Shown here: one piece after another, positions 1-64,000 of the stretch
How positions within the stretch are numbered: the stretch's first letter is position 1
Layout: each line of letters starts with the position of its first letter
Assembly: GCA_913058145.1 (NCBI GenBank)
Contig: CAJXQM010000001.1
Span: 186,001 to 250,000 of the forward strand
DNA: 64,000 nucleotides
Direction: 5' to 3'
Origin: an uncultured Colwellia sp.
Lineage (GTDB): Bacteria; Pseudomonadota; Gammaproteobacteria; Enterobacterales; Alteromonadaceae
The notes under the pieces: generated by a model
What the model saw: only the letters and a program-made list of their open reading frames with translations
Database searches by the model: none
What the model was told of the DNA's origin: nothing
Translations under genes and position numbers: made by a program

Positions 1-1584
1 ATTGAAGATTTATCTCAGCTTATTTTTGATCTGAAAAATGCTAACCGTGAAGCACGCGTTAACGTTAAATTAGTATCAGAGGCAGGTGTTGGTACTATCG
101 CCTCAGGTGTAACTAAAGCTTATGCTGACGTTGTATTGATTGCAGGCCATGATGGCGGTACAGGTGCTTCTCCGCTAAGTTCTATTAAACATACGGGCTT
201 ACCATGGGAACTTGGTCTAGCTGAGACGCATCAAACGTTAGTACGTAACAAGCTTCGTAGCCGTATTACTGTACAAACTGATGGTCAACTTAAAACACCA
301 CGTGATTTAGCGATTGCTACCTTACTTGGCGCTGAAGAATACGGTATGGCAACCGCCGCATTAGTTGTTGAAGGGTGTATCATGATGCGTAAGTGTCATT
401 TAAATACTTGTCCTGTTGGCATCGCCACACAAGACAAAGGTTTACGTGATAAATTTACCGGTCGAGCTGATATTCTTGTTAACTTCTTTACCATGATGGC
501 TGAAGGGTTGCGTGAAATAATGGCAGAGCTTGGCTTTAAGAGCATTGAAGAAATGGTTGGCCAAACGCAGTGTCTTACACAGCGTAAAGATGTAGACCAT
601 TGGAAATATAAAGGTGTTGATTTAAAACCACTTCTACATAAAGAAGAATGTGGCGAAAACGAAACACTCTATAAATCAATTGACCAAAAACATCTTATTC
701 ACGACATCATAGATCGCAAGATGATTGAAGATGCTCAAGCAGCACTTGAATCACAAACAAGCGTTGAACTCGAATATGATGTTATTAACACAGATAGAAC
801 AATTGGTGCGATGATTTCTAACGAAATCTCTAAAAAGTATAACGATATAGGCTTACCTGAAAATACTATTAAAGTTAAGTTTAACGGCTCTGCTGGACAA
901 AGTTTTGGTTGTTTCTCCGCTAAAGGGTTACGTTTTGAACTTGAAGGCGATTCAAATGATTACTTCGGTAAAGGCTTATCGGGTGCAAACCTTGTAGTTT
1001 ATCCAAGCAAAGAAGCTAAATTTTCACCACGTGAAAATATTCTTATTGGTAACGTAGCCTTTTTTGGTGCTACTTCAGGTACTGCATTTATACGCGGCAT
1101 AGCTGGCGAACGTTTCTGTGTTCGTAACTCAGGTGCTACAGCGGTTGTTGAAGGTATAGGTGACCATGGTTGTGAATACATGACTGGCGGTAAAGCCGTA
1201 ATATTAGGTGCTACGGGTCGTAACTTTGCGGCGGGTATGTCTGGTGGTGTTGCATATGTACTTGATGTAAATAATGACTTCGCACCGAAATGCAACATGG
1301 AAATGGTTTCATTAGAAACAGTTGACACTGATGCAGAAAATGCTGAATTGAAAGCACTGATTTCTGAACATTTCGACGCTACAGGCTCAGATGTTGCCAG
1401 TGAATTATTAGCTGACTGGAGCAACAGTGTTAAACGTTTTGTTAAAGTTATGCCGGTAGATTATAAGCGTATGCAAGGTTACATGAATGAAGTTCGTGAA
1501 AGCGGCAAGTTCGAGTCAGAATATGACATTGCCGTTCAAGCATTCGATATCCATTTAAACAAACTAGCTAGCGCAAAAGCTTAA
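1..1584 (+). CDS. gltB: Glutamate synthase large subunit, C-terminal part (5' truncated by window edge)
   Basis: The reading frame is open from base 1, so only the last 527 residues of a protein normally near 1,500 residues are present. It makes glutamate from 2-oxoglutarate and glutamine-derived ammonia with GltD. The visible part has the end of the FMN-binding synthase barrel ([14 protein letters not shown]), the cysteine cluster [13 protein letters not shown] that holds the 3Fe-4S centre, and the C-terminal glycine-rich beta-helix ([14 protein letters not shown] and following). gltD follows after 20 bases, the usual two-gene operon. The family call is secure; the amidotransferase domain lies outside the window. 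Confidence 0.97.
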
Positions 1585-1604
1585 GCTGCCAAGGAGAATA
1601 TATT

Positions 1605-3095
1605 ATGGGAAATCCAACAGGATTTATCAACGTAGGTCGTGCCTTGCCAACTGAACGCAAAGCAGGAGAACGTTTATCTGATTGGCTTGAAGTCTATGAA
1701 GAAATACCACTAAAAGCTGTAGAGAAACAAGCTTCTCGCTGTATGGATTGTGGCGTACCATTTTGTCAGTCGGCAAAATCAGAATTTGCACCAGCCGTTG
1801 CGGGTTGCCCTGTAAACAATGTTATTCCTGAGTGGAATGACTTGATTTACCGAGGCCGTTGGAAAGATGCGATTGAGTTATTGCATAAAACCAATAACTT
1901 TCCTGAGTTTACTGGACGTGTATGTCCAGCACCTTGTGAAGGTGCTTGTGTATTAGGTATCAATGCTGATCCAGTGGCGATTAAGTTGCACGAAAAAGAA
2001 ATTATTGATCATGCCTTTAAAGAAGGTTGGGTAGTCGCTCAGCCACCATCAGCGCGTACCGGTAAAAACGTTGCTGTTATTGGCTCAGGTCCAGCTGGCC
2101 TTGCTGCCGCAGCACAGCTTAATAAAGCGGGCCATATGGTTACTGTCTATGAACGCGCCGATCGAATCGGTGGTTTGTTAATGTATGGTATTCCAAACAT
2201 GAAACTGCAAAAAGAGTTAGTACAACGTCGCGTTGATATTTTAGCGGAAGAAGGCATTGTCTTTGTAACGAATACCGAAGTGGGTAAAGACGTTAGCGTT
2301 AAACAGCTTGAAAGTGATTTTGATGCAGTAGTGCTATGTATTGGCGCAACTGTGCCACGTGACTTACCTGTTGAAGGCCGCGAACTTAACGGTGTTCACT
2401 TTGCCATGGACTTCTTGAAAGCGAATACTAAGAGCTTACTTGATAGTGAACATAAAGATGGTCAGTTCATTAATGCACAAGGCAAAAATGTTGTGGTTAT
2501 TGGTGGTGGTGATACCGGTACCGATTGTATTGGTACTTCATTACGTCATCAGTGCACAAATGCTATACAACTAGAAATCATGCCACGTCCGCCAGAAAAA
2601 CGTGACGAGACTAGTAATCCTTGGCCACAATGGCCAAAACGTTTATTGGTTGATTACGGTCAAAAAGAAGCGATTGAAATTCAAGGTCAAGATCCACGTC
2701 AATATTTAGTGATGACTAAAAAAATTGAAAGTGACGGCCAAGGTAATGTTAAAGCAGTTCATACTGTAGATATTACTTGGGAGCAAAATGATAAAGGTCA
2801 AATGTTCCCACAAGAAGTTGCAGGCAGTGAAAAAGTGCTTCCAGCCGATATAGTGCTAATCGCCATGGGCTTTATGGGTCCTGAAGGTGGTTTGGTTGAG
2901 CAGTTTGGTCTTGAGCAAGACAATCGCTCAAACATCGCTGCAGATTACGATAAGTTTGCTACAAGTAAAAAAGGCGTGTTCGCTGCAGGTGACGGTCGTC
3001 GTGGTCAAAGCTTAATTGTTTGGGCTATTGATGAAGGTCGTCGTTGTGCACGTGAAGTAGATACTTATCTAATGGGTAAGAGCTATTTGCCTTAA
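1605..3095 (+). CDS. gltD: Glutamate synthase small subunit
   Basis: This 496-residue subunit passes electrons from NADPH through FAD and two 4Fe-4S clusters to GltB. The N-terminal part carries the cluster cysteines ([10 protein letters not shown] and [12 protein letters not shown]). An FAD-binding dinucleotide fold follows ([13 protein letters not shown], about residue 160), then an NADPH fold (GGGDTGTDC, about residue 300) and the C-terminal FAD motif [16 protein letters not shown]. The start is supported by AAGGAG about ten bases upstream. It is the last gene of the gltBD operon, with a strong terminator shortly after the stop. Confidence 0.97.
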
Positions 3096-3141
3096 GCAAT
3101 TAGCGACAACAGCTTTATATTTTTAAAGCTAAAATCCTTAT

Positions 3142-3178
3142 AAAAGTCCTGCCGTATTGATTACGGTGGGACTTTTTT
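3142..3178 (+). terminator. Rho-independent terminator of gltBD
   Basis: A 14-base stem with two G-T wobbles (arms around AAGTCCTGCCGTA and TACGGTGGGACTT) is followed at once by a T-run. It lies about 50 bases past the gltD stop and ends the gltBD transcript. Confidence 0.9.
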
Positions 3179-3469
3179 ATACTCGACTCATTAATATAGT
3201 TATACCAATGGTATTAACTGCACTTTAAGAGTGCTTACGCCTCAGAATAAACATCTCATTTGTGTTTAATAAAACGCTATATTCTTTGTTTTGTTTAACT
3301 TACTGAATTATAATGCTTTATTTTTACCTCACAAGGTTTTTGTTTGAATATTAACTGGTCTGTTATGTGCATAATACTAATCAGTTACTTTAATTATCAA
3401 TATCATTCTTCGATCACATAACTTTTTTAATTGTTGATGTGACTTTTCAGGTTTATTTTAGGATATATC
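3179..3469. other. AT-rich intergenic region upstream of the antiporter gene
   Basis: No reading frame of note lies here. A small inverted repeat (GCACT...AGTGC near 3220-3234) is visible. The region presumably holds the antiporter promoter, but no convincing -35/-10 pair stands out. Confidence 0.4.
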
Positions 3470-5068
3470 ATGGATTCCATACTTGTAATCATTGCTTTGT
3501 CATTGGCAATTGCCAGCGTAATAAATATATTATTAGCTAAACTCTCCATTTCACATATTATCGGCTACATTATTACCGGTACTGTAGTGAGTACTATTTT
3601 TAATTTTAATGGTAGTCCAAACCTACACTCATTAGATCTTATTGGGGAGTTTGGGATAGTGTTCCTCATGTTTACTATCGGCTTAGAAATGTCTTTTGCT
3701 AAGTTAGATAAAATGAAAAAATTGATCTTCGTCAATGGCTTTATACAGGTAGGGTTGAGTTCCCTCATTATATTTGCCTTAGCGGCTTATGTTTTTAACC
3801 TTGATGCTATTTCTTCATTAATTATTGCGCTTGCCTTTAGCTTATCTTCAACTGCGATTGTGCTGCCTTACCTTAAAAAATCTAAAGATATTGTGACGCC
3901 TTATGGGGAAAGGTCTGTTGCTATTCTAGTTTTTCAAGATTTAGCTGTAATTCCTATCCTATTATTAATGACTTTCCTTTCAAATAATGAACTATCTGTA
4001 ACCGATATCTTATTAAAAACGCTATTATATGCGACTGTTATTATTGTATTTATGTTCACTCTAGGTAAAAAAATCATTACTTGGTTACTACATTTTTCGT
4101 CAAATGCACGCATGGAAGAGTTGTTTTTAAGTTCTGTTTTTACCATCGTATTAGGCACTTCATTAATTGCACATGAAATGGGTTTTACCTACTCTTTAGG
4201 GGCATTTATAGCCGGTATGATTATTGCCGAAACTAAGTTCCATTTAAAAGTTGAGTCTGATATTGCCACCTATAAAGATTTGTTCTTAGGCGCGTTTTTC
4301 TTTTCTATTGGAACAAAAATAGACGTCATTTATTTCCTCAACAATCTGCATTGGGTATTAGGCGTTTTATTACTGGTAATGGTAATAAAAGCACTCGTTA
4401 TTTATGCGCTTATGCGTAACCAAGCAAATAAAAGTAATTCAATCAAATCGGCCGTGGCTTTATGCCAAGTTGGTGAATTCTCTTTTGCTATTTTTGCCAT
4501 GGCGCTTAATCAAAATATTATCACCGCAGAGTTAGGCGACTTTCTTATATTAATTACCGTATTGTCTATGATATTAACCCCTTTCATGGTGAATAATATT
4601 TATAAACTAGCTGCTATTTTTGTTGTTGAATATTTTGAAGCAGACAAAATAGCATCGATTGACAGCACTGATCACACCATCGTTTGTGGTTTTACTATTC
4701 TAGGCCGAATTGTCGTCAAAGAGCTAACTAAGCGAGAGGTTAAATTTTTGATTATCTCTGATAATCTACAGCACGTATTACTTGCAAGAAAGCGTGGCTA
4801 TGATGCTTATTTTGGCCATTTAGATAAACTTCCGGTCTTAGAATCTTTAAAAGTAGAACAAAGCAGTAGTATTATCATTACAGTTAATACATTAAAAAAT
4901 AAGCAAATAATATGTGATTCTGTTCTTGATTATTACCCTGATGCTAATTTAGTGGTGAAAGTTAATAGCCATGAAGAGAAGCAAGCATTATCAGGAATAA
5001 AGATTAAACATTTTGTTAATGCACAACAAGAAACAGCTGAACTACTTGTTAAGCAGAGTTTAGCTTAA
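3470..5068 (+). CDS. Kef-type monovalent cation:proton antiporter (CPA2 family)
   Basis: A 532-residue inner-membrane protein. About 380 N-terminal residues form a chain of hydrophobic helices with family motifs (FLMFTIGLEMSF; FSLSSTAIVLPYL; SLGAFIAGMIIAET), typical of the Na+/H+ exchanger fold of KefB/KefC. A soluble Rossmann domain resembling TrkA-N follows (HTIVCGFTILGRIVVKEL from about residue 402). The normal TrkA-N glycine pattern GxGxxG is altered to GFTILG, so nucleotide binding may be weak. It probably exchanges K+ or Na+ for protons. RBS TAGGAT precedes the ATG. It stands alone. Substrate ion cannot be read from sequence. Confidence 0.85.
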   Translation: MDSILVIIALSLAIASVINILLAKLSISHIIGYIITGTVVSTIFNFNGSPNLHSLDLIGEFGIVFLMFTIGLEMSFAKLDKMKKLIFVNGFIQVGLSSLIIFALAAYVFNLDAISSLIIALAFSLSSTAIVLPYLKKSKDIVTPYGERSVAILVFQDLAVIPILLLMTFLSNNELSVTDILLKTLLYATVIIVFMFTLGKKIITWLLHFSSNARMEELFLSSVFTIVLGTSLIAHEMGFTYSLGAFIAGMIIAETKFHLKVESDIATYKDLFLGAFFFSIGTKIDVIYFLNNLHWVLGVLLLVMVIKALVIYALMRNQANKSNSIKSAVALCQVGEFSFAIFAMALNQNIITAELGDFLILITVLSMILTPFMVNNIYKLAAIFVVEYFEADKIASIDSTDHTIVCGFTILGRIVVKELTKREVKFLIISDNLQHVLLARKRGYDAYFGHLDKLPVLESLKVEQSSSIIITVNTLKNKQIICDSVLDYYPDANLVVKVNSHEEKQALSGIKIKHFVNAQQETAELLVKQSLA

Positions 5069-5109
5069 TAACTTTTGTGCCATTTTTTCATTAAGTCCAA
5101 TACATGATT

Positions 5110-5182
5110 GCTCAACATATAGTGGTTTTTTCGTTCATCAATATTTTAGCCAACTAATTTTTTACTACTTAACGTGGCATTA
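5110..5182 (+). repeat. Degenerate attC-like site (integron recombination site remnant)
   Basis: GCTCAAC at 5110-5116 fits the attC RYYYAAC core. The stretch TTTTAGCCAACTA...CTTAACGTGGC aligns by eye with the right half of the better site at 6180-6280 (TTTTAGTCAACTA...CTTAACAGGGC). The closing GTTRRRY core is not recognisable. Read as a decayed attC site; the call depends on its neighbours. Confidence 0.4.
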
Positions 5183-5347
5183 TATTTTTTTATAGTAGGG
5201 CGTGTACATCTATACTTTTATGTAATATTATCACCGATAAAAATCGGATTTATTTTATTTTTAATAAATCAAATGGTTAGCTTGAGGGTATATACTGTTA
5301 CCTTGAACTATGGTGACACATTATTTGTTTCCTAAATTGGAGTCATC

Positions 5348-5526
5348 ATGAGAGCCGAACTTGTTACAACACTAAAACATCAAGCCACAATAATCTTAGC
5401 TGCTCTCCACACCTCTAAATAATCCATATTAATTACTGAGAACGGTCAGCGTTTACTTATTTAGTTGATGATTATGAATTTATGCAACAACGAATGGCAA
5501 TTCTTGATGGAATTGCAGGCGGTAGC
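5348..5526 (+). pseudogene. Decayed Phd/YefM-type antitoxin gene
   Basis: The start ATGAGAGCCGAACTT encodes MRAELVTTLKHQATIILAAL and then stops in frame after HTSK. The rest of the family pattern continues in shifted frames: ILITENGQRLLI, then LVDDYEFMQQRMAILDGIAG. Together they match the usual order of Phd/YefM antitoxins (N-terminal MRAELVTTLKRQAT, middle ILITEHGQPSAYLVD, C-terminal QQRMALLEGIARGE), as I remember that family. At least one stop and one frameshift disable it. No toxin reading frame follows before the next gene at 5575. Such antitoxin genes are common integron cassette cargo. Confidence 0.65.
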
Positions 5527-5574
5527 AATCACTGTTGGCTACTTTATTCATCCCCAAAAGGATAACTTCTCTAT

Positions 5575-6174
5575 ATGACTACTTTTTTCGCTGGTTTTTT
5601 TCTTAGTTTATCTCTTATTCTTGCAATTGGATCTCAGAATGCTTTTGTATTAAAGCAAGGAATTAAAAAACAACATGTTTTATTAATTTGTACAATATGC
5701 GGTGTTTCTGATGCTATTTTAATTTCACTTGGTATTGCGGGATTTGGAGCTATTGTAAATGAGTATCCTTCTATCGAAATATATGCTCGTTATGGCGGTG
5801 CTTTGTTTCTTCTTGTGTACTCTGTGTTAAGTTTTAAATCCGCATTTAGTCAACGTCATATATTAAAGCCAGAAACTGGAGTCGAGAAATCAATTTTAAA
5901 AACGGTAGCTATTTGCCTTGCTTTTACGTGGTTAAATCCTCATGTGTATCTAGATACAATGGTACTATTAGGAAGTATTTCAACTCAATATGAAGGTAAA
6001 CAAGTTGAATTTGGTTTTGGTGCCATTTTAGGTTCATTTACTTTCTTTTTCAGCTTGGGGTATGGCGCTAGGTTATTAGCCCCAGTGTTTCAAAAACCTA
6101 AAGCTTGGCAAGTTCTGGAGTTTATTGTTGGAATTACCATGTTAATTATAGCGTTAACTTTAGTTTTTGGGTAA
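5575..6174 (+). CDS. LysE/ArgO-family amino acid exporter
   Basis: A 199-residue inner-membrane protein with five to six hydrophobic segments. The N-terminus SLSLILAIGSQNAFVLKQGI is the hallmark of LysE and ArgO, which export lysine or arginine; LNPHVYLDTMVLLGS in the middle is also typical. Substrate is probably a basic amino acid or analogue, but this is inferred from family only. AAAGGA lies about ten bases upstream of the ATG. The gene stands alone, and an attC-like site begins six bases after its stop, so it reads as a one-gene cassette. Confidence 0.88.
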   Translation: MTTFFAGFFLSLSLILAIGSQNAFVLKQGIKKQHVLLICTICGVSDAILISLGIAGFGAIVNEYPSIEIYARYGGALFLLVYSVLSFKSAFSQRHILKPETGVEKSILKTVAICLAFTWLNPHVYLDTMVLLGSISTQYEGKQVEFGFGAILGSFTFFFSLGYGARLLAPVFQKPKAWQVLEFIVGITMLIIALTLVFG

Positions 6175-6179
6175 GCCAC

Positions 6180-6280
6180 ACCTAACAATGGTTTTCAAGT
6201 CGGACAAAAAATAGTTGGCTGTTGTTCGTAACTCATACATTTTAGTCAACTACTTTCAGCCGCTTAACAGGGCGTTGGTA
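6180..6280 (+). repeat. attC-like integron recombination site
   Basis: The site opens with ACCTAAC (6180-6186), a perfect RYYYAAC core. It contains an imperfect inner hairpin, AGTTGGCT paired with AGTCAACT, and ends CGCTTAACAGGGCGTTGGTA, where GTTGGTA (6274-6280) stands for the GTTRRRY core with two mismatches. Length near 100 bases and position right after one small gene and before another fit attC sites. Confidence 0.65.
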
Positions 6281-6327
6281 TACTTTTATATCCGTCACCA
6301 ACAGTGTAACCATTCAAGGTCAGTTTA

Positions 6328-6633
6328 ATGCCAAAGAAATATAATGATTTTACCGAGTTTTACGTATTTTACCTTAGTCAGCATACTAATCAGATATGTC
6401 GTCGACTTCATTTTGTTGGATCTTTTTTGATTCTTTTATTAATTCTTTATGTTGTGGTATATGGAGGATTTTATTTATTGTTCTTTATACCTTTGATTGG
6501 TTATGGTTTCGCTTGGATCGGACATTTTATATTTGAAAAAAATAGACCCGCTACTTTTGTATATCCAATATACAGTCTTATAGGTGACTGGGTTATGTTT
6601 AAGGATGTATTAATAGGTAAAATTAAATTATAA
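6328..6633 (+). CDS. DUF962 (Mpo1-like) small membrane protein
   Basis: A 101-residue protein with two or three hydrophobic segments. The N-terminal YLSQHTNQICRRLHFVGS and the C-terminal GYGFAWIGHFIFEKNRPATFVYPIYSL are family signatures of DUF962, which includes yeast Mpo1, a dioxygenase acting on 2-hydroxy fatty acids. The histidines H20, H28 and H67 visible in these motifs are the likely metal ligands. The bacterial role is not established. Flanked by attC-like sites at 6180 and 6908, so it reads as cassette cargo. No strong ribosome-binding site: only AAGGTCAG lies upstream. Confidence 0.8.
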   Translation: MPKKYNDFTEFYVFYLSQHTNQICRRLHFVGSFLILLLILYVVVYGGFYLLFFIPLIGYGFAWIGHFIFEKNRPATFVYPIYSLIGDWVMFKDVLIGKIKL

Positions 6634-6668
6634 CTACATAGGTATAATACGCATATAAGAAGCTGCTT

Positions 6669-6852
6669 AAGAAAGACAAAAAATAAATTAATAACAAGAA
6701 CTACCGCTGTAGGTATCGATGTCACATTAACTGAAAAATCATTAGAGGGTTTCACTTTAGTCGTTACCGACATGACAGCTAATTTTGATGCTGAATTGGC
6801 CAATTTATGACTAGAATTAAAGAAGAAAAAGTTGCTAAAATCGAACACCATT
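6669..6852 (+). pseudogene. Relic of an unidentified coding sequence
   Basis: One frame reads RKTKNKLITRTTAVGIDVTL then TEKSLEGFTLVVTDMTANFD and AELANL before a stop at 6807. The next frame continues immediately as MTRIKEEKVAKIEHH to a stop at 6852. Composition and the clean junction suggest one former gene with a frameshift and a lost 5' end. The family is not recognised. It lies in the cassette region between the DUF962 gene and the next attC-like site. Confidence 0.4.
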
Positions 6853-6907
6853 AAGGGTATAGTAGTGGGGGCTTAATGAGTTTATATTTACTTTTTTTTT
6901 GTTCGTA

Positions 6908-7010
6908 GTGCTAACAATACGTTCAAACGGACTTAAAACCGTTGGCTAGATTCCGCTTCGCTTCACATTTTAGCCAATAATTATTTGCCTTTGAACGGGG
7001 CGTATGTGTT
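6908..7010 (+). repeat. attC-like integron recombination site
   Basis: GTGCTAAC at 6908-6915 begins the site. Outer arms CGTTCAAA and TTTGAACG pair, inner arms GTTGGCTA and TAGCCAAT pair, and the site ends TTTGAACGGGGCGTATGTG. The layout matches the site at 6180, with the same GTTGGCT/AGCCAA inner stem. The closing core reads GTATGTG rather than GTTRRRY, so it may be recombination-defective. Confidence 0.65.
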
Positions 7011-7035
7011 CAGTAAATAACTAAGAGGTCTAAAT

Positions 7036-7674
7036 ATGGATTTAAATTTTTGGCATCAAATATGGGAAAAAAATGAGATTGGATTTCACGAAGGCCAAGC
7101 TAATTCTTTATTAGTTGAATATATAAATGAGCTTCCTTTGTCTGAAGGTGGCCGTATATTTTTACCTTTATGTGGTAAAACTCTTGATATTGCTTGGTTA
7201 CTTTCTAAAGGTTATCGTGTTGCAGGATCTGAGCTGAATAAGCCTGCTGTCGAACAGCTATTCATTGAACTTGGAATAGAGCCAAATATTTCTAAATTAG
7301 GAAGCATATACTGCTACAGTGCAGAAAACATTGATATATTTGTAGGTGATATTTTCGATCTATGTCGTGAGATGCTAGGCTTCGTTGATGCAATATATGA
7401 TAGAGCCGCTCTGGTTGCTTTGCCAGATAAGATACGCGAGAAATATAGATTACATTTACTTGAAATTACTGGAATATCACCACAGCTTCTGCTTACATTT
7501 GAATATGATCAAAAATTGATGAAAGGCCCTCCTTTCTCTATTAGTGATGATGACGTTAAACAGTATTATGTGGATAGTTACAAGTTGAGTCTTCTCAAAA
7601 AAATAAACGTGCCTGGTGGCCTAAAGGGAAAATGTGATGCGAGTGAAAATATTTGGCTGTTGTCGAATATTTAG
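7036..7674 (+). CDS. tpm: Thiopurine S-methyltransferase family protein
   Basis: A 212-residue SAM-dependent methyltransferase, close to the usual bacterial TPMT length. Family motifs are FWHQIWEKNEIGFHEG at the N-terminus, FLPLCGKTLDIAWLLSKGYRVAGSE (SAM-binding motif I and the acidic end of beta 2), and DAIYDRAALVALP in the middle. These enzymes methylate thiols or, in bacteria, selenite and tellurite metabolites; the true substrate is unknown. The C-terminus is slightly short (ends NIWLLSNI). AGAGGT sits about nine bases before the ATG. It lies between two attC-like sites as a single-gene cassette. Confidence 0.9.
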   Translation: MDLNFWHQIWEKNEIGFHEGQANSLLVEYINELPLSEGGRIFLPLCGKTLDIAWLLSKGYRVAGSELNKPAVEQLFIELGIEPNISKLGSIYCYSAENIDIFVGDIFDLCREMLGFVDAIYDRAALVALPDKIREKYRLHLLEITGISPQLLLTFEYDQKLMKGPPFSISDDDVKQYYVDSYKLSLLKKINVPGGLKGKCDASENIWLLSNI

Positions 7675-7694
7675 ACTCATATGAATAGCGTTGG

Positions 7695-7844
7695 GTGCAA
7701 CAAATAGGTGCCGACACATAATAAGTTAATCAACATGGTTCGCCTAAAGCTGGTGTCTTATTTACCATTTGCAGTTATGGTTTAGTTGGGATTATCATAG
7801 TGTTTAAATTAATTAATAGGCGCCTAGTTATTAAGGCGTTATGT
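7695..7844 (+). repeat. Possible long attC-like site between tpm and the acetyltransferase gene
   Basis: GTGCAAC (7695-7701) approximates RYYYAAC and GTTATGT (7838-7844) approximates GTTRRRY. AATAGGTGCC near the left end pairs imperfectly with GGCGCCTAGTTATT near the right end, giving a long stem. It lacks the GTTGGCT inner arm of the other sites and is at the long end for attC, so it is less certain. Confidence 0.45.
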
Positions 7845-8294
7845 TGAACCAGAAAAATATGAAAAATTATTCATGGATTTATGATCAATCCGACATTAAT
7901 TGGAATCAATTGTCAGATTTATATCGTATTGCACCTTTAGGCAATAAAGCGGCTAATGACTTAAAAGTTGTATTTTCTAACAGTAAGTTTAAATGTTTCG
8001 TTTTTGATAATTCTACACTTATTGGCGTCGGTCGCGCATTAGCTGACGGACTTGATTGCTCATACCTATGTGATGTTGCAATACACCCTGAATATCAAGG
8101 AATTGGTTTAGGACGTAATATTATTAACAAATTAATTGAGTTATCTTTCGGTCATAAAAAAATAATATTGTATGCTAACCTTGGTAAAGAAGGTTTTTAC
8201 AAAAAGCTTGGGTTTAAAAAAATGAATACTGCTATGGCTATTTTCAGTAATGAACAACAGGCAATAGACGTTGGGTTACTAAGTTCAACATAAC
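7838..8294 (+). mobile_element. Putative integron gene cassette bounded by a 12-base inverted repeat
   Basis: GTTATGTTGAAC at 7838-7849 and its exact reverse complement GTTCAACATAAC at 8283-8294 enclose one acetyltransferase gene almost to the base. In integron cassettes the bases after the G/TT crossover at the 5' end are complementary to the RYYYAAC core of the cassette's own attC; here ACATAAC (8288-8294) and TTATGT show that relation. The attC hairpin beyond 8294 is not clear, though GCACCCT...AGGG and AGTGCT pair partly. Confidence 0.5.
7841..8293 (+). CDS. GNAT-family N-acetyltransferase
   Basis: A 150-residue protein with the acetyl-CoA binding pattern DVAIHPEYQGIGLGRNIINKLIE (about residues 73-96; Q/RxxGxG/A form), followed by the C-terminal strand-helix NLGKEGFYKKLGFKKMNTAM typical of GNAT enzymes. 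The acceptor is unknown. The first ATG overlaps the inverted-repeat cassette end. A second ATG at residue 7 (7859) is an alternative start, and neither has a good ribosome-binding site, as is common for cassette genes. Confidence 0.85.
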   Translation: MLNQKNMKNYSWIYDQSDINWNQLSDLYRIAPLGNKAANDLKVVFSNSKFKCFVFDNSTLIGVGRALADGLDCSYLCDVAIHPEYQGIGLGRNIINKLIELSFGHKKIILYANLGKEGFYKKLGFKKMNTAMAIFSNEQQAIDVGLLSST

Positions 8295-8366
8295 AAAAAA
8301 ATCAACAAGCACCCTGGTACGTAAGGGCTAGTGCTCTAATTATCTGATTATAAAAAGGAGTTTATT

Positions 8367-8840
8367 TTGAAATACTTGAGTAACGTTCAATCTGTATTAT
8401 TTGTCTGTATGGGCAATATCTGTCGTTCTCCTAGTGCAGAAGCTGTTTTTAGCCAGAAGGCCAGCGCTCAAGGCTTATCATTGAAAATTGATTCTGCAGG
8501 AACCGTTGGTGCACATGCAAAGGAAAAACCTGATCACCGTGCTCAAAAAGTTGGCGTTGAGCGAGGGTATTCTTTTGAGGGGTTAACAGCCCGTAAAGTA
8601 AAAGTAGACGATTTTGATGATTTTGATCTTATTCTAGCGATGGATAATGACAATATTGAAAATCTAAAGAAATTCGCTCCTGCCCATTTACAACACAAAA
8701 TATCATTGTTTTTAGAGTTCGCCAAAAATCATGAAGAAACCGAAGTCCCTGATCCTTACTATGGCGGGGTTAATGGTTTTCGTTTTGTTTTAGATTTAGT
8801 TGAAGATGCCAGTGATGGTTTGTTAGCACAATTGAAATAA
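8367..8840 (+). CDS. Low-molecular-weight protein-tyrosine phosphatase
   Basis: A 157-residue cytoplasmic phosphatase. The signature VCMGNICRSPSAE gives nucleophile C14 and R20 (CX5R loop), and the general acid is D129 in DPYYGG. It removes phosphate from protein tyrosines or small phosphate esters. Translation starts at a TTG (8367), chosen because AAGGAG lies six bases upstream and no in-frame ATG precedes the catalytic loop. A hairpin terminator follows. It is not next to exopolysaccharide kinases, so it is probably a housekeeping member. Confidence 0.93.
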   Translation: MKYLSNVQSVLFVCMGNICRSPSAEAVFSQKASAQGLSLKIDSAGTVGAHAKEKPDHRAQKVGVERGYSFEGLTARKVKVDDFDDFDLILAMDNDNIENLKKFAPAHLQHKISLFLEFAKNHEETEVPDPYYGGVNGFRFVLDLVEDASDGLLAQLK

Positions 8841-8855
8841 CTTAAGCGAATAAAA

Positions 8856-8884
8856 AAGGATAAAACTTTGTGAGTTTTATCCTT
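8856..8884 (+). terminator. Hairpin terminator after the phosphatase gene
   Basis: A perfect 12-base stem (AAGGATAAAACT / AGTTTTATCCTT) with a five-base loop lies 15 bases past the stop. A-rich sequence precedes it and only a short T-run follows, so termination on the plus strand may be weak. It could also work on the minus strand, where T-rich sequence follows. Confidence 0.7.
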
Positions 8885-8904
8885 TGAACCTTTGAACCTT
8901 TGAC

Positions 8905-8963
8905 CCTTCGACAAGCTCAGGATGAACGGCGATAACCTCCGTTCATCCTGAGCTTGTCGAAGG
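8905..8963. repeat. REP-like perfect 25-base inverted repeat
   Basis: The arm CCTTCGACAAGCTCAGGATG (first 20 bases, 8905-8924; arm ends 8929) is repeated as its exact reverse complement at 8939-8963, with a nine-base centre. Three near-tandem copies of CCTTTGAA lie just before it (8881-8904). The arm resembles the dispersed intergenic palindrome with core CTTCGACAAGCTCAG known from many bacterial genomes. Confidence 0.85.
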
Positions 8964-9018
8964 AGTAGGATGAATATATACACCTAAGGCGAACTGTTTA
9001 TGGTTTGACTTGACCACT

Positions 9019-9399
9019 TCAGCCGCCTACTTTTACTGCTTTGATAAAAGTGCCTGTGCCTTGGTTATCTAATTTATAAAATAAAACAGCACCGTTTTGG
9101 GTTTTATCGCTCGCTTCAACGGCGATAGCTAAAGTATCTTCGAAAATAGCAATAGAGTTAGCCGCATGAAATGGAACAATTTCGGCTGCACTTTTTCCCG
9201 CAATATCACTACCGACAGCGCTAAATCGGCCGACTACTTCAACTCGGACATTTTTGATAGAACTTTCACCGGCAACACCTTGATTACCTTGAATACCAGT
9301 GATACCAAGGTCACCTTGTGCGCCATCGTCACCATCAAATTGACAGGCAGATAATGCCGATACTAAAGAGATCGCGATAATTGTTTTTCTTATAGACAT
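9019..9399 (-). pseudogene. Truncated choice-of-anchor-I-like lipoprotein
   Basis: The product starts MSIRKTIIAISLVSALSACQ, a lipoprotein signal with lipobox LSAC. This start (9399) is preferred over one 15 codons upstream because TAGGGA precedes it. A short Gly-X-Y stretch follows (GAQGDLGITGIQGNQGVAG), then VEVVGRFSAVGSDIAGKSAAEIVPFH and NSIAIFEDTLAIAVEAS. These resemble the opening of secreted choice-of-anchor I beta-propeller proteins, which usually run to several hundred residues. This one stops after about 126 residues, and the REP-like repeat lies just downstream, so it looks like a 3'-truncated remnant with an internal deletion. It may still be expressed as a short lipoprotein. Confidence 0.55.
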
Positions 9400-9514
9400 G
9401 TTTGTCCCTACTTTACAATGAGTTAAATTAATTTGAAAACTCATCTAGTGTAAAAGTAAGAAGTGACAAATTTATGTCAAATAAATGAAGGAAATATGAT
9501 AAAAATAAAGGGGG

Positions 9515-9546
9515 ACAGGTAAGGCTTGATATTTAGCCTTACCTGT
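9515..9546 (-). terminator. Terminator downstream of aroH
   Basis: A perfect 12-base stem, ACAGGTAAGGCT / AGCCTTACCTGT, with an eight-base loop. Read on the minus strand it is followed by CCCCCTTTATTTTT. It lies about 35 bases beyond the aroH stop. Confidence 0.8.
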
Positions 9547-9579
9547 TTAATCGTTGAATTATTAGCAGGGCTAACGTAG

Positions 9580-10626
9580 TTACCTTTGTTTTATCGCATC
9601 AGCGAGTAAAGATAAAATATCTTCACTAACCGCTAAGTCAACACAGGCATCGGTAATACTTTTACCATAAACTAGTGGTGTATCTGCTTTGACTGCTTGA
9701 TTACCTGCTTCAATAAAGCTTTCTATCATGACACCAAAAATACTTTCTTCGCCTTGGCTAATTTGTTCGGCAAGAGAACGAGCTACATCAATTTGTTTAT
9801 TGTGATCTTTGTAACTGTTGCCGTGACTGCAATCAATCATAATTCTTTGCTTGAGCTCGGCTTTTTCTAATTTTTCACACGTATCGTTAATATCATCCTT
9901 GTGGTAATTAGGTACTTTGCCGCCACGTAAAATAACATGAGAATAAGGGTTTCCATGGGTACGGTAAATACACATTTGTCCACTTTTATCGGGTGAATAT
10001 AATACATGAGGAACACTAGAGGCCTTGATGGCATCTAATGCTATTTTTACATTGCCGTCAGTGCCGTTTTTAAAACCAACAGGGCACGATAGTGCAGAAG
10101 CAAGCTCTCTGTGTACTTGGCTTTCGGTAGTACGCGCGCCAATAGCGCCCCAACTGATTAAATCAGAAATATACTGGCCAGTAACCATATCTAAAAATTC
10201 AGTACCCGCAGGTAAACCCATCTCATTAATATCGACTAATAATTGTCTGGCTAGGTTTAGTCCCTTAGCAACATGAAATGATTTATCAAGATCAGGGTCA
10301 CTAATTAATCCTTTCCAGCCAACCGTAGTGCGAGGTTTCTCAAAATAAACGCGCATAACAATAAGTAACTCGTTACGGTACTTGTCACGTAATAGGGTTA
10401 GACGTTTTGCGTAGTCAATAGCAGCAGTGGTGTCGTGTATAGAGCACGGCCCAATAATAACTAACAAGCGTTTATCTTCGCCACTAATAATAGCTTCTAT
10501 TTCTCGGCGACTTTGCATTATAAAGTTGGCGGTAGTGGCGCTCAAAGGTATTTGCTGTGCTAATTGAGCCGGAGACACTAAGTTTTCAATTAATGTTGTG
10601 CGTAGTTCATCAGTTTTAATAGTCAT
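9580..10626 (-). CDS. aroH: 3-deoxy-7-phosphoheptulonate (DAHP) synthase, class I
   Basis: A 348-residue cytoplasmic enzyme condensing PEP with erythrose 4-phosphate, the first step of aromatic amino acid synthesis. Class I motifs are IIGPCSIHD (about residue 58), RVYFEKPRTTVGWKGLI and IMIDCSHGNSYKDH. The order aroH-ppsR-ppsA is the same as in E. coli (aroH-ydiA-ppsA), which argues for the AroH branch rather than AroF or AroG; feedback specificity cannot be proven here. Placing it beside PEP synthase fits the shared substrate PEP. Confidence 0.93.
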   Translation of the reverse strand: MTIKTDELRTTLIENLVSPAQLAQQIPLSATTANFIMQSRREIEAIISGEDKRLLVIIGPCSIHDTTAAIDYAKRLTLLRDKYRNELLIVMRVYFEKPRTTVGWKGLISDPDLDKSFHVAKGLNLARQLLVDINEMGLPAGTEFLDMVTGQYISDLISWGAIGARTTESQVHRELASALSCPVGFKNGTDGNVKIALDAIKASSVPHVLYSPDKSGQMCIYRTHGNPYSHVILRGGKVPNYHKDDINDTCEKLEKAELKQRIMIDCSHGNSYKDHNKQIDVARSLAEQISQGEESIFGVMIESFIEAGNQAVKADTPLVYGKSITDACVDLAVSEDILSLLADAIKQR

Positions 10627-10772
10627 GAAATTTGTATGCTTTTTTTAGACGATATTGTTTATGTTGCACTATAGATTAGCGCACATAAACTAAATTATGC
10701 GCGCTAACATAGCTAAATTAATCACTAATGTGAACTATTTAACTAATGATAAGTATGATTGTTTGAAATTAG

Positions 10773-11582
10773 TTAGTATTTATAGCGTTGCAACCCTGTT
10801 TCACTCAATATTTTAGCGGTAATTTCTTCTACTGAAAATTTAGTGGTATTGATAAAAGGAATTTTCTCTCTCTTATAAAGTTTCTCAACTTCACGTACTT
10901 CCATACGACATTGTCTTGGTGAAGCATATTTACTATTCGCCATTCTATTATCGCGAATATCAATTAACCGTTGGGCATCTATCGTTAAACCAAACAGTTT
11001 CTTTTTAAATGGTTTTAAAAAACTGGGTAGTGTTAGGTCATCCATGTCTTCATCGGTAAAAGGATAGTTGGCCGCTTTTATACCATATTGCAGCGCTAAA
11101 TAGAGTGAACTTGGCGTTTTACCTGAGCGAGATACACCCACTAGTATTACATCGGCCTCTTCATAATTAGTCACCTTAGAGCCATCATCATTTGTCAGTG
11201 CATAATTTACTGCTTCAATACGATAATCATAGCTGTTTTCATGGATGCTATGGGTTCTATGTGCTTTTGGTTTTGCTTTCATATTAAGTTGTCGCTCAAG
11301 AGGCGCGACAAATTTTTCTAAAAAATTGTAAATAACGCCATCACAGCTGTCGATAACTTCACGGATATCATTGTTAACAAAGGTATGAAAAACTAATGCG
11401 GGTTCATTGCTGCGAGCACAGACTTTATTGATTTGTTCTTTAACTTCTAGCGCTTTTTCAACTGACTCAACAAAGGGAATGGTTTGATGTTTAAACTCAG
11501 TGGGAAATAAAGAAAGCAAAGCATGACCAAATACTTCAGACGTTATTGCCGTTCCGTCGGAAATGTAGAAAGCAGTGCGCAT
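10773..11582 (-). CDS. ppsR: PEP synthase regulatory protein (bifunctional kinase/pyrophosphorylase)
   Basis: A 269-residue DUF299 protein that inactivates PEP synthase by ADP-dependent phosphorylation and restores it by phosphate-dependent removal. The P-loop-like motif GVSRSGKTPSS lies at about residues 149-159, and the conserved YPFTDEDM and LTIDAQRLIDIRDNRM segments follow. The start MRTAFYISDGTAITSE is the family's usual N-terminus, with AGAGGTT just upstream on the minus strand. It is divergent from its target gene ppsA across 189 bases, allowing joint control. Confidence 0.95.
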   Translation of the reverse strand: MRTAFYISDGTAITSEVFGHALLSLFPTEFKHQTIPFVESVEKALEVKEQINKVCARSNEPALVFHTFVNNDIREVIDSCDGVIYNFLEKFVAPLERQLNMKAKPKAHRTHSIHENSYDYRIEAVNYALTNDDGSKVTNYEEADVILVGVSRSGKTPSSLYLALQYGIKAANYPFTDEDMDDLTLPSFLKPFKKKLFGLTIDAQRLIDIRDNRMANSKYASPRQCRMEVREVEKLYKREKIPFINTTKFSVEEITAKILSETGLQRYKY

Positions 11583-11771
11583 GGAGAAACCTCTTATATT
11601 ATGATGAAAGTGAGTATGAAAATTTCTAAATTATGTTCTATTTTCACTTTAAGTTTATTGTGTTAGCAGTGTAGAATGTCTCAAGTTATAAATATAGTGC
11701 TACAAATAAATAAGCATATTTAGCCTTTTAAATAGATTTATTGTTTTACTGACTCTCAATGGAGAATTGTT

Positions 11772-14168
11772 GTGCAAGAAAACGTGCTTTGGTATGAAAA
11801 CTTAGGAATGGGAGATGTTGATCGCGTTGGCGGTAAGAATGCATCACTCGGGGAAATGATTTCTAATTTAGCTAATATGGGTGTGCAAGTGCCTACTGGG
11901 TTTGCTACTACCTCTTTTGCTTTTAATGAATTTTTAGAGCAAAGCGGTATTAACGAAAAAATTTATCAACTGCTTGATGGTCTTGACGTTAGCGATTTGA
12001 AGGAGTTAGCAAGATGTGGACAAACCATTCGCCAATGGATTATTGACACACCTTTCTTAGAGCAAATGCAAAAAGATATTGCGCTAGCTTACGCTAAATT
12101 AGCAGGGGATTTTTCTGACGATGCTTCGTTTGCTGTGCGCTCATCGGCAACTGCTGAAGATATGCCTGACGCATCTTTTGCAGGGCAACAAGAAACATTT
12201 CTTAACGTGCGTGGTTTTGATGCTGTCATGATTGCCATTAAGCATGTTTTTGCTTCTTTATTTAATGACCGTGCTATTTCTTACCGTGTTCATCAAGGTT
12301 ACGATCATCGTGGTGTTGCGTTATCTGCTGGTATACAGCAAATGGTACGTAGTGATATATCGTCTTCGGGTGTTATGTTTTCTATTGATACTGAATCAGG
12401 CTTTGAAGATGTCGTTTTTATTACCTCTAGCTTTGGCTTAGGTGAAATGGTGGTACAAGGCGCTGTAAATCCAGACGAGTTTTATGTACATAAACCGACA
12501 CTTGCTAAAGGCAAGCCTGCGGTTGTGCGAAGAAACATTGGTAGTAAAGCCATTAAAATGGTTTATACACAATCTCAAGAGCACAGCAAACAAGTTGAAA
12601 TTGTTGATATTGATGAAAAAGACTCTAACCGTTTTTCATTAACCGATGCTGAAGTACAAGAGCTTGCCAAACAAGCGGTAATCATAGAAAAACATTATGG
12701 TCGCCCAATGGATATTGAATGGGCTAAAGATGGCTTAGATAATAAACTTTATATTGTACAAGCACGTCCTGAAACTGTTAAAAGTCGTGAAAACGCCAAT
12801 ATCATGGAACAATTCCAAATAAATAGCCAATTACAAGCAACGGCAAAAATTATTTGTGAAGGTCGCTCAATTGGCCAAAAAATTGGTAGTGGTACGGTTA
12901 AAGTTTTAGCTTCTTTAGCTGAAATGGATAGAATCCTTCCGGGCGATGTTTTAGTGACTGATATGACAGATCCCGATTGGGAACCTATCATGAAGCGCGC
13001 TTCTGCTATTGTCACTAATCGCGGTGGCAGAACCTGTCATGCGGCTATTATCGCTCGTGAAATGGGGATTCCTGCAGTTGTTGGCTGTGGCAATGCAACG
13101 GACGTTATTAAAGAAGGTGATGAGGTTACCGTTTCTTGTGCTGAAGGCGACACGGGCTTTATTTATCAAGGTAAGTTGGATTACACAGTAACCACGTCTG
13201 AAATTGATGCAATGCCTGAGTTACCCTTAAAAATAATGATGAATGTGGGTAACCCAGACAGAGCATTCTCTTTTGCTAAATTACCCCATTCAGGTATTGG
13301 TTTAGCGCGTTTAGAATTCATTATTAATAAAATGATTGGTGTTCATCCAAAAGCATTATTGAACTTTGATAGTCAGTCAGCTGATTTACAAGATGAAATT
13401 AACGATATCATCGCGGGTTATGAAAGCCCGGTAGAGTTTTATGTTGCTAAGTTGACTGAAGGTATTTCAACGCTTGCTGCCGCTTTTGCTCCAGAAAAAG
13501 TGATTGTGCGTATGTCTGACTTTAAGTCAAACGAATATGCTAATTTGGTTGGTGGTGAAGAATACGAACCAGACGAAGAAAACCCAATGATTGGTTATCG
13601 CGGTGCTGCTCGTTATATTTCAACAGATTTCCGTGATTGCTTTGCGCTTGAATGTGAAGCACTTAAACGCGTTCGTAACGACATGGACTTAACCAATGTT
13701 GAAGTGATGATCCCCTTTGTTAGAACGGTTGATGAAGCATCTCAAGTCATTGATATTTTAGCTGAGCATGGTTTAAAGCGTGGTGAAAATGGTTTGCGCA
13801 TTATTATGATGTGTGAATTGCCATCTAATGCTTTACTGGCTGATCAATTCCTCGACTACTTTGATGGCTTCTCTATCGGTTCAAACGATTTAACTCAGTT
13901 AACTCTAGGTCTAGACAGAGATTCAGGCTTAATTGCTCACTTATTTGATGAGCGTGATCCGGCGATAAAAATATTATTATCAATGGCCATTAGCGCCTGT
14001 AAGAAACGTGGTAAGTATGTAGGTATTTGTGGTCAAGGGCCTTCTGATCATGAAGATTTTGCCGCATGGCTAGTAGAACAGGGGATTGATAGCGTATCAC
14101 TAAACCCTGATACGGTATTACCAACTTGGTTATATCTTGCTGATAGACTAGCTGAAAAGACAGCGTAA
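11772..14168 (+). CDS. ppsA: Phosphoenolpyruvate synthase
   Basis: A 798-residue enzyme converting pyruvate and ATP to PEP, AMP and phosphate for gluconeogenesis. The N-terminal ATP/pyruvate-binding domain begins near [11 protein letters not shown]. The swivelling phosphohistidine domain has [11 protein letters not shown] with H423. The C-terminal PEP barrel ends with [18 protein letters not shown] and [10 protein letters not shown], which carries the catalytic cysteine. The start is a GTG, chosen because GGAGAA lies seven bases upstream. Its regulator ppsR is divergent. This activity matters for growth on substrates that yield pyruvate and acetyl-CoA, such as the phenols handled elsewhere in the window. 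Confidence 0.97.
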
Positions 14169-14199
14169 TCGGTCTTATTAAGTTAAACATCGAAAAAGG

Positions 14200-14286
14200 G
14201 CTTGAGCAATATCATATTATCCTTGCTGTGACTTATAATAGAACACCATTATTTATCACAATGACTTTAATTGTAATTGCTCAAGC
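14200..14286. terminator. Nested inverted repeats between convergent ppsA and thioesterase genes
   Basis: GCTTGAGCAAT (14200-14210) pairs exactly with ATTGCTCAAGC (14276-14286). Inside, TGTGA...ATAAT and ATTAT...TCACA can also pair. The result is a long, two-part hairpin between convergent genes, probably a bidirectional terminator; there is no clean T-run. Confidence 0.4.
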
Positions 14287-14324
14287 ACTCATTTTAGACG
14301 AGTTAACCAAATCACCGTTATTAT

Positions 14325-14732
14325 CTATTTTATTTGTGCTAACTTCGCTTGAGAGTTCAGTAACTTTTCAAGTAAATCATCAACGATAGGTAGAGATTTA
14401 TTAGTCTTCATATCCAAAAGTACAAAAGTAACCTCAGCATCAATAATGATATGATTTGTTTCTTTACAGCGTATAACTTGAGAAAGAATGCTACTTTTGT
14501 TACCTATTTTATTAACGGTGGTTTTAATGACCAAATGTTGTCCAAGCAGAGCAGGTAATCGATAATTAATATTAATATTAGCGACCACCCATGCTATTTT
14601 TTGCTGCATAAAATAATCTATATCATCAGTTAAACAAGCCCAACGCGCTTCCTCTAAAAACTCCAGATAACGCGCATTATTTACATGTTGATAGCCATCT
14701 AGATGATAGCCTCTAACTATTATTTCCGTCAT
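14325..14732 (-). CDS. Acyl-CoA thioesterase, hotdog (4HBT) family
   Basis: A 135-residue single hotdog domain resembling FadM/YbgC thioesterases, which hydrolyse acyl-CoA. The N-terminal VRGYHLDGYQHVNNARYLEFLEEARW carries the family pattern with catalytic aspartate and HVNN. NININYRLPALLGQHLVIKT is the next conserved strand region. Substrate chain length cannot be told. Monocistronic, divergent from the methyltransferase gene at 14881. Confidence 0.85.
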   Translation of the reverse strand: MTEIIVRGYHLDGYQHVNNARYLEFLEEARWACLTDDIDYFMQQKIAWVVANININYRLPALLGQHLVIKTTVNKIGNKSSILSQVIRCKETNHIIIDAEVTFVLLDMKTNKSLPIVDDLLEKLLNSQAKLAQIK

Positions 14733-14880
14733 AATTCAAACCAGTGTTTTAAAAATGATAATAATAGGTTAAAGACTGTTTTAGGAACAGATAATTATCA
14801 ATTAATATTAACCCTATGAGATATAATGTATAGTTTGAAAACAGTCATTTCGTATTATTTTTGCATTAAGATTAAAAATT

Positions 14881-15696
14881 ATGAAACATATTCACAGCTA
14901 TTACTCTCCAAACAATTTGTATAACAACATAATTAAGGGTCTTAATAACCTTGGTAAAGATTTATCTAAGGTCACACTTGGTGATCTTCAGCCTGTTGAT
15001 GAATTTCACATTCGGGGTGATATGGCAACTAAAGAGTTGATTAAACTAGCTAATTTTACTCCCAATATGAACATACTTGATGTAGGCTGTGGTGTTGGCG
15101 GATCAACACGCCGTTTGTCACATGAAACAGGTTGTCATGTTACGGGTATAGATTTGAGTGATGAATATATAGACGCCGCAGAAAGGTTAACGCAATTACT
15201 CAACATGCAGGACCGTGTCAAATTCAACGCCGCAAGTGCGCTTGACTTACCCTTTGAGGACAATACTTTTGACGGTGCTTGGTCAATTCAGATGAACATG
15301 AACGTCGAAGACAAACTAGGGTGGTTACAGGAAATTTATCGTGTACTCAAACCTGGAGCACGTGCCGTTTTGTATGAGGTATGTGGCAATAAGAATACAC
15401 CCATTTATTTTCCGGTTCCATGGGCGCAAGACAGCTCTATGAACTTTTTGATACCGCAGGAACCATTCCGTGATGTGATTACATCCGCTGGGTTTAAGGT
15501 TGAAGTATGGAACGAGAAGACCGATCTGGCACAGCATGCCTTTGCACGTATGAAAAAACCCGAGGGTGATTCAGCACTGCCAGAACTAGGTTTGCATATG
15601 CTCATTGGAAATGACTTTAAGGTTAAGTCTTATAATATGCGCCGTAACCTTGATGATGAGCGCATTAGTTTGATAGAAACTTTAGTAATAAAGTAA
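14881..15696 (+). CDS. SAM-dependent methyltransferase (class I, SMT/UbiE-like)
   Basis: A 271-residue soluble methyltransferase. Motif I is ILDVGCGVGGSTRRLS (about residue 65), the acidic end of beta 2 is VTGIDLSDEYIDAAERL, and motif III is LQEIYRVLKPGARAVLYEV. These match small-molecule methyltransferases of the sterol/tocopherol/glycine-betaine group. The acceptor is not identifiable. A TATAAT hexamer at 14822-14827 could be part of its promoter. No ribosome-binding site is obvious. It is isolated between divergent and unrelated genes. Confidence 0.8.
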   Translation: MKHIHSYYSPNNLYNNIIKGLNNLGKDLSKVTLGDLQPVDEFHIRGDMATKELIKLANFTPNMNILDVGCGVGGSTRRLSHETGCHVTGIDLSDEYIDAAERLTQLLNMQDRVKFNAASALDLPFEDNTFDGAWSIQMNMNVEDKLGWLQEIYRVLKPGARAVLYEVCGNKNTPIYFPVPWAQDSSMNFLIPQEPFRDVITSAGFKVEVWNEKTDLAQHAFARMKKPEGDSALPELGLHMLIGNDFKVKSYNMRRNLDDERISLIETLVIK

Positions 15697-15823
15697 TAAA
15701 GTATAGCCTCAAGTCTAGTTCCCTTAAAGTGTTATCCTACATTCCTTCAGCTCTATTTATATGATAAGTTTATGTTAAGAAAAGCTTTTTATTATTAAAT
15801 ATTACTCGTGAATTTTAGTGCAT

Positions 15824-16657
15824 ATGAATCGTCGAATCTTACCCTCTATATTATTTAGTTTATGCACCATTGGTGTTTTATTGCTTGCTTGGTTAGAGCG
15901 CGATGAATATTGGTACCATGCTGAAGAGGGAATAGGTTATGCCTTTGGCATCACAGGATCCACTATGATGGTATTGCTTTTGCTGTATCCTGCTCGAAAA
16001 TATTGGAAACCAATGCGCCATGCTTTTAAAGTACACCACTGGTTTCGTTTACATATGGTTTTTGGTGTCTTAGGTCCTTGTTTTATTCTCTTGCATAGTA
16101 ACTTTAATTTAGGTTCCTTAAATAGCAGTATCGCCTTATTTTCCATGTTACTTGTTGCGGGTAGTGGGTTGATAGGACGCTACGTCTATCAAAAGTTACA
16201 TCGAGGATTATATGGAGAGCAAATCAGCTTTTCTGATCTCGATGGTGATTACCAACTTGCCAAGATTCACTTTTCATCTCTAAGCTTTCTCACCAGTGAT
16301 ATTCAACAAACGTTGCATCAAATTGAAAGTAAACTCACTCTGCGCACCGTTCCCCTTCGAATCAGTTATTGGGCAAGGTGGAAAATTAACACTATTCGTC
16401 GTCAATCCAAATTATCGATTAAAGCGCTGTGGTTAACTGCGAATGAAGATACAAATAAGAGTAAAGATAAAAATAATCAAGAAGATATATTAAAGGATAT
16501 CAACTATTGGAATGATGGATTATTGAGCCTTGAAAAAATGGCTAATTATGCTTTGTATACACGGTTATTCTCTCTCTGGCATGTGTTTCATTTACCTATA
16601 TTTTTTATGATGATTATCACAGCCACTGTTCATATATTTGTGGTACACATTTATTAG
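15824..16657 (+). CDS. Membrane b-type cytochrome-like protein of a multihaem cytochrome operon
   Basis: A 277-residue inner-membrane protein with four N-terminal hydrophobic helices, a charged loop of about 120 residues, and a final helix. Histidines suited to bind haem b lie in HHWFRLHMVFGVLGPCFILLH (helix 3) and in LWHVFHLP and TATVHIFVVH at the C-terminus, as in cytochrome b561/ferric-reductase-like proteins. It probably passes electrons from the quinone pool or a cytoplasmic donor to the cytochromes encoded next. A GTG two codons upstream is an alternative start. It begins an operon with the two multihaem genes and the barrel gene. Exact family not certain. Confidence 0.65.
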   Translation: MNRRILPSILFSLCTIGVLLLAWLERDEYWYHAEEGIGYAFGITGSTMMVLLLLYPARKYWKPMRHAFKVHHWFRLHMVFGVLGPCFILLHSNFNLGSLNSSIALFSMLLVAGSGLIGRYVYQKLHRGLYGEQISFSDLDGDYQLAKIHFSSLSFLTSDIQQTLHQIESKLTLRTVPLRISYWARWKINTIRRQSKLSIKALWLTANEDTNKSKDKNNQEDILKDINYWNDGLLSLEKMANYALYTRLFSLWHVFHLPIFFMMIITATVHIFVVHIY

Positions 16658-16678
16658 CAATACTAGATTGGAGTCAGT

Positions 16679-18418
16679 ATGGGTATAAACGTTTTAAAAT
16701 TTTCTGTTCTTTATAATATTGGCACTAGTATTGGCGACTTGCTTGACTCTATTAGGAACGATTATTTTAAATTCAGTAATGTCATTTTGGTTATACTAAT
16801 AACTTTGTGTCTGTTTACGAATAATAACGTTTATGCATTTGAAGAGAGCAACACTAAATTGAGTTTAAAACAATTGCTGTTAATGCCGGGAGATCTTACT
16901 AGTCCCCATGCAAAAATTGAGAGTAAATGCCAACAATGTCATCTTCATTTTGATAAAGAAAACCAGTCACCACTCTGTTTAGATTGCCATGAAGATATTG
17001 ATAATGATCTTAAACAAAAACGAGGCTTCCACAGCAAAATAGCCAAAGATGATATTAAACAATGCAATGGTTGTCATACCGATCATAAAGGGCGAGACAT
17101 TGATATAACGTCGTTAGATAAGACACACTTCGATCATAATAAAACTGAATTTCCACTTAAAAAGAGTCATTTGCCGCTTGCTTGTAGTGATTGTCACACA
17201 TCAACAGATAAAAACTTCCGTTTATCCCTCAAAAAAGAAACCTGTACTAGTTGTCATGATGATCCCCATCAAGGAAAATTAAAGGATACTTGTACTAGTT
17301 GCCATGACGAAAAAAATTGGCAACAAACCAAATTTGATCATAAAAACACTGATTTTTTACTGAAAGGTAAGCACGACGAACTGTCTTGTCAATCATGTCA
17401 TGTTAATGATGTTGCCGTAGAAATAGGGAGCCAGTGTGTTACTTGCCATTTATCTAAAGATACGCATTTAAATACATTTGGCAATAAATGTGGTTCTTGT
17501 CATACAGAGCAAGGTTGGGATAAAACGCAATATGATCACTTTAAAGAAACTAAATATCGCTTAGTTGGAAAACATAAAGAGCTAAGCTGTGAGAGTTGTC
17601 ATTTACCTGCGAGCAGAACTAATAACAAATTAGATAAACATACTAGTAAACTTGAAAAAACCTGTAACGGTTGTCATAAAAAAGATGACGTGCACTTAGG
17701 TAACAATGGTACTGACTGTCAGCAATGTCACGATAATAACGATTGGGAAAAAGTACGCTTTGATCACGATGAAGAAACGAGTTTTAGTCTTCAAGGTGCT
17801 CATGAAAAGTTAGCTTGTCAGGCTTGTCATTTACCTGGCTTACCTGAAAAAAACATAACGAATAAAAGCATAACGAAACAAAGTGATGACAAACAATTGA
17901 AAGCAGCAAGAACATGCCATGACTGTCACCAAATATCTGATGCTCACAATGGTACGTTAGGTAAGAATTGTCAGCAATGTCATCAACAGAAAAAGTGGCA
18001 TGAGCAGGTTACTTTTAATCATGACTTTACTTTGTTCCCGTTAACGGGAGCACATCAGTTGCAAGTTTGCCAAACATGTCATTTTTCAAGTGACTTTACC
18101 GTAAAGCTATTCAGTTGTGTTGATTGCCACCAAGAAGATGATCCTCATCAAAACTCATTAGGAAGTAAGTGTCAGCAATGCCATAACTCCGCTAGTTGGA
18201 ATTCGTGGCAGTTTAACCATCAAGAGCAAACAGACTATTCTCTTGAAGGTGCACATAATAATTTATCTTGTGATTCATGCCATCGAATTGAGGATGCAGA
18301 ACCTTTAACGCCGCCATCGCAGTGTGTTGCTTGTCATCAGTATGATGATGTTCACCAAGGTGCTTTTGGTAAAAATTGTCAGCAATGCCACAATATGGAC
18401 AGTTTCAATGATTTTTAA
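16679..18418 (+). CDS. Secreted multihaem cytochrome c, 21 CXXCH motifs
   Basis: A 579-residue protein with a hydrophobic export segment at about residues 35-53 (ending NNNVYAF), then 21 CXXCH haem-binding motifs by count. From about residue 150 they fall into repeats of three haems: FDH-x-T-x-F-x-L-x-G-x-H-x-x-L-x-C-x-x-CH, then CxxCHxxDxHxG, then GxxCxxCHxxxxW. This resembles cytochrome c3/c7-like repeat modules. Extra histidines (FDH, GAH, DVH) can supply the second axial ligands. GGAG precedes the ATG. The next cytochrome gene overlaps its 3' end. Likely periplasmic or outer-membrane electron wire. Confidence 0.88.
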   Translation: MGINVLKFSVLYNIGTSIGDLLDSIRNDYFKFSNVILVILITLCLFTNNNVYAFEESNTKLSLKQLLLMPGDLTSPHAKIESKCQQCHLHFDKENQSPLCLDCHEDIDNDLKQKRGFHSKIAKDDIKQCNGCHTDHKGRDIDITSLDKTHFDHNKTEFPLKKSHLPLACSDCHTSTDKNFRLSLKKETCTSCHDDPHQGKLKDTCTSCHDEKNWQQTKFDHKNTDFLLKGKHDELSCQSCHVNDVAVEIGSQCVTCHLSKDTHLNTFGNKCGSCHTEQGWDKTQYDHFKETKYRLVGKHKELSCESCHLPASRTNNKLDKHTSKLEKTCNGCHKKDDVHLGNNGTDCQQCHDNNDWEKVRFDHDEETSFSLQGAHEKLACQACHLPGLPEKNITNKSITKQSDDKQLKAARTCHDCHQISDAHNGTLGKNCQQCHQQKKWHEQVTFNHDFTLFPLTGAHQLQVCQTCHFSSDFTVKLFSCVDCHQEDDPHQNSLGSKCQQCHNSASWNSWQFNHQEQTDYSLEGAHNNLSCDSCHRIEDAEPLTPPSQCVACHQYDDVHQGAFGKNCQQCHNMDSFNDF

Positions 18419-20006
18419 CACTAGAATACCTCATATACTCTTTACCTGCTTACTAACGTTGTTAGTGACTATGTTTTTGAGTAACGCATCTATAGCGCAA
18501 ACATTTGATCACCAAATGACCTCTTTTCCTCTGTTAGGTCAGCATGATTTTGTTGAGTGTCAAGATTGTCATATCAATGGTCAGTTCAAAGGAACACCAT
18601 CAGAGTGTCAGTTGTGTCATGGCAATGCTGGTATGATTGAAGCGAGTCAGAAGCCATCCGATCATATGCGAACTAATGACCGTTGTAGCGATTGTCATTT
18701 GTCAGTTAATTGGAGTGCGATCCCACGTTTTGAACATCAATCGGCACAAGGACAATGCACAACTTGTCATAATGATGTGATCAGCGAAGGTAAGGGTAAT
18801 GAACACATTCTTACCAGCCAAAATTGTGAATCTTGTCATCTAGACAACAACTGGCAATCTGTTATCAACGTCGACCATTTAGAGGTAATAGGGAGTTGCA
18901 CAAGTTGTCATAATAATACTGTTACTGAGGGTAAACCGGCGGATCATTTTCCAACCATTAAAGAGTGCGATGATTGTCATACATCGATCGCATGGTTACC
19001 TGCTACGTTTGATCATACAGAAGTAACACAAGCGTGTAGCTCCTGTCATAACAGTACCTTTGCAACCGGAAAAAATACCTCTCATATTGTTTCTACTGCT
19101 GTTTGCGAAGCCTGCCATACCACGTTAGCATGGGAACCCGTACTTAGAGTTGATCACGAAAATGTAATAGGTTCATGTGTAAACTGCCATGACGGTAATA
19201 CTGCCACAGGTAAAGATACACAACATATTCTCTCAACAACCGCATGTGAAGCATGCCATTCAAGCACAACGTGGTCTCCTGAATTTCAGGTTGATCATGA
19301 CAATGTCTTAGGCTCATGTACAACGTGTCATAATGGCAATATTGCGACAGGCAAACCAGGTGATCATTTAGTGACTACGTTAGAGTGTGATTTTTGCCAT
19401 ATAAACAATGCTTGGTTACCTGCCACGTTTGACCACAGTGATGTCAGTAATAATTGCAGTAGTTGTCATGATGGTAATACGGCAACAGGTAAAGATACAC
19501 AGCATATTTTGTCCACACAAACTTGTGAAGCATGTCACTCGCCATTAACTTGGTCGCCGGTAATAACAACCGATCATAATAATGTTTTAGGCTCCTGCAG
19601 CAGTTGTCATAATGGTAATATTGCGACAGGAACTGATAATGGTCACTTCATTACGTCACTTGAGTGCGATAGCTGTCACAGTATACAAAATTGGAATTTT
19701 AGTAATTACGTTCATAGTGGTAGTTATCCAGGTGAGCATAGAACGCCACTAGATTGTGTTGATTGTCATACCAATAATAATGAAATAATCTCTTGGAAAT
19801 TTCCTTCTTATGCGCCAGATTGTGCAGGTTGTCATGCTAACGATTATGAAGCGGATGAACATGACAAGACAGGAAACATTTTTTATAACGTTTCCGAGCT
19901 AAGGGATTGTGCTGGAGCTTGTCATGAATATACAGACAGCTCTTTGAGCACTATTAAAAAGATTCGTAATAGTGAGCATCGTGTTAGTGATAGTGAGTTT
20001 GACTAA
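18408..20006 (+). CDS. Secreted multihaem cytochrome c, 19 CXXCH plus one CX3CH motif
   Basis: The chosen start MIFNTRIPHILFTCLLTLLV gives a signal peptide ending SNASIAQ; the open frame extends upstream to 18324, but that part lies inside the previous gene. It overlaps that gene by 11 bases. Nineteen CXXCH motifs were counted, plus CAGACH near the C-terminus, a CX3CH variant. The central part repeats a two-haem unit, DHxxVxGSCxxCHxGxxATGKxxxHxxxTxxCExCHxxxxW, at least five times. This unit differs from the three-haem unit of the upstream cytochrome. Likely partner in the same electron chain. Confidence 0.88.
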   Translation: MIFNTRIPHILFTCLLTLLVTMFLSNASIAQTFDHQMTSFPLLGQHDFVECQDCHINGQFKGTPSECQLCHGNAGMIEASQKPSDHMRTNDRCSDCHLSVNWSAIPRFEHQSAQGQCTTCHNDVISEGKGNEHILTSQNCESCHLDNNWQSVINVDHLEVIGSCTSCHNNTVTEGKPADHFPTIKECDDCHTSIAWLPATFDHTEVTQACSSCHNSTFATGKNTSHIVSTAVCEACHTTLAWEPVLRVDHENVIGSCVNCHDGNTATGKDTQHILSTTACEACHSSTTWSPEFQVDHDNVLGSCTTCHNGNIATGKPGDHLVTTLECDFCHINNAWLPATFDHSDVSNNCSSCHDGNTATGKDTQHILSTQTCEACHSPLTWSPVITTDHNNVLGSCSSCHNGNIATGTDNGHFITSLECDSCHSIQNWNFSNYVHSGSYPGEHRTPLDCVDCHTNNNEIISWKFPSYAPDCAGCHANDYEADEHDKTGNIFYNVSELRDCAGACHEYTDSSLSTIKKIRNSEHRVSDSEFD

Positions 20007-21742
20007 TGAAAAAATTTAAAAAGGTTATCACCATTATTGGGCTAGTTTCTGCTCATATGTATTGTGTTTCTAGTTACGCTATAGAGCAAGATCCTGCGAC
20101 AGACTTACAATTAAAAGCACCTCAATCATTAATATTATTTGAACAGGCTAAAGAAGCCCTTACGGATAAAAATTATCCGTTAGCGACAACGTTACTAACC
20201 CGTTTATATCAACAAGGTAGTGACAGCGAACAGCAGTTTGCTTTGGAGTTTTTAGGTGTGTCTCGTGAGAAAAAAGGTCAGTTGGCTTTTGCTAAGCAGG
20301 CTTATCAGTTGTTTTTAGAAAACTACCCTGAGGTTGATACCGCACCTAGAGTAAAAATGAGATTAAACAACTTAATTGGCATTCAAACGTTAAGTGAAAA
20401 TAGAAGTTTTAAAGAAAATAAAAAAGGTCGTAAGCGCCGTTCATCTTCTTACCTTAGAGGCAGTTTTGCAACCGATTATCGCCAAGCATTGTTAGTTGAT
20501 AATCTGGGTAATAGCCGCGATACCTTATCACTAGCTAATTTTGATCTGGATGCAAAAGGACATGCGGAGTTAGATGATTATAATGTAGGCTTTCGTGTTT
20601 CATTAGGACACTACCAAGATTTATTACCCGATTCAGATAAAACCAATGAACAAATTAGATACTTGAATTTTTCTGCTAACAGTGAAGATAACTTATACCA
20701 GTTAAAAATAGGCCGGCAACGTAGTCGAGGAAAAGGTGTTTTTGGTCGATTTGATGGTGTTATTTTAAGTAGTGAGTTTATCACTGATATGCAAGTTAAT
20801 GTTGTTGCTGGTTATCCTGTTTCCTCATCTAAAGTAACAACGTTAGACCCAGAGCGACAATTTTATGGGCTAAGTATTGATGTTGACAATAGTTGGCAAG
20901 ATATTGATTTTAGTGTTTTCTTGTTTGAACAATCCATCAATGACTTAACTGATAGGAGAGCTGTGGGTGGAGAGCTCAGTTATTTTAAAGATGCTGTTTC
21001 AGTCTTCTCTTTAGTTGATTATGATATTTTCTTTAATGAATTAAATGCTTTATTATTTTCGGGGAGTTACAGTACTGAATCTGATCAACGTTACTCTTGG
21101 TCACTTAACTACCGTAAAAATCCTTATGTTGGCACACGCAATGCGCTTATTGGCCAAAGTGTTGATAGTTTTACTGAATTACAAAACTTATTTATAAATG
21201 ATGAAGAAATATTGGATTTAGCGTTAGATAGAACTTTAACCAGTAAAACGGCATCATTACAATTTTTTCAACCAATTAATGAACGTTATGATGTGAGTGC
21301 TAGTATTACATGGATGGACTTAGCGAGTGCGCCTGAGTCGGGTGGAGTGCCTGCTATTTCAGAAAGTGGAGGGCAGTATTACACTAATACCTATTTGTCA
21401 GTAAGAAACCTTTATAGTGATCATGATACCAACAGTTTTGGTTTTCGTTATTCAGATTTATCACAGTCACAGGTTTATTCACTTTATGCAACAAGCCGAT
21501 ATCGTTTTAATAATGGAATTTCTATCACCCCTAAATTAAGATTTGATACCCGTAATAATGAGAACGGTACGAGTCAACAAAGTATCTCACCTACGTTTAG
21601 AATGCAATATCAAAGTCGAAAGCATTATATCTATGGTGATTTTGGTGGAATTTTCTATAATACAGAGTCGACGCTTTTTCCTGCTCAAAAAACGTCGATT
21701 TACTTTTTATATCTAGGATACCGTTACTATTTTGGTAGTTGA
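20006..21742 (+). CDS. Outer-membrane beta-barrel protein with N-terminal TPR-like segment
   Basis: A 578-residue protein with a signal peptide (MKKFKKVITIIGLVSAHMYC, cut near SSYA). Residues about 35-125 look like TPR helices (ILFEQAKEALTDKNYPLATTLLTRLYQ; LEFLGVSREKKGQLAFAKQAY). The rest alternates short polar and aromatic strands and ends in YLGYRYYFGS, an aromatic C-terminus typical of outer-membrane barrels. Its ATG overlaps the stop of the preceding cytochrome gene by one base, so they are translationally coupled. By analogy with MtrB-type porins it could house a cytochrome across the outer membrane, but no MtrB motif is recognised. Confidence 0.7.
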   Translation: MKKFKKVITIIGLVSAHMYCVSSYAIEQDPATDLQLKAPQSLILFEQAKEALTDKNYPLATTLLTRLYQQGSDSEQQFALEFLGVSREKKGQLAFAKQAYQLFLENYPEVDTAPRVKMRLNNLIGIQTLSENRSFKENKKGRKRRSSSYLRGSFATDYRQALLVDNLGNSRDTLSLANFDLDAKGHAELDDYNVGFRVSLGHYQDLLPDSDKTNEQIRYLNFSANSEDNLYQLKIGRQRSRGKGVFGRFDGVILSSEFITDMQVNVVAGYPVSSSKVTTLDPERQFYGLSIDVDNSWQDIDFSVFLFEQSINDLTDRRAVGGELSYFKDAVSVFSLVDYDIFFNELNALLFSGSYSTESDQRYSWSLNYRKNPYVGTRNALIGQSVDSFTELQNLFINDEEILDLALDRTLTSKTASLQFFQPINERYDVSASITWMDLASAPESGGVPAISESGGQYYTNTYLSVRNLYSDHDTNSFGFRYSDLSQSQVYSLYATSRYRFNNGISITPKLRFDTRNNENGTSQQSISPTFRMQYQSRKHYIYGDFGGIFYNTESTLFPAQKTSIYFLYLGYRYYFGS

Positions 21743-21778
21743 TCCTATGGTATATGGGAATAAGCTATTCACTAGCGT

Positions 21779-22450
21779 CTATTTGCTATAGATATACACG
21801 CCAGCAAGTAGATCTTTAAATTTACGTTCCATTTTTTGATTAACGATAGGATCACTTTCTTGATTGTTGTTATGAGGTGAAGATAATCGGAAAAATGTAT
21901 GTTTTTCTCCTTGATGCACAGCGACTAAAATTGTTTTTTTCTCACCTTTAAAGGTAAATAGCTCAAGCTTTTGTTTTTGTTTAGTCACAAGTGTCGTTGC
22001 TTTAGGTGACGAATCGGGTGTTAAGCCAGATTTACTCTGCCAAATACTTAATACCGCCTCTAAAGTAACTTGACCATTCATTCTAATAATAGCTAATTCA
22101 TAAAGGTTATTTTTATTGTCTTTACCATTAAATTTAAACGTAGCACTCGCAATACTTGTTTTATTTTTCTGTAATTGCCAACCATTCATGTCAGGCATAA
22201 TCAAAAAATTTGATATTGGCTCAGCATTTCTTTTTACAGACGGGGTGGTTTTTTGCTGTACAGCTGAATTAATAGGTGGTTTTATCCACCAATTAGGTTG
22301 AGCGATAGATTTCATTGAACTAAATTTATCATTGCTTTTAATGACTGAGTGTAGCTGTTTGCTCTCACTAGTCTCATTATTTTTTATAATGATGACAGTC
22401 GTTATCAATACTATAATGGCTACGGTAACTACTTTACTTTTTAATGACAT
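21779..22450 (-). CDS. Membrane-anchored protein of unknown function
   Basis: A 223-residue protein with one N-terminal transmembrane segment (VVTVAIIVLITTVIII) and a polar periplasmic part containing IMPDMNGWQLQKN and ATFKFNGKDNKNNLYELAIIRMNGQVTLE. The family is not recognised. It is the last gene of the minus-strand operon; the preceding ankyrin gene ends seven bases before it starts, and AGGAAT precedes its ATG. It converges with the barrel gene at 21742. Confidence 0.6.
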   Translation of the reverse strand: MSLKSKVVTVAIIVLITTVIIIKNNETSESKQLHSVIKSNDKFSSMKSIAQPNWWIKPPINSAVQQKTTPSVKRNAEPISNFLIMPDMNGWQLQKNKTSIASATFKFNGKDNKNNLYELAIIRMNGQVTLEAVLSIWQSKSGLTPDSSPKATTLVTKQKQKLELFTFKGEKKTILVAVHQGEKHTFFRLSSPHNNNQESDPIVNQKMERKFKDLLAGVYIYSK

Positions 22451-22457
22451 AACATTC

Positions 22458-24491
22458 CTAGTACTTTTTCAAAAGGGGTAAAATATCAGCTTTAGATTTT
22501 GCTAAATAAAAAGAATTTTCACCTTGATTGTTTTTTCTTTTGGGATTGGCTCCTGCGTCTAATAAGTATTTTACACATGAGGCACAATTACTTTTAATGG
22601 CTAACATTAATGGGGTAAAGCTATTGTTATTTCTTTGTTTAATATCGAGTGTTTCTCCATGTTTAGCTTGGTGATTAAAATGTAGTATTATTTTTAAAAT
22701 AGCCGGTTTACCTTGCGCAGCAAATAACAAAGCACTGTTAGCATTTGCTGTTTGTTTTTGTGCATTTGCACCGGCGGCTAATAATAATGTTACACAATCC
22801 TGGCAATCTTTAATTACAGCACGCATTAGCGGGGTATAACCTGAATTGTCAGCTTGTTCAATGTCACTTTTAGCATAAAGCAGCGCATTGATTAACTTAC
22901 TATTAGCGAAATCTGCGGCATACCATAAAGCACTACGGCCAGTGTCATTTCTCAAGTTAACATCAAGATCCATTGATAGCAGAAGGGTTGTTATATTTGT
23001 CAAATTTAATTCACTGGCTAGCAGTAAATATGAACGCTGCTGGTTATCTCGCCTGTTATCGGGAGGAATTACTCTAACAATTTCTTGAAAGGCATCTTCT
23101 TTTTTAAACTTAATAGCAAACCACAAAGGTGTTTCTTCTATTGGCCACTTTTGTAAAGTTTGTTCATTGGCGAGTAAGAGTAACTTTTTGAGCAATCGTA
23201 AATCATTATGGTTGATCGCGCTAACAAATAAATTACTGAGTTGCTTTTGCTCATTAGTTGTTAAGTTATTTACTGTTTTATTTGAATAAGTAAGCAACTC
23301 TATGGCGAGTTTGCTTTGCTCTTGATTGATAGCAATACTGATCGCATTATCCTTTTGAGGGTTTTCTTGCCATGCGCTATGTTTTAATCTTAGTAGTTCA
23401 TTAATAAGTAAAGGCTGCTTTTGTGCAACCGCAATGTTAAGTATGGGCCAAGCAAAATAGGGGCTTTTTTTATTCGTTGCTTGTAATTTTAGTGTTTGTA
23501 TTTTGTGACTTAAGGTTGCTTCAGCTTGCTTGCGATTAGTTTGTTTATCCTGAGATGATTTGAGTACTAACGTTAAACCTAATGCATTAGCATAATTTAA
23601 TGCACTTTTACCCTTTAAATCTGTTGTTGTTAGAACAGCTCCTTGGTTAATAAGTTGTTGAGCCATAGATTTGTTTTTTGCCATCACGGCTAAAATTAAC
23701 GGTGTTTCTTTTTTTAAGTTTACTACATTGATATCTGCTGTGTGTCTGATTAACATGCTAGCTGCTTGATAAATATTATTTTGTAGCGCGATATGCAGCG
23801 CGGTATTGCCAGCATTATCTAGGTTGTTAAATTGATGATTGCTATTTTGGCTTTTTATCGTTTTTATGATCCAAAGAGATATCTCTAGTTGTTGACTCTT
23901 TAGCGCGGTCATGAGTGGGGTGTTTTTTGAAATGATATGAGGCGTAAGCGTAAGTCTTGCCCCTTGCTGACATAGTTTAATAACGTTGGTTAATGATCCG
24001 CTTTTAATCGCTTTGATCAACTTTTTTTGTAATTGTTTTGACGTAATTAAACCGTTATTACTTATGAATAGAGAATCATAAAGTTGCTTTGCTTTACTAT
24101 TTCCTTGATTGTTAGATAACGCTAATAATAATTTAGCTTTATCTAAGTTTTTTGTTAATTCTCTACCTTGAGCATAAAGGGATCCAATTAAATAACTGGC
24201 TTTTTTATTTGATTTTGATGCTTTTAGCAACCAATATTCAGCTTTTTTTGTTGATTTTTTGACTGAATTACCTTGTAAATACAACAAGGCAAGTTGATAT
24301 TGTGCTTGGCTATTTCCTTCTTCAGCTAACGTTATTATATCAGGAAGGGCTTGCTGGTATTGGCCGGTAAGCAATAGTTGTTTAATTGAAATAGGTAAAT
24401 TGTTTTTTTGAGGGAGTTCTTTAGCAAAAACGCTAGTAATAGCACTTATTAATAGGATAAAAAATAATGTTTTCAATCTATTTAACGCCAT
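22458..24491 (-). CDS. Secreted Sel1/ankyrin repeat protein
   Basis: A 677-residue protein with a signal peptide (FFILLISAITSVFAKE). Residues about 40-130 look like Sel1-type repeats (AEEGNSQAQYQLALLYLQGN; ASYLIGSLYAQGRELTKNLDKAKLLL). Ankyrin repeats follow in two groups, about 180-310 (NAGNTALHIALQNNIYQAASMLI) and 480-670 (NSGYTPLMRAVIKDCQDCVTLLLAAGAN; TPLMLAIKSNCASCVKYLLDAGAN). It is probably a periplasmic scaffold. Its start overlaps the end of the ferredoxin/FAD gene by 14 bases, so expression is coupled. Partner unknown. Confidence 0.8.
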   Translation of the reverse strand: MALNRLKTLFFILLISAITSVFAKELPQKNNLPISIKQLLLTGQYQQALPDIITLAEEGNSQAQYQLALLYLQGNSVKKSTKKAEYWLLKASKSNKKASYLIGSLYAQGRELTKNLDKAKLLLALSNNQGNSKAKQLYDSLFISNNGLITSKQLQKKLIKAIKSGSLTNVIKLCQQGARLTLTPHIISKNTPLMTALKSQQLEISLWIIKTIKSQNSNHQFNNLDNAGNTALHIALQNNIYQAASMLIRHTADINVVNLKKETPLILAVMAKNKSMAQQLINQGAVLTTTDLKGKSALNYANALGLTLVLKSSQDKQTNRKQAEATLSHKIQTLKLQATNKKSPYFAWPILNIAVAQKQPLLINELLRLKHSAWQENPQKDNAISIAINQEQSKLAIELLTYSNKTVNNLTTNEQKQLSNLFVSAINHNDLRLLKKLLLLANEQTLQKWPIEETPLWFAIKFKKEDAFQEIVRVIPPDNRRDNQQRSYLLLASELNLTNITTLLLSMDLDVNLRNDTGRSALWYAADFANSKLINALLYAKSDIEQADNSGYTPLMRAVIKDCQDCVTLLLAAGANAQKQTANANSALLFAAQGKPAILKIILHFNHQAKHGETLDIKQRNNNSFTPLMLAIKSNCASCVKYLLDAGANPKRKNNQGENSFYLAKSKADILPLLKKY

Positions 24492-25797
24492 ATTTGGTTG
24501 CCACCATAATACCTGTTCTTTTCAAAAAAGGTGTGGGTAATACACCACCAGCACAGACAATTACTACGCTATTTTCTATCGTCTTTATCTCATTTTCAAT
24601 CGTTAATTGTACATTGTTTTTACTGATACTATTAACTTTTGAGCTCATATATAACTGTAATTGACCACAAGCGACTAGTGCCTCTACTCTTGCTCTGTTT
24701 TTAGCTTTTGCTCGATTAAAACTATCGCTTCGATAAGAAATACTGACACGACAACGGCCTAATTCGGCAATACTACACGCGGCTTCTAGCGCGCTATCAC
24801 CACCACCTACAATAAGTACATCTTCATTTTGGTACTGCTCAGCATCAATGAGTCGGTAAACAACTTTTGACTGTTCTTCACCTTCTACGCCTAATTTTCT
24901 TGGCGTTCCTCGTCTGCCTATCGCTAATAAAATGCTTTTGGTTTTGTAGACTCTCTCACTACTCGTTAAGTTTAGGTAACCTTTTTCATCGGTAGTAATA
25001 TCTAACATGGTTTCATTTTGATTTATTTTTAAGTCATGTTTTTTTATAAGTTCTAACCAAAACGTGAGTAATTTTTCTTTTGAGACTTCACCAAACTTAA
25101 CTTTACCAACAATGGGCATATGAGCGGGGGAGGTCATTACTAGTTTGCCTCGAGGAAAGTGACTGACTGTGCCGCCAGCAACATCTTGATCAATTGCGAC
25201 TATATTAAGCTGTTTCTCTTTAGCACCAAGCATGGCACTTAATCCTGCGGGACCCGCCCCTACGATAACGCAATCTACTATTGAAGGGTCAAGTTTTGGT
25301 TGTTTAGCAACATAGCTAGCAATTGAATCTATGGATTGTCGCCCTTGTTCAATGGAATTTTTTATCAATCCCATACCGCCCAGTTCGCCAGCAATGTATA
25401 TTCCTGGAATATTGGTTTGAAAATCTGGTGTTAACTCGGGAATATCAACCCCACGTTTTTCACTACCAAAAACCAAGGTGATTGCATTTTGCGGGCAAGA
25501 CGTTTTACAAGCACCGTGGCCGATACAATTGGCTGGATTAACTAAATAAGCATGCCGGTCAATCAGTCCTAACACATTTTGCTCAGGGCAAGCGCTGATA
25601 CAAGAAGCGCAGCCTAAACATTTTAGTGGGTCGATGATGGGGTGCAAACTAGCAGGCTCGGTTAAGCCATCAATTTTAGCTTGTGCTAGAAAATCTTTAC
25701 TGATGCGATGCTGTTTTTTTCGTTTATATAAATAAAAGGTGAGTATAAGTAACAATGGTGTTGTATAAATAAATAAAATAGTGAGTTCATTGGTCAT
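24478..25797 (-). CDS. Membrane-anchored ferredoxin/FAD-dependent pyridine nucleotide oxidoreductase
   Basis: A 439-residue fusion. One N-terminal transmembrane helix (LTILFIYTTPLLLILTFYLY) anchors it. Two 4Fe-4S motifs follow, CLGCASCISACP and CIGHGACKTSCP (about residues 59-104). A thioredoxin-reductase-like module comes next, with FAD motif VGAGPAGLSAMLGA (about 183), NAD(P) motif VGGGDSALEAACSIAE, and the C-terminal VIVCAGGVLPTPFLKRTGI. No redox-active CxxC of thioredoxin reductase is seen, so it likely moves electrons between NAD(P)H and a ferredoxin or quinone-linked partner. It may feed the diiron enzyme of its own operon or the cytochrome operon opposite. Confidence 0.8.
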   Translation of the reverse strand: MTNELTILFIYTTPLLLILTFYLYKRKKQHRISKDFLAQAKIDGLTEPASLHPIIDPLKCLGCASCISACPEQNVLGLIDRHAYLVNPANCIGHGACKTSCPQNAITLVFGSEKRGVDIPELTPDFQTNIPGIYIAGELGGMGLIKNSIEQGRQSIDSIASYVAKQPKLDPSIVDCVIVGAGPAGLSAMLGAKEKQLNIVAIDQDVAGGTVSHFPRGKLVMTSPAHMPIVGKVKFGEVSKEKLLTFWLELIKKHDLKINQNETMLDITTDEKGYLNLTSSERVYKTKSILLAIGRRGTPRKLGVEGEEQSKVVYRLIDAEQYQNEDVLIVGGGDSALEAACSIAELGRCRVSISYRSDSFNRAKAKNRARVEALVACGQLQLYMSSKVNSISKNNVQLTIENEIKTIENSVVIVCAGGVLPTPFLKRTGIMVATKYGVK

Positions 25798-25842
25798 AAC
25801 GTTGCCTTTTGTTCACTAACCGAAAAGATAAGGTTAACGTTT

Positions 25843-26493
25843 TTACTTTACTAATTTTCGTTCAACCTTATGGATTAAGGATTCAACATCTGTTTTTCTG
25901 TATTCATCTGCTGCATAGATAACAGGGGAGTTTTTGGCAATCAGCAAATGTTGCATTGCTTTATTGTATTGATGCTCATCATACAATAATTCACCATAAA
26001 AGTAATTTGTATCTATACTGTTAGGATTTAATAATAGTGCCTTCTCTAAAAATTTTTTTGCGTCGTCATCATCGCCAAAACTAATCGGCCAACCAGGCAC
26101 TTTATGATAGAGAGTGCCAAGGCTAGTGTAAGCCGATCCGGCTAATACATTGCCATTTATGGAAATTGCCTTTTCTAATGATTTTTTTGCATCCTTGACT
26201 AAAGATAACGCCCCAAAACCTCCTTTAACACCGGCAAAGCTTGATTGAATTATACCTCTCCATGCCCATACTTCCGCTTTATGGGGAAAATTATGGGTAA
26301 AAGCAATTGATTGTTTATCAAGTTGTTTAAATGCTTGCTCTTGTTCATCGCCGCTTAACGTGTAGTTTACAATTCCCCATTGTTGGTGAAGTGCTTGCAG
26401 TGATGTTGTAAAATTTTTTTCAACTGTTTGCCCAATGCTAATAGCAGTGAAAAAATAGGCTAATAACACGGTGTATTTAGTTAAAAAGTTCAT
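25843..26493 (-). CDS. Exported TPR-like protein
   Basis: A 216-residue protein with an N-terminal signal sequence (VLLAYFFTAISIGQT). Two or three TPR-like helix pairs are visible (AEVWAWRGIIQSSFAG; AKKFLEKALLLNPNSIDTNYFYGELLYDEHQYNKAMQHLLIAKN). It resembles the TRAP-type T-component and other periplasmic TPR adaptors. No catalytic motif. It follows the SDR gene by two bases, and AAGGAAAATAAC precedes its ATG. Confidence 0.65.
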   Translation of the reverse strand: MNFLTKYTVLLAYFFTAISIGQTVEKNFTTSLQALHQQWGIVNYTLSGDEQEQAFKQLDKQSIAFTHNFPHKAEVWAWRGIIQSSFAGVKGGFGALSLVKDAKKSLEKAISINGNVLAGSAYTSLGTLYHKVPGWPISFGDDDDAKKFLEKALLLNPNSIDTNYFYGELLYDEHQYNKAMQHLLIAKNSPVIYAADEYRKTDVESLIHKVERKLVK

Positions 26494-26495
26494 TG

Positions 26496-27293
26496 TTATT
26501 TTCCTTCTGTAAATTTTAAAATAGTAGACAGGTTTTTCTTTATGGATGAATCAACTAGTTCAGGGAGTAGCCCATTTATCCTGGCAAATAATTTCTCTGG
26601 CCAACCAATAGACTTTCTATCACTTTTGCTTTGAAGTAAGGTCATTAATGATTTAGCGACTAGTTCAGGTGGATCTGTTTTGCTATTCATCGCCTTATTC
26701 ATGGCAACCGCTTCAGGGCTATTACTGTCAGTATTTGTCGCTCTTGGTGCTAAATAACACACCCTAACATCACTGTTAGAGAGTTCTCTATTTAATGATT
26801 CAGTAAACCCTCTTAGACCAAATTTACTCGCACAATAAACGCTATAGCCAGGAAAGCCTATTGCGCCTAAAGCTGACCCAATGTTAACCACAGTTGCTTT
26901 ACAGAAACTCTTCGTTTGTAAGAAGTCATAAGTGAACTGCATCGTAGCTATAAGATTTACATTGATGATTTCACTAATTTCATGCTCCGCCAAGTTACTA
27001 AACTTATTGAATGAAGAAACACCTGCATTATTAATTAACAAGGATACAGGCGCTGATAAAAAAGCGTATTTAAGTATAGTGGCTCTGTCATCAGCGTTTG
27101 TAATATCACCCACAACAATTTTATGGGGTGCAGCACCATTAACGCAAGGAAGCTGTTCACGTAAAGCTGAAAGTTTTAGCTCATTTCTACCGTGTAGAAC
27201 AAGTGAATAACCTTTACTGGCTAATTCGAACGCAATGGCTTTGCCAATACCGCCAGTAGCGCCTGTTAATAGGCATTTAGGTGATGTTTTCAT
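26496..27293 (-). CDS. Short-chain dehydrogenase/reductase
   Basis: A 265-residue classical SDR. The cofactor motif TGATGGIGKAIAFELASKGY is at the N-terminus; the arginine in HGRNELKL suggests NADPH preference. NNAG appears in LLINNAGVSSF, and the catalytic YxxxK in GYSVYCASKFGLRGF, with an upstream serine in NIGSALG. Its start overlaps the diiron-enzyme gene by 17 bases. It probably reduces a keto or aldehyde product made by the neighbouring enzymes. Confidence 0.88.
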   Translation of the reverse strand: MKTSPKCLLTGATGGIGKAIAFELASKGYSLVLHGRNELKLSALREQLPCVNGAAPHKIVVGDITNADDRATILKYAFLSAPVSLLINNAGVSSFNKFSNLAEHEISEIINVNLIATMQFTYDFLQTKSFCKATVVNIGSALGAIGFPGYSVYCASKFGLRGFTESLNRELSNSDVRVCYLAPRATNTDSNSPEAVAMNKAMNSKTDPPELVAKSLMTLLQSKSDRKSIGWPEKLFARINGLLPELVDSSIKKNLSTILKFTEGK

Positions 27294-27972
27294 TACTCAT
27301 CCTCACCAGTTCACTTAGTTGGTGTTCATCCCCTAAGGCACGAAAAATATTTGCGTATAATAAATAAAAAACTTTACAACTTTGCACAATAACGTCTTGC
27401 TCTGCTTTACCAGTAATTTTAGCCATTAATGATTCAAAAAACTTAACATGTTCTATATCGAGAGAACCGTGTGACCTAAGGTAACTAAATGCTTCATCAG
27501 GCAACGTTAACGTACTTTTTATTGAGCTTGCTGCATTGTCTGCCATGGCAATACTTGTACCTTCTAAAACGTGTACCATACCAAAAAAACCAAGTGGGTT
27601 AACGCGGTTTACCATGTCATAAGCATACGAAACCATCAGTTCAGTTGCGTAAGAAGGTTGACCTGTTCTAATAGTTTCTTTGTTTGTGTCACAGGCGGAA
27701 ATATCGTTTAAAATCCACTCTTGATGGCCTAATTCTTCTTCAATATATTCAGCAACCGCTTCGCGTAACCATTCTTTGCTTTCAGGTAATTTTGCGCCAA
27801 CTGACATCAATAGAGGGACAGTATGCTTTACGTGATGATAGGCTTGCGTTAAAAACGCGACATAATCACTGAGTTCTATATCACCGTTAAAGCAACGTTG
27901 GATAATAGGAGATGACAATAAGTAATCTCTTTCTTGTGTTGTTTCAGTTAATAGTCGTTGATATAAGTTCAT
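27277..27972 (-). CDS. Haem-oxygenase-like diiron oxidase/oxygenase (TenA-like fold)
   Basis: A protein of about 231 residues (the GTG three codons upstream is rejected because it overlaps the AGGTG ribosome-binding site). The metal-binding pattern of haem-oxygenase-like diiron oxidases (UndA, CADD, SznF type) is visible: EELGH with E80 and H83, HVLEGTS with E137, and HGSLDIEH with H168, D172 and H175. The H-x3-D-x2-H spacing is the one I recall for CADD. Such enzymes use O2 to cleave or desaturate carboxylate or amine substrates. The neighbouring ligase could supply an activated fatty acid. Confidence 0.75.
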   Translation of the reverse strand: MNLYQRLLTETTQERDYLLSSPIIQRCFNGDIELSDYVAFLTQAYHHVKHTVPLLMSVGAKLPESKEWLREAVAEYIEEELGHQEWILNDISACDTNKETIRTGQPSYATELMVSYAYDMVNRVNPLGFFGMVHVLEGTSIAMADNAASSIKSTLTLPDEAFSYLRSHGSLDIEHVKFFESLMAKITGKAEQDVIVQSCKVFYLLYANIFRALGDEHQLSELVRMSNENIT

Positions 27973-27985
27973 GGTGAACACCTCG

Positions 27986-29455
27986 TTAGTTTGATGTTTG
28001 TAAATGGTTTGAATACAGGTTACTGAGTTCTTGATGGTAATGCTGTGCTATTGCTGATCTTCTTGGGCGACCGTTTGAGGTGACTAAACCGTCAATAAAC
28101 GTCATAGCCTGGGGTAACAAAATATAATCGTGTATCTGAGCATAAATGGGTAAGCTTTTATTAAATTCGGTTATGGCAAACTTAATTTTATCACGTGGTA
28201 ACTCTGTAGATAACGGAACGAGAATAGCAATGCAAAAAGGCTTACTGTCGCCAAAAACGACAGCTTGATGAAATAATCCTGTTGATATTAATTCTGACTC
28301 AAGCCATTCAGGTGAAATATTTCGCCCATAAGAATTGATGATCAGGCTTTTCTTACGACCTTTTATTTCTAGGTTACCATTCACTATAGCGACTAAATCA
28401 CCTGTTGCTACTCTGTCTTGATACCAAGAATCAGGTAGTTCTAAATAGCCGAGAAATGAATTACCTGTAACGATCAGTTCACCATCAATTATTTCAGTAG
28501 ATAAATGCTCAAGCACCTCTCCAGCCCCATCGTTATTATGCGTATTTTTACTATTGATACTTACAACAGAGCCACATTCAGATAAACCATAGCCTTGATA
28601 AATTGGTAACCCCATCAGTGTTGCTTTGGTGATAAGCTTTTCTGATACTCGACTACCCCCAACGGCAATAAATTCTAATGCTTGTGGTGGTTGCCAACCT
28701 TTGCTTATACCTAGTAATAGTACTTGTAGTAGTTCAGGGACTAAAATGAGGGTTTGCGGTTTACTGATGGAAATAGCGTTAAGAAGCTTATTGAAGTTTG
28801 TTAGCTCTGCGCCGTTAAACCCTCTCTCTTCATCACTCATAATCCAAATAGTGCCACCAGCAAGCAATGGTGCATAAACACCAGCAATATTTTCTAACAA
28901 AGTTGCGAAAGACAACAGGCATAGGTGTACTGGCGCGTCGATTTCTATTTTGTTAACCAAAGCATGTGCAACATTTAATTGATTTTGAATACTCAGGCAA
29001 ACACCTTTTGGCTCACCAGTAGAGCCCGACGTAAAGGTGATCTTACTGGTGTGCTCCGGAATGTTAGCTTGTGTTTTATAATCTAATTTAAATACTTTAA
29101 ATTCGATAATAGGAGAAACGAGTGCTTTCTTTGTTATTAATAGCTTTTGTTGGAAAGTGTGATCGGCAAATAAGATTGATGGTTTTACCGAGTTAAGTAA
29201 ATGTTTTATTTGATGGTTAGAAAAGAACGCGGGTACGGGAGTAAAAATTAAATTCGCCTGTTGACACGCTAAATCAATAATTAACCACTGAGGCTTATTT
29301 TCACCAAACAAAGCGACAGATTTAATGTTATTTAAGATAAACCAATCGGTAAGTTCATTTACCTGTGTAATAAGTTCTTTATAATTTATCGCGTTATCAA
29401 GTGTTTGTAACGCTATACGTTCAGGTGGAAATTGTGATAATTGATCAATTACCAT
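27986..29455 (-). CDS. AMP-binding acyl-CoA/acyl-ACP ligase-like enzyme
   Basis: About 489 residues. The ANL-family P-loop is ITFTSGSTGEPKGVCLS (about residue 140), followed by YQGYGLSECGSVVSIN (adenylate motif), VATGDLV (hinge aspartate) and INSYGRNISPEWLESEL (C-terminal domain with the usual G-x-N/K-I-S/P pattern). It would activate a carboxylic acid as the acyl-adenylate. The start ATG at 29455 is preferred over 29479 because GGGG lies eight bases upstream and the ATG overlaps the stop of the haemolysin-family gene. Substrate unknown; long-chain acids are plausible. Confidence 0.82.
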   Translation of the reverse strand: MVIDQLSQFPPERIALQTLDNAINYKELITQVNELTDWFILNNIKSVALFGENKPQWLIIDLACQQANLIFTPVPAFFSNHQIKHLLNSVKPSILFADHTFQQKLLITKKALVSPIIEFKVFKLDYKTQANIPEHTSKITFTSGSTGEPKGVCLSIQNQLNVAHALVNKIEIDAPVHLCLLSFATLLENIAGVYAPLLAGGTIWIMSDEERGFNGAELTNFNKLLNAISISKPQTLILVPELLQVLLLGISKGWQPPQALEFIAVGGSRVSEKLITKATLMGLPIYQGYGLSECGSVVSINSKNTHNNDGAGEVLEHLSTEIIDGELIVTGNSFLGYLELPDSWYQDRVATGDLVAIVNGNLEIKGRKKSLIINSYGRNISPEWLESELISTGLFHQAVVFGDSKPFCIAILVPLSTELPRDKIKFAITEFNKSLPIYAQIHDYILLPQAMTFIDGLVTSNGRPRRSAIAQHYHQELSNLYSNHLQTSN

Positions 29456-30186
29456 TGACATGTCCCCAACTGGTTGCAAACATGCGCAATTTTAACATCT
29501 AAAGATTCAAATGATTTTTTATATCTAGGTTGTTTGTTAATTGCTTTGATCACACTTGATAAGGCAATAAGTGCAACTTTAGGGTTTGTTTCATAATAAT
29601 TCCCCCAATCATCGCTAGAAGGAGTTAATAAGCTTTGTTTTGCGTTACAAAGGTGTGCAAAGTCAATCTCAGCTTTTGATATGATATTTAATACCTTTTC
29701 AGTTCCTGAAAATACTAAATGGCTATAACCTTGATAAAACAATGAAATTGCGGTGACCAGAAACAGTGGAATGGTAAATCGATTGGCGTTGCTATATAAA
29801 CAGCCTATTTCAACTATTTTTTCTCTTGGTATATTTTTATTAGCTAATGCACTCGTTTTTTCAATAGGGCAAGGCAGATATTGTTCAATAAATAGTGGTG
29901 AGTTAGCACTACGAATGCCTAATGCGGCTTTAAAATTCCCAGTGTTGATCGTCAGTACTTGAGGCATTGAAATTGAAATGTTAGCGCGATAAGTTTTTTT
30001 AAAACCTTGTTTGATAAATTGTTCTGCTGCAACTCTACCCGTACAGTTTTTGCTAAATACATCCATGTTGAATGATTTAGATAGTTGAGTCGTTTTTGTT
30101 ATTGCTTGCTGCGTAGTCACGGCTTTGGTAAAGAAATGTGCCGTAACCTGATTGGCACAAGAGTTGATCTCTGGTTCGATTAACAT
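29449..30186 (-). CDS. Thermostable haemolysin (delta-VPH) family protein
   Basis: A 245-residue cytoplasmic-looking protein without signal peptide. Family-like motifs are ANISISMPQVLTINTGNFKAALGIRSA, LFIEQYLPCPIE and IVEIGCLYSNANRFTIPLFLVTAISLFYQGYSHLVFSGT. The fold of this family resembles acyl-homoserine-lactone synthases and GNAT enzymes, so an acyltransferase role is more likely than true haemolysis, despite the name. First gene of the minus-strand operon, with AGAGGAGAC before the ATG. The residues about 40-75 are ordered differently from what I expect, so the N-terminus is less well supported. Confidence 0.75.
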   Translation of the reverse strand: MLIEPEINSCANQVTAHFFTKAVTTQQAITKTTQLSKSFNMDVFSKNCTGRVAAEQFIKQGFKKTYRANISISMPQVLTINTGNFKAALGIRSANSPLFIEQYLPCPIEKTSALANKNIPREKIVEIGCLYSNANRFTIPLFLVTAISLFYQGYSHLVFSGTEKVLNIISKAEIDFAHLCNAKQSLLTPSSDDWGNYYETNPKVALIALSSVIKAINKQPRYKKSFESLDVKIAHVCNQLGTCQW

Positions 30187-30386
30187 TATAAAGTCTCCTC
30201 TGCGTTGATGAGGTTACTTTATTGAATTAACCTTAATGCAAACTTAACGCCTATAAAGTTTTTAACTAGGCAGAAGTAGACTGGGTGATTAGTTCTATAG
30301 GCTAGCGTTTAACAAAAACTTATAAGCTAAGATATTTAGTCAATATAGCTTAGTTTATGAATGATTAATCAAAGTAAGGATCACTA

Positions 30387-30871
30387 TTGTCTACATTTGA
30401 AGAACAAAAAAGTACAAAATCCACACGAAACAAATCACGTATAGTCATAAAAGTGGGCTCTAGCCTATTAGCAAATATTAAAAATCAACACCTAGTTTTG
30501 CCTTCATGTACGGCCTATTGAGTGACATTTTCAGGCTTCGTGATGAAGGCTACGAAGTGATGCTGACGTCATCTGGATACGTTGCATTAGATCTCAATAC
30601 TATTAGCTGCAAGATTGAAAATGCCAGTGTACAAGACAAACAAGCGGCTGCAGCTTGCGGACAACCCATATTAATGAACGCATACAAACAGATTGCGTTG
30701 GAGTATGGTTTTGATATTACCCAAGTCTTAGTCATCCTTGATGATCTCGAAAGTCGACGTCGATTTCTCAATATTAAAAACACGGTTCATCGTTTGATTA
30801 ATCGTGAAAATTTGTCGTGTTCAGTGAACACCATCTTTCATGGGATTAACCGGTTCAAAGCGATTAATTAA
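30387..30871 (+). pseudogene. Frameshifted, truncated glutamate 5-kinase-like gene
   Basis: A TTG at 30387 with AAGGA upstream opens SRIVIKVGSSLLAN, the N-terminal motif of glutamate 5-kinase (ProB). The frame stops near 30520. The next frame continues as MYGLLSDIFRLRDEGYEVML, then QDKQAAAACGQPILMNAYKQ, QVLVILDDLESRRRFLNIKN and TVHRLINRENLSCSVN, a colinear match to ProB up to the VNENDTV region, where similarity ends. One base is missing around 30495-30510. Family residues such as SSGAVA are degraded to SSGYVA. It is about 160 residues against the usual 360 or so. Nonfunctional as a kinase. Confidence 0.7.
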
Positions 30872-31058
30872 AAAATAAGAGTCTCTGTAGAATGCTGGTT
30901 TGCTTTTTGCTTACCGTCGTTGTCTACAGGCTCTAGTGTTGATTTTTATATAATGGTTTTATAGTAATCCAACCTTCCTCAAGTTAACTCCTCCTTAAGC
31001 CCATAGAAAGGATATATATTTTTTATTAGCCGTTAAATAATATGTCAAATTATTTATG

Positions 31059-31072
31059 TGATCATATGAGCA
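31059..31072. promoter_or_regulatory. Upstream activator half-palindrome 1 for DmpR
   Basis: TGATCATATGAGCA differs from the perfect palindrome at 31154 by one base. DmpR/XylR upstream activating sequences are of the TTGATCAATTGATCAA kind. Spacing to the second copy is 95 bases (about nine helical turns), and to the sigma-54 promoter about 200 bases. Confidence 0.6.
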
Positions 31073-31153
31073 GTTATTAATTGCGCATCTAGCATGCTGT
31101 GTAGTCAATAACAGTTAAATAATACACATTATATAAAATAAAAAACGTAAAAG

Positions 31154-31167
31154 TGATCATATGATCA
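31154..31167. promoter_or_regulatory. Upstream activator palindrome 2 for DmpR
   Basis: The perfect 14-base palindrome TGATCATATGATCA is centred about 100 bases upstream of the -24 element. Size, sequence type and place fit an enhancer site for the DmpR-like activator encoded at 55936. Confidence 0.65.
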
Positions 31168-31261
31168 AACTTGTAATCAAAAATAGTTACAAATATTCAT
31201 TGGTGAGTACAAACTGTAAAAAACACATGTAAATTATTGATAATTAATGTTTATTTATTAT

Positions 31262-31277
31262 TGGTCTATTAATTGCT
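31262..31277 (+). promoter_or_regulatory. Sigma-54 (-24/-12) promoter of the phenol hydroxylase operon
   Basis: TGGTCTATTAATTGCT has GG at -24 and GC at -12 with the invariant spacing of the TGGCAC-N5-TTGCW consensus; the -24 box deviates in its last bases. It lies about 50 bases before the dmpK start. The pathway regulator has the GAFTGA motif of sigma-54 activators, which supports the call. The whole 30872-31329 interval otherwise holds no gene. Confidence 0.75.
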
Positions 31278-31329
31278 TTAATAAAAATAATATTTAAAGG
31301 GCAAATAATATAATGAGGAGACATGACAG

Positions 31330-31587
31330 ATGATGGTAAATAGCAATGTGGAGTCAGATGAACCTATCAAACAAGCACACTTTGTTCATGTAACCGGTAT
31401 CTTAAAAAATAAATTTGTTGAATTTGATTACTCAATTGGCACTCCTACCTTGTATGTGGAGCTTGTTTTACCTTTTAAGCAATTTCGTCAGTTTTGTATT
31501 AAACATGATGTTGAAGAATTAACAACAGAACAACAACATGAAGTTGAACTTGATAAATTAAAGTGGCGCCATGGCCAACTAGATTAG
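31330..31587 (+). CDS. dmpK: Phenol hydroxylase component P0 (assembly protein)
   Basis: An 85-residue protein matching DmpK: FVHVTGILKNKFVEFDYSIG and LYVELVLPFKQFRQFC, ending in KLKWRHGQLD. In the phenol hydroxylase system P0 is not needed for catalysis in vitro but helps assemble the oxygenase. GAGGAG lies upstream, with either of two adjacent ATG codons usable. It opens the phenol operon behind the sigma-54 promoter. Confidence 0.9.
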   Translation: MMVNSNVESDEPIKQAHFVHVTGILKNKFVEFDYSIGTPTLYVELVLPFKQFRQFCIKHDVEELTTEQQHEVELDKLKWRHGQLD

Positions 31588-31622
31588 TAATTTTAAGTAA
31601 ATATTAATGGGGACTAAGTTTT

Positions 31623-32621
31623 ATGTCAGTACATATATCCACGAAAGAAATAAAAACAAAACGTACCAACTATGGATACGTTGGCCGACGAATTGGGCAC
31701 GATAAACCAGCATCACGTTATCAAGAAGCTATTTACGATATACAGCCTACCGCTAACTTTCATTATCCGCCAACTTGGGCAAAAGGAAAAGAATTGTATG
31801 ATGTGAAAAACACGTCAATCGTAATGGAAGATTGGTACAGTTTTACTGACCCACGTCAGTTTTATTATAGTGCTTATGTTATGGCGCGTGCTAAACAGCA
31901 AGAAAGTATGGATAACAATTTCAAAATGGCAGAAAAGCATAACATGCTGCTATCTCTGCCAGATGAATTAAAAGCATCGATAAAAAAAATACTCACACCG
32001 CTACGTCACGTTGAATATGGCGCCAACATGAATAATCAAGATATTTGTGATCGATCATATGGCGCTTCTATAGCAACCGTAGCATCGTTGAATGGCTTCG
32101 ACCGTATTGGTACGTCACAATATATTTCTAAAATTATTTTGTTAATTGACGAAAACGAATCAATAGGGCTTGAACAGGGAAAATCTGATTGGTTAGACGA
32201 TCCTATTTGGCAAGAATTACGTCATGCCATGGAAGATATTTTTGTACTTGATGATTGGTTTGAAATCATGGTTGCGCAAAACATTGTCATGGATGGTCTT
32301 ATTTACCCATTAATTTTTGATCAGTATATTCAAGAAGTAAGTAGTAAAGGTGGTAATGCTTTAACGTTGCTAACACAGTTTATGAGTGACTGGTATGTAG
32401 AAACTACCCGATGGACTAACCAACTTATTAAAGTCGTTGCAAAAGAAAGTGATGCAAACACTGAATTACTCTCTTCTTGGGTACTAAAATGGACAGAACG
32501 TTTAAATAACGCTGTTTTCCCTATTACTCAAGTCGCCTTTACTGATGGCGGTGAAGATAAATTAGAAGAAATAAAACGTGCATTATTGACACGATTAGCG
32601 AAACAAGGTCTTAAAGTTTAG
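31623..32621 (+). CDS. dmpL: Phenol hydroxylase component P1 (beta oxygenase subunit)
   Basis: A 332-residue subunit of the (alpha-beta-gamma)2 oxygenase. It has the ferritin-like fold without an iron site, as the family does. Typical stretches are YVGRRIGHDKPASRYQEA, HVEYGANMNNQDICDRSYG and FVLDDWFEIMVAQNIVMDGLIYPL. GGGGAC lies nine bases upstream of the ATG. Second gene of dmpKLMNOP. Confidence 0.94.
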   Translation: MSVHISTKEIKTKRTNYGYVGRRIGHDKPASRYQEAIYDIQPTANFHYPPTWAKGKELYDVKNTSIVMEDWYSFTDPRQFYYSAYVMARAKQQESMDNNFKMAEKHNMLLSLPDELKASIKKILTPLRHVEYGANMNNQDICDRSYGASIATVASLNGFDRIGTSQYISKIILLIDENESIGLEQGKSDWLDDPIWQELRHAMEDIFVLDDWFEIMVAQNIVMDGLIYPLIFDQYIQEVSSKGGNALTLLTQFMSDWYVETTRWTNQLIKVVAKESDANTELLSSWVLKWTERLNNAVFPITQVAFTDGGEDKLEEIKRALLTRLAKQGLKV

Positions 32622-32630
32622 GGGATTACC

Positions 32631-32906
32631 ATGTCAGACAGCAAAGTATTTATTATCTTACAAAATAACGAAGATGCTCGCCCATTTGCCGAAGCATTTG
32701 AACAAGAAAATCCAGAAGCGGTATTTAAATATGACCAGCCAGGAATGATTCGCATTGAAAATATAGGTGAATTAAAAATAACAAAAGAAATGGTATCTGA
32801 ACTAGCGGGTCGTGATGTTGATTTGCAAGAACTACATTTAGTCTTAGTGTCTTTATCTGGAAGTGTTGATGAAGATGACGATTATTTTAAAGTGTCATGG
32901 AATTAA
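32631..32906 (+). CDS. dmpM: Phenol hydroxylase component P2 (effector/coupling protein)
   Basis: A 91-residue cofactor-free regulatory protein that binds the oxygenase and couples O2 use to substrate hydroxylation. MmoB/DmpM family stretches KVFIILQNNEDARPFAEAFE and IRIENIGELKITKEMVSEL are clear. It lies nine bases after dmpL and 15 before dmpN. Confidence 0.94.
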   Translation: MSDSKVFIILQNNEDARPFAEAFEQENPEAVFKYDQPGMIRIENIGELKITKEMVSELAGRDVDLQELHLVLVSLSGSVDEDDDYFKVSWN

Positions 32907-32921
32907 TTTAGGAGAATTATA

Positions 32922-34442
32922 ATGGCTAAAAAATTAAATATGCGTAAACGCTATGAGTTATTGACTCGTGGTTTAGGTTGGGAACCAACTTACCAACCTA
33001 AAGAAAAAGTTTTTCCTCAAGAATCATATGAAGGAATAAAAATAGTTGACTGGGACAAATGGGAAGACCCTTTTCGCTTAACTGCCGATGCTTACTGGAA
33101 ATATCAGGCAGAAAAAGATAAGAAACTTTATGCCATCATTGATAGTTTTGCACAAAATAATGGGCATTTAAATATAACTAATGCAAGTTATATCAATGCA
33201 CTAAAGCTTTTTATACAAGGGGTTTCGCCATTAGAGTATGGTGCCCACCGGGGTTATGCAAACTTAGCTCGCCAGTTTAGTGGTGAAGGTGCTCAAATAG
33301 CTTGTCAAATGCAATCTATTGATGAACTACGTCACTCACAAACACAAATACATACGTTAAGTCATTATAATAAACACTTTACTGGTTTACACGATCCGTT
33401 TCATATGCACGACAATGTATGGTATTTATCTGTACCAAAATCATATTTTGACGATGCAAGATCAGCAGGCCCATTCGAGTTTATTACCTCAATATCTTTT
33501 GCTTTTGAATATATTTTAACCAATTTATTGTTTGTGCCTTTCATGTCAGGTGCTGCTCATAATGGAGATATGGCAACGGTTACTTTTGGTTTTTCAGCGC
33601 AGTCTGATGAATCACGCCATATGACCTTAGGACTTGAAATTATAAAGTTCATTGTTGAACAACATGAAGACAATCTTGAAATAGTACAAGGTTGGATTGA
33701 TAAGCATTTCTGGCGTGCCTATCGTGTGCTTGGTTTGGTTTCTGCAATGCAAGATTACATGTTGCCTGATAGCCCTATGTCTTGGAAAGAAGCGTGGGAT
33801 ATTTATTTTGTTGATAACTGTGGTGCATTGTTCAAAGATTTAGGACGATATGGCTTACGTATGCCTAAATTTCATGAACAAGCTACAGCTGAAGCTGAAC
33901 ATTTAAGCCATCAAATTTATTTTACATTATATCAATTTTCACATGCGGCAGCTTTTCAAACAGAGATCCCGAGTAAAGAAAAAATGGATTGGTTATCTGA
34001 AAAATATCCTAACACTTTTGATAAATATTACCGCCCGCGTTGGGAAATGTATGCGGAGATGGAAAAACAAGGTAAACGTTACTTTAATGCAGGTCTACCT
34101 CAGCTATGCCAGGTATGCCAAGTACCTATGTGTTTTACTGAAATTTCAAAAGGAAAACCACTCGACCTTTCTTATCGTTTAAGTGAATTTAAGGGTGATA
34201 AATTTCATACCTGTACTGATGCTTGTAAAGCTATCTTTGACCACGAACCTGAAAAATATTCGCATGCATGGTTACCTGTGCATCAAATATTCCAAGGGAA
34301 TTGTGGTGGCGCAGAAATTTCAGATGTTTTGAAGAATTATCACTTTAATCCAGAAGATAGTGGTGAATATAAAGGTTCTGCTGATGATATTGCTTGGCGT
34401 GCAGCCAAGGGTGAAAGTAATGATATTGAAGAAAGTGCATAG
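32922..34442 (+). CDS. dmpN: Phenol hydroxylase component P3 (alpha subunit, diiron catalytic)
   Basis: A 506-residue catalytic subunit that inserts one oxygen atom of O2 ortho to the phenol hydroxyl to form catechol. The carboxylate-bridged diiron ligands are visible: E105 (SPLEYGAHRG), E135 and H138 (DELRH), E196 (FAFEYI), E230 and H233 (DESRH). The C-terminal part has paired cysteines CQVCQVPMC and CTDACK, the metal-binding YHS-like region of this family. AGGAG precedes the ATG. Length matches DmpN. Confidence 0.97.
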   Translation: MAKKLNMRKRYELLTRGLGWEPTYQPKEKVFPQESYEGIKIVDWDKWEDPFRLTADAYWKYQAEKDKKLYAIIDSFAQNNGHLNITNASYINALKLFIQGVSPLEYGAHRGYANLARQFSGEGAQIACQMQSIDELRHSQTQIHTLSHYNKHFTGLHDPFHMHDNVWYLSVPKSYFDDARSAGPFEFITSISFAFEYILTNLLFVPFMSGAAHNGDMATVTFGFSAQSDESRHMTLGLEIIKFIVEQHEDNLEIVQGWIDKHFWRAYRVLGLVSAMQDYMLPDSPMSWKEAWDIYFVDNCGALFKDLGRYGLRMPKFHEQATAEAEHLSHQIYFTLYQFSHAAAFQTEIPSKEKMDWLSEKYPNTFDKYYRPRWEMYAEMEKQGKRYFNAGLPQLCQVCQVPMCFTEISKGKPLDLSYRLSEFKGDKFHTCTDACKAIFDHEPEKYSHAWLPVHQIFQGNCGGAEISDVLKNYHFNPEDSGEYKGSADDIAWRAAKGESNDIEESA

Positions 34443-34453
34443 GAGATAAAAAT

Positions 34454-34816
34454 ATGACAGTTAAAACAAATTATGGTGCATACCCTGAAGGTAATAAAGA
34501 TGCAGTTGAAAACTTTCATGGTAATCAGTTAGTTTATTTTACATGGGATGACCATTTAGGACTTGGTACAGCATTTGCTTTTCCATTTCCGCCTGAAATG
34601 CCTTTTGCTGCAATTACAGGTGAAGTTCTGCCTAATGTATGTGGTGCACATCCTGATTTTGAAAACATTGATTGGGTTACGGCTACTTGGATATTAGATG
34701 GAGAAAATTTTATTCCAGATTTAGGTAAAAGCTTAGCTGAAAATGGCATAGGACATAAATCATTAATCCGCTTAAAAACCCCGGGTTTAACGGGTTATAA
34801 AGGTAGTGGTAGTTAA
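34454..34816 (+). CDS. dmpO: Phenol hydroxylase component P4 (gamma subunit)
   Basis: A 120-residue small oxygenase subunit. Family stretches are YPEGNKDAVENFHGNQLVYF, LPNVCGAHPDFENIDW and LGKSLAENGIGHKSLIRLKTPGL. It sits 11 bases after dmpN. Confidence 0.94.
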   Translation: MTVKTNYGAYPEGNKDAVENFHGNQLVYFTWDDHLGLGTAFAFPFPPEMPFAAITGEVLPNVCGAHPDFENIDWVTATWILDGENFIPDLGKSLAENGIGHKSLIRLKTPGLTGYKGSGS

Positions 34817-34891
34817 TCCATTTATTTAACAAATCATTAACTAGCATTCATATTAAAGCTGGTTAAATTTATAATAATAAGAGTAGATATT

Positions 34892-35953
34892 ATGTCTTAT
34901 CAAGTATTGATTGAGCCGCTCGGAGAAACCATTGAGGTAGAAGAAGGACAAACTATTTTAGATGCGGCGTTAAGAGCAGGTATCTATTTACCTCATGCAT
35001 GTGGTCATGGATTATGTGGCACGTGCAAAGTAGATATTATAGAGGGTGATGTTGAACATGGTGATGCATCTCCTTTTGCTTTAATGGATATGGAAAAAGA
35101 TGAAGGTAAATGTTTAAGTTGCTGTGCGATCCCAACAAGTGATTTAGAAATAGAAGCGGATGTTGAAGAAGATGAAGATGCGCAAAATCATCCCGTGAGA
35201 GATTATGTAGGTGTGGTTACAAAAATAGAAACAGTAACGCCACGCATAAAATCAATATTTATAGCATTGCAAGAGAATATAGAGTTTCAAGCTGGGCATT
35301 ATATTAATTTAAATCTTCCAGAAGTTGATGAATACCCTAGAGCATTCTCAATTTCAAATCCCCCTTCAGATAAAAATCAAATAGAATTAAATATTAGTTT
35401 AGTACAATACGGTAAAGGGACTAAATGGATACACGAGGAATTAAGAGTAGGTGATGAACTTAAGTTCAGTGGCCCATATGGTCGTTTTTTTGTCAGAGAA
35501 TCAGCACCAGAACCTATGATATTTCTTGCCGGTGGCTCAGGGTTATCAAGTCCTAAATCGATGATTATGGACTTATTCGAAAGAGATGAAAAGCGTGATG
35601 TTACCTTGATTTACGGAGCTCGTAATCAAGATGAGCTTTACTACCATGAATTATTTACTGAAATGTCAGTAGAGCACAGTAACTTTACTTATATTCCTGC
35701 ATTATCTGATGAACCAGAGTTGTCTGGTTGGCAAGGGGCTCGAGGTTTTGTTCATGTAGCAGCCAAAGAGCATTTTAATGGGAAATTTTCTGGTCATAAA
35801 GCTTACATGTGTGGCCCTCCACCAATGGTTGATGCGTGTATTACAACACTGATGCAAGGCCGGTTATTTGAACGAGATATGTTCATGGAAAACTTTTACA
35901 CCAAAGACAGTCAAGAAGCGGTCAGTAAAAGCCCTTTATTCAAGTCAATTTAA
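34892..35953 (+). CDS. dmpP: Phenol hydroxylase component P5 (reductase)
   Basis: A 353-residue reductase that moves electrons from NADH through FAD and a plant-type 2Fe-2S cluster to the oxygenase. Cluster ligands are C37, C42, C45 and C77 (HACGHGLCGTC; CLSCC). The FAD motif is RAFSISNPP (about residue 149) and the NADH region is FLAGGSGLSSPKSMIMDLF, ending with YMCGPPPMVDACI. A 75-base gap separates it from dmpO, without an evident promoter. Confidence 0.96.
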   Translation: MSYQVLIEPLGETIEVEEGQTILDAALRAGIYLPHACGHGLCGTCKVDIIEGDVEHGDASPFALMDMEKDEGKCLSCCAIPTSDLEIEADVEEDEDAQNHPVRDYVGVVTKIETVTPRIKSIFIALQENIEFQAGHYINLNLPEVDEYPRAFSISNPPSDKNQIELNISLVQYGKGTKWIHEELRVGDELKFSGPYGRFFVRESAPEPMIFLAGGSGLSSPKSMIMDLFERDEKRDVTLIYGARNQDELYYHELFTEMSVEHSNFTYIPALSDEPELSGWQGARGFVHVAAKEHFNGKFSGHKAYMCGPPPMVDACITTLMQGRLFERDMFMENFYTKDSQEAVSKSPLFKSI

Positions 35954-35968
35954 CGCGGAAAATACGTA

Positions 35969-36790
35969 ATGAAAAATAATCCTGAAATAGGTAAATCAAT
36001 AAAAGCTAATGGAATTAACACTAATTACCATGATGTTGGTCAAGGTAATGTAGTCTTGCTTATTCATGGCTCTGGCCCAGGCGTTAGCGCATGGGCGAAT
36101 TGGAGAGTAAATATTCCTGAATTAGCTAAATTTAACAGGGTGATAGCACCTGATATGGTTGGTTTTGGTTATACTGAACGACCAACTGATAATCAATATT
36201 CAATGGATGATTGGGTAGAGCAAGCTATTGGTTTATTAGACGCGTTAAGTATAGACAAAGCCTCTGTTGTAGGTAATTCGTTTGGTGGTGGCTTAGCGCT
36301 AGCGATAGCTATTCGTCATCCAGAACGAGTGAGTAAGCTGGTATTGATGGGTAGTGTAGGGGTTCCTTTTATGTTGACTGAGGGATTAGATAAAGCTTGG
36401 GGATACCAACCATCTATCGCGAACATGAAACAGTTATTAGATATATTCGCCTATAACCGCGAACTCGTTTCTGATGAATTAGCTGAATTACGATATAAAG
36501 CAAGCATACAAGAGGGGTTTCAAGAAGCTTTTTCAAGTATGTTTCCTGCTCCCCGCCAACGGTGGGTTGTCGCGATGCAAAGTGCTCCTGAAGATATTAA
36601 AAATATCAAACATAAAACATTAATTATACATGGAAGAGATGATGAGGTGATTCCGTTATCAAATGCCTATGAATTTATTCATCTCATTAAACATGCTCAA
36701 TTACACGTTTTTGGTGAATGTGGACATTGGACACAAATAGAGAAAAAAGAAGAATTTAATTCGTTGGTAAGTGACTTCTTAGCACATTAG
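35969..36790 (+). CDS. dmpD: 2-hydroxymuconic semialdehyde hydrolase
   Basis: A 273-residue alpha/beta hydrolase that cleaves the ring-fission product (hydrolytic branch, used for substituted catechols). The oxyanion region is LIHGSGPGVSAWANW, the nucleophile S104 is in VGNSFGGG, the acid is D224 or D225 in HGRDDEVIP, and the base is H253 in GECGHWTQ. Its place between dmpP and dmpQ is unusual: in Pseudomonas pathways dmpD follows dmpC. A very long palindrome follows its stop. Confidence 0.92.
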   Translation: MKNNPEIGKSIKANGINTNYHDVGQGNVVLLIHGSGPGVSAWANWRVNIPELAKFNRVIAPDMVGFGYTERPTDNQYSMDDWVEQAIGLLDALSIDKASVVGNSFGGGLALAIAIRHPERVSKLVLMGSVGVPFMLTEGLDKAWGYQPSIANMKQLLDIFAYNRELVSDELAELRYKASIQEGFQEAFSSMFPAPRQRWVVAMQSAPEDIKNIKHKTLIIHGRDDEVIPLSNAYEFIHLIKHAQLHVFGECGHWTQIEKKEEFNSLVSDFLAH

Positions 36791-36821
36791 GATTACGTGA
36801 TTTGAATACTAGATACTAATA

Positions 36822-36867
36822 ATATATACATTCAAATAAAATATATATTTTATTTGAATGTATATAT
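36822..36867. repeat. 46-base perfect palindrome between dmpD and dmpQ
   Basis: Checked base by base around the centre at 36844/36845: every pair from 36822/36867 inward is complementary. The left arm starts ATATATACATTCAAATAAAA. As RNA it would fold into one long AU-rich hairpin with almost no loop. It may stop or stabilise the upstream transcript, or separate the hydroxylase message from dmpQB. Confidence 0.85.
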
Positions 36868-36977
36868 ATAAAGTTGTATTGTGGTTTAATTATTTTTTTC
36901 AATTAGAGCTCAATAATCTGAAATATTAGTAAAACTCTACGAATTAATATAATAGGCATTTCACTATAGGTAAATTT

Positions 36978-37328
36978 ATGAGTACTTCACCTTTAACGCA
37001 ATATTGCATAACAATTATTAATACGAATGAAGAATATTTGTGTTTTGAGGGTAAACATTTACTTCAAGGAATGAAAAACCTTGGAAAATGCAGCATACCA
37101 TCAGGTTGTCATGGTGGTGGGTGTGGTGTTTGTAAGATTCAAGTTATTAAAGGGGAAGTGGAAAAAGTCACGATGAGTAGAAAACATATCTCACAGAAAG
37201 AAGAAAGAAATGGTACTTATTTAGCGTGTTGTGTCTTTCCTAAGAGTGATATTTCAATAAAAGTGATTGGTAAAATAAAAAGAAAACTGGTTAATAAAAA
37301 TAATAACTTTGTATTTAATTATGGGTGA
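36978..37328 (+). CDS. dmpQ: 2Fe-2S ferredoxin for catechol 2,3-dioxygenase reactivation
   Basis: A 116-residue plant-type ferredoxin of the XylT/DmpQ group, which re-reduces oxidised iron in catechol 2,3-dioxygenase. Cluster ligands are C44, C49, C52 and C84 or C85 (PSGCHGGGCGVC; YLACC). It is directly upstream of the dioxygenase gene. No strong ribosome-binding site; TAGGTAAA lies before the ATG. Confidence 0.9.
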   Translation: MSTSPLTQYCITIINTNEEYLCFEGKHLLQGMKNLGKCSIPSGCHGGGCGVCKIQVIKGEVEKVTMSRKHISQKEERNGTYLACCVFPKSDISIKVIGKIKRKLVNKNNNFVFNYG

Positions 37329-37365
37329 ATAAAACACTTTAAAAATTTTAATTGGGGAGAATATT

Positions 37366-38310
37366 ATGGGTGTAATGAAAATAGGTCACGTTAACTTACG
37401 TGTTTTAGATATGGCAGCAGCAAGAAATCATTATGAGAATATTATAGGGCTTATTGTTACTGATGAAGATAAAGACGGTAATCTTTATTTAAAGGGTTGG
37501 GACGAATGGGATAAATATTCAGTTATCTTAAGCCCATCAGATCATGCTGGTATGGATCATGTGGCTTATAAAGTTGAAAATGATGCTGATCTTGATACTT
37601 TTACAAAATCTATTGAAGCTTATGGTATACGAGTAGAACAACTCGCGGTAGGTACTTTAATTGATTGTGGTAGAGCGATACGCTTTCAACTTCCTAGCGG
37701 ACACACCATGTGTTTATTTGCAGAAAAAACGTTTGTGGGTAAAAGTACGGGTGATATAAACCCCGCGCCATGGCCAATTGATGTCAAGGGCGTTGGTGCT
37801 CATTGGTTAGATCATTGTTTACTTGTATGCCCCTTGGATCCTGAAAATCAAATTAATACCATTGCCGACAATGTTAATTTTATATCAAAATGTTTAAATT
37901 TTAGGTTAACAGAACAAGCACTTGTTGGCCCTGAACAAGATATTCAAGCCATTGCCTTTTTAACGGTAACTACTACTCCTCATGATATAGCTTTTGTTCC
38001 AGGGCCAACTGCAGGTTTTCATCATGCATCATTCTTTTTGCCAGGTTGGGGAGATATTTTAAAAGCAGCAGACCTTATGGGCATGAATAACGTTAAAATG
38101 GATGTTATGCCAACTAGACATGGTATTACTCGTGGTGAAACAATTTACTTTTTTGATCCTTCAGGTAATCGTAATGAAACCTTTGCTGGTTTAGGCTATT
38201 TAGCGACACCTGATATGCCCGTGATTACTTGGACAGAGGAAGAAATTCCCCGAGGAATCTTTTATCACTCAGGTGAACTTAACCCTGCTTTTACCGAAGT
38301 ATATACTTAA
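37366..38310 (+). CDS. dmpB: Catechol 2,3-dioxygenase
   Basis: A 314-residue extradiol dioxygenase that opens catechol next to the hydroxyls, forming yellow 2-hydroxymuconic semialdehyde. The two-domain vicinal-oxygen-chelate fold is typical. Iron ligands are H150 (HWLDHCLL), H219 or H220 ([12 protein letters not shown]) and E271 (NRNETFAG), with catalytic H252 and Y261 nearby. GGGGAG precedes the ATG by eight bases. The key ring-cleavage step of the pathway. Confidence 0.97.
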
Positions 38311-38323
38311 AAATAGCTATGTT

Positions 38324-38359
38324 TTCTCATCCGCGTGAATATATTTACGTGGATGAGAA
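38324..38359 (+). terminator. Hairpin between dmpB and the HbpS-like gene
   Basis: Arms TTCTCATCCGCGTGAA (38324-38339) and TTTACGTGGATGAGAA (38344-38359) form a 16-base stem with two non-Watson-Crick pairs and a four-base loop. No T-run follows. It may attenuate or process the message rather than end it, since the next start lies only 14 bases away. Confidence 0.55.
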
Positions 38360-38373
38360 ACCGCAGGATAAAA

Positions 38374-38799
38374 ATGAAAATATCTGAAAATAGTCATCTT
38401 ATTCATTGGCAAGCAGCCAATGTTATTGTAATGGCTGCAGTTGTTAAAGCGGAAGAATTAGGCATAGCCATCAATGTAGCTGTGGTTGATTCAGGTGGTA
38501 ATTTATCCGCATTTTTAAGAATGCCACATGCATTTTTACACTCTATTGATATAGCTAAAGACAAAGCATATACCTCAGCGGGATTCAGATTTCCTACAAG
38601 TGCTTGGAAAGATATTTTTTCTCATGAAGCGATGCTAGCTAAAGGGATGCCTCCTAGGGATAGACTAGTCGTTTTTGGCGGAGGAATTCCAATAGGTATT
38701 AAAGGAATGAATCTTGGCGGAATTGGTGTGTCAGGAGGTACAGAAGAAGAAGATATAATCTGTGCTGAGGCTGGATTGTCAGCGTTAAGTCTCAAATAA
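38374..38799 (+). CDS. GlcG/HbpS family protein (DUF336)
   Basis: A 141-residue protein; the ATG at 38374 is chosen because AGGAT lies just upstream, and the longer frame from 38335 would start inside a hairpin. Family motifs are INVAVVDSGGNLSAFLRMPHA, DIAKDKAYTSAGF and GGIGVSGGTEEEDIICAEAG. Relatives bind haem or occur as accessory proteins in phenol, glycolate and other catabolic operons. Its exact task there is not established. Confidence 0.85.
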   Translation: MKISENSHLIHWQAANVIVMAAVVKAEELGIAINVAVVDSGGNLSAFLRMPHAFLHSIDIAKDKAYTSAGFRFPTSAWKDIFSHEAMLAKGMPPRDRLVVFGGGIPIGIKGMNLGGIGVSGGTEEEDIICAEAGLSALSLK

Positions 38800-38992
38800 A
38801 CAACAATGAAATGGTTAAGCTCTTGAGGTAATTTGTTCTTACCTGTAATTGGCATTTTATACCATAAAACGTAGAGTGGATTATTTATTGTCAAATTAAA
38901 ATTATACTTTTATTTTTTGCTTTTTTTGATCACTCTTTAACTATATTTGAGTAATTTATAACAAATAAAATCGATTAGGATTAAAATAAATA

Positions 38993-39958
38993 ATGTCGTC
39001 AAATAGTTTGAGGGTAGCAATTATAGGGGCAGGTGGTATTGGTTGTTATTATGGTGCCCGATTGCAAAAGGCTAATCATAACGTTGTGTATATTGCACGC
39101 GGTAAGCATTTAGAAGCTTTAACGTCATCAGGCTTAACTTTAACACACCCCGACTTTAATTTTGATGAGCATGTCACAGCATGTTCTTTATCATCACTGT
39201 TTACACAATACACACCCAATGATTTTGATATTTATCTACTTTGTGTCAAAGCGACCGTAACAGAAGAAATAGCCAAAAAATTGCAGCAATGGCTCAATCA
39301 TTTTAAACACACTATCACTATTATTTCACTCCAAAATGGGATTGATAATGAAGCGATACTCAAAAAGTATTTACCTGATTCGTTTGTGGTCGGAGGATTA
39401 GCAGTTCGAATTGGGGGCCATATTTTAAAGCCCGGTATTGTCCAAGCGAAAGGTGTAGCTCAATTAATTATTGGTAAATGGCCTTATGCAAATGATAAAC
39501 AAAACAGCCAATTAAATGCTTGGTCTCGTATTTTTGAACAAGCAAAAATCCCAACTCAAGTTGTTAATAATATTCGTTTTGAATTATGGCGAAAATTACT
39601 TATAAATAACGGTGTTAACCCTTTATCAGCTCTTACCGGTCTTGATACAAGAAAATTAACACATCATCCCCATTTTGGTCAAATCGTGTATCGATTAATG
39701 CAAGAAGTTGCACAGGTATCTTGCGTTGATCAAGAAGCACTATCAACAAAGGACGTTGATGAAATGTATGATTTGATCCGATCGTTTGATCCAATTAAAA
39801 CGTCTATGTTAGTAGATTATGAAAAAGGGGGGACTTTAGAGTTAGACGAAATTTGCGGCGCTGTTTTAAAGCGAAGCAAGCTAATCAATATTTCTGTGCC
39901 ATACACGGAAGTTGTCAATGCATTACTTGAAAATGCACTAGAAAAAAGAATTGTGTGA
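38993..39958 (+). CDS. Ketopantoate reductase family (PanE/ApbA-like) oxidoreductase
   Basis: A 321-residue two-domain NADPH oxidoreductase. The nucleotide motif AIIGAGGIGCYYGARL is at the N-terminus, the catalytic-lysine region is FELWRKLLINNGVNPLSALTG, and LVDYEKGGTLELDEICGAVL is the usual C-terminal signature (family form: S-M-x-x-D-x-x-x-x-x-x-T-E-x-D). It may reduce a 2-keto acid arising in the degradation pathway, but a role in pantothenate synthesis is also possible. Separated by 193 bases from the previous gene. Confidence 0.82.
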   Translation: MSSNSLRVAIIGAGGIGCYYGARLQKANHNVVYIARGKHLEALTSSGLTLTHPDFNFDEHVTACSLSSLFTQYTPNDFDIYLLCVKATVTEEIAKKLQQWLNHFKHTITIISLQNGIDNEAILKKYLPDSFVVGGLAVRIGGHILKPGIVQAKGVAQLIIGKWPYANDKQNSQLNAWSRIFEQAKIPTQVVNNIRFELWRKLLINNGVNPLSALTGLDTRKLTHHPHFGQIVYRLMQEVAQVSCVDQEALSTKDVDEMYDLIRSFDPIKTSMLVDYEKGGTLELDEICGAVLKRSKLINISVPYTEVVNALLENALEKRIV

Positions 39959-40006
39959 TGTGATAGCAGTTAACACTCGTTTATTAGTTACTGGCGAATT
40001 TATTCA

Positions 40007-40384
40007 ATGACTAATACTTTTCAGCATGAAATTTCTGTATATAACCGAGTGATTAATTCTGTTGCAGGATTTTTTATTTTACTGATGATACTGATCTCAA
40101 TAGGAAACTTGTTTAACGATACCATCGCTAGTTATATTCCTGGTATTTGTGCTTGGAGCGTGGCTTTCTACTCTTGTCACGCTTATCATTATTAATAGCC
40201 GTTCAAACATCAATTTTAATGATTTTAAGCCTTGTTTATTACTTATCAGCGACAAGTTGATATTAATTTTATCGTTATATTGTATTCGAATATTAGTTTT
40301 CTTACCTTGTTAGCGGTTATCAGTTTTTTAAAATTGATCGCGTCACCGAATGCATCATTAATACAACTAATGATGCAAGAGTAA
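40007..40384 (+). pseudogene. Decayed small membrane protein gene
   Basis: An opening of 62 codons (RVINSVAGFFILLMILISIG) runs into a stop at 40195. Hydrophobic coding continues in other frames: VQTSILMILSLVYYLSATS (stop near 40259), then INFIVILYSNISFLTLLAVI and SFLKLIASPNASLIQLMMQE to a stop at 40384. Two or three frameshifts would restore a membrane protein of about 125 residues. The family is not recognised. 40385-40519 is AT-rich with nothing else seen. Confidence 0.45.
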
Positions 40385-40519
40385 TAAAAAAATAATCAAG
40401 GGAACATATTAGAGGTAGCATAGTTAACTCTACTTTTTAAATAATAAAATATTTAAAGCTCTTCTTCTTGAACATTACGATGTAAATAGTATTCATCTAA
40501 AATATATAAAGGCAAAAAC

Positions 40520-41545
40520 ATGTTAAAAAGAATCAGTGTACTTGATCAATCTCCTATCCATGATGGTAAGGGGGAATCGTCAGGTTTACATGACACGTTA
40601 GCCCTAGCTAAGTTATGTGATCAAGCCGGATATCATCGCTATTGGTGTGCAGAGCATCATGCTACTCCAGGTTATGCATCACCTTGTCCTGAAATGATGG
40701 CTGCACATGTTGCTTGTCACACTGAACGTATTAAAGCAGGAACTGGAGGGGTAATGTTGACACATTATAGCCCTTTTAAAGTGGCTGAAACATTTAGAAT
40801 GCTTGAAGGATTGCATCCCGGTCGTATAGATTTAGGTATTGGCAGAGCGCCAGGAGGAAATGGATATGCGCATGCGGCATTAGCCGCACCAAGACAGCCT
40901 ATTTCACATGAATATTATCCAGATCAAAGCGCAGAATTAGTCGCCTATTTAAGAGGAACATTACCGTCTAAACATCCTTTTAAACAGGTTAATGTTGAAC
41001 CTAATAATGCGGGATGTCCTGATATTTGGATGCTAGGCTCTTCTGGTGGTAGCTCTGAATTAGCGGGGCAACTAGGAACAGGCTTTGCCTTAGCGCTATT
41101 TATTGGCACCCATGCAAGAAATGCATCCATTATAAATGCTTATAAACGTGCTTTTGTTCCTTCTAAATCGATGACAAAACCAGAAGCCTTAATTGCTGTT
41201 GCCGCCATTACCGCTGATACAAAAGAAGAAGCCGAGTTTCTTGCGGCCAGTCATGTTTATTGGAAGGTACAAGCATCTCGACTTGGAGCAAGAACTCCAT
41301 TATACCCACCTGAACAAGCATTAGCGCTTAAAAAACAATTATCGTTATCTGATCAAGCTTACTTCGATGAAACGATGAATACTTATTTACTCGGTACAGC
41401 AGATGACTGTGTTAATCAAATGAATGAATTAGCAGATGATTTTGGGGTAGAGGAAGTGATGGTTGTTAATGTTACTTATGGCTTTGAACCGCGTAAACGT
41501 ACTTATAAAGAGTTAGCGGAGAATTTTAATCGTACTATGCGTTGA
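40520..41545 (+). CDS. Luciferase-like (LLM-class) flavin-dependent oxidoreductase
   Basis: A 341-residue TIM-barrel flavin monooxygenase-like protein. Typical stretches are LAKLCDQAGYHRYWCAEHH, IKAGTGGVMLTHYSPFKVAETFRMLEGLHPGRIDLGIGRAPGG and ELAGQLGTGFALALFIG. It resembles the group that includes E. coli YhbW, whose substrates are unknown. AAAGGCAAAAAC precedes the ATG. It lies inside the phenol region, so it may act on a side product, but that is only inferred from position. Confidence 0.85.
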   Translation: MLKRISVLDQSPIHDGKGESSGLHDTLALAKLCDQAGYHRYWCAEHHATPGYASPCPEMMAAHVACHTERIKAGTGGVMLTHYSPFKVAETFRMLEGLHPGRIDLGIGRAPGGNGYAHAALAAPRQPISHEYYPDQSAELVAYLRGTLPSKHPFKQVNVEPNNAGCPDIWMLGSSGGSSELAGQLGTGFALALFIGTHARNASIINAYKRAFVPSKSMTKPEALIAVAAITADTKEEAEFLAASHVYWKVQASRLGARTPLYPPEQALALKKQLSLSDQAYFDETMNTYLLGTADDCVNQMNELADDFGVEEVMVVNVTYGFEPRKRTYKELAENFNRTMR

Positions 41546-41610
41546 TAGAAGGGCTCTAATAAGGGCTATTCTTTAGCGTGTATCATAAATAATGAATTAT
41601 AGAAGGTACT

Positions 41611-42840
41611 ATGAAATATATATTATTGAGTTTACTTGTTTTGTCTTTAGCTAGTCATAGTCAAGAATCTCCTGTTATCGGGACAGTGTTGACTAAAGAA
41701 AATGTTTCACAATATAGTGATTTTATAGATATACCATTAAAACAATTGATTGAACAAGGTTATGTCACCATTACCGTGGGTGAAACATTTACAGTACCCA
41801 TGAATGAAAAATTTGCTAGTCAAACAAATAAATATAAAAATACAGCAACAATTGATCATGGAACGGGTAATTTATTAAATTATAAAGAAGGGTTACCTTT
41901 TAGTGATCCTATCATAGTAAGTGACGACCAAGCAGGGGTCAAAATTGCGTGGAATATGCGTTATGCTTATGGTGGCGATTCATCTATGGTTGACCCATTT
42001 ATATGGGACTATCGTAATATGACCAAAGATAAAATAGAGAGGACTATCTCATTTGTTGGTAAAACGTTACGTTATAAACACAGAGTGTCATCTTTACCTG
42101 AAACTAATTTACCTGATAATAAAGCTGGAATTTTTAGTGCGATATATTTATTAGCTAAAAAACCTTATGATTTAAAAAATACACAGCTGTTAGTACATCG
42201 TTTAGAAGATGATTCAGCAAGAGAACGAACTTGGTTGTACTTGTCTGTACAACGACGAGTTAGACGATTACCGTCAGGCCAATCAACTGATGCCTTTTTA
42301 GGTAGTGATATTATGATTGAAGATTTTTTAGGCTACAACGGCCGTATAATGGATATGAAATGGAAACTGTTAAGCCGTGAAGAGATACTCGTACCCTTTT
42401 TTAAACACAATAAATTGAATGCAGATATCCCAGACTCAAACGAGTATGATTTTGGTCAGTTTCATGGCAAGGGTCATTGTTTTCCTAATGTTCCATGGCA
42501 GGTCAGAAAAGTTTATAAAATTGAAGCAATTCCTAAATGGACCCAGCACCCTTTATCAAAAAGAATATTTTATGTAGATGCGGAAACATTTACACCAGTT
42601 TTAGGACGTTTTTATGACAAATCTGGGGATATTTGGCGTATGGCAATAGGTGGTTTTTCACATCCTGATTACCATCTAAGCGAAAATAAAGGCTCAGGTG
42701 TTATGATTCCGTCTTTAATAAGTATGATTGATGTACAAGCCCAACATTGCACCACCTTGAAAATGAAAACAAGTATTAATTCAGCTAGTGTGACCAGAAA
42801 AAACTTTACTGTGCAGTCTCTTCGAACGAAAGGAAAATAA
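41611..42840 (+). CDS. DUF1329 family exported protein (copy 1)
   Basis: A 409-residue protein with a signal peptide (MKYILLSLLVLSLASHSQES). DUF1329 family stretches are VDPFIWDYRNMTKDKIERT, RERTWLYLSVQRRVRRLPSGQSTDAFLGSD and YDFGQFHGKGHCFPNVPWQVRKVYKIE. These periplasmic proteins, with a lipoprotein-carrier-like (LolA/LolB) fold, usually pair with DUF1302 outer-membrane proteins near aromatic or steroid degradation genes. A second copy lies at 49207. This copy has no adjacent DUF1302 gene. Confidence 0.82.
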   Translation: MKYILLSLLVLSLASHSQESPVIGTVLTKENVSQYSDFIDIPLKQLIEQGYVTITVGETFTVPMNEKFASQTNKYKNTATIDHGTGNLLNYKEGLPFSDPIIVSDDQAGVKIAWNMRYAYGGDSSMVDPFIWDYRNMTKDKIERTISFVGKTLRYKHRVSSLPETNLPDNKAGIFSAIYLLAKKPYDLKNTQLLVHRLEDDSARERTWLYLSVQRRVRRLPSGQSTDAFLGSDIMIEDFLGYNGRIMDMKWKLLSREEILVPFFKHNKLNADIPDSNEYDFGQFHGKGHCFPNVPWQVRKVYKIEAIPKWTQHPLSKRIFYVDAETFTPVLGRFYDKSGDIWRMAIGGFSHPDYHLSENKGSGVMIPSLISMIDVQAQHCTTLKMKTSINSASVTRKNFTVQSLRTKGK

Positions 42841-42851
42841 CTAGATAGAAC

Positions 42852-42889
42852 CATTGATTGATCATACTTTATAGCATCATCAATCAATG
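42852..42889. terminator. Bidirectional hairpin between convergent DUF1329 and GntR genes
   Basis: CATTGATTGAT (42852-42862) and ATCAATCAATG (42879-42889) are perfectly complementary, with a 16-base loop. It lies midway between two convergent stop codons. Confidence 0.6.
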
Positions 42890-42914
42890 TGTTTGGGGTT
42901 TTTCTTCACTTATT

Positions 42915-43577
42915 TTAAAACCATTCATCTTTTTCAAAGTTTAGTACCACTTCTTCAGTTTTTCTAATATGGTTTTCATTTGCTTTACAAACAGCCTTAA
43001 CATCTTTAGCTAGTGCTGCTTCGTATATATCAGTATGTTCAGTGTGGAGGCTTCGTTTAATATGATTGACTCCTCTTGCTAAGTTACGATAGCGTTTATG
43101 CTGGTCATAAAGGATATTATAAAATTTTAATAAGGTATTAGAATTACAGGCAGAGACTAAGGAATCATGGAATATTTTATTGTATTTTTCTAAATCTTGG
43201 TTATTGCCGTCTATTGATGAATGCTCAATTTTTGATAATCGATGAAAAGCAGCGACTACAGATGACTCCCAGTCATCATTTCCATTCAGAATACTAAGCT
43301 TAAGCGCTTCATTCTCTACTAATATTCTAGTGTTAGTAACATCAATTAAATCTGATTTAGTCATTTCTACCACACTAAAACCTTGTTGGCCTTTTATCGC
43401 GACAAAACCATCAGAGCATAAACGGCTTAAAGCCTCTCTTATAGGAGAGGCACCGATATCGTATCGTTTTCTTAGCTGTTCAATCTTTAACTTGCTACCA
43501 GGTTTCAATAAAGCATGAATAATATCATCCCTAATTTTCAAATAGACAATGTCAGTTAATGTTTTTGTTATTTTCAT
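42915..43577 (-). CDS. GntR-family transcriptional regulator (FCD/FadR subfamily)
   Basis: A 220-residue regulator. The N-terminal winged helix has LRKRYDIGASPIREALSRLCSDGFVAIKGQQGFSVVEM. The C-terminal helical FCD domain (about residues 75-210) has histidines suited to metal or acid binding (FHDSLVSACNS; HTDIYEAALAKDVKAVCKANENHIRKT). It sits divergent from the YCF48/RND/DUF1302 genes, so it probably controls them and senses a carboxylate intermediate. The palindrome at 43607 may be its operator. Confidence 0.88.
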   Translation of the reverse strand: MKITKTLTDIVYLKIRDDIIHALLKPGSKLKIEQLRKRYDIGASPIREALSRLCSDGFVAIKGQQGFSVVEMTKSDLIDVTNTRILVENEALKLSILNGNDDWESSVVAAFHRLSKIEHSSIDGNNQDLEKYNKIFHDSLVSACNSNTLLKFYNILYDQHKRYRNLARGVNHIKRSLHTEHTDIYEAALAKDVKAVCKANENHIRKTEEVVLNFEKDEWF

Positions 43578-43606
43578 TTAAAATTTGACTCTATTTCTGA
43601 ATGTAT

Positions 43607-43620
43607 TAAACGATCGTTTA
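43607..43620. promoter_or_regulatory. Candidate operator for the GntR-family regulator
   Basis: A perfect 14-base palindrome, TAAACGATCGTTTA, lies 30 bases upstream of the GntR start codon, in the divergent intergenic region. The position suits autoregulation; binding is inferred. Confidence 0.4.
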
Positions 43621-43878
43621 TTAACAATGGGTTTGTAAAAAATCATGAAAATTATTGTATCAAATTAACCTATTACATTAAATATACAAAATACATATAA
43701 ATATATAAAAGTCATTAGATTAATAAAATCAAAACGTATGATTTCTTTTATAAATTATACGAAAAATAAATATAAAGCAAATTTGAATATACAAAAATAT
43801 AAAATATATATATTTTTGTTGTTTGTCGATTTTCGTGTGGTATAGTCGAATATATAAATTTTGGCAGGGGTATATTTT
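43621..43878. other. AT-rich divergent intergenic region
   Basis: No gene seen. It holds runs of alternating A and T (around 43660-43700 and 43790-43815) and presumably promoters for both flanking genes; no clear -35/-10 or -24/-12 pair is evident. Confidence 0.4.
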
Positions 43879-44838
43879 TTGAACTTTAGAAATATAGTAA
43901 TACTTTTAATTGTTTTGTTTATGATGGGCTGTGAAGCCCCATTACAATTAGATGATGTATTAATTGAACAACAATTGGCTACTCACCGAAGTGATCGTTT
44001 ACAACAGATAACCAGTAATGGCGACGTTAATGTGGTGGTAGGATCTTTTGGTGTAATTCTGACATCAATTAAGGAAGGTGGATGGAAAAGACATCAAATT
44101 GCTTCGCAACCCTCTTTTATTGATGTAACTCATTGTCCTGATAAAAGTTTTGTTGCCCTAACTCTCGAAGGTAGCATTTGGACTTCTTCAGATAACGGCA
44201 TTACATGGACTGAAGCATCTTTGCAAAGTGAAGAGACTCCTCAGGCATTAACCTGTGCACCGGATGGAAAAATTTGGGTAGTGGGTAGTTTTAGTACTTT
44301 TATATCAAGTAACAATCACGGACAAACCTGGCAGAGTATTTCTCTTGATGAAGATATGATTTTATCTTACATCAAATTTTTTGATGATGAAAATGGGATC
44401 GCTACAGGTGAATTTGGTAGTTTACTTGAGACAAATAATGGTGGAAAAACGTGGTTTGCAAAAAATCCGATGCCAAATGAATTTTATCCAATAGCTTCTT
44501 TGTTCACCAGTATAAACGAAGGGCGTGTTGTTGGCTTAAGTGGAAAAATATTGTTTACTAATAATGGTGGTGAAACATGGCTTGTTGAAAAATCAGGTAC
44601 TAAGGCACCTTTATACGGATTAAGCAAAGTGCAGCATAAAATCTATGCAACAGGAGCCTTAGGTACCTTTCTAGTAAAAAATTTAGCACAAGAAAACAGT
44701 CATTGGCAATCCATTAATCAAAATACACGATCTTATCTTCGAGGGGCATTAGCTTTTGATGACCATGTGATCATTGTGGGTGGTAAAGGTTTTCTAAAAA
44801 ATGCGTCGTTAGCTAAGAGTGAGAAAACAAATGATTAA
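43879..44838 (+). CDS. YCF48/BNR-repeat lipoprotein
   Basis: About 319 residues from a TTG start at 43879; AGGGG lies nine bases upstream, and the longer frame from 43861 would place the ribosome-binding site inside the gene. The signal MNFRNIVILLIVLFMMGCEA has lipobox MMGC. Beta-propeller repeats with W-x-E/S and N-N-G-G-x-T-W motifs follow (SSDNGITWTEA; SSNNHGQTWQSI; TNNGGKTWF; TNNGGETWL), as in the photosystem II assembly factor YCF48/HCF136. Such proteins sit next to RND transporters and DUF1302/1329 genes in hydrocarbon- and steroid-degradation loci. Confidence 0.82.
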   Translation: MNFRNIVILLIVLFMMGCEAPLQLDDVLIEQQLATHRSDRLQQITSNGDVNVVVGSFGVILTSIKEGGWKRHQIASQPSFIDVTHCPDKSFVALTLEGSIWTSSDNGITWTEASLQSEETPQALTCAPDGKIWVVGSFSTFISSNNHGQTWQSISLDEDMILSYIKFFDDENGIATGEFGSLLETNNGGKTWFAKNPMPNEFYPIASLFTSINEGRVVGLSGKILFTNNGGETWLVEKSGTKAPLYGLSKVQHKIYATGALGTFLVKNLAQENSHWQSINQNTRSYLRGALAFDDHVIIVGGKGFLKNASLAKSEKTND

Positions 44839-47182
44839 TTTGTTGAAAAAATTAAAAAAAATAGATGCTGTCGTTTTCTCTTTCCCTAAAATAACCGCAT
44901 CAATAATATTAGCAATCACAGTGTTTTTTGCTTTTCAGCTACCAAGTGTCAGAATGGCTTCTGATTTTGCTGATTTGTTACCACAAGAACATGAGTACAT
45001 TAAAACTCACAATAAAATAAGTGAAACCTTCGGTGGTGCAAATAATATTGTTGTCGCTGTTACCGTAAAAGAAGGCACAATTTTTACGAATGAGACTCTG
45101 AATAAAATTTATAGAGTTACTCAATCAATTGATGAGCTTACCGGTATAAATCATAATTTAGTCAGTAGTTTAACCCATAGAAACACACGTAAAATATGGT
45201 TGAATGAATATGGGACAATGAAATCCGCACCCCATTATGATCCACTTAAAAAAGGCGGTTATAGTGATGAAGAATTAACAGTTTTTCAAAATGAAGTGGT
45301 TGCTAATCCACGTGTTTATGGCTTATTAGTATCACCTGATCTATCTTCTGCCTTAGTACGGGGTACCCTTACTGAAGGTGAGTTAAATTATGAGGCTATA
45401 TTCAATGAGCTCCAACATATTCGAGAAAAAGAACAGGCTAGTGACGTAGATATTTATGCAACAGGGCAACCGGTTTTAATTGGTTGGGTAACTAGCTATG
45501 TTGAAGAAATAGTTCAAATATTCTTATACACCGTATTGGTGCTTATTGTTTTACTGTTAAATTATTTCAGACGTTTTTACGGCGTACTTTTACCTGTTAT
45601 CGGTATTATTTTAACCACTGTTTGGGGTTTAGGAATGTTGTCGTTACTCAACTACAACTTAGATCCTTTGATGATGGTAGTACCATTTCTCATCTCTGCT
45701 CGAGCGATGTCTCATGGAATTCAACTTGTTGAACGTTTTTATCAAGAACATCGACTTATTCATGATAAAAACGTTGCGGCAAGAAATACCTTTGAAGGCT
45801 TATTTAGACCCGGTTCTTTAGGTGTTATTTCGGATGCAGTGGGTTTACTTCTTATTTCTTTGGGATCGGTACCGATAAATGACAAGTTAGCTATTTACTC
45901 ATCTTTATGGGCTGCTAGTGTTATTGTAACTGTTTTAATCTTTATTCCCGTATTACTTGCACTATTACCTGAAACTGATCAAAAACCTCATCGTCACTCT
46001 CTTTTACACAAAATATTTAAGAATTTTTCCCAAGTAGCTTGTACGAAAATAGGGGCTAAAATAACCTTATCAACTGTTGTGGTTTTATACTTATTAGCTG
46101 CATATTTTAGTTCTTGGGTGCAGGTAGGACAATCTGAAGCGGGTTCACCTTTATTATATCCTGATCATGATTATAACGTGTCTTCACAATCTATTAATGA
46201 TTTATTTCCAGGTTCTGAAGAACTATACATTATTGCTCATACCGATAAAAAAGCTGGGTTAAAAGAGCCAGAAGTCATTAAAGCGTTAGCTGATTTTCAA
46301 AACCATATGTTACTTGATCCAGAAATGGGGGGCACTAAAGGCTTACCTGATTTAGTGACACAAGTTAATCAAATTATACATAACACAGATCCTCGTTGGT
46401 TGGCTTTTCCTAAAGATAACTTTGAAACGGGGGGATTAATGTTCACGTATATGATGTCTAGTCCAATTCCTGGTGCTTTATTAGAGTTTTTAGATCCGGA
46501 AGAACAAAATGCCAACATGGTTTTTTATTATAAAGATCATAAAGGTGAAACGATTAGGCGTGCTATACAAATGGTCAAAGACTGGTCGAGTTCTTCCATT
46601 GCTCAAATTGAAGGTTTTTCATTGGAGTTAGCAGGTGGTGTTATCGGTGTGACAGCGGCAGTCAATGAAGCCGCATATGAAACTAATATTGTCGTTATCC
46701 CTCTGGTTTTCTTATTGATTTTCGTTTTTGTAACCGTGTTCTATTGGTCTATTCATGCGGGGTGGTTAATGTTTGTTGCCATGTCTTTTGCGACCACTCT
46801 TACTTATGCCTATATGGGTATTGTTGGTGTCGGTATTAATGTAAATACGGTACCTATCATTGCTGTAGGTATAGGTGTAGGGATTGATTACTCTATTTAT
46901 ATTATGGATAGGATCCGTGAAGAATATATTACTCATAATAATTTACAAAAAGCCATTGAAGTTGCAATTAGCACTACGGGTGTGGCCATAGGCTTTACTG
47001 CTCTAGCATTAATTGCAGGTGTCGTTATGTGGGTGTTTATTTCTACCATGCGTTTTCAAGCCGATGCTGCTTTATTACTCATCGTGATGTTGATACTAAA
47101 CGCACTGGCAGCAATGTTTTTGGTTCCTGCCTGGATCATGACATACAAACCAAAATTTATTTTAAATGCAGTATCAAAATAA
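44831..47182 (+). CDS. RND/MMPL-family transporter
   Basis: About 783 residues. A first transmembrane helix (ASIILAITVFFAFQLPSV) is followed by a periplasmic domain, a group of five helices (about 225-385), a helix near 415, a second periplasmic domain and five final helices. GIGVGIDYSIYIMDRIREE is the MMPL/RND signature in the second half. ATG at 44831 overlaps the lipoprotein gene by eight bases; a GTG four codons earlier is an alternative. It likely moves a hydrophobic compound across the envelope; direction is unknown. Confidence 0.88.
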   Translation: MINLLKKLKKIDAVVFSFPKITASIILAITVFFAFQLPSVRMASDFADLLPQEHEYIKTHNKISETFGGANNIVVAVTVKEGTIFTNETLNKIYRVTQSIDELTGINHNLVSSLTHRNTRKIWLNEYGTMKSAPHYDPLKKGGYSDEELTVFQNEVVANPRVYGLLVSPDLSSALVRGTLTEGELNYEAIFNELQHIREKEQASDVDIYATGQPVLIGWVTSYVEEIVQIFLYTVLVLIVLLLNYFRRFYGVLLPVIGIILTTVWGLGMLSLLNYNLDPLMMVVPFLISARAMSHGIQLVERFYQEHRLIHDKNVAARNTFEGLFRPGSLGVISDAVGLLLISLGSVPINDKLAIYSSLWAASVIVTVLIFIPVLLALLPETDQKPHRHSLLHKIFKNFSQVACTKIGAKITLSTVVVLYLLAAYFSSWVQVGQSEAGSPLLYPDHDYNVSSQSINDLFPGSEELYIIAHTDKKAGLKEPEVIKALADFQNHMLLDPEMGGTKGLPDLVTQVNQIIHNTDPRWLAFPKDNFETGGLMFTYMMSSPIPGALLEFLDPEEQNANMVFYYKDHKGETIRRAIQMVKDWSSSSIAQIEGFSLELAGGVIGVTAAVNEAAYETNIVVIPLVFLLIFVFVTVFYWSIHAGWLMFVAMSFATTLTYAYMGIVGVGINVNTVPIIAVGIGVGIDYSIYIMDRIREEYITHNNLQKAIEVAISTTGVAIGFTALALIAGVVMWVFISTMRFQADAALLLIVMLILNALAAMFLVPAWIMTYKPKFILNAVSK

Positions 47183-47255
47183 AGAGTAGAAAATGTAGAA
47201 AAATGGATTTTAAAATTCATAAAAAGCGTTAAAACATAAAACTGAGGGGAAATAT

Positions 47256-49190
47256 ATGAGGTTAAAATTACATTATTGGAATAATATTTCAGTATTTAAA
47301 AAATATACACAAGTAGTTGGTGGTGTGCTGTTGGCAACATCACTTTCTAGTTATGCAAATGATCCTGTCGAGATTAGTGGTTTTGTTGAAAATGCCACTA
47401 GTGTACGTGAAGATAGAGGTTTATCTAAATTTAGAAACACCTTGCAATTAGAGTTTTCTAAAAATCTAAATAATTTTGCTGGATTTTATGATGTATCACT
47501 TAATGCTACTTTGAGAGGTAGTTATGATGGTGTTTATGATCTAAATGATAAAGAGTTCGGTGCAAAAGCGGGTAGTTCTATATCGCTTGAGGATCAACTT
47601 GTTGGCTCCGTACCTCATGGTCAAGGTTTAGGATCTACAAACCCTATTCCTCCCTATATTGGTGCGCCACTTCCTCCAACAAATGTACTTGGTGTTAATA
47701 CTTTGGCTAACCCGAACTCGGGTATGGATGTTTTAGGTGAACATTTACATGCAACCGCTGGTGGTGTTGCTTTTGGCGTACCGGTACGTCCATGTGATGT
47801 TGACTCTAGAGGCTGTCTTAATGGGTATATGGATAAAAGCGAAAACGAATTAAGATTTTCAGAATTTAATGATAACTTAGATTTTATTCGTGAATTCTAC
47901 TTTGATGGTAGCATGGACTTAGATAGTGGCACCTTGCTCAATTTGAAAGTGGGTAAACAGCAAATTGTTTGGGGACGTACCGATTTATTTCGTGTATTAG
48001 ATATTATCAATCCAGTCGATTTTTCAAGGAACAATATTTACGATGAATTAGAAGATATCCGAATTCCTACCTGGTCTATTGCGGCTGAATGGCAGTACGG
48101 CGCTAATGAAACGTTTGATGATATTAACTTCCAGCTAGTTTGGGTTATTGATGAACCTAGACCTAATGATTTAGGTCAAGGTGGTCAACCAAATGCTATT
48201 TTAGATGCAGGTTCATTTTTCAGAGGAATGAATAATTGTTGGGAAAATGGTTGTACTGTCGCTAACTTTGCTGGTGGAGCAATGGCAACAGATTTTGGTC
48301 CTAATCAAATAGGTATAAGACAAGCTAATGTACCGTCATGGTCACTAGATAACACGTCATATGGTTTTAAAATTGAAGGTGTATATCAAGACATTGGTTT
48401 TTCTGTGAATGCTTTTAGTTACCTTTCACAACTACCCAGTTTGCGCGGTGGTATAGAAGCGACAAATAGCTTTACTGGTGAAGAGGATGTATGGCCATAT
48501 TTAATTGCTTTTGATATTGAATTTCCTCGCATTAATATGTTTGGTGGCTCACTTGATTTCTATTCAGAAGATATTGATTCTGCTTTTAGAGTTGAAACCT
48601 CTTATTCAACAGGTGAAGAATTTGCCAACACATTAAAACCGCGTTTATTTTCTGATTCAGATGTATTTCGTTGGGTGTTAGGTGTTGATAAAAATGTATT
48701 TGTTCGTTCAATTAACCCGAACAAAGCCTTTTTATTATCTTTTCAAACGTTTGGTCAACACTTACTTGATCATGAAACACAAGAAGCGCCAATAGGGATT
48801 GTAGGTATGCCTGATTGGAAAGATAACTACATTTCAACTTTCTTATTGAAAGGTTGGTGGATGAACGATAGCTTAAGCCCTCAAATATTAACCGCATATG
48901 ATTGGCGTGCTAAATCAGGTGTTGTTGCTCCATCTATAGATTATATTAGTGGTAATTTACGCTTTACTTTAACGGCGAATGTTAAATTTGGTGATGGTGC
49001 TAAAGAGTTCTCAGATTGTCGTACATGTAATCCTTTTAATCCATTTACCGCAGTACCCGGAATACATAACGGTGACACATTTGATGCTGGTTTAGGCGGT
49101 TTTGAACCGTTAGGACGTTTCCGTGCTGGACCTATTGGTATGGCAAATAAAGAAAGTGAACTACAAGTTTCACTTCGTTACAGTTTTTAA
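47256..49190 (+). CDS. DUF1302 family outer-membrane protein
   Basis: A 644-residue protein with a long signal region (YTQVVGGVLLATSLSSYAND). VEISGFVENATSVRED begins a beta-barrel-like pattern; LKVGKQQIVWGRTDLFRVLDIINPVDFSRN is the family signature, and the protein ends LQVSLRYSF, an aromatic terminus typical of barrels. DUF1302 proteins are linked by location to uptake of sterols, terpenes and aromatics. GAGGGGAAATAT precedes the ATG. It is paired with the DUF1329 gene 16 bases downstream. Confidence 0.86.
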   Translation: MRLKLHYWNNISVFKKYTQVVGGVLLATSLSSYANDPVEISGFVENATSVREDRGLSKFRNTLQLEFSKNLNNFAGFYDVSLNATLRGSYDGVYDLNDKEFGAKAGSSISLEDQLVGSVPHGQGLGSTNPIPPYIGAPLPPTNVLGVNTLANPNSGMDVLGEHLHATAGGVAFGVPVRPCDVDSRGCLNGYMDKSENELRFSEFNDNLDFIREFYFDGSMDLDSGTLLNLKVGKQQIVWGRTDLFRVLDIINPVDFSRNNIYDELEDIRIPTWSIAAEWQYGANETFDDINFQLVWVIDEPRPNDLGQGGQPNAILDAGSFFRGMNNCWENGCTVANFAGGAMATDFGPNQIGIRQANVPSWSLDNTSYGFKIEGVYQDIGFSVNAFSYLSQLPSLRGGIEATNSFTGEEDVWPYLIAFDIEFPRINMFGGSLDFYSEDIDSAFRVETSYSTGEEFANTLKPRLFSDSDVFRWVLGVDKNVFVRSINPNKAFLLSFQTFGQHLLDHETQEAPIGIVGMPDWKDNYISTFLLKGWWMNDSLSPQILTAYDWRAKSGVVAPSIDYISGNLRFTLTANVKFGDGAKEFSDCRTCNPFNPFTAVPGIHNGDTFDAGLGGFEPLGRFRAGPIGMANKESELQVSLRYSF

Positions 49191-49206
49191 TTGATAGGAA
49201 ATAATT

Positions 49207-50523
49207 ATGAAATTATTTAATAAAATAAAGTGTACGGTTGCATTGTCAGCAGTCGCATTACTCAATGGGTTTGCCTTTGCGGGAGATGGAGTAGAGCAGT
49301 CCTTTTACCCATACAAAGATGGTTTTCCAACCGCAGATAAAATTGTACCAGGTTTAGTTATTAATAAAGATAATGCTGATATTGCTAAAGACGTTTTAGA
49401 CCCTGAAATGCTGAAGCAAGTTAAAGCTGGATGGGTTGAAATTACTGTAGGAAAAAGTACAGACTTTATATTAAATCAAGCTTATATAGATGCCAGTAAA
49501 AACAATGTTGGTAAAGTTACTTTGCCAAAAGAAAAAGGTAACTTAGAAGGCGGTTATCTTGCAGGTAGACCCTTTCCTGAAGAGCCTGATTTGAATGACC
49601 CTCGTGCCGGTGAAAAATTAGCTTGGAACTTTCAGTTTGGTTATAACTGGGGTGATGGTGCAGCAATAGACCCATTCTACTGGCGCTATCGTAATATGAA
49701 TACAGATAAAGTTGAACGTGAATTAAAATTTGATTTTCACTTTTTAAACTGGGCTCATCGTGTTAACGACGAACCATTACCTGAAATTACGCCTAATCCA
49801 TCGGAATTATTTAGATCTATTTATGTACATGTACAAGAACCTTATGATGTTAAAAATACTCAGCTGTTAATTCACCGTTATCAAAATGATTTAAAACGTG
49901 ATAATGCATGGTTATACCTTGGGTTTCAGCGTCGTGTTCGTCGTTTAGCGACAGGTCAAGTAACTGATTCATTCTTAGGTTCAGATATTATGATCGAAGA
50001 TTTTGAAGGATATAACGGTAGAATCTCAGATATGAATTGGAAATACCTTGGTACCAAATCCATGTTATTACCTTTTTACAATCATAATGAACAAGCACTA
50101 ACAGATGAGTTCAAAGAAAAAGATGGCTACAAATTTGTTGATTTCCATGGCAAAGGTAGTTGTTATCCAAATGTAACGTATCAATTACGTAAAGTGTATG
50201 TTCTTGAGTCTTCACCAATTGATAGCAATCACCCTATTAGTAAACGTCGTCATTTTGTTGATGCGCAAACATTTACTTTACCAAGAACAATTATTTACGA
50301 TAGAGCAGGTAAATATTGGAAATCTTGGATAATTGGTCAAGCGCATCCTGACCATCATTTAGCCATCAATAAAGGCTCAGGTGTGTCAGTGGATGACAGT
50401 TTTGGCATGATGGATGTTCAAGCAATGCATTGTACTACGGGACAGTTTAAAGGCATCGTAGATCCTAACTTAAATAAACCCAAAATGTTTAAAGTACAGT
50501 ACATGCGTACTTCAGGTAAATAA
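49207..50523 (+). CDS. DUF1329 family exported protein (copy 2)
   Basis: A 438-residue protein with a signal peptide ending GFAFAGDG. It shares with copy 1 (41611) the stretches IDPFYWRYRNMNTDKVERE, LGFQRRVRRLATGQVTDSFLGSDIMIEDFEGYNGR and FVDFHGKGSCYPNVTYQLRKVYVLE. It is clearly a paralogue, not a close recent duplicate. Likely the periplasmic partner of the DUF1302 barrel just upstream. A terminator follows. Confidence 0.86.
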   Translation: MKLFNKIKCTVALSAVALLNGFAFAGDGVEQSFYPYKDGFPTADKIVPGLVINKDNADIAKDVLDPEMLKQVKAGWVEITVGKSTDFILNQAYIDASKNNVGKVTLPKEKGNLEGGYLAGRPFPEEPDLNDPRAGEKLAWNFQFGYNWGDGAAIDPFYWRYRNMNTDKVERELKFDFHFLNWAHRVNDEPLPEITPNPSELFRSIYVHVQEPYDVKNTQLLIHRYQNDLKRDNAWLYLGFQRRVRRLATGQVTDSFLGSDIMIEDFEGYNGRISDMNWKYLGTKSMLLPFYNHNEQALTDEFKEKDGYKFVDFHGKGSCYPNVTYQLRKVYVLESSPIDSNHPISKRRHFVDAQTFTLPRTIIYDRAGKYWKSWIIGQAHPDHHLAINKGSGVSVDDSFGMMDVQAMHCTTGQFKGIVDPNLNKPKMFKVQYMRTSGK

Positions 50524-50535
50524 TATTTATAGTAT

Positions 50536-50563
50536 AAAAAAACTCCTTCACAGGAGTTTTTTA
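50536..50563 (+). terminator. Rho-independent terminator after the DUF1302/DUF1329 genes
   Basis: Stem AAAACTCCT / AGGAGTTTT with loop TCAC, then a T-run. It lies 15 bases after the stop and separates the transport module from the lower meta-cleavage genes. Confidence 0.9.
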
Positions 50564-50601
50564 TTTATAAAACTTGATTAATTTTATATTAATATATAAA
50601 A

Positions 50602-50631
50602 TATCGATATTAGTCTGTTTTATCGATATTA
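50602..50631. promoter_or_regulatory. Twin TATCGATATTA boxes upstream of dmpC
   Basis: TATCGATATTA occurs at 50602-50612 and again at 50621-50631, 19 bases apart (close to two helical turns), each centred on the palindrome ATCGAT. They lie just after a terminator and before the dmpC start, where a new promoter is needed. Candidate operator; the binding factor is unknown. Confidence 0.35.
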
Positions 50632-50684
50632 TTAATTTCAGACTGCAATAATAAATGCTAAGTAAATGTTTAAGGATTATTGAT

Positions 50685-52145
50685 ATGTTAGAAATAAAGA
50701 ATTTCATTAATGGTAAATTTGTTGGCTCTGCTGAAGGTAAAACCTTTGACAATATTAACCCTGCGACTAATGAAAAGATTGGTATTGTGCATGAAGCTGG
50801 CAAAGAAGAAGTAGATCAAGCAGTAAAGTCTGCCAAAGAAGCACTTAAAGGCCCTTGGGGTAAACTTCCTTTAGCTGAACGGATGGCCATATTACATAAA
50901 GTTGCTGATGGTATTAATTCGCGTTTTGATGAGTTTTTAGAAGCTGAATGTTTAGATACAGGTAAACCAAAATCACTTGCCTCCCATATTGATATACCCC
51001 GTGGGGCAGCTAATTTTAAAGTATTTGCTGATGCATATAAATCTGTTGCTAATGAATCGTTTATGTTGGATACACCAGATGGTACAGGCGCACTAAATTA
51101 CTCTGTGCGCTCACCCAAAGGTGTTGTTGCCGTTATTAGCCCTTGGAATTTACCTTTATTATTGATGACATGGAAAGTAGGGCCTGCGTTAGCTTGCGGC
51201 AATACCGTTGTGGTTAAACCCTCTGAAGAAACACCTAGAACGACTACACTACTTGGTGAAGTAATGAATGATGCCGGTGTTCCACCAGGTGTTTTTAATG
51301 TTGTGCATGGTTTTGGTCCAAATTCCACAGGAGAATTTCTAACAACGCATCCTGATGTGGATGGTATTACGTTTACCGGTGAAACTAAAACAGGGGCTGC
51401 TATTGTTAAAGCTTGTGCTGATGAAATACGTCATGTTTCTTTTGAATTAGGCGGTAAAAATCCTGCAGTGGTTTTTGCAGATTGTGATTTAGATAAAGCT
51501 ATAGAAGGGACAACACGTTCAGTTTTTTCTAATTGTGGCCAAGTGTGTTTAGGCACTGAACGAGTGTATGTTGAAAGATCTATTTTTGATGAGTTTGTTG
51601 CTCGTCTTAAGGCCTCAGCCGAAGCACTTAAATTAGGCTCATGGGATGATGAAAGCTCAAATATGGGACCGTTAATCAGTCAAGAGCATAAAGAAAAAGT
51701 AATGAGTTATTACAAAAAAGCAAAAGAAGAAGGTGCAACGGTTGTATTGGGAGGAGGTGCACCAACAATGTCTCCAGAATTAGAAAATGGTGCATGGGTT
51801 GAACCAACTATCTGGACTGGGTTACCGGAAAGTGCCACGGTAGTACAAGAAGAAATTTTTGGCCCTTGTTGTCATATTCAGCCTTTTGATACCGAAGAAG
51901 AAGCTATTTTATTAGCAAATGATACTAACTACGGTTTAGCTGCATCAGTATGGACGGAAAATAATTCAAAAGCGCATAGAGTCTCGGCACAAATTGAGGC
52001 AGGAATTGTTTGGGTAAATTCTTGGTTTTTACGTGATTTAAGAACGCCATTTGGTGGTGCAAAACATTCGGGTATTGGTAGAGAAGGTGGTGTTCACTCA
52101 CTTGAATTCTATACAGAATTAAAAAACATTTGTATTAAATTATAA
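50685..52145 (+). CDS. dmpC: 2-hydroxymuconic semialdehyde dehydrogenase
   Basis: A 486-residue NAD-dependent aldehyde dehydrogenase; the ATG at 50685 is chosen for AAGGAT upstream and because MLEIKNFINGKF is the family's normal N-terminus. It oxidises the ring-fission aldehyde to 4-oxalocrotonate. Catalytic residues are N155 (SPWNLPLLL), E254 (FELGGKNP) and C288 (SNCGQVCLGTERVYV). First gene of the lower-pathway block dmpCEFGHI. Confidence 0.95.
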   Translation: MLEIKNFINGKFVGSAEGKTFDNINPATNEKIGIVHEAGKEEVDQAVKSAKEALKGPWGKLPLAERMAILHKVADGINSRFDEFLEAECLDTGKPKSLASHIDIPRGAANFKVFADAYKSVANESFMLDTPDGTGALNYSVRSPKGVVAVISPWNLPLLLMTWKVGPALACGNTVVVKPSEETPRTTTLLGEVMNDAGVPPGVFNVVHGFGPNSTGEFLTTHPDVDGITFTGETKTGAAIVKACADEIRHVSFELGGKNPAVVFADCDLDKAIEGTTRSVFSNCGQVCLGTERVYVERSIFDEFVARLKASAEALKLGSWDDESSNMGPLISQEHKEKVMSYYKKAKEEGATVVLGGGAPTMSPELENGAWVEPTIWTGLPESATVVQEEIFGPCCHIQPFDTEEEAILLANDTNYGLAASVWTENNSKAHRVSAQIEAGIVWVNSWFLRDLRTPFGGAKHSGIGREGGVHSLEFYTELKNICIKL

Positions 52146-52167
52146 AATTAACGATAGGATATTTACT

Positions 52168-52962
52168 ATGTTAGAACAATCATTAATTCAATCATATTCA
52201 GACGAATTATTTAATGCGCTATGTAATCAACAAATGATTGAACCATTAACAAGTCGTAGCCCTGAGATAACTATTGAAGACGCTTACGCAATCTCTAATG
52301 GATTATTACAGAAAAGAATTACAGTAAATAATGAAAAAATCATTGGTAAAAAAATTGGTGCAACCAGTGCTGTTGTACAAAACATGCTGAGTGTTAATCA
52401 ACCTGATTTTGGTTATTTAACCGATGCGATGGTTGTTGACGAGAGCGAAATACTTTCAATCAGCACTAAAATGATACAACCAAAAGCGGAAGGTGAAATT
52501 GCTTTTGTGTTAAAACATGATTTGATCGGGCCTGGTGTTACTGCCAGCGATGTTATTCGAGCAACTGATTTTATCGCACCATGTTTTGAAATAGTTGATT
52601 CTAGAATAAAAGATTGGAATATTAAAATTCAAGATACCGTTGCTGATAATGCATCATGTGGTTACTTTGTCCTAGGGCAAGATGTTGTTAGCCCTCGAAG
52701 TATTGATCTCTCTACTTGCGGAATGGTTGTTGAACTTAATGGTCAAATTATTTCTACAGGAGCAGGTGCAGCCGCATTGGGTTCTTCCCCTATTAGCTGT
52801 GTGGTATGGCTAGCGAATACATTAGGTAGGTTTGGGGTTCCTCTTAAAGCAGGTGAAGTTATATTATCTGGTTCTTTGGTTCCATTACAAGATGTGAAAC
52901 CTGGCGATCATATGTCAGTAAATATCGGTGGTATTGGACGTACAAGTATTCGTTTCGATTAG
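52168..52962 (+). CDS. dmpE: 2-hydroxypenta-2,4-dienoate (2-oxopent-4-enoate) hydratase
   Basis: A 264-residue enzyme adding water to give 4-hydroxy-2-oxovalerate. Stretches [36 protein letters not shown] (metal-ligand glutamates), [14 protein letters not shown] and [13 protein letters not shown] are typical. The homologous decarboxylase lies at 54908; the place between dmpC and dmpF, and GATS rather than the decarboxylase's MGLTS motif, mark this copy as the hydratase. Confidence 0.92.
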
Positions 52963-52991
52963 TTTTAACAAACTATTTAAGGTTGATTATT

Positions 52992-53879
52992 ATGAAAATT
53001 CGTTGTGCATTAATTGGTTCAGGTAACATAGGTACAGATTTACTTTACAAATTACTAAGAAGTGATGTGTTAGAACCTGTATGGATGGTTGGTATAGATG
53101 CCGACTCCGATGGTTTAAAAAGAGCGCGTGATTTAGGCGTAAAAACAACACATGAAGGTGTTGACGGATTAATTAAACATCTTGAAGAAGACAATATTGA
53201 AATTGCATTTGATGCAACATCTGCTTATGTTCATGCTGAAAACTCTAGAAAATTAGTAGCAAAGGGCGTTAAAGTTATTGATTTAACACCTGCGGCAATT
53301 GGTCCTTTCTGTGTGCCACCAGTCAACCTTGATGAACATTTGAATCAAGGTGAAGATAACGTAAATATGGTCACATGTGGGGGGCAAGCAACCATTCCTA
53401 TGGTGTATGCGGTTAGCCGTATTCAAGATGTTAGTTACGGTGAAATTATTGCGACAATATCATCAAAGTCTGCCGGTCCAGGTACACGTAAGAATATTGA
53501 TGAGTTTACAGTAACCACTTCAGGTGCGATTGAAAAAGTTGGTGGCGCTGATAAAGGCAAAGCGATTATTATTTTAAATCCAGCAGAGCCTCCACTCATG
53601 ATGCGAGATACTGTTCATTGTTTAACTAAAGGTGAGCCGGATCAAGAAAAAATCACTAAGTCTGTTTTAGCCATGGAAAAAGCAGTTCAAGCTTATGTTC
53701 CAGGTTATCGTATAAAAGAAGGTCCTGTTTTTGATGGTAATCGTGTGTCTATTTACCTAGAAGTAAAAGGTATGGGAGATTATTTACCAGAATACGCAGG
53801 TAATTTAGATATTATGACAGCCGCTTCAGCAAAAACTGCAGAGATGTTTGCAAAACAAATGATCAAAAATAGAACTTAG
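52992..53879 (+). CDS. dmpF: Acetaldehyde dehydrogenase (acylating)
   Basis: A 295-residue enzyme that turns acetaldehyde, channelled from the aldolase DmpG, into acetyl-CoA with NAD+ and CoA. The Rossmann motif is [17 protein letters not shown]; the catalytic cysteine is C129 in [15 protein letters not shown]. The ATG at 52992 is preferred over an upstream TTG (52983), since AAGG lies nine bases before it and [11 protein letters not shown] is the usual start. Confidence 0.96.
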
Positions 53880-53891
53880 AGGGCATATATA

Positions 53892-54905
53892 ATGAGTAAA
53901 ATAATTAAACTTCATGACATGTCATTACGTGATGGCATGCATTCCATAGCACATCAATTCACATTACAAAATATGGTTGATGTGTCACAAGCTTTAGATA
54001 AAGCAAGAGTACCTTTAATCGAAGTCACTCATGGTGATGGTTTATCAGGTGACTCTGTTAATTATGGTTTTGCATTACATAAAGATGAAGAATATCTAAG
54101 TGCTGTTATTCCAAAATTGAAATACTCTAAGGTATCTGTTTTATTAATTCCGGGTATCGGCACTGTTGATCATCTTAAAATGGTTGAAGATTTAGGGGTT
54201 AAAACAGTACGTGTTGCAACCCATTGTAGTGAAGCTGATGTCTCAGAACAACATATATCTTATGCTGCGGGTCGTGGTTTTGACACTGTAGGTTTTTTGA
54301 TGATGGCACACATGTTAAGTGCGAAAGAAATTGTAGAGCAAGCAAGTAAAATGGCCGGATACGGCGCAAATTGTTTGTATGTTACCGATTCAGCAGGCCA
54401 CATGTTACCTGAGGAAGTTTCAGCTAAAATTGGCTTAATGCGAGAAGCGTTTCCCAATCATGAAATTGGCTTTCATGGTCACCATAATTTAGGTATGGCG
54501 GTAGCTAATTCTCTTGCTGCTGTTGAAGCGGGAGCAGATCGCATTGATGGCTCTGTTGCCGGTTTTGGTGCAGGAGCAGGTAATACGCCATTAGAAGTTT
54601 TTGCTGCAGTGTGCGATTTAAAAGGTATTAATTTAGATGTTGATTTAAGTGCTTTAATGGATGCCGCAGAAGATGTTGCCACACCTATTATGGGCGATAA
54701 ATTACCCAGAGTGAGCCGCGGTGCATTAACCTTGGGTTATGCCGGTGTTTATTCTTCTTTTCTTCTTCATGCTATTCGTGCTGAGAAAAAGCATGGCGTG
54801 CCAGCCCGTGAAATATTATTAGAGCTTGGTCGTCGTAAAACGGTAGGCGGGCAAGAAGATATGATTGAAGATGTTGCATTAGAATTATTAAGAGCTGGGG
54901 GATAA
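53892..54905 (+). CDS. dmpG: 4-hydroxy-2-oxovalerate aldolase
   Basis: A 337-residue Mn2+-dependent class II aldolase splitting 4-hydroxy-2-oxovalerate to pyruvate and acetaldehyde. N-terminal [17 protein letters not shown] holds the catalytic arginine, metal-binding aspartate and histidine. [15 protein letters not shown] carries the metal histidines. The C-terminal helices that bind DmpF ([20 protein letters not shown]) are present. 12 bases separate it from dmpF, its physical partner. Confidence 0.97.
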
Positions 54906-54907
54906 GT

Positions 54908-55699
54908 ATGAGTACTTTATCACGTTCAACCGTTGCAGAGTTAGCTGAGCATTTAGAAAATGCAGAGTTACAAGCGTATGATGTTGAAAAAATAACGAAT
55001 AAATATCCTGATATGGACTGGGAGGATGCCTATGATATTCAATGGGAAATTCGGTCAAGAAAAGAAAAACGAGGAACTAAGATAGCCGGACTGAAAATGG
55101 GGCTAACTTCGTATGCAAAAATGAGTCAAATGGGGGTTGATACCCCTATTTATGCATTTTTAGCCGATTATTTCAGTATTCCAGATGGCGGTTCTATTCC
55201 AACTGCTGAATTAATCCATCCTAAGATTGAAGCTGAAATTGCGATAATCACCAATAAAGAACTTACTGGTCCTGGGTGCACTATTGCACATGTATTAGCG
55301 GCTACCGACTATGTGATGCCAGCAGTTGAAATAATCGATTCACGTTATGAAAATTTTCGTTTTGATTTAAAAAGTGTTATTGCTGACAATGCATCATCTT
55401 CTCGTTTTGTTACCGGGGGAAATCCTAAGCGTGTTGAAGATGTTGACATGAAAACGTTAGGTGTGGTTATGGAGATTAATGGTGAAGTGGTTGCGACAGG
55501 TGCCGGTGCTGCGGTGTTAGGTAACCCTGCAGCAAGTGTTGCTATGTTAGCTAATATGTTGGCTGAACGAGGTGAATCAATTCCAGCAGGAACTTTTATT
55601 ATGACAGGTGGTATTACCGCAGCGGTTGCTGTAAAAGCTGGAGATAGTGTTTGTGTCAGGTACCAAGATATTGGTTCTGTGAGTATGACGTTTAAATAG
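54908..55699 (+). CDS. dmpH: 4-oxalocrotonate decarboxylase
   Basis: A 263-residue enzyme decarboxylating 2-oxo-3-hexenedioate in complex with the hydratase DmpE. The stretches KIAGLKMGLTSYAKMSQMGV, TPIYAFLADYFSIPDGG, HPKIEAEIAI and PAGTFIMTGGITAAVAV match DmpH closely. GGGGGAT overlaps the end of dmpG, with only two bases between the genes. Confidence 0.94.
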   Translation: MSTLSRSTVAELAEHLENAELQAYDVEKITNKYPDMDWEDAYDIQWEIRSRKEKRGTKIAGLKMGLTSYAKMSQMGVDTPIYAFLADYFSIPDGGSIPTAELIHPKIEAEIAIITNKELTGPGCTIAHVLAATDYVMPAVEIIDSRYENFRFDLKSVIADNASSSRFVTGGNPKRVEDVDMKTLGVVMEINGEVVATGAGAAVLGNPAASVAMLANMLAERGESIPAGTFIMTGGITAAVAVKAGDSVCVRYQDIGSVSMTFK

Positions 55700-55708
55700 G
55701 AGTATAAA

Positions 55709-55906
55709 ATGCCGTTAATTCAAGTTACTATTATTGAAGGTAGAACATTAGAACAAAAAAACAATTTTTTTGAAAAAGTTACTGAGGTAGCTGTCGAAAC
55801 TTTAAATGTTAAAGCCGCTCAAGTACGTGTTGTGATCAACGAAGTACCCGCAACACACTGGGCTATTGGCGGAGTTAGTAAAGCTAGTATTGATGCCAAC
55901 AAATAA
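55709..55906 (+). CDS. dmpI: 4-oxalocrotonate tautomerase
   Basis: A 65-residue tautomerase subunit starting MPLIQVTIIEGR; after Met removal Pro1 is the catalytic base. The arginines R12 and R39-equivalent (QVRVVINEVP) and the aromatic HWAIGG segment follow the family pattern. It isomerises 2-hydroxymuconate to 4-oxalocrotonate. AGGAG lies upstream. Confidence 0.95.
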   Translation: MPLIQVTIIEGRTLEQKNNFFEKVTEVAVETLNVKAAQVRVVINEVPATHWAIGGVSKASIDANK

Positions 55907-55935
55907 AGTTTCGACATAAAATTTAATGAGATTTC

Positions 55936-57639
55936 ATGATATTTAATGACGAAAACTTAGAGTCATTGCTATTAAATAAAGATTTAAAAGCAATGATTAA
56001 ATTTGATAACGAAACAGGTATAATTTGGTTGGGACAACAACGTATGTTGTTGTTACATACATCCGCTTTTGGGGTTTTACGGTCAGAGCTTATCAATTCA
56101 TTTAGTAATAAATACGCTAAAAGTTTATTGATGAAAATGGGGTATGAAGCAGGGCATGCCGATGCCACTTTATCAAAGTCGATTCGCTCTGGTGAATCGG
56201 CTATGGATTTGTTTATGAGCGGACCTCAACTTCATAGTCTTGAAGGCATGGTCAGTGTAAAACCTGTAGAAATAAACCTTGATAGCACCAGTTTTTATGG
56301 TGAATTTATTTGGGAGAACTCCTTTGAAGCGAGTGAACATGTTCGTTTATATGGCATTGCCAAAGAATCCGTTTGTTGGCAATTATTAGGCTATGCGGAT
56401 GGGTTCACAAGCAAGTTATTTGGACAACCTATTCATTACAAAGAAGTAGAATGTGTGGGTCGAGGTGATAAACATTGTAGAATAATAGGTAAACCGCTCG
56501 CTTCATGGAATCAAAATGAACAAAAAGAAATGGATTATTCTTTACAATCTTTAGCTTCTAAATTAAAGCACTTAGAAGAAGAAGTGTCAGATTTACGTAT
56601 TGAAAAACAAACCTCAGTTTCCTCTCAAAATATAATAGCTGACTCTAACTCTATTCGAGAAATCATTAATTTACTAAATAAAGCTGCTGACACTAATGTA
56701 ACTGTTTTAATGTTAGGTGAAACAGGTGTTGGTAAAGAAGTTTTTTCTCAATATTTACATAAAATTGGTGCTAGAAAAAATAATAAGTTTATTGCTGTTA
56801 ATTGTGCTTCAATACCAAAAGACTTGGTGGAATCTGAACTTTTTGGTGTTGATAAAGGCGCCTTTACAGGTGCTGATAAAGCGAGAAAAGGTCGTTTTGA
56901 ACGAGCAAATGGAGGCACGCTTTTTCTTGATGAATTAGCTGAATTAAATGTTGAGTCGCAAGCTAAATTACTTCGGGTTATTCAAACCGGAGAACTAGAG
57001 CGAGTTGGTGGCACAGAAGTTATTTCTGTGGATGTTAGAATTATTGCAGCCACCAATTCAAATTTATTAGAGGCGGTTAAATCGGGTGATTTCCGTGCTG
57101 ATTTATATTACCGATTAAATGTATTCCCTATCAGTATTCCTCCGTTACGTGAGCGTCTCGCAGATATACCGGGCTTAGTTAAAAAGTTTATTCAAAAATT
57201 TAATGAAAAACATGGTAAATCTGTTACGTCGATTACTGATAATACGCTACATCGTTTTAATTTATATTCTTGGCCTGGAAATATTAGAGAATTAGAAAAT
57301 ATTATTGAGCGAGGCGTTATATTAACCGACAAAAACGCTAAAATTGAATCAACTTTGATATGTATTGGCATGCCAAATTTATCTTCTCAATCTCAAAATA
57401 TTAATACCCAAGGATTGATAGAAAATAATGATGAAGACAAACAGGAATTTTTTGATCAACCCTCGTATAAAAATATGTGTTTACAAGCTATTTCATCCGG
57501 ATTGTCTTTGAATGATTTAGAGGATGATTTACTTAAATTAGCGCTAGAACAATCGGGTGGAAACATCGAAAAAACGGCTCGTTTATTACAAATAACGGGT
57601 CCTCAATGTCGTTACAGAATGAAAAAACTAAATAAGTAA
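55936..57639 (+). CDS. dmpR: Sigma-54-dependent phenol-sensing activator (DmpR/MopR type)
   Basis: A 567-residue three-domain activator. The sensory XylR_N/V4R region spans about 15-190. C147, E170, C173 and C181 have the spacing of the zinc site in MopR, and H100 and W126 are candidates for phenol contact. After a coiled linker (200-225) the AAA+ domain has Walker A GETGVGKE (261-268), the GAFTGA loop (308-313) that touches sigma-54, and Walker B GGTLFLDE. A Fis-type helix-turn-helix closes it (GGNIEKTARLLQITGPQCRYRMKKL). It should act on the palindromes at 31059 and 31154. It lies right after dmpI on the same strand, unlike the divergent dmpR of Pseudomonas. Confidence 0.93.
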   Translation: MIFNDENLESLLLNKDLKAMIKFDNETGIIWLGQQRMLLLHTSAFGVLRSELINSFSNKYAKSLLMKMGYEAGHADATLSKSIRSGESAMDLFMSGPQLHSLEGMVSVKPVEINLDSTSFYGEFIWENSFEASEHVRLYGIAKESVCWQLLGYADGFTSKLFGQPIHYKEVECVGRGDKHCRIIGKPLASWNQNEQKEMDYSLQSLASKLKHLEEEVSDLRIEKQTSVSSQNIIADSNSIREIINLLNKAADTNVTVLMLGETGVGKEVFSQYLHKIGARKNNKFIAVNCASIPKDLVESELFGVDKGAFTGADKARKGRFERANGGTLFLDELAELNVESQAKLLRVIQTGELERVGGTEVISVDVRIIAATNSNLLEAVKSGDFRADLYYRLNVFPISIPPLRERLADIPGLVKKFIQKFNEKHGKSVTSITDNTLHRFNLYSWPGNIRELENIIERGVILTDKNAKIESTLICIGMPNLSSQSQNINTQGLIENNDEDKQEFFDQPSYKNMCLQAISSGLSLNDLEDDLLKLALEQSGGNIEKTARLLQITGPQCRYRMKKLNK

Positions 57640-57670
57640 ATTAATGATTACAAATAAAGGTAACTCTTGA

Positions 57671-58771
57671 GTGAAAAACTATAATATTGCAATACTTTCA
57701 GGCGATGGAATTGGTCCGGAAATAATGAAAGAAGCGATTAAAGTACTTAAAGTCGTTGAATCTTTATCAAAGGTAACCTTTAACTTGACGGAGGCAGATT
57801 TTGGAGCGAATGCGTATTTTAAAAGCGGTCATTCGTTTCCAGAAGAAACTAAAAAAATTTGTACTTCATCGGATGCTATTCTAAAAGGGCCAGTAGGTTT
57901 AGGCTATGAAGAGACTCAAAAAATACCTGTAGATCAGCAACCTGAAAGGGGAGCTATTTTACCTTTAAGAAAGTTTTTAAATACTTATGCTAACATTCGC
58001 CCCGTTTATCTTCCTAAAGCGTTAAAATCCTTCTCTCCTTTAAAAGCCGAAATTATTAAAGAAGGTATTGATATTGTTATCGTAAGAGAGCTTGTTGGCG
58101 GATTATATTTCGGCAACAAAGAAGTCGGTTTAACAAAATCAGGAAAGCGTTATGTTAAAGAAACTCTTGAATATGATGAAGATCAAATTAAACAAATATT
58201 ATTAGTCGCTTTTAATATTGCTATGAAGCGCAAGAAAGTATTACATAATATCCATAAAAGTAATGTATTAAAATCCAGTGTTCTATGGAATGAAATTCTA
58301 GAAGAGGTTTCAATACAATTTCCTGAAGTAGAGGTAAAACATCAACTTGTTGATTCGGCTGCCACTTTTCTTTGTTTAAACCCGACAATGTTCGATGTTA
58401 TGGTGATGGAAAATATGTTTGGTGATATTTTAAGTGATCAAGCAGGCGGGATTTTAGGCTCATTAGGTTTAATGCCTTCTGCTTGTTTAAGTGATGATAT
58501 TGCTTATTATGAGCCCTCCCATGGTTCTGCTCCTGATATTGCTGGAAAAAACATGGCTAATCCATACTCAATGATTGGATCTGTTGCCATGATGTTGGAA
58601 TACAGTTTTGGTATGGTTGAAGAATCAAAGAAAGTATGGCAAGCAATGGAAACTGTTTTTATTCAAGGATACTCAACGCCTGACTTATCGAGTTCAGCTG
58701 AAGATTTTATAATATTACCTACTAATGAATTCGGTGATAAAGTTGTTGAAATATTAAAAAATCTACATTAA
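57671..58771 (+). CDS. Isocitrate/isopropylmalate dehydrogenase family protein (LeuB-like)
   Basis: A 366-residue NAD-dependent beta-decarboxylating dehydrogenase with a GTG start. The N-terminus AILSGDGIGPEIMKEAIKVL, the substrate-arginine region ILPLRKFLNTYANIRPV, ENMFGDILSDQAGGILGSLGLMPSA and HGSAPDIAGKNMANP fit isopropylmalate dehydrogenase. The usual DKANVL is HKSNVL. No leuACD genes are adjacent, so it is probably a paralogue recruited to another 2-hydroxy acid. It follows dmpR by 31 bases and may belong to the phenol regulon. Confidence 0.8.
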   Translation: MKNYNIAILSGDGIGPEIMKEAIKVLKVVESLSKVTFNLTEADFGANAYFKSGHSFPEETKKICTSSDAILKGPVGLGYEETQKIPVDQQPERGAILPLRKFLNTYANIRPVYLPKALKSFSPLKAEIIKEGIDIVIVRELVGGLYFGNKEVGLTKSGKRYVKETLEYDEDQIKQILLVAFNIAMKRKKVLHNIHKSNVLKSSVLWNEILEEVSIQFPEVEVKHQLVDSAATFLCLNPTMFDVMVMENMFGDILSDQAGGILGSLGLMPSACLSDDIAYYEPSHGSAPDIAGKNMANPYSMIGSVAMMLEYSFGMVEESKKVWQAMETVFIQGYSTPDLSSSAEDFIILPTNEFGDKVVEILKNLH

Positions 58772-58863
58772 AAAAATCGAAAACATTAGATGTTACGATT
58801 CAATCGCAGTTCAAGTATAAACGTTAATAAACACTTAATTCTTTAGAGCTATAAACCGATAAA

Positions 58864-59808
58864 ATGACAAGAAAAATACTAACATTAAAGGGTAAAAGAC
58901 AAAAAGTCTCCCTACCAGTAGATGAGGTGATTAATGATTCTTATCATGATGATCCACAAAAACGTTTTTTAAATGGCGTAGCCATCAATCCTTATGAGTG
59001 TATTCAGTTAGAATTAGGTTCTCAACACCTATCCACACGAGCGATAGATTTGTTAACGCCAATTGGCATGGGCCAGCGAGGATTAATTGTTGCTCCGCCA
59101 GGCTCTGGAAAAACGACTATGTTAAAACATATTTGCCAAGCCGTAGGGAACGCTTATCCAGAGATAAAGCTTTATGCATTACTTATTGATGAGCGTCCAG
59201 AAGAAGTGACCGACTTTAAGCGCAGTGTACCCGCACAAGTCCATGCCTCGTCTACGGATGAAAACTATGACCAACATGTTCGTGTAGCCAATAATCTTCT
59301 TAATATCGCTCGCCAAGAAGCGGGCGAAGGTCACAATGTCATGATTGTTATTGATTCTCTGACAAGGCTCACACGAGTACATAATGCTCATGGAAGAAGC
59401 AGTGGTCGTACCCTGTCAGGTGGTATTGATGCTAACGCGATGGAAATACCCCGAAAACTGTTTGGCGCCGCCAGAAAGATTGAAAATGGAGGGTCTATTA
59501 CTATTCTGGCTACCATACTCATTGATACTGGAAGTCGTATGGATCAGGTAATATTTGAGGAATTCAAGGGTACAGGTAATATGGAAATTGTGTTGTCACG
59601 TGAGGCCGCAAATCAGCGAATTTTTCCCGCGTTGGATATTGCTAAAAGCAGTACACGCCGTGAGGAACTTATTTTAAATTCGAAGGATATTGACAATGTA
59701 AGAGCAGTACGAAGGGCTCTTACCAGTCTTAAACCGGTTGAAGGTGCTAGGAAACTTGTCGAGTTACTCGAACAATATCCAACGAATGCGGAACTGTTAC
59801 ACCATTAA
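58864..59808 (+). CDS. Rho-like ATPase lacking the N-terminal RNA-binding domain
   Basis: A 314-residue protein matching the C-terminal motor of transcription terminator Rho, normally about 420 residues. ELGSQHLSTRAIDLLTPIGMGQRGLIVAPPGSGKTTMLKHI includes Walker A, but with PGSGKT instead of the usual PKAGKT. LLIDERPEEVTDFKRSV (Walker B region), SLTRLTRVHN and GSITILATILIDTGSRMDQVIFEEFKGTGNMEIVLSRE (Q- and R-loop regions) follow. The first 105 or so residues of ordinary Rho, including the cold-shock-like domain, are absent and not found upstream. Likely an extra copy, not the housekeeping rho. Confidence 0.87.
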   Translation: MTRKILTLKGKRQKVSLPVDEVINDSYHDDPQKRFLNGVAINPYECIQLELGSQHLSTRAIDLLTPIGMGQRGLIVAPPGSGKTTMLKHICQAVGNAYPEIKLYALLIDERPEEVTDFKRSVPAQVHASSTDENYDQHVRVANNLLNIARQEAGEGHNVMIVIDSLTRLTRVHNAHGRSSGRTLSGGIDANAMEIPRKLFGAARKIENGGSITILATILIDTGSRMDQVIFEEFKGTGNMEIVLSREAANQRIFPALDIAKSSTRREELILNSKDIDNVRAVRRALTSLKPVEGARKLVELLEQYPTNAELLHH

Positions 59809-60052
59809 GGTAACCATAGTCGTACTGTTCTGAACACACCAGCAGTAGGTGCTTTTTTCTTAACATCAGGTGAAAATAGCAGCGTAATAGACTGGAAAAA
59901 GCAGACTCTTGCTTATTCTTAGATTGGAAAATAAATGAATAGTGTCAATATGAGATAAAACATATTTTACCGGCACAAAAAATGATGTTTATTCTAGCTA
60001 TACTGGGTAAACTACACCATTATATTTTATAGTAATGATGTAGAGTTTATAA

Positions 60053-61132
60053 ATGAAATACCAAGGCAACCCAAATTTTTCCCACAAACAACATGATAAG
60101 ATTGGTATTCTAATCACCAATCTAGGAACGCCAGACGCCCCAAAAAAAGGTGATTTAAAAAGGTATCTGAGAGAATTTTTATCAGATCCTCGAGTCGTTG
60201 AGATCCCACGTTTATTATGGTGGATGATTCTCAATTTTGTCATTTTAAATATTCGCCCTAAACGCTCTGCTAAAGCATACAGTACTGTTTGGACAGAGCG
60301 TGGTTCGCCTCTGTTGTTTCATACTAAAGATCAAGCCGATGCCCTGAGAAAAAAACTACAGGAAAAGCATGGTGAGAGCATAGTGGTTGAGTTTGCCATG
60401 CGTTATGGTTCACCTTCTGTTGATTCAGTGATCGACAAAATGCTCAAACAAGGTGTCCGCAAGCTGTTAGTTTTACCTCTTTATCCACAGTATTGTGCTT
60501 CTACCACCGCCTCAACTTTTGATGCTATAGCAGCTAGTTTTGCGAAAAAACGTCTGATACCTGAATTACGCTTTATTAATCACTACCATGATTTTCCGAA
60601 TTATATTCAAGCAGTAGCAGACAAAATCCGTCAACATTGGCAAGTAAATGGACGAGCTGATAAGTTGATTTTCACCTATCACGGCATTCCAAAACGTTAT
60701 CTGCTTAATGGGGACCCATATCATTGTGAATGTTATAAAACATCTCGATTATTAGCTGAAAATTTGGGCTTGACCCAAGAGGAGTACCTGGTTAGTTTCC
60801 AATCCCGTTTTGGTCGTGAAGAGTGGTTACAACCTTATACCGATAAAACCCTGATGGCATTACCACAGCAAGGCGTTAAATCAGTACAATTGGTTTGCCC
60901 TGGATTTTCAGCAGATTGTTTAGAAACGATTGAAGAAATCGGCATTGAAAACCGTGATTATTTTATGGAGGCCGGTGGTGAACGCTATGAATACATTCCA
61001 GCACTCAATGCTGAATCAAATCATATTAAGATGATGGAAGCATTGTTAGAAGAACATTTACATGGCTGGTCTGGTTTTGACGACACAGCACAGCGTGCTG
61101 AGTTAGCAATAAAATTAGGCGCAGAGAATTAA
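60053..61132 (+). CDS. hemH: Ferrochelatase
   Basis: A 359-residue enzyme inserting Fe2+ into protoporphyrin IX, the last step of haem synthesis. Family marks are IGILITNLGTPDAPKKGDLKRYLREFLSDPRVVEIP, the catalytic histidine in FTYHGIPKRY, the metal-path SFQSRFGREEWLQPYT and CPGFSADCLETIEEI. Haem supply matters for the multihaem cytochromes encoded at 16.7-20.0 kb, though they are not in one operon. A perfect hairpin terminator follows. Confidence 0.96.
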   Translation: MKYQGNPNFSHKQHDKIGILITNLGTPDAPKKGDLKRYLREFLSDPRVVEIPRLLWWMILNFVILNIRPKRSAKAYSTVWTERGSPLLFHTKDQADALRKKLQEKHGESIVVEFAMRYGSPSVDSVIDKMLKQGVRKLLVLPLYPQYCASTTASTFDAIAASFAKKRLIPELRFINHYHDFPNYIQAVADKIRQHWQVNGRADKLIFTYHGIPKRYLLNGDPYHCECYKTSRLLAENLGLTQEEYLVSFQSRFGREEWLQPYTDKTLMALPQQGVKSVQLVCPGFSADCLETIEEIGIENRDYFMEAGGERYEYIPALNAESNHIKMMEALLEEHLHGWSGFDDTAQRAELAIKLGAEN

Positions 61133-61153
61133 GTAGCCGATATTTGTCGAGTG

Positions 61154-61197
61154 AAGCGCTTAGCTATTATATTAACTACCATAATAGCTAAGCGCTT
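61154..61197. terminator. Terminator hairpin after hemH
   Basis: A perfect 17-base stem, AAGCGCTTAGCTATTAT / ATAATAGCTAAGCGCTT, with a ten-base loop, lies between the convergent hemH and SirB2-like genes. The plus-strand tail is only TTAACG, so it may serve both directions. Confidence 0.8.
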
Positions 61198-61283
61198 TAA
61201 CGTTACAATCTTTTATACCCGTGTTACTTGCTATAGCCTGATGGATGACTATTTTTCGCTATGTTCTTTTACCATTAAATAAC

Positions 61284-61727
61284 CTAGCAAATTGAAGTTA
61301 ACAGTGACTGGGCGAACTCAATATAAGTAGTCGTCTCATCGCTAATTCCTTTTGATTTAAGATGATCTGCAAAACCTAATCGAGCACTCATAACCAACCA
61401 AAATACGGCACTAATTAAGCCCAAAAGGCGCCATAATTTTGATTTTGCCCACTTAAGCGCAAAAGTAATAGACAGTACATATAAGACGAAACCACCTAAT
61501 TTAGAGGATGCCCAACCATTCAAAAAAGGGTACAGTTTAAGTGGATTAACGGCAACCAAATAAATCAAGGTGCAGATAAATAGAGTGTATAAAATATGTG
61601 GGCCAATTTTCAAGATTTTATTATTCACCTTGTCTGACCCCTTCATCATTAACACAAAGTTAATAATAAAAAAGATAAACGTAAGCGTAATTATGGTTAG
61701 ATGAGCGTGCTTAACTATCATGTACAT
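61284..61727 (-). CDS. SirB2-family inner-membrane protein
   Basis: A 147-residue protein with four hydrophobic helices (AHLTIITLTFIFFIINFVLMM; IGPHILYTLFICTLIYLVAV; LGGFVLYVLSITFALKW; LLGLISAVFWLVMSARLGF). KHAHLT at the start and KIGPHILYT with its histidine match SirB2, whose function is unknown. AGGAA lies eight bases before the ATG. Confidence 0.82.
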   Translation of the reverse strand: MYMIVKHAHLTIITLTFIFFIINFVLMMKGSDKVNNKILKIGPHILYTLFICTLIYLVAVNPLKLYPFLNGWASSKLGGFVLYVLSITFALKWAKSKLWRLLGLISAVFWLVMSARLGFADHLKSKGISDETTTYIEFAQSLLTSIC

Positions 61728-62107
61728 GTTGTTGATTCCTAAAATTCATTGTTTTTATTTAATATCTAGCCCGTCAGTATATAGTTTGTTTTAGTCATAA
61801 AAAACCACATCTATTGTATTATTTCGTTGGATTTACTCAAAGCCCTATCATCATACGAGTATTAAGGTAGTCTTACGTTATCAAAATCATTTATTAGACA
61901 ATATTTCTGAATATTTTCATCACTGATATTATTCTAAATGTTACGCTATCAATGCCATGTTGACTATAAGCGAACCATCAATTAATGTTGTAAAGTTAGT
62001 GATACTAATATACCGAAATACACATCATATCTTATCGAGCTATAGGGTTTAATAATGAGCTAAAAAAAGTATAGTCGACATAACAATATATTAACAAAAG
62101 ACATGTT
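61728..62107. other. Intergenic region upstream of the prolyl oligopeptidase gene
   Basis: No gene, repeat or clear hairpin was seen. It separates two divergent genes and should hold a promoter for each; TTGACT near 61962 is a possible -35 box without a convincing -10 partner. Confidence 0.4.
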
Positions 62108-64000
62108 ATGAAAAAATATTTCCCTCTGTTACTAGCAATCACTTTTAGTCATGGCATTATTGCTTGTTCTGGGCAAAGTAATTTAAACAATAGTGACGTA
62201 AAAACGATGAACGAACACAAAACGACAACAGCTGAAAAAAAGCTAGACTATCCAATGACCAAAAAAGGTAGTGTTGTTGACACATACTTTGGTACTGATA
62301 TTGCTGATCCATATCGCTGGTTAGAAGATGACCGCAGTGATGAAACTGCGGCTTGGGTAAGTGCTCAAAACAGTGTGACATCAAGTTATTTAGCACAAAT
62401 ACCTTACCGTGATACTTTAGAGCAGCGTTTAACCGATATTTTGAATTATAAAAAAGTAGGGGCGCCATTTAGTGAAGGTGCGTATACCTATTTTTATAAA
62501 AACGATGGTTTACAAGATCAATACGTAGTTTATCGCTATAAAACTGGAGAAGCCCAGTCCAGCGCTGCCGTCTTTTTAGATCCTAATACCTTTAGTAGTG
62601 ATGGTACTACATCGTTAAGTCAGTTAAGTTTCTCTCGTGACGGTTCAATAGCCGCTTATACTATTTCTGAAGGGGGCAGTGATTGGCGAAAAATAATTAT
62701 TATTAATACCGAAACGAAAAAAGCATTAGAGCCTAAATTAATCGATGTGAAGTTTTCTGATATAGCTTGGTATAAAAATGAAGGCTTTTATTATTCAAGT
62801 TATGATAAGCCAGTGGGTAGTGAACTGTCAGCAAAAACAGATCAACATAAGCTTTATTATCACAAGCTAGGAACAGTACAACAAAACGATAAAATAGTTT
62901 TTGGTGCTACACCTGAGCAAAAACGTCGTTATGTTGGTGGTACAGTCACTGATGATAACCGTTATTTATTAATTTCAGGCTCGGTATCAACGTCAGGCAA
63001 TGATTTATATCTTAAGGACTTGACCAAACCAAACAGTAAATTAATCACTATTTTGGATCACACTAATTCAGACACACATATTCTTGATAATCAAGGCAGC
63101 AAACTATTTTTAGTAACTAATCTTGATGCAGATAATAAAAAAATCGTCAGTGTTGATCTCGCAAATCCTACAGCAGAGCATTGGATTGATTTAGTTCCAG
63201 AAACCAACAATGTATTGAGCGCTTCAACGGGTGGTGGATATATATTTACTCAATATATGATTGATGCCATTGATAAGGTTTATCAATATGACTACCAAGG
63301 CAATAAAATACGTGAGATTGAATTACCCAGTGCAGGATCCGCTTCTGCTCTTAGTGGTAAAACTAAGGCTGAGACGCTCTATTTTACCTTTACTAACAGT
63401 ACAACGCCGTCAATCACGTTAGCCTTTGATGTAAAAACAGGGACAACAAGTACGTTTAATAAATCAAAAGTTAAGTTTGACAGCGAAGATTATGTGTCTA
63501 AGCAAGTATTTTATACGTCAAAAGATGGCACAAAAATTCCGATGATTATCAGTTATAAAAAAGGTGTAGAACTTAATGGCAAAAATCCCACCATTTTATA
63601 TGGTTATGGTGGCTTTAATATCAGTTTAACCCCTTCGTTTAGTATCACGCGAGCAATATGGATGGAGCAGGGTGGAATTTATGCTGTTGCTAACTTGCGC
63701 GGTGGTGGTGAATATGGCCGTCAGTGGCATGATGCCGGTACGAAAATGCACAAGCAAAATGTCTTTGATGATTTTATTGCTGCTGCAGAATACTTAAGTT
63801 CAGAAAACTATACCTCAAGCGATTATCTTGCTATTCAAGGCGGATCAAATGGTGGTTTATTAGTTGCTGCAGTAATGTTACAACGTCCTGAATTATTTAA
63901 AGTTGCCTTACCAGCCGTGGGTGTTTTAGACATGTTACGCTACCACACGTTTACCTCTGGTGCAGGCTGGGCGTATGACTATGGCACGTCTGAGCAAAGC
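62108..64000 (+). CDS. Prolyl oligopeptidase family serine peptidase, lipoprotein (3' truncated by window edge)
   Basis: The frame is open to base 64000, giving 631 of roughly 700 residues. The signal [20 protein letters not shown] has a lipobox-like IIAC. The N-terminal region [23 protein letters not shown] is typical of S9A peptidases. A beta-propeller spans about 90-440. The catalytic domain has [36 protein letters not shown] and the nucleophile S580 in [11 protein letters not shown]. The catalytic aspartate and histidine lie beyond the window. It cleaves short peptides after proline in the periplasm. Confidence 0.94.

What the first reader, a model, noticed from the sequence alone, without database searches (positions are those of the whole stretch)
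15824..21742. Possible transenvelope electron conduit built from 21- and 20-haem cytochromes, a b-type cytochrome and a TPR-barrel
Seen: four overlapping or closely spaced genes encode a His-rich inner-membrane protein, two exported cytochromes with 21 CXXCH and 19 CXXCH plus one CX3CH motifs, and an outer-membrane-barrel-like protein with an aromatic C-terminus. Known: porin-cytochrome systems such as MtrCAB pair a multihaem cytochrome with a barrel. Inference: this is a non-Mtr version spanning inner membrane to outer membrane. I recognise no MtrA, MtrB or OmcA motifs, so the set may be undescribed.
Basis: partly seen in the sequence, partly recalled or inferred. Interest (0 to 1): 0.8.

Follow-up and report, generated by a model that had tools for sequence, protein, structure and literature searches.

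The report
PCC3 electron conduit with flavoprotein partner
These genes encode a known but functionally untested kind of bacterial wire, called PCC3, that should carry electrons between the cell interior and the outside, and they come with a flavin and iron-sulfur protein that may plug the wire into the cell's NAD(P)H supply.

Summary
Four tightly spaced genes (15824-21742) encode a five-helix inner-membrane protein, a 21-haem cytochrome, a cytochrome with 19 CXXCH plus one CX3CH, and a TPR + barrel-like protein. The set is not undescribed: it is PCC3 (He et al. 2017, PMC5566968). The PCC3 features testable by sequence are met; the barrel is supported but unmodelled. PCC3's function is unproven in the passages I saw. 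In 369 class genomes PCC3's inner-membrane protein is in 42, G in 43, both in 41; the three mismatches hold contig-edge remnants of the other system. In 398 phylum genomes the same six carry full-length matches of both. A Sel1/ankyrin gene usually lies beside G. No passage that I saw in six PCC3 papers mentions G. Inferred circuit: NAD(P)H - FAD - Fe-S - two b haems - 21-haem wire - barrel - extracellular wire, probably outward. Structure prediction was lost, so the barrel rests on sequence periodicity.

The parts
15824..16657 (+). A: PCC3 inner-membrane protein (IMP), predicted di-haem b cytochrome, 277 aa, five helices
   Evidence: WX3HX13H at residues 73 and 252, SGXXG at 114; both kept in 30 of 30 aligned sequences
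16679..18418 (+). B: periplasmic multihaem cytochrome (pMHC), 579 aa, 21 CXXCH
   Evidence: of 79 B-labelled ORFs with 8 or more CXXCH, 46 have 21, 17 have 18, 11 have 24, 5 other
18408..20006 (+). C: extracellular multihaem cytochrome (eMHC), 532 aa from ATG 18408 (ORF open from GTG 18324), 19 CXXCH + 1 CX3CH
   Evidence: atypical last haem motif (CX3CH or CX4CH) in 42 of 50 C-labelled ORFs with an intact 3' end
20006..21742 (+). D: TPR + beta-barrel-like porin, 578 aa
   Evidence: BamD/YbgF-type TPR match 38-122; helical periodicity 38-125, beta periodicity 150-578
21779..22450 (-). E: 223-aa protein with an N-terminal hydrophobic helix; seen only in close relatives
   Evidence: homologues in G120 and G092; no Pfam or NCBIfam match
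22458..24491 (-). F: probably exported Sel1 + ankyrin repeat protein, 677 aa
   Evidence: N-terminal hydrophobic helix; ankyrin relative in 61 of 80 G loci, directly after G in 55 of the 74 where G was called
24478..25797 (-). G: membrane-anchored protein with two ferredoxin-type Fe-S motifs, FAD and NAD(P) sites, 439 aa
   Evidence: co-occurs with A in 41 of 369 class genomes and in the same 6 of 398 phylum genomes

Best explanation
The locus is a complete PCC3 porin-cytochrome system together with a cytoplasmic entry module that I did not find described. Proposed circuit: NAD(P)H reduces the FAD of G; electrons pass through G's Fe-S clusters to the two b haems of A, cross the inner membrane, enter the 21-haem periplasmic wire B, pass through the barrel of D (whose TPR domain, and in half of the aligned relatives a SPOR domain, should sit in the periplasm), and leave along C. 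F is probably an exported helical-repeat protein that scaffolds the periplasmic part. Net direction is more likely outward, disposing of cytosolic reductant on an extracellular acceptor. Shown: gene content, motifs, barrel-like periodicity, co-occurrence and linkage of G with PCC3. Inferred: cofactor occupancy, cellular location, physical contacts, direction, acceptor.
For: PCC3 identity: gene set and motif signature (against 12, 26). Amphritea atlantica DSM 18887, a published PCC3 example with 63 and 21 haems, is locus L105 with 63 CXXCH + 1 CX3CH and 21, with G and an ankyrin gene next door. G with IMP: both in 41 of 369 class genomes, IMP alone in 1, G alone in 2, Fisher p = 7e-51 without correction for relatedness; the three mismatches hold contig-edge remnants of the other system. 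In 398 phylum genomes the same six carry full-length matches of both (two of the six, G000 and G281, were also in the class sample). Linkage: of the 74 loci where G was called, 56 have IMP or MHC divergent on its left and 7 have the window's convergent layout; in L117 and the Emticicia plasmid L009, G is on the same strand as the IMP and cytochrome genes; in G194 G, F and porin share a strand. Five distant IMP relatives (L015-L019) lie beside a ~450-aa protein and a 7-CXXCH cytochrome; the two tested neighbours are FAD/NAD/2Fe-2S reductases of an unrelated family. ES-1 PCC3 genes are lower on Fe(II) than on thiosulfate (PMC8788666). The own genome gives no RuBisCO match.
Against: No PCC3 protein has been tested biochemically, here or in the passages I saw. 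G's nucleotide and partner are not shown; its FAD half is closest to YpdA/Bdr and thioredoxin or ferredoxin-NADP reductases, so thiol or ferredoxin chemistry is possible. He et al. propose inward flow to the quinone pool. In Sideroxydans CL21 the IMP gene of PCC3 copy 2 is significantly up in cells that oxidise iron. In some genomes G lies on another contig than IMP (for example G281 and G898; in G281 9 kb upstream of IMP hold no G), so tight linkage is not universal. No structure model could be made.
Confidence: 0.6

Rival explanations
1. PCC3 works as He et al. proposed: electrons from an extracellular donor such as Fe(II) flow inward through C, D, B and A into the quinone pool. G is an accessory, for example making NAD(P)H or serving another acceptor.
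For: Published model; carriers include iron oxidisers, Gallionellaceae and vent bacteria; IMP of PCC3 copy 2 up with iron oxidation in CL21; the IMP histidine pattern also resembles quinone-active b cytochromes by He et al..
Against: Does not explain why G is almost never missing; both ES-1 PCC3 clusters go down on Fe(II); no RuBisCO match in the own genome, although a non-autotroph could still use Fe(II).
Confidence: 0.25
2. G and A are a maturation pair: they carry reductant to the periplasm to keep apocytochrome cysteines or haem iron reduced while the giant cytochromes are assembled; they are not part of the conduit.
For: The FAD half of G resembles thioredoxin and bacillithiol reductases; in the Emticicia plasmid a CcsA/ResB-type assembly gene leads the cluster.
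Against: G has no CXXC outside its Fe-S motifs; a CcsA-type gene beside PCC3 was noted only in L009 (I did not search the other loci for one); A's motifs are of a di-haem b cytochrome rather than a thiol carrier.
Confidence: 0.1
3. The cytochromes serve mainly as an electron store or metal/haem-binding surface structure and not as a through-conduit; D is a secretion or anchoring barrel.
For: Haem count of C varies from 8 to 70 motifs while the cap is kept, and storage ('capacitor') is raised in PMC10734462.
Against: The b-type IMP and the Fe-S flavoprotein that go with them make sense only for electron flow; about 25-28 residues per haem is typical of wire-like cytochromes by He et al..
Confidence: 0.05

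Closest known systems
PCC3 porin-cytochrome cluster (He et al. 2017; S. lithotrophicus ES-1 Slit_0867-0870 and Slit_1446-1449; Amphritea atlantica)
   Same: Same four genes, same motif signature of the inner-membrane protein, 21-haem pMHC, variable eMHC, barrel-like porin.
   Different: The passages I saw describe four genes; here G and F are shown to go with them, also in the published example Amphritea (L105). The window porin has a TPR domain and no SPOR match.
MtrCAB / MtoAB / PioAB
   Same: Barrel plus multihaem cytochromes proposed to work as a transenvelope conduit; C and B pass the MtrC/MtrF domain II-IV model.
   Different: D has no MtrB/PioB match; decahaem models below cut-off; 21 and 20 haem motifs instead of 10; a b-type protein and flavoprotein at the inner membrane (CymA comparison recalled).
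PCC4 (He et al. 2017)
   Same: IMP with the same histidine motifs; subgroup II has an Fe-S protein beside the IMP.
   Different: No extracellular cytochrome; IMP of another family according to He et al.; PCC4 was not searched for here.
Flavoreductase / b-type protein / 7-haem cytochrome operon of related bacteria (L015-L019)
   Same: NAD(P)H-type flavoprotein beside an HX13H b-type protein and a multihaem c-type cytochrome.
   Different: Flavoprotein of another family (FAD_binding_6, NAD_binding_1, Fer2); no giant cytochrome in the 1.5 kb flanks read.
NADPH oxidase / ferric reductase electron exporters
   Same: Proposed route NAD(P)H, FAD, two b haems, across the membrane (He et al. name the ferric reductase resemblance; the NADPH oxidase comparison as an exporter is recalled).
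   Different: No FRD (PF01794) match for A; flavoprotein is a separate protein of another family.

Membership tests
PCC3 | Clustered genes for IMP, pMHC, eMHC and porin | tested here: met
   the same set in Amphritea L105 (porin there only as fragments at the locus edge)
PCC3 | IMP about 300 aa, five TM helices, WX3HX13H on TM3 and TM5, SGXXG on TM4 | tested here: met
   residues 73, 252 and 114; 277 aa; five helices by hydropathy
PCC3 | pMHC median 21 haems, eMHC large and variable, 22-39 residues per haem | tested here: met
   21 and 20 motifs; 27.6 and 26.6 residues per haem for the precursors. The eMHC is at the small end (published median 34)
PCC3 | Outer-membrane beta-barrel porin | tested here: inconclusive
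   Beta periodicity in 150-578 and scattered barrel-family hits among relatives; no structure model
PCC3 | Homology to a named PCC3 example | tested here: met
   Amphritea atlantica L105: ORFs matching A, D (fragments), F and G plus 63+1 and 21 haem cytochromes as published
PCC3 | Electron transport across the envelope | not testable with these tools
   Needs biochemistry; 'functionally unverified' also in PMC12442390
MtrCAB/MtoAB/PioAB | MtrB/PioB-type porin | tested here: not met
   D: no MtrB_PioB match at E up to 1; own genome: one match elsewhere, 19.4 bits, cut-off 23
MtrCAB/MtoAB/PioAB | Decahaem MtrA/MtoA-type cytochrome | tested here: not met
   21 and 20 motifs; TIGR03508 at 37 (B) and 75 bits (C), cut-off 192
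Ferric reductase-like transmembrane (FRD) | PF01794 match of A | tested here: not met
   No match for the window A or in the 10-family table of the 30 members of A3
Thioredoxin or bacillithiol disulfide reductase (for G) | TrxR-type CXXC or YpdA model over cut-off | tested here: not met
   CXXC spacing only inside the Fe-S motifs (Cys list); TIGR04018 141.5 bits, cut-off 339.9; TRX_reduct 72.8, cut-off 343

The most novel reading that the evidence does not exclude
PCC3 is not a quinone-linked iron oxidase but a split, NADPH-oxidase-like exporter: a membrane-anchored Fe-S flavoprotein (G) drives NAD(P)H electrons through a di-haem b cytochrome straight into an envelope-spanning 21-haem wire and out through a periplasm-tethered barrel onto a surface wire of adjustable length, bypassing the quinone pool.
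Probability: 0.4. Interest if true: 0.75.

Novelty: new member of a known kind. Interest (0 to 1): 0.5.

Why it matters
PCC3 occurs in iron oxidisers, symbionts and marine bacteria, yet its function and direction are unknown. A near-obligate NAD(P)/FAD/Fe-S partner suggests where the cytoplasmic end of the wire plugs in, gives a well-conserved marker gene for finding such systems, and turns the open question (electron uptake or export, quinone or pyridine nucleotide) into a two-protein assay.

Tried and rejected
Mtr/Mto membership: rejected. A single-sequence scan of genome contigs with D confirmed no relative, so the last scan used the G alignment. Structure prediction of D and A was the planned test of barrel and haem sites; both jobs were lost, and for D it was replaced by a periodicity test, which gives neither a reliable strand number nor a fold match. 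In that test residues 1-30 of the family mean also scored z = 3.1, so the measure is not perfectly clean. PDB profile search for A gave only hits with E of 0.19 or worse; for D the hits were TPR proteins and one SPOR-type match, DamX. GC of the region (0.35-0.38) is like the rest of the window (0.33-0.39), so GC gives no sign of recent transfer, although none of the 7 same-genus genomes shown has it. Promoter and terminator counts were at shuffle level and are not used. The upstream methyltransferase (14881-15696) was considered as part of the operon and dropped, since no relative of it appears in the four family loci.

Selections and limits: of 56 IMP-positive class genomes (E <= 1e-3), 42 with E <= 1e-15 (own included) entered and 14 weaker ones were dropped; the cut-off was set after seeing the gap (1.9e-16 to 1.5e-7), and the genome lists were copied by hand. 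In the family sample 10 of 196 match at E <= 1e-3, 5 of them strongly (own included). Neighbourhoods were fetched for 20 stretches and 10, not for every positive genome. A1 holds 14 sequences; A2 the window and 29 of the 41 ORFs labelled porin; A3 the window and 29 of the 65 labelled IMP. Conservation figures of A1 to A3 come from different sets and are only roughly comparable. G was hidden by a longer overlapping ORF in 6 of 80 loci. One search kept the best 80 of 541, so 70 of 80 is not a random sample. C-labelled ORFs are mechanical calls with 8 or more CXXCH and include a few fragments and at least one doubtful frame.
Full report
OBSERVATION. The four genes are real and at the stated place. 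The A-B gap is 21 bp, B and C overlap by 11 bp if C starts at ATG 18408, and C and D overlap by 1 bp, so one operon with translational coupling is likely. B has 21 CXXCH; C has 19 CXXCH and one CX3CH; 2000 shuffles never exceed 3. A has five hydrophobic helices; B, C and D have N-terminal hydrophobic helices of export type. In the own genome (3.0 Mb, 97% complete by the tool's figure) all six Cytochrome_C7 matches fall in B or C, the MtrB_PioB model gives one match below cut-off elsewhere, and no RuBisCO large-chain match is found. Ordinary mono- or few-haem cytochrome c domains do occur elsewhere in the genome (12 PF00034 matches).

IDENTITY. He et al. 2017 (PMC5566968; I read section 15 and passages) define PCC3 as a porin, an extracellular cytochrome (median 34 haems), a periplasmic cytochrome (median 21) and an inner-membrane protein of about 300 aa with five helices, two WX3HX13H motifs on helices 3 and 5 and SGXXG on helix 4. 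Protein A has these: W73-H77-H91 on helix 3, S114-G118 on helix 4, W252-H256-H270 at helix 5, and 30 of 30 aligned sequences, the window included, keep them. Residues per haem are 27.6 (B) and 26.6 (C), within the published 22-39; C, with 20 motifs, is smaller than the published median. As an external anchor, the published example Amphritea atlantica DSM 18887 (63 and 21 haems) came back as locus L105 with 63 CXXCH + 1 CX3CH and 21 CXXCH. The window is therefore a PCC3 member. PCC3 remains a prediction in the passages I saw: PMC10734462, PMC8788666, PMC12442390, PMC13386937 and PMC12016527. PMC8788666 finds both ES-1 clusters lower on Fe(II) than on thiosulfate.

A FIFTH COMPONENT. Downstream on the other strand lie E, F and G. 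G (24478-25797) has an N-terminal hydrophobic helix followed by basic residues, two ferredoxin-type motifs (CX2CX2CX3C and CX2HX2CX3C), a dinucleotide-binding site GAGPAG (FAD), a second one GGGDSA (NAD(P)), and no CXXC outside the Fe-S motifs. Its FAD half resembles YpdA/Bdr and thioredoxin or ferredoxin-NADP reductases, all below their curated cut-offs. G is well conserved (mean column identity 61% in 14 sequences; A 41% and D 28% in 30 sequences each; different sets). Presence was tested in the same 369 class genomes: A at E <= 1e-15 in 42, G at E <= 1e-60 in 43, both in 41 (Fisher p = 7e-51, relatedness not corrected). The three mismatches are contig-edge cases: G372 has porin and an 11-motif cytochrome beside G, G293 a 4-motif fragment beside G, G385 a 115-aa G fragment beside a 21-motif gene. 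In 398 phylum genomes full-length A (E <= 1e-80) and full-length G (E <= 1e-180) occur in the same six genomes, two of which (G000, G281) were also in the class sample; below them come four A matches at 2e-16 to 3e-18 and two partial G matches at 1e-69 and 6e-61, which I read as other families without having tested them. Among the 80 best named G loci, IMP is seen in 65, a cytochrome of 6 or more motifs in 64, porin in 38, an ankyrin gene in 61, and 70 have at least one of IMP, cytochrome and porin; each of the 10 others meets a contig end within 5 kb on at least one side. By record title these loci include Gammaproteobacteria, Alphaproteobacteria (among them Bradyrhizobium sp. STM 3843, another PCC3 carrier named by He et al.), Betaproteobacteria and two MAGs labelled Nitrospira or Nitrospirae.

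ARRANGEMENT. Of the 74 loci where G was called, 56 have IMP or cytochrome genes divergent on its left, 7 have the window's layout with F/G convergent to the porin, 1 has them to the right on the same strand, 10 none. G120 has the same D, E, F, G order as the window, and in G194 the porin is on the same strand as G and F. In L117 G, F, IMP, cytochromes and porin are on one strand. In the Bacteroidota plasmid pEMTOL02 (L009) A keeps two HX13H and SGXXG on the expected segments, G is 46% identical, the cytochromes have 23 and 40 CXXCH, the next gene is a 538-aa protein without Pfam match, no ankyrin relative was detected, and a CcsA/ResB-type assembly gene leads. G thus looks like core, ankyrin protein and TPR like accessories. 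Linkage is not universal: in G281 and G898 G and IMP are on different contigs.

PORIN AND EXTRACELLULAR CYTOCHROME. D looks two-part. Residues 38-125 show helical periodicity (peak at 100 degrees) and match BamD/YbgF TPR models weakly; residues 150-578 show a 180-degree peak, with an alternation score of z = 5.0 and 0 of 2000 shuffles as high for the family mean (z = 2.1 and 45 of 2000 for the window sequence alone), and 16 strand-like segments by a rough rule. Residues 1-30 also scored z = 3.1 in the family mean, and the TPR stretch z = -0.7. Among 30 family members 24 match the BamD model, 20 TPR_16, 15 SPOR and 1 AMIN, and a few match barrel families; SPOR and AMIN are, from my own knowledge, peptidoglycan or septal binding domains. 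The window D has no SPOR match. Of 50 C-labelled ORFs with an intact 3' end (8-70 CXXCH + CX3CH motifs), 34 have CX3CH and 8 more CX4CH in the last 90 residues, so repeats vary while an atypical last haem motif is kept in 42 of 50. Of 79 B-labelled ORFs, 46 have 21 motifs, 17 have 18, 11 have 24 and 5 another number.

MECHANISM. Inference, marked as such: the basic residues after G's single helix suggest that its FAD, NAD(P) and Fe-S part is cytoplasmic, where it could feed A's cytoplasmic b haem. Indirect support: five distant A relatives in the same bacterial family (L015-L019, E 7e-5 to 2e-9) lie between a ~450-aa protein and a 7-CXXCH cytochrome; the two neighbours tested (L015, L018) are FAD_binding_6 + NAD_binding_1 + Fer2 reductases, unrelated in family to G; another relative (L020) lies beside a cNMP/4Fe-4S protein. 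So this type of b protein is found with NAD(P)H- or Fe-S-type proteins in more than one setting. Direction: from textbook potentials (not computed here) NAD(P)H to iron or manganese acceptors is downhill, and outward electron movement is also favoured by the membrane potential, while the reverse needs energy. With no RuBisCO match in this genome and lower PCC3 expression on Fe(II) in ES-1, I lean to export, at moderate confidence. Against it stand the published inward model, the iron-oxidiser habitats and the CL21 expression data.

NOVELTY. The four-gene conduit is known. The near-obligate G, the F partner and the TPR/SPOR/AMIN make-up of the porin were not found in print with these searches: PCC3 + ankyrin + cytochrome (0 papers), porin-cytochrome + ankyrin (0), a five-term search with NADPH and ankyrin (0), a six-term search with FAD-dependent and 4Fe-4S (1 paper on Desulfovibrionaceae, PMC11434368, listing only), porin-cytochrome + NADPH + PCC3 + inner membrane protein (only He et al.) and PCC3 + SPOR + peptidoglycan (2 unrelated papers, listing only). 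In He et al. 'ankyrin', '4Fe-4S' and 'TPR' occur 0 times, 'NADPH' once in a general remark; 'ankyrin' also occurs 0 times in PMC10734462, PMC8788666 and PMC12442390. One search lists only six papers with PCC3 and extracellular electron; PMC13386937 and PMC12016527 were searched for PCC3 only. Supplements and figures could not be read and most subscription papers are not held, so the neighbours may be drawn or listed there.

Noticed in passing
L009 (NC_018749.1, Emticicia oligotrophica plasmid pEMTOL02): A PCC3-like set with G and a CcsA/ResB-type assembly gene, all on one strand, on a Bacteroidota plasmid: possibly a self-contained conduit kit.
   Followed up: partly
L015-L019: Five related bacteria have an operon-like row: ~450-aa flavoreductase (FAD/NAD/2Fe-2S in the two tested), HX13H b-type protein, 7-CXXCH cytochrome. 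Looks like a smaller NAD(P)H-to-periplasm electron line.
   Followed up: partly
L020 1-3256 (-): IMP-like protein beside a protein with two cyclic-nucleotide domains and 4Fe-4S clusters; the next gene has 4 CXXCH and an FHA-like start (my reading, no call). Possible nucleotide-regulated electron transfer.
   Followed up: no
L056 656-12031: Two tandem extracellular cytochromes (69+1 and 23+1 motifs), and a G gene split in two ORFs (one search reports one TGA inside).
   Followed up: no
window:24478-25797 (-), G residues 60-101: The second Fe-S motif has an invariant His in place of one Cys, and the second Cys of the first motif is lost in 2 of 14 sequences (L009, L057): unusual cluster ligation.
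   Followed up: no
window:26496-30186 (-): T_hemolysin-family protein, AMP-binding ligase, haem-oxygenase-like iron protein and SDR genes in a row (Pfam); looks like an acyl-derived product pathway.
   Followed up: no
alignment A2, PCC3 porins: 15 of 30 porins match SPOR and one AMIN, suggesting tethering to peptidoglycan or the division site.
   Followed up: partly
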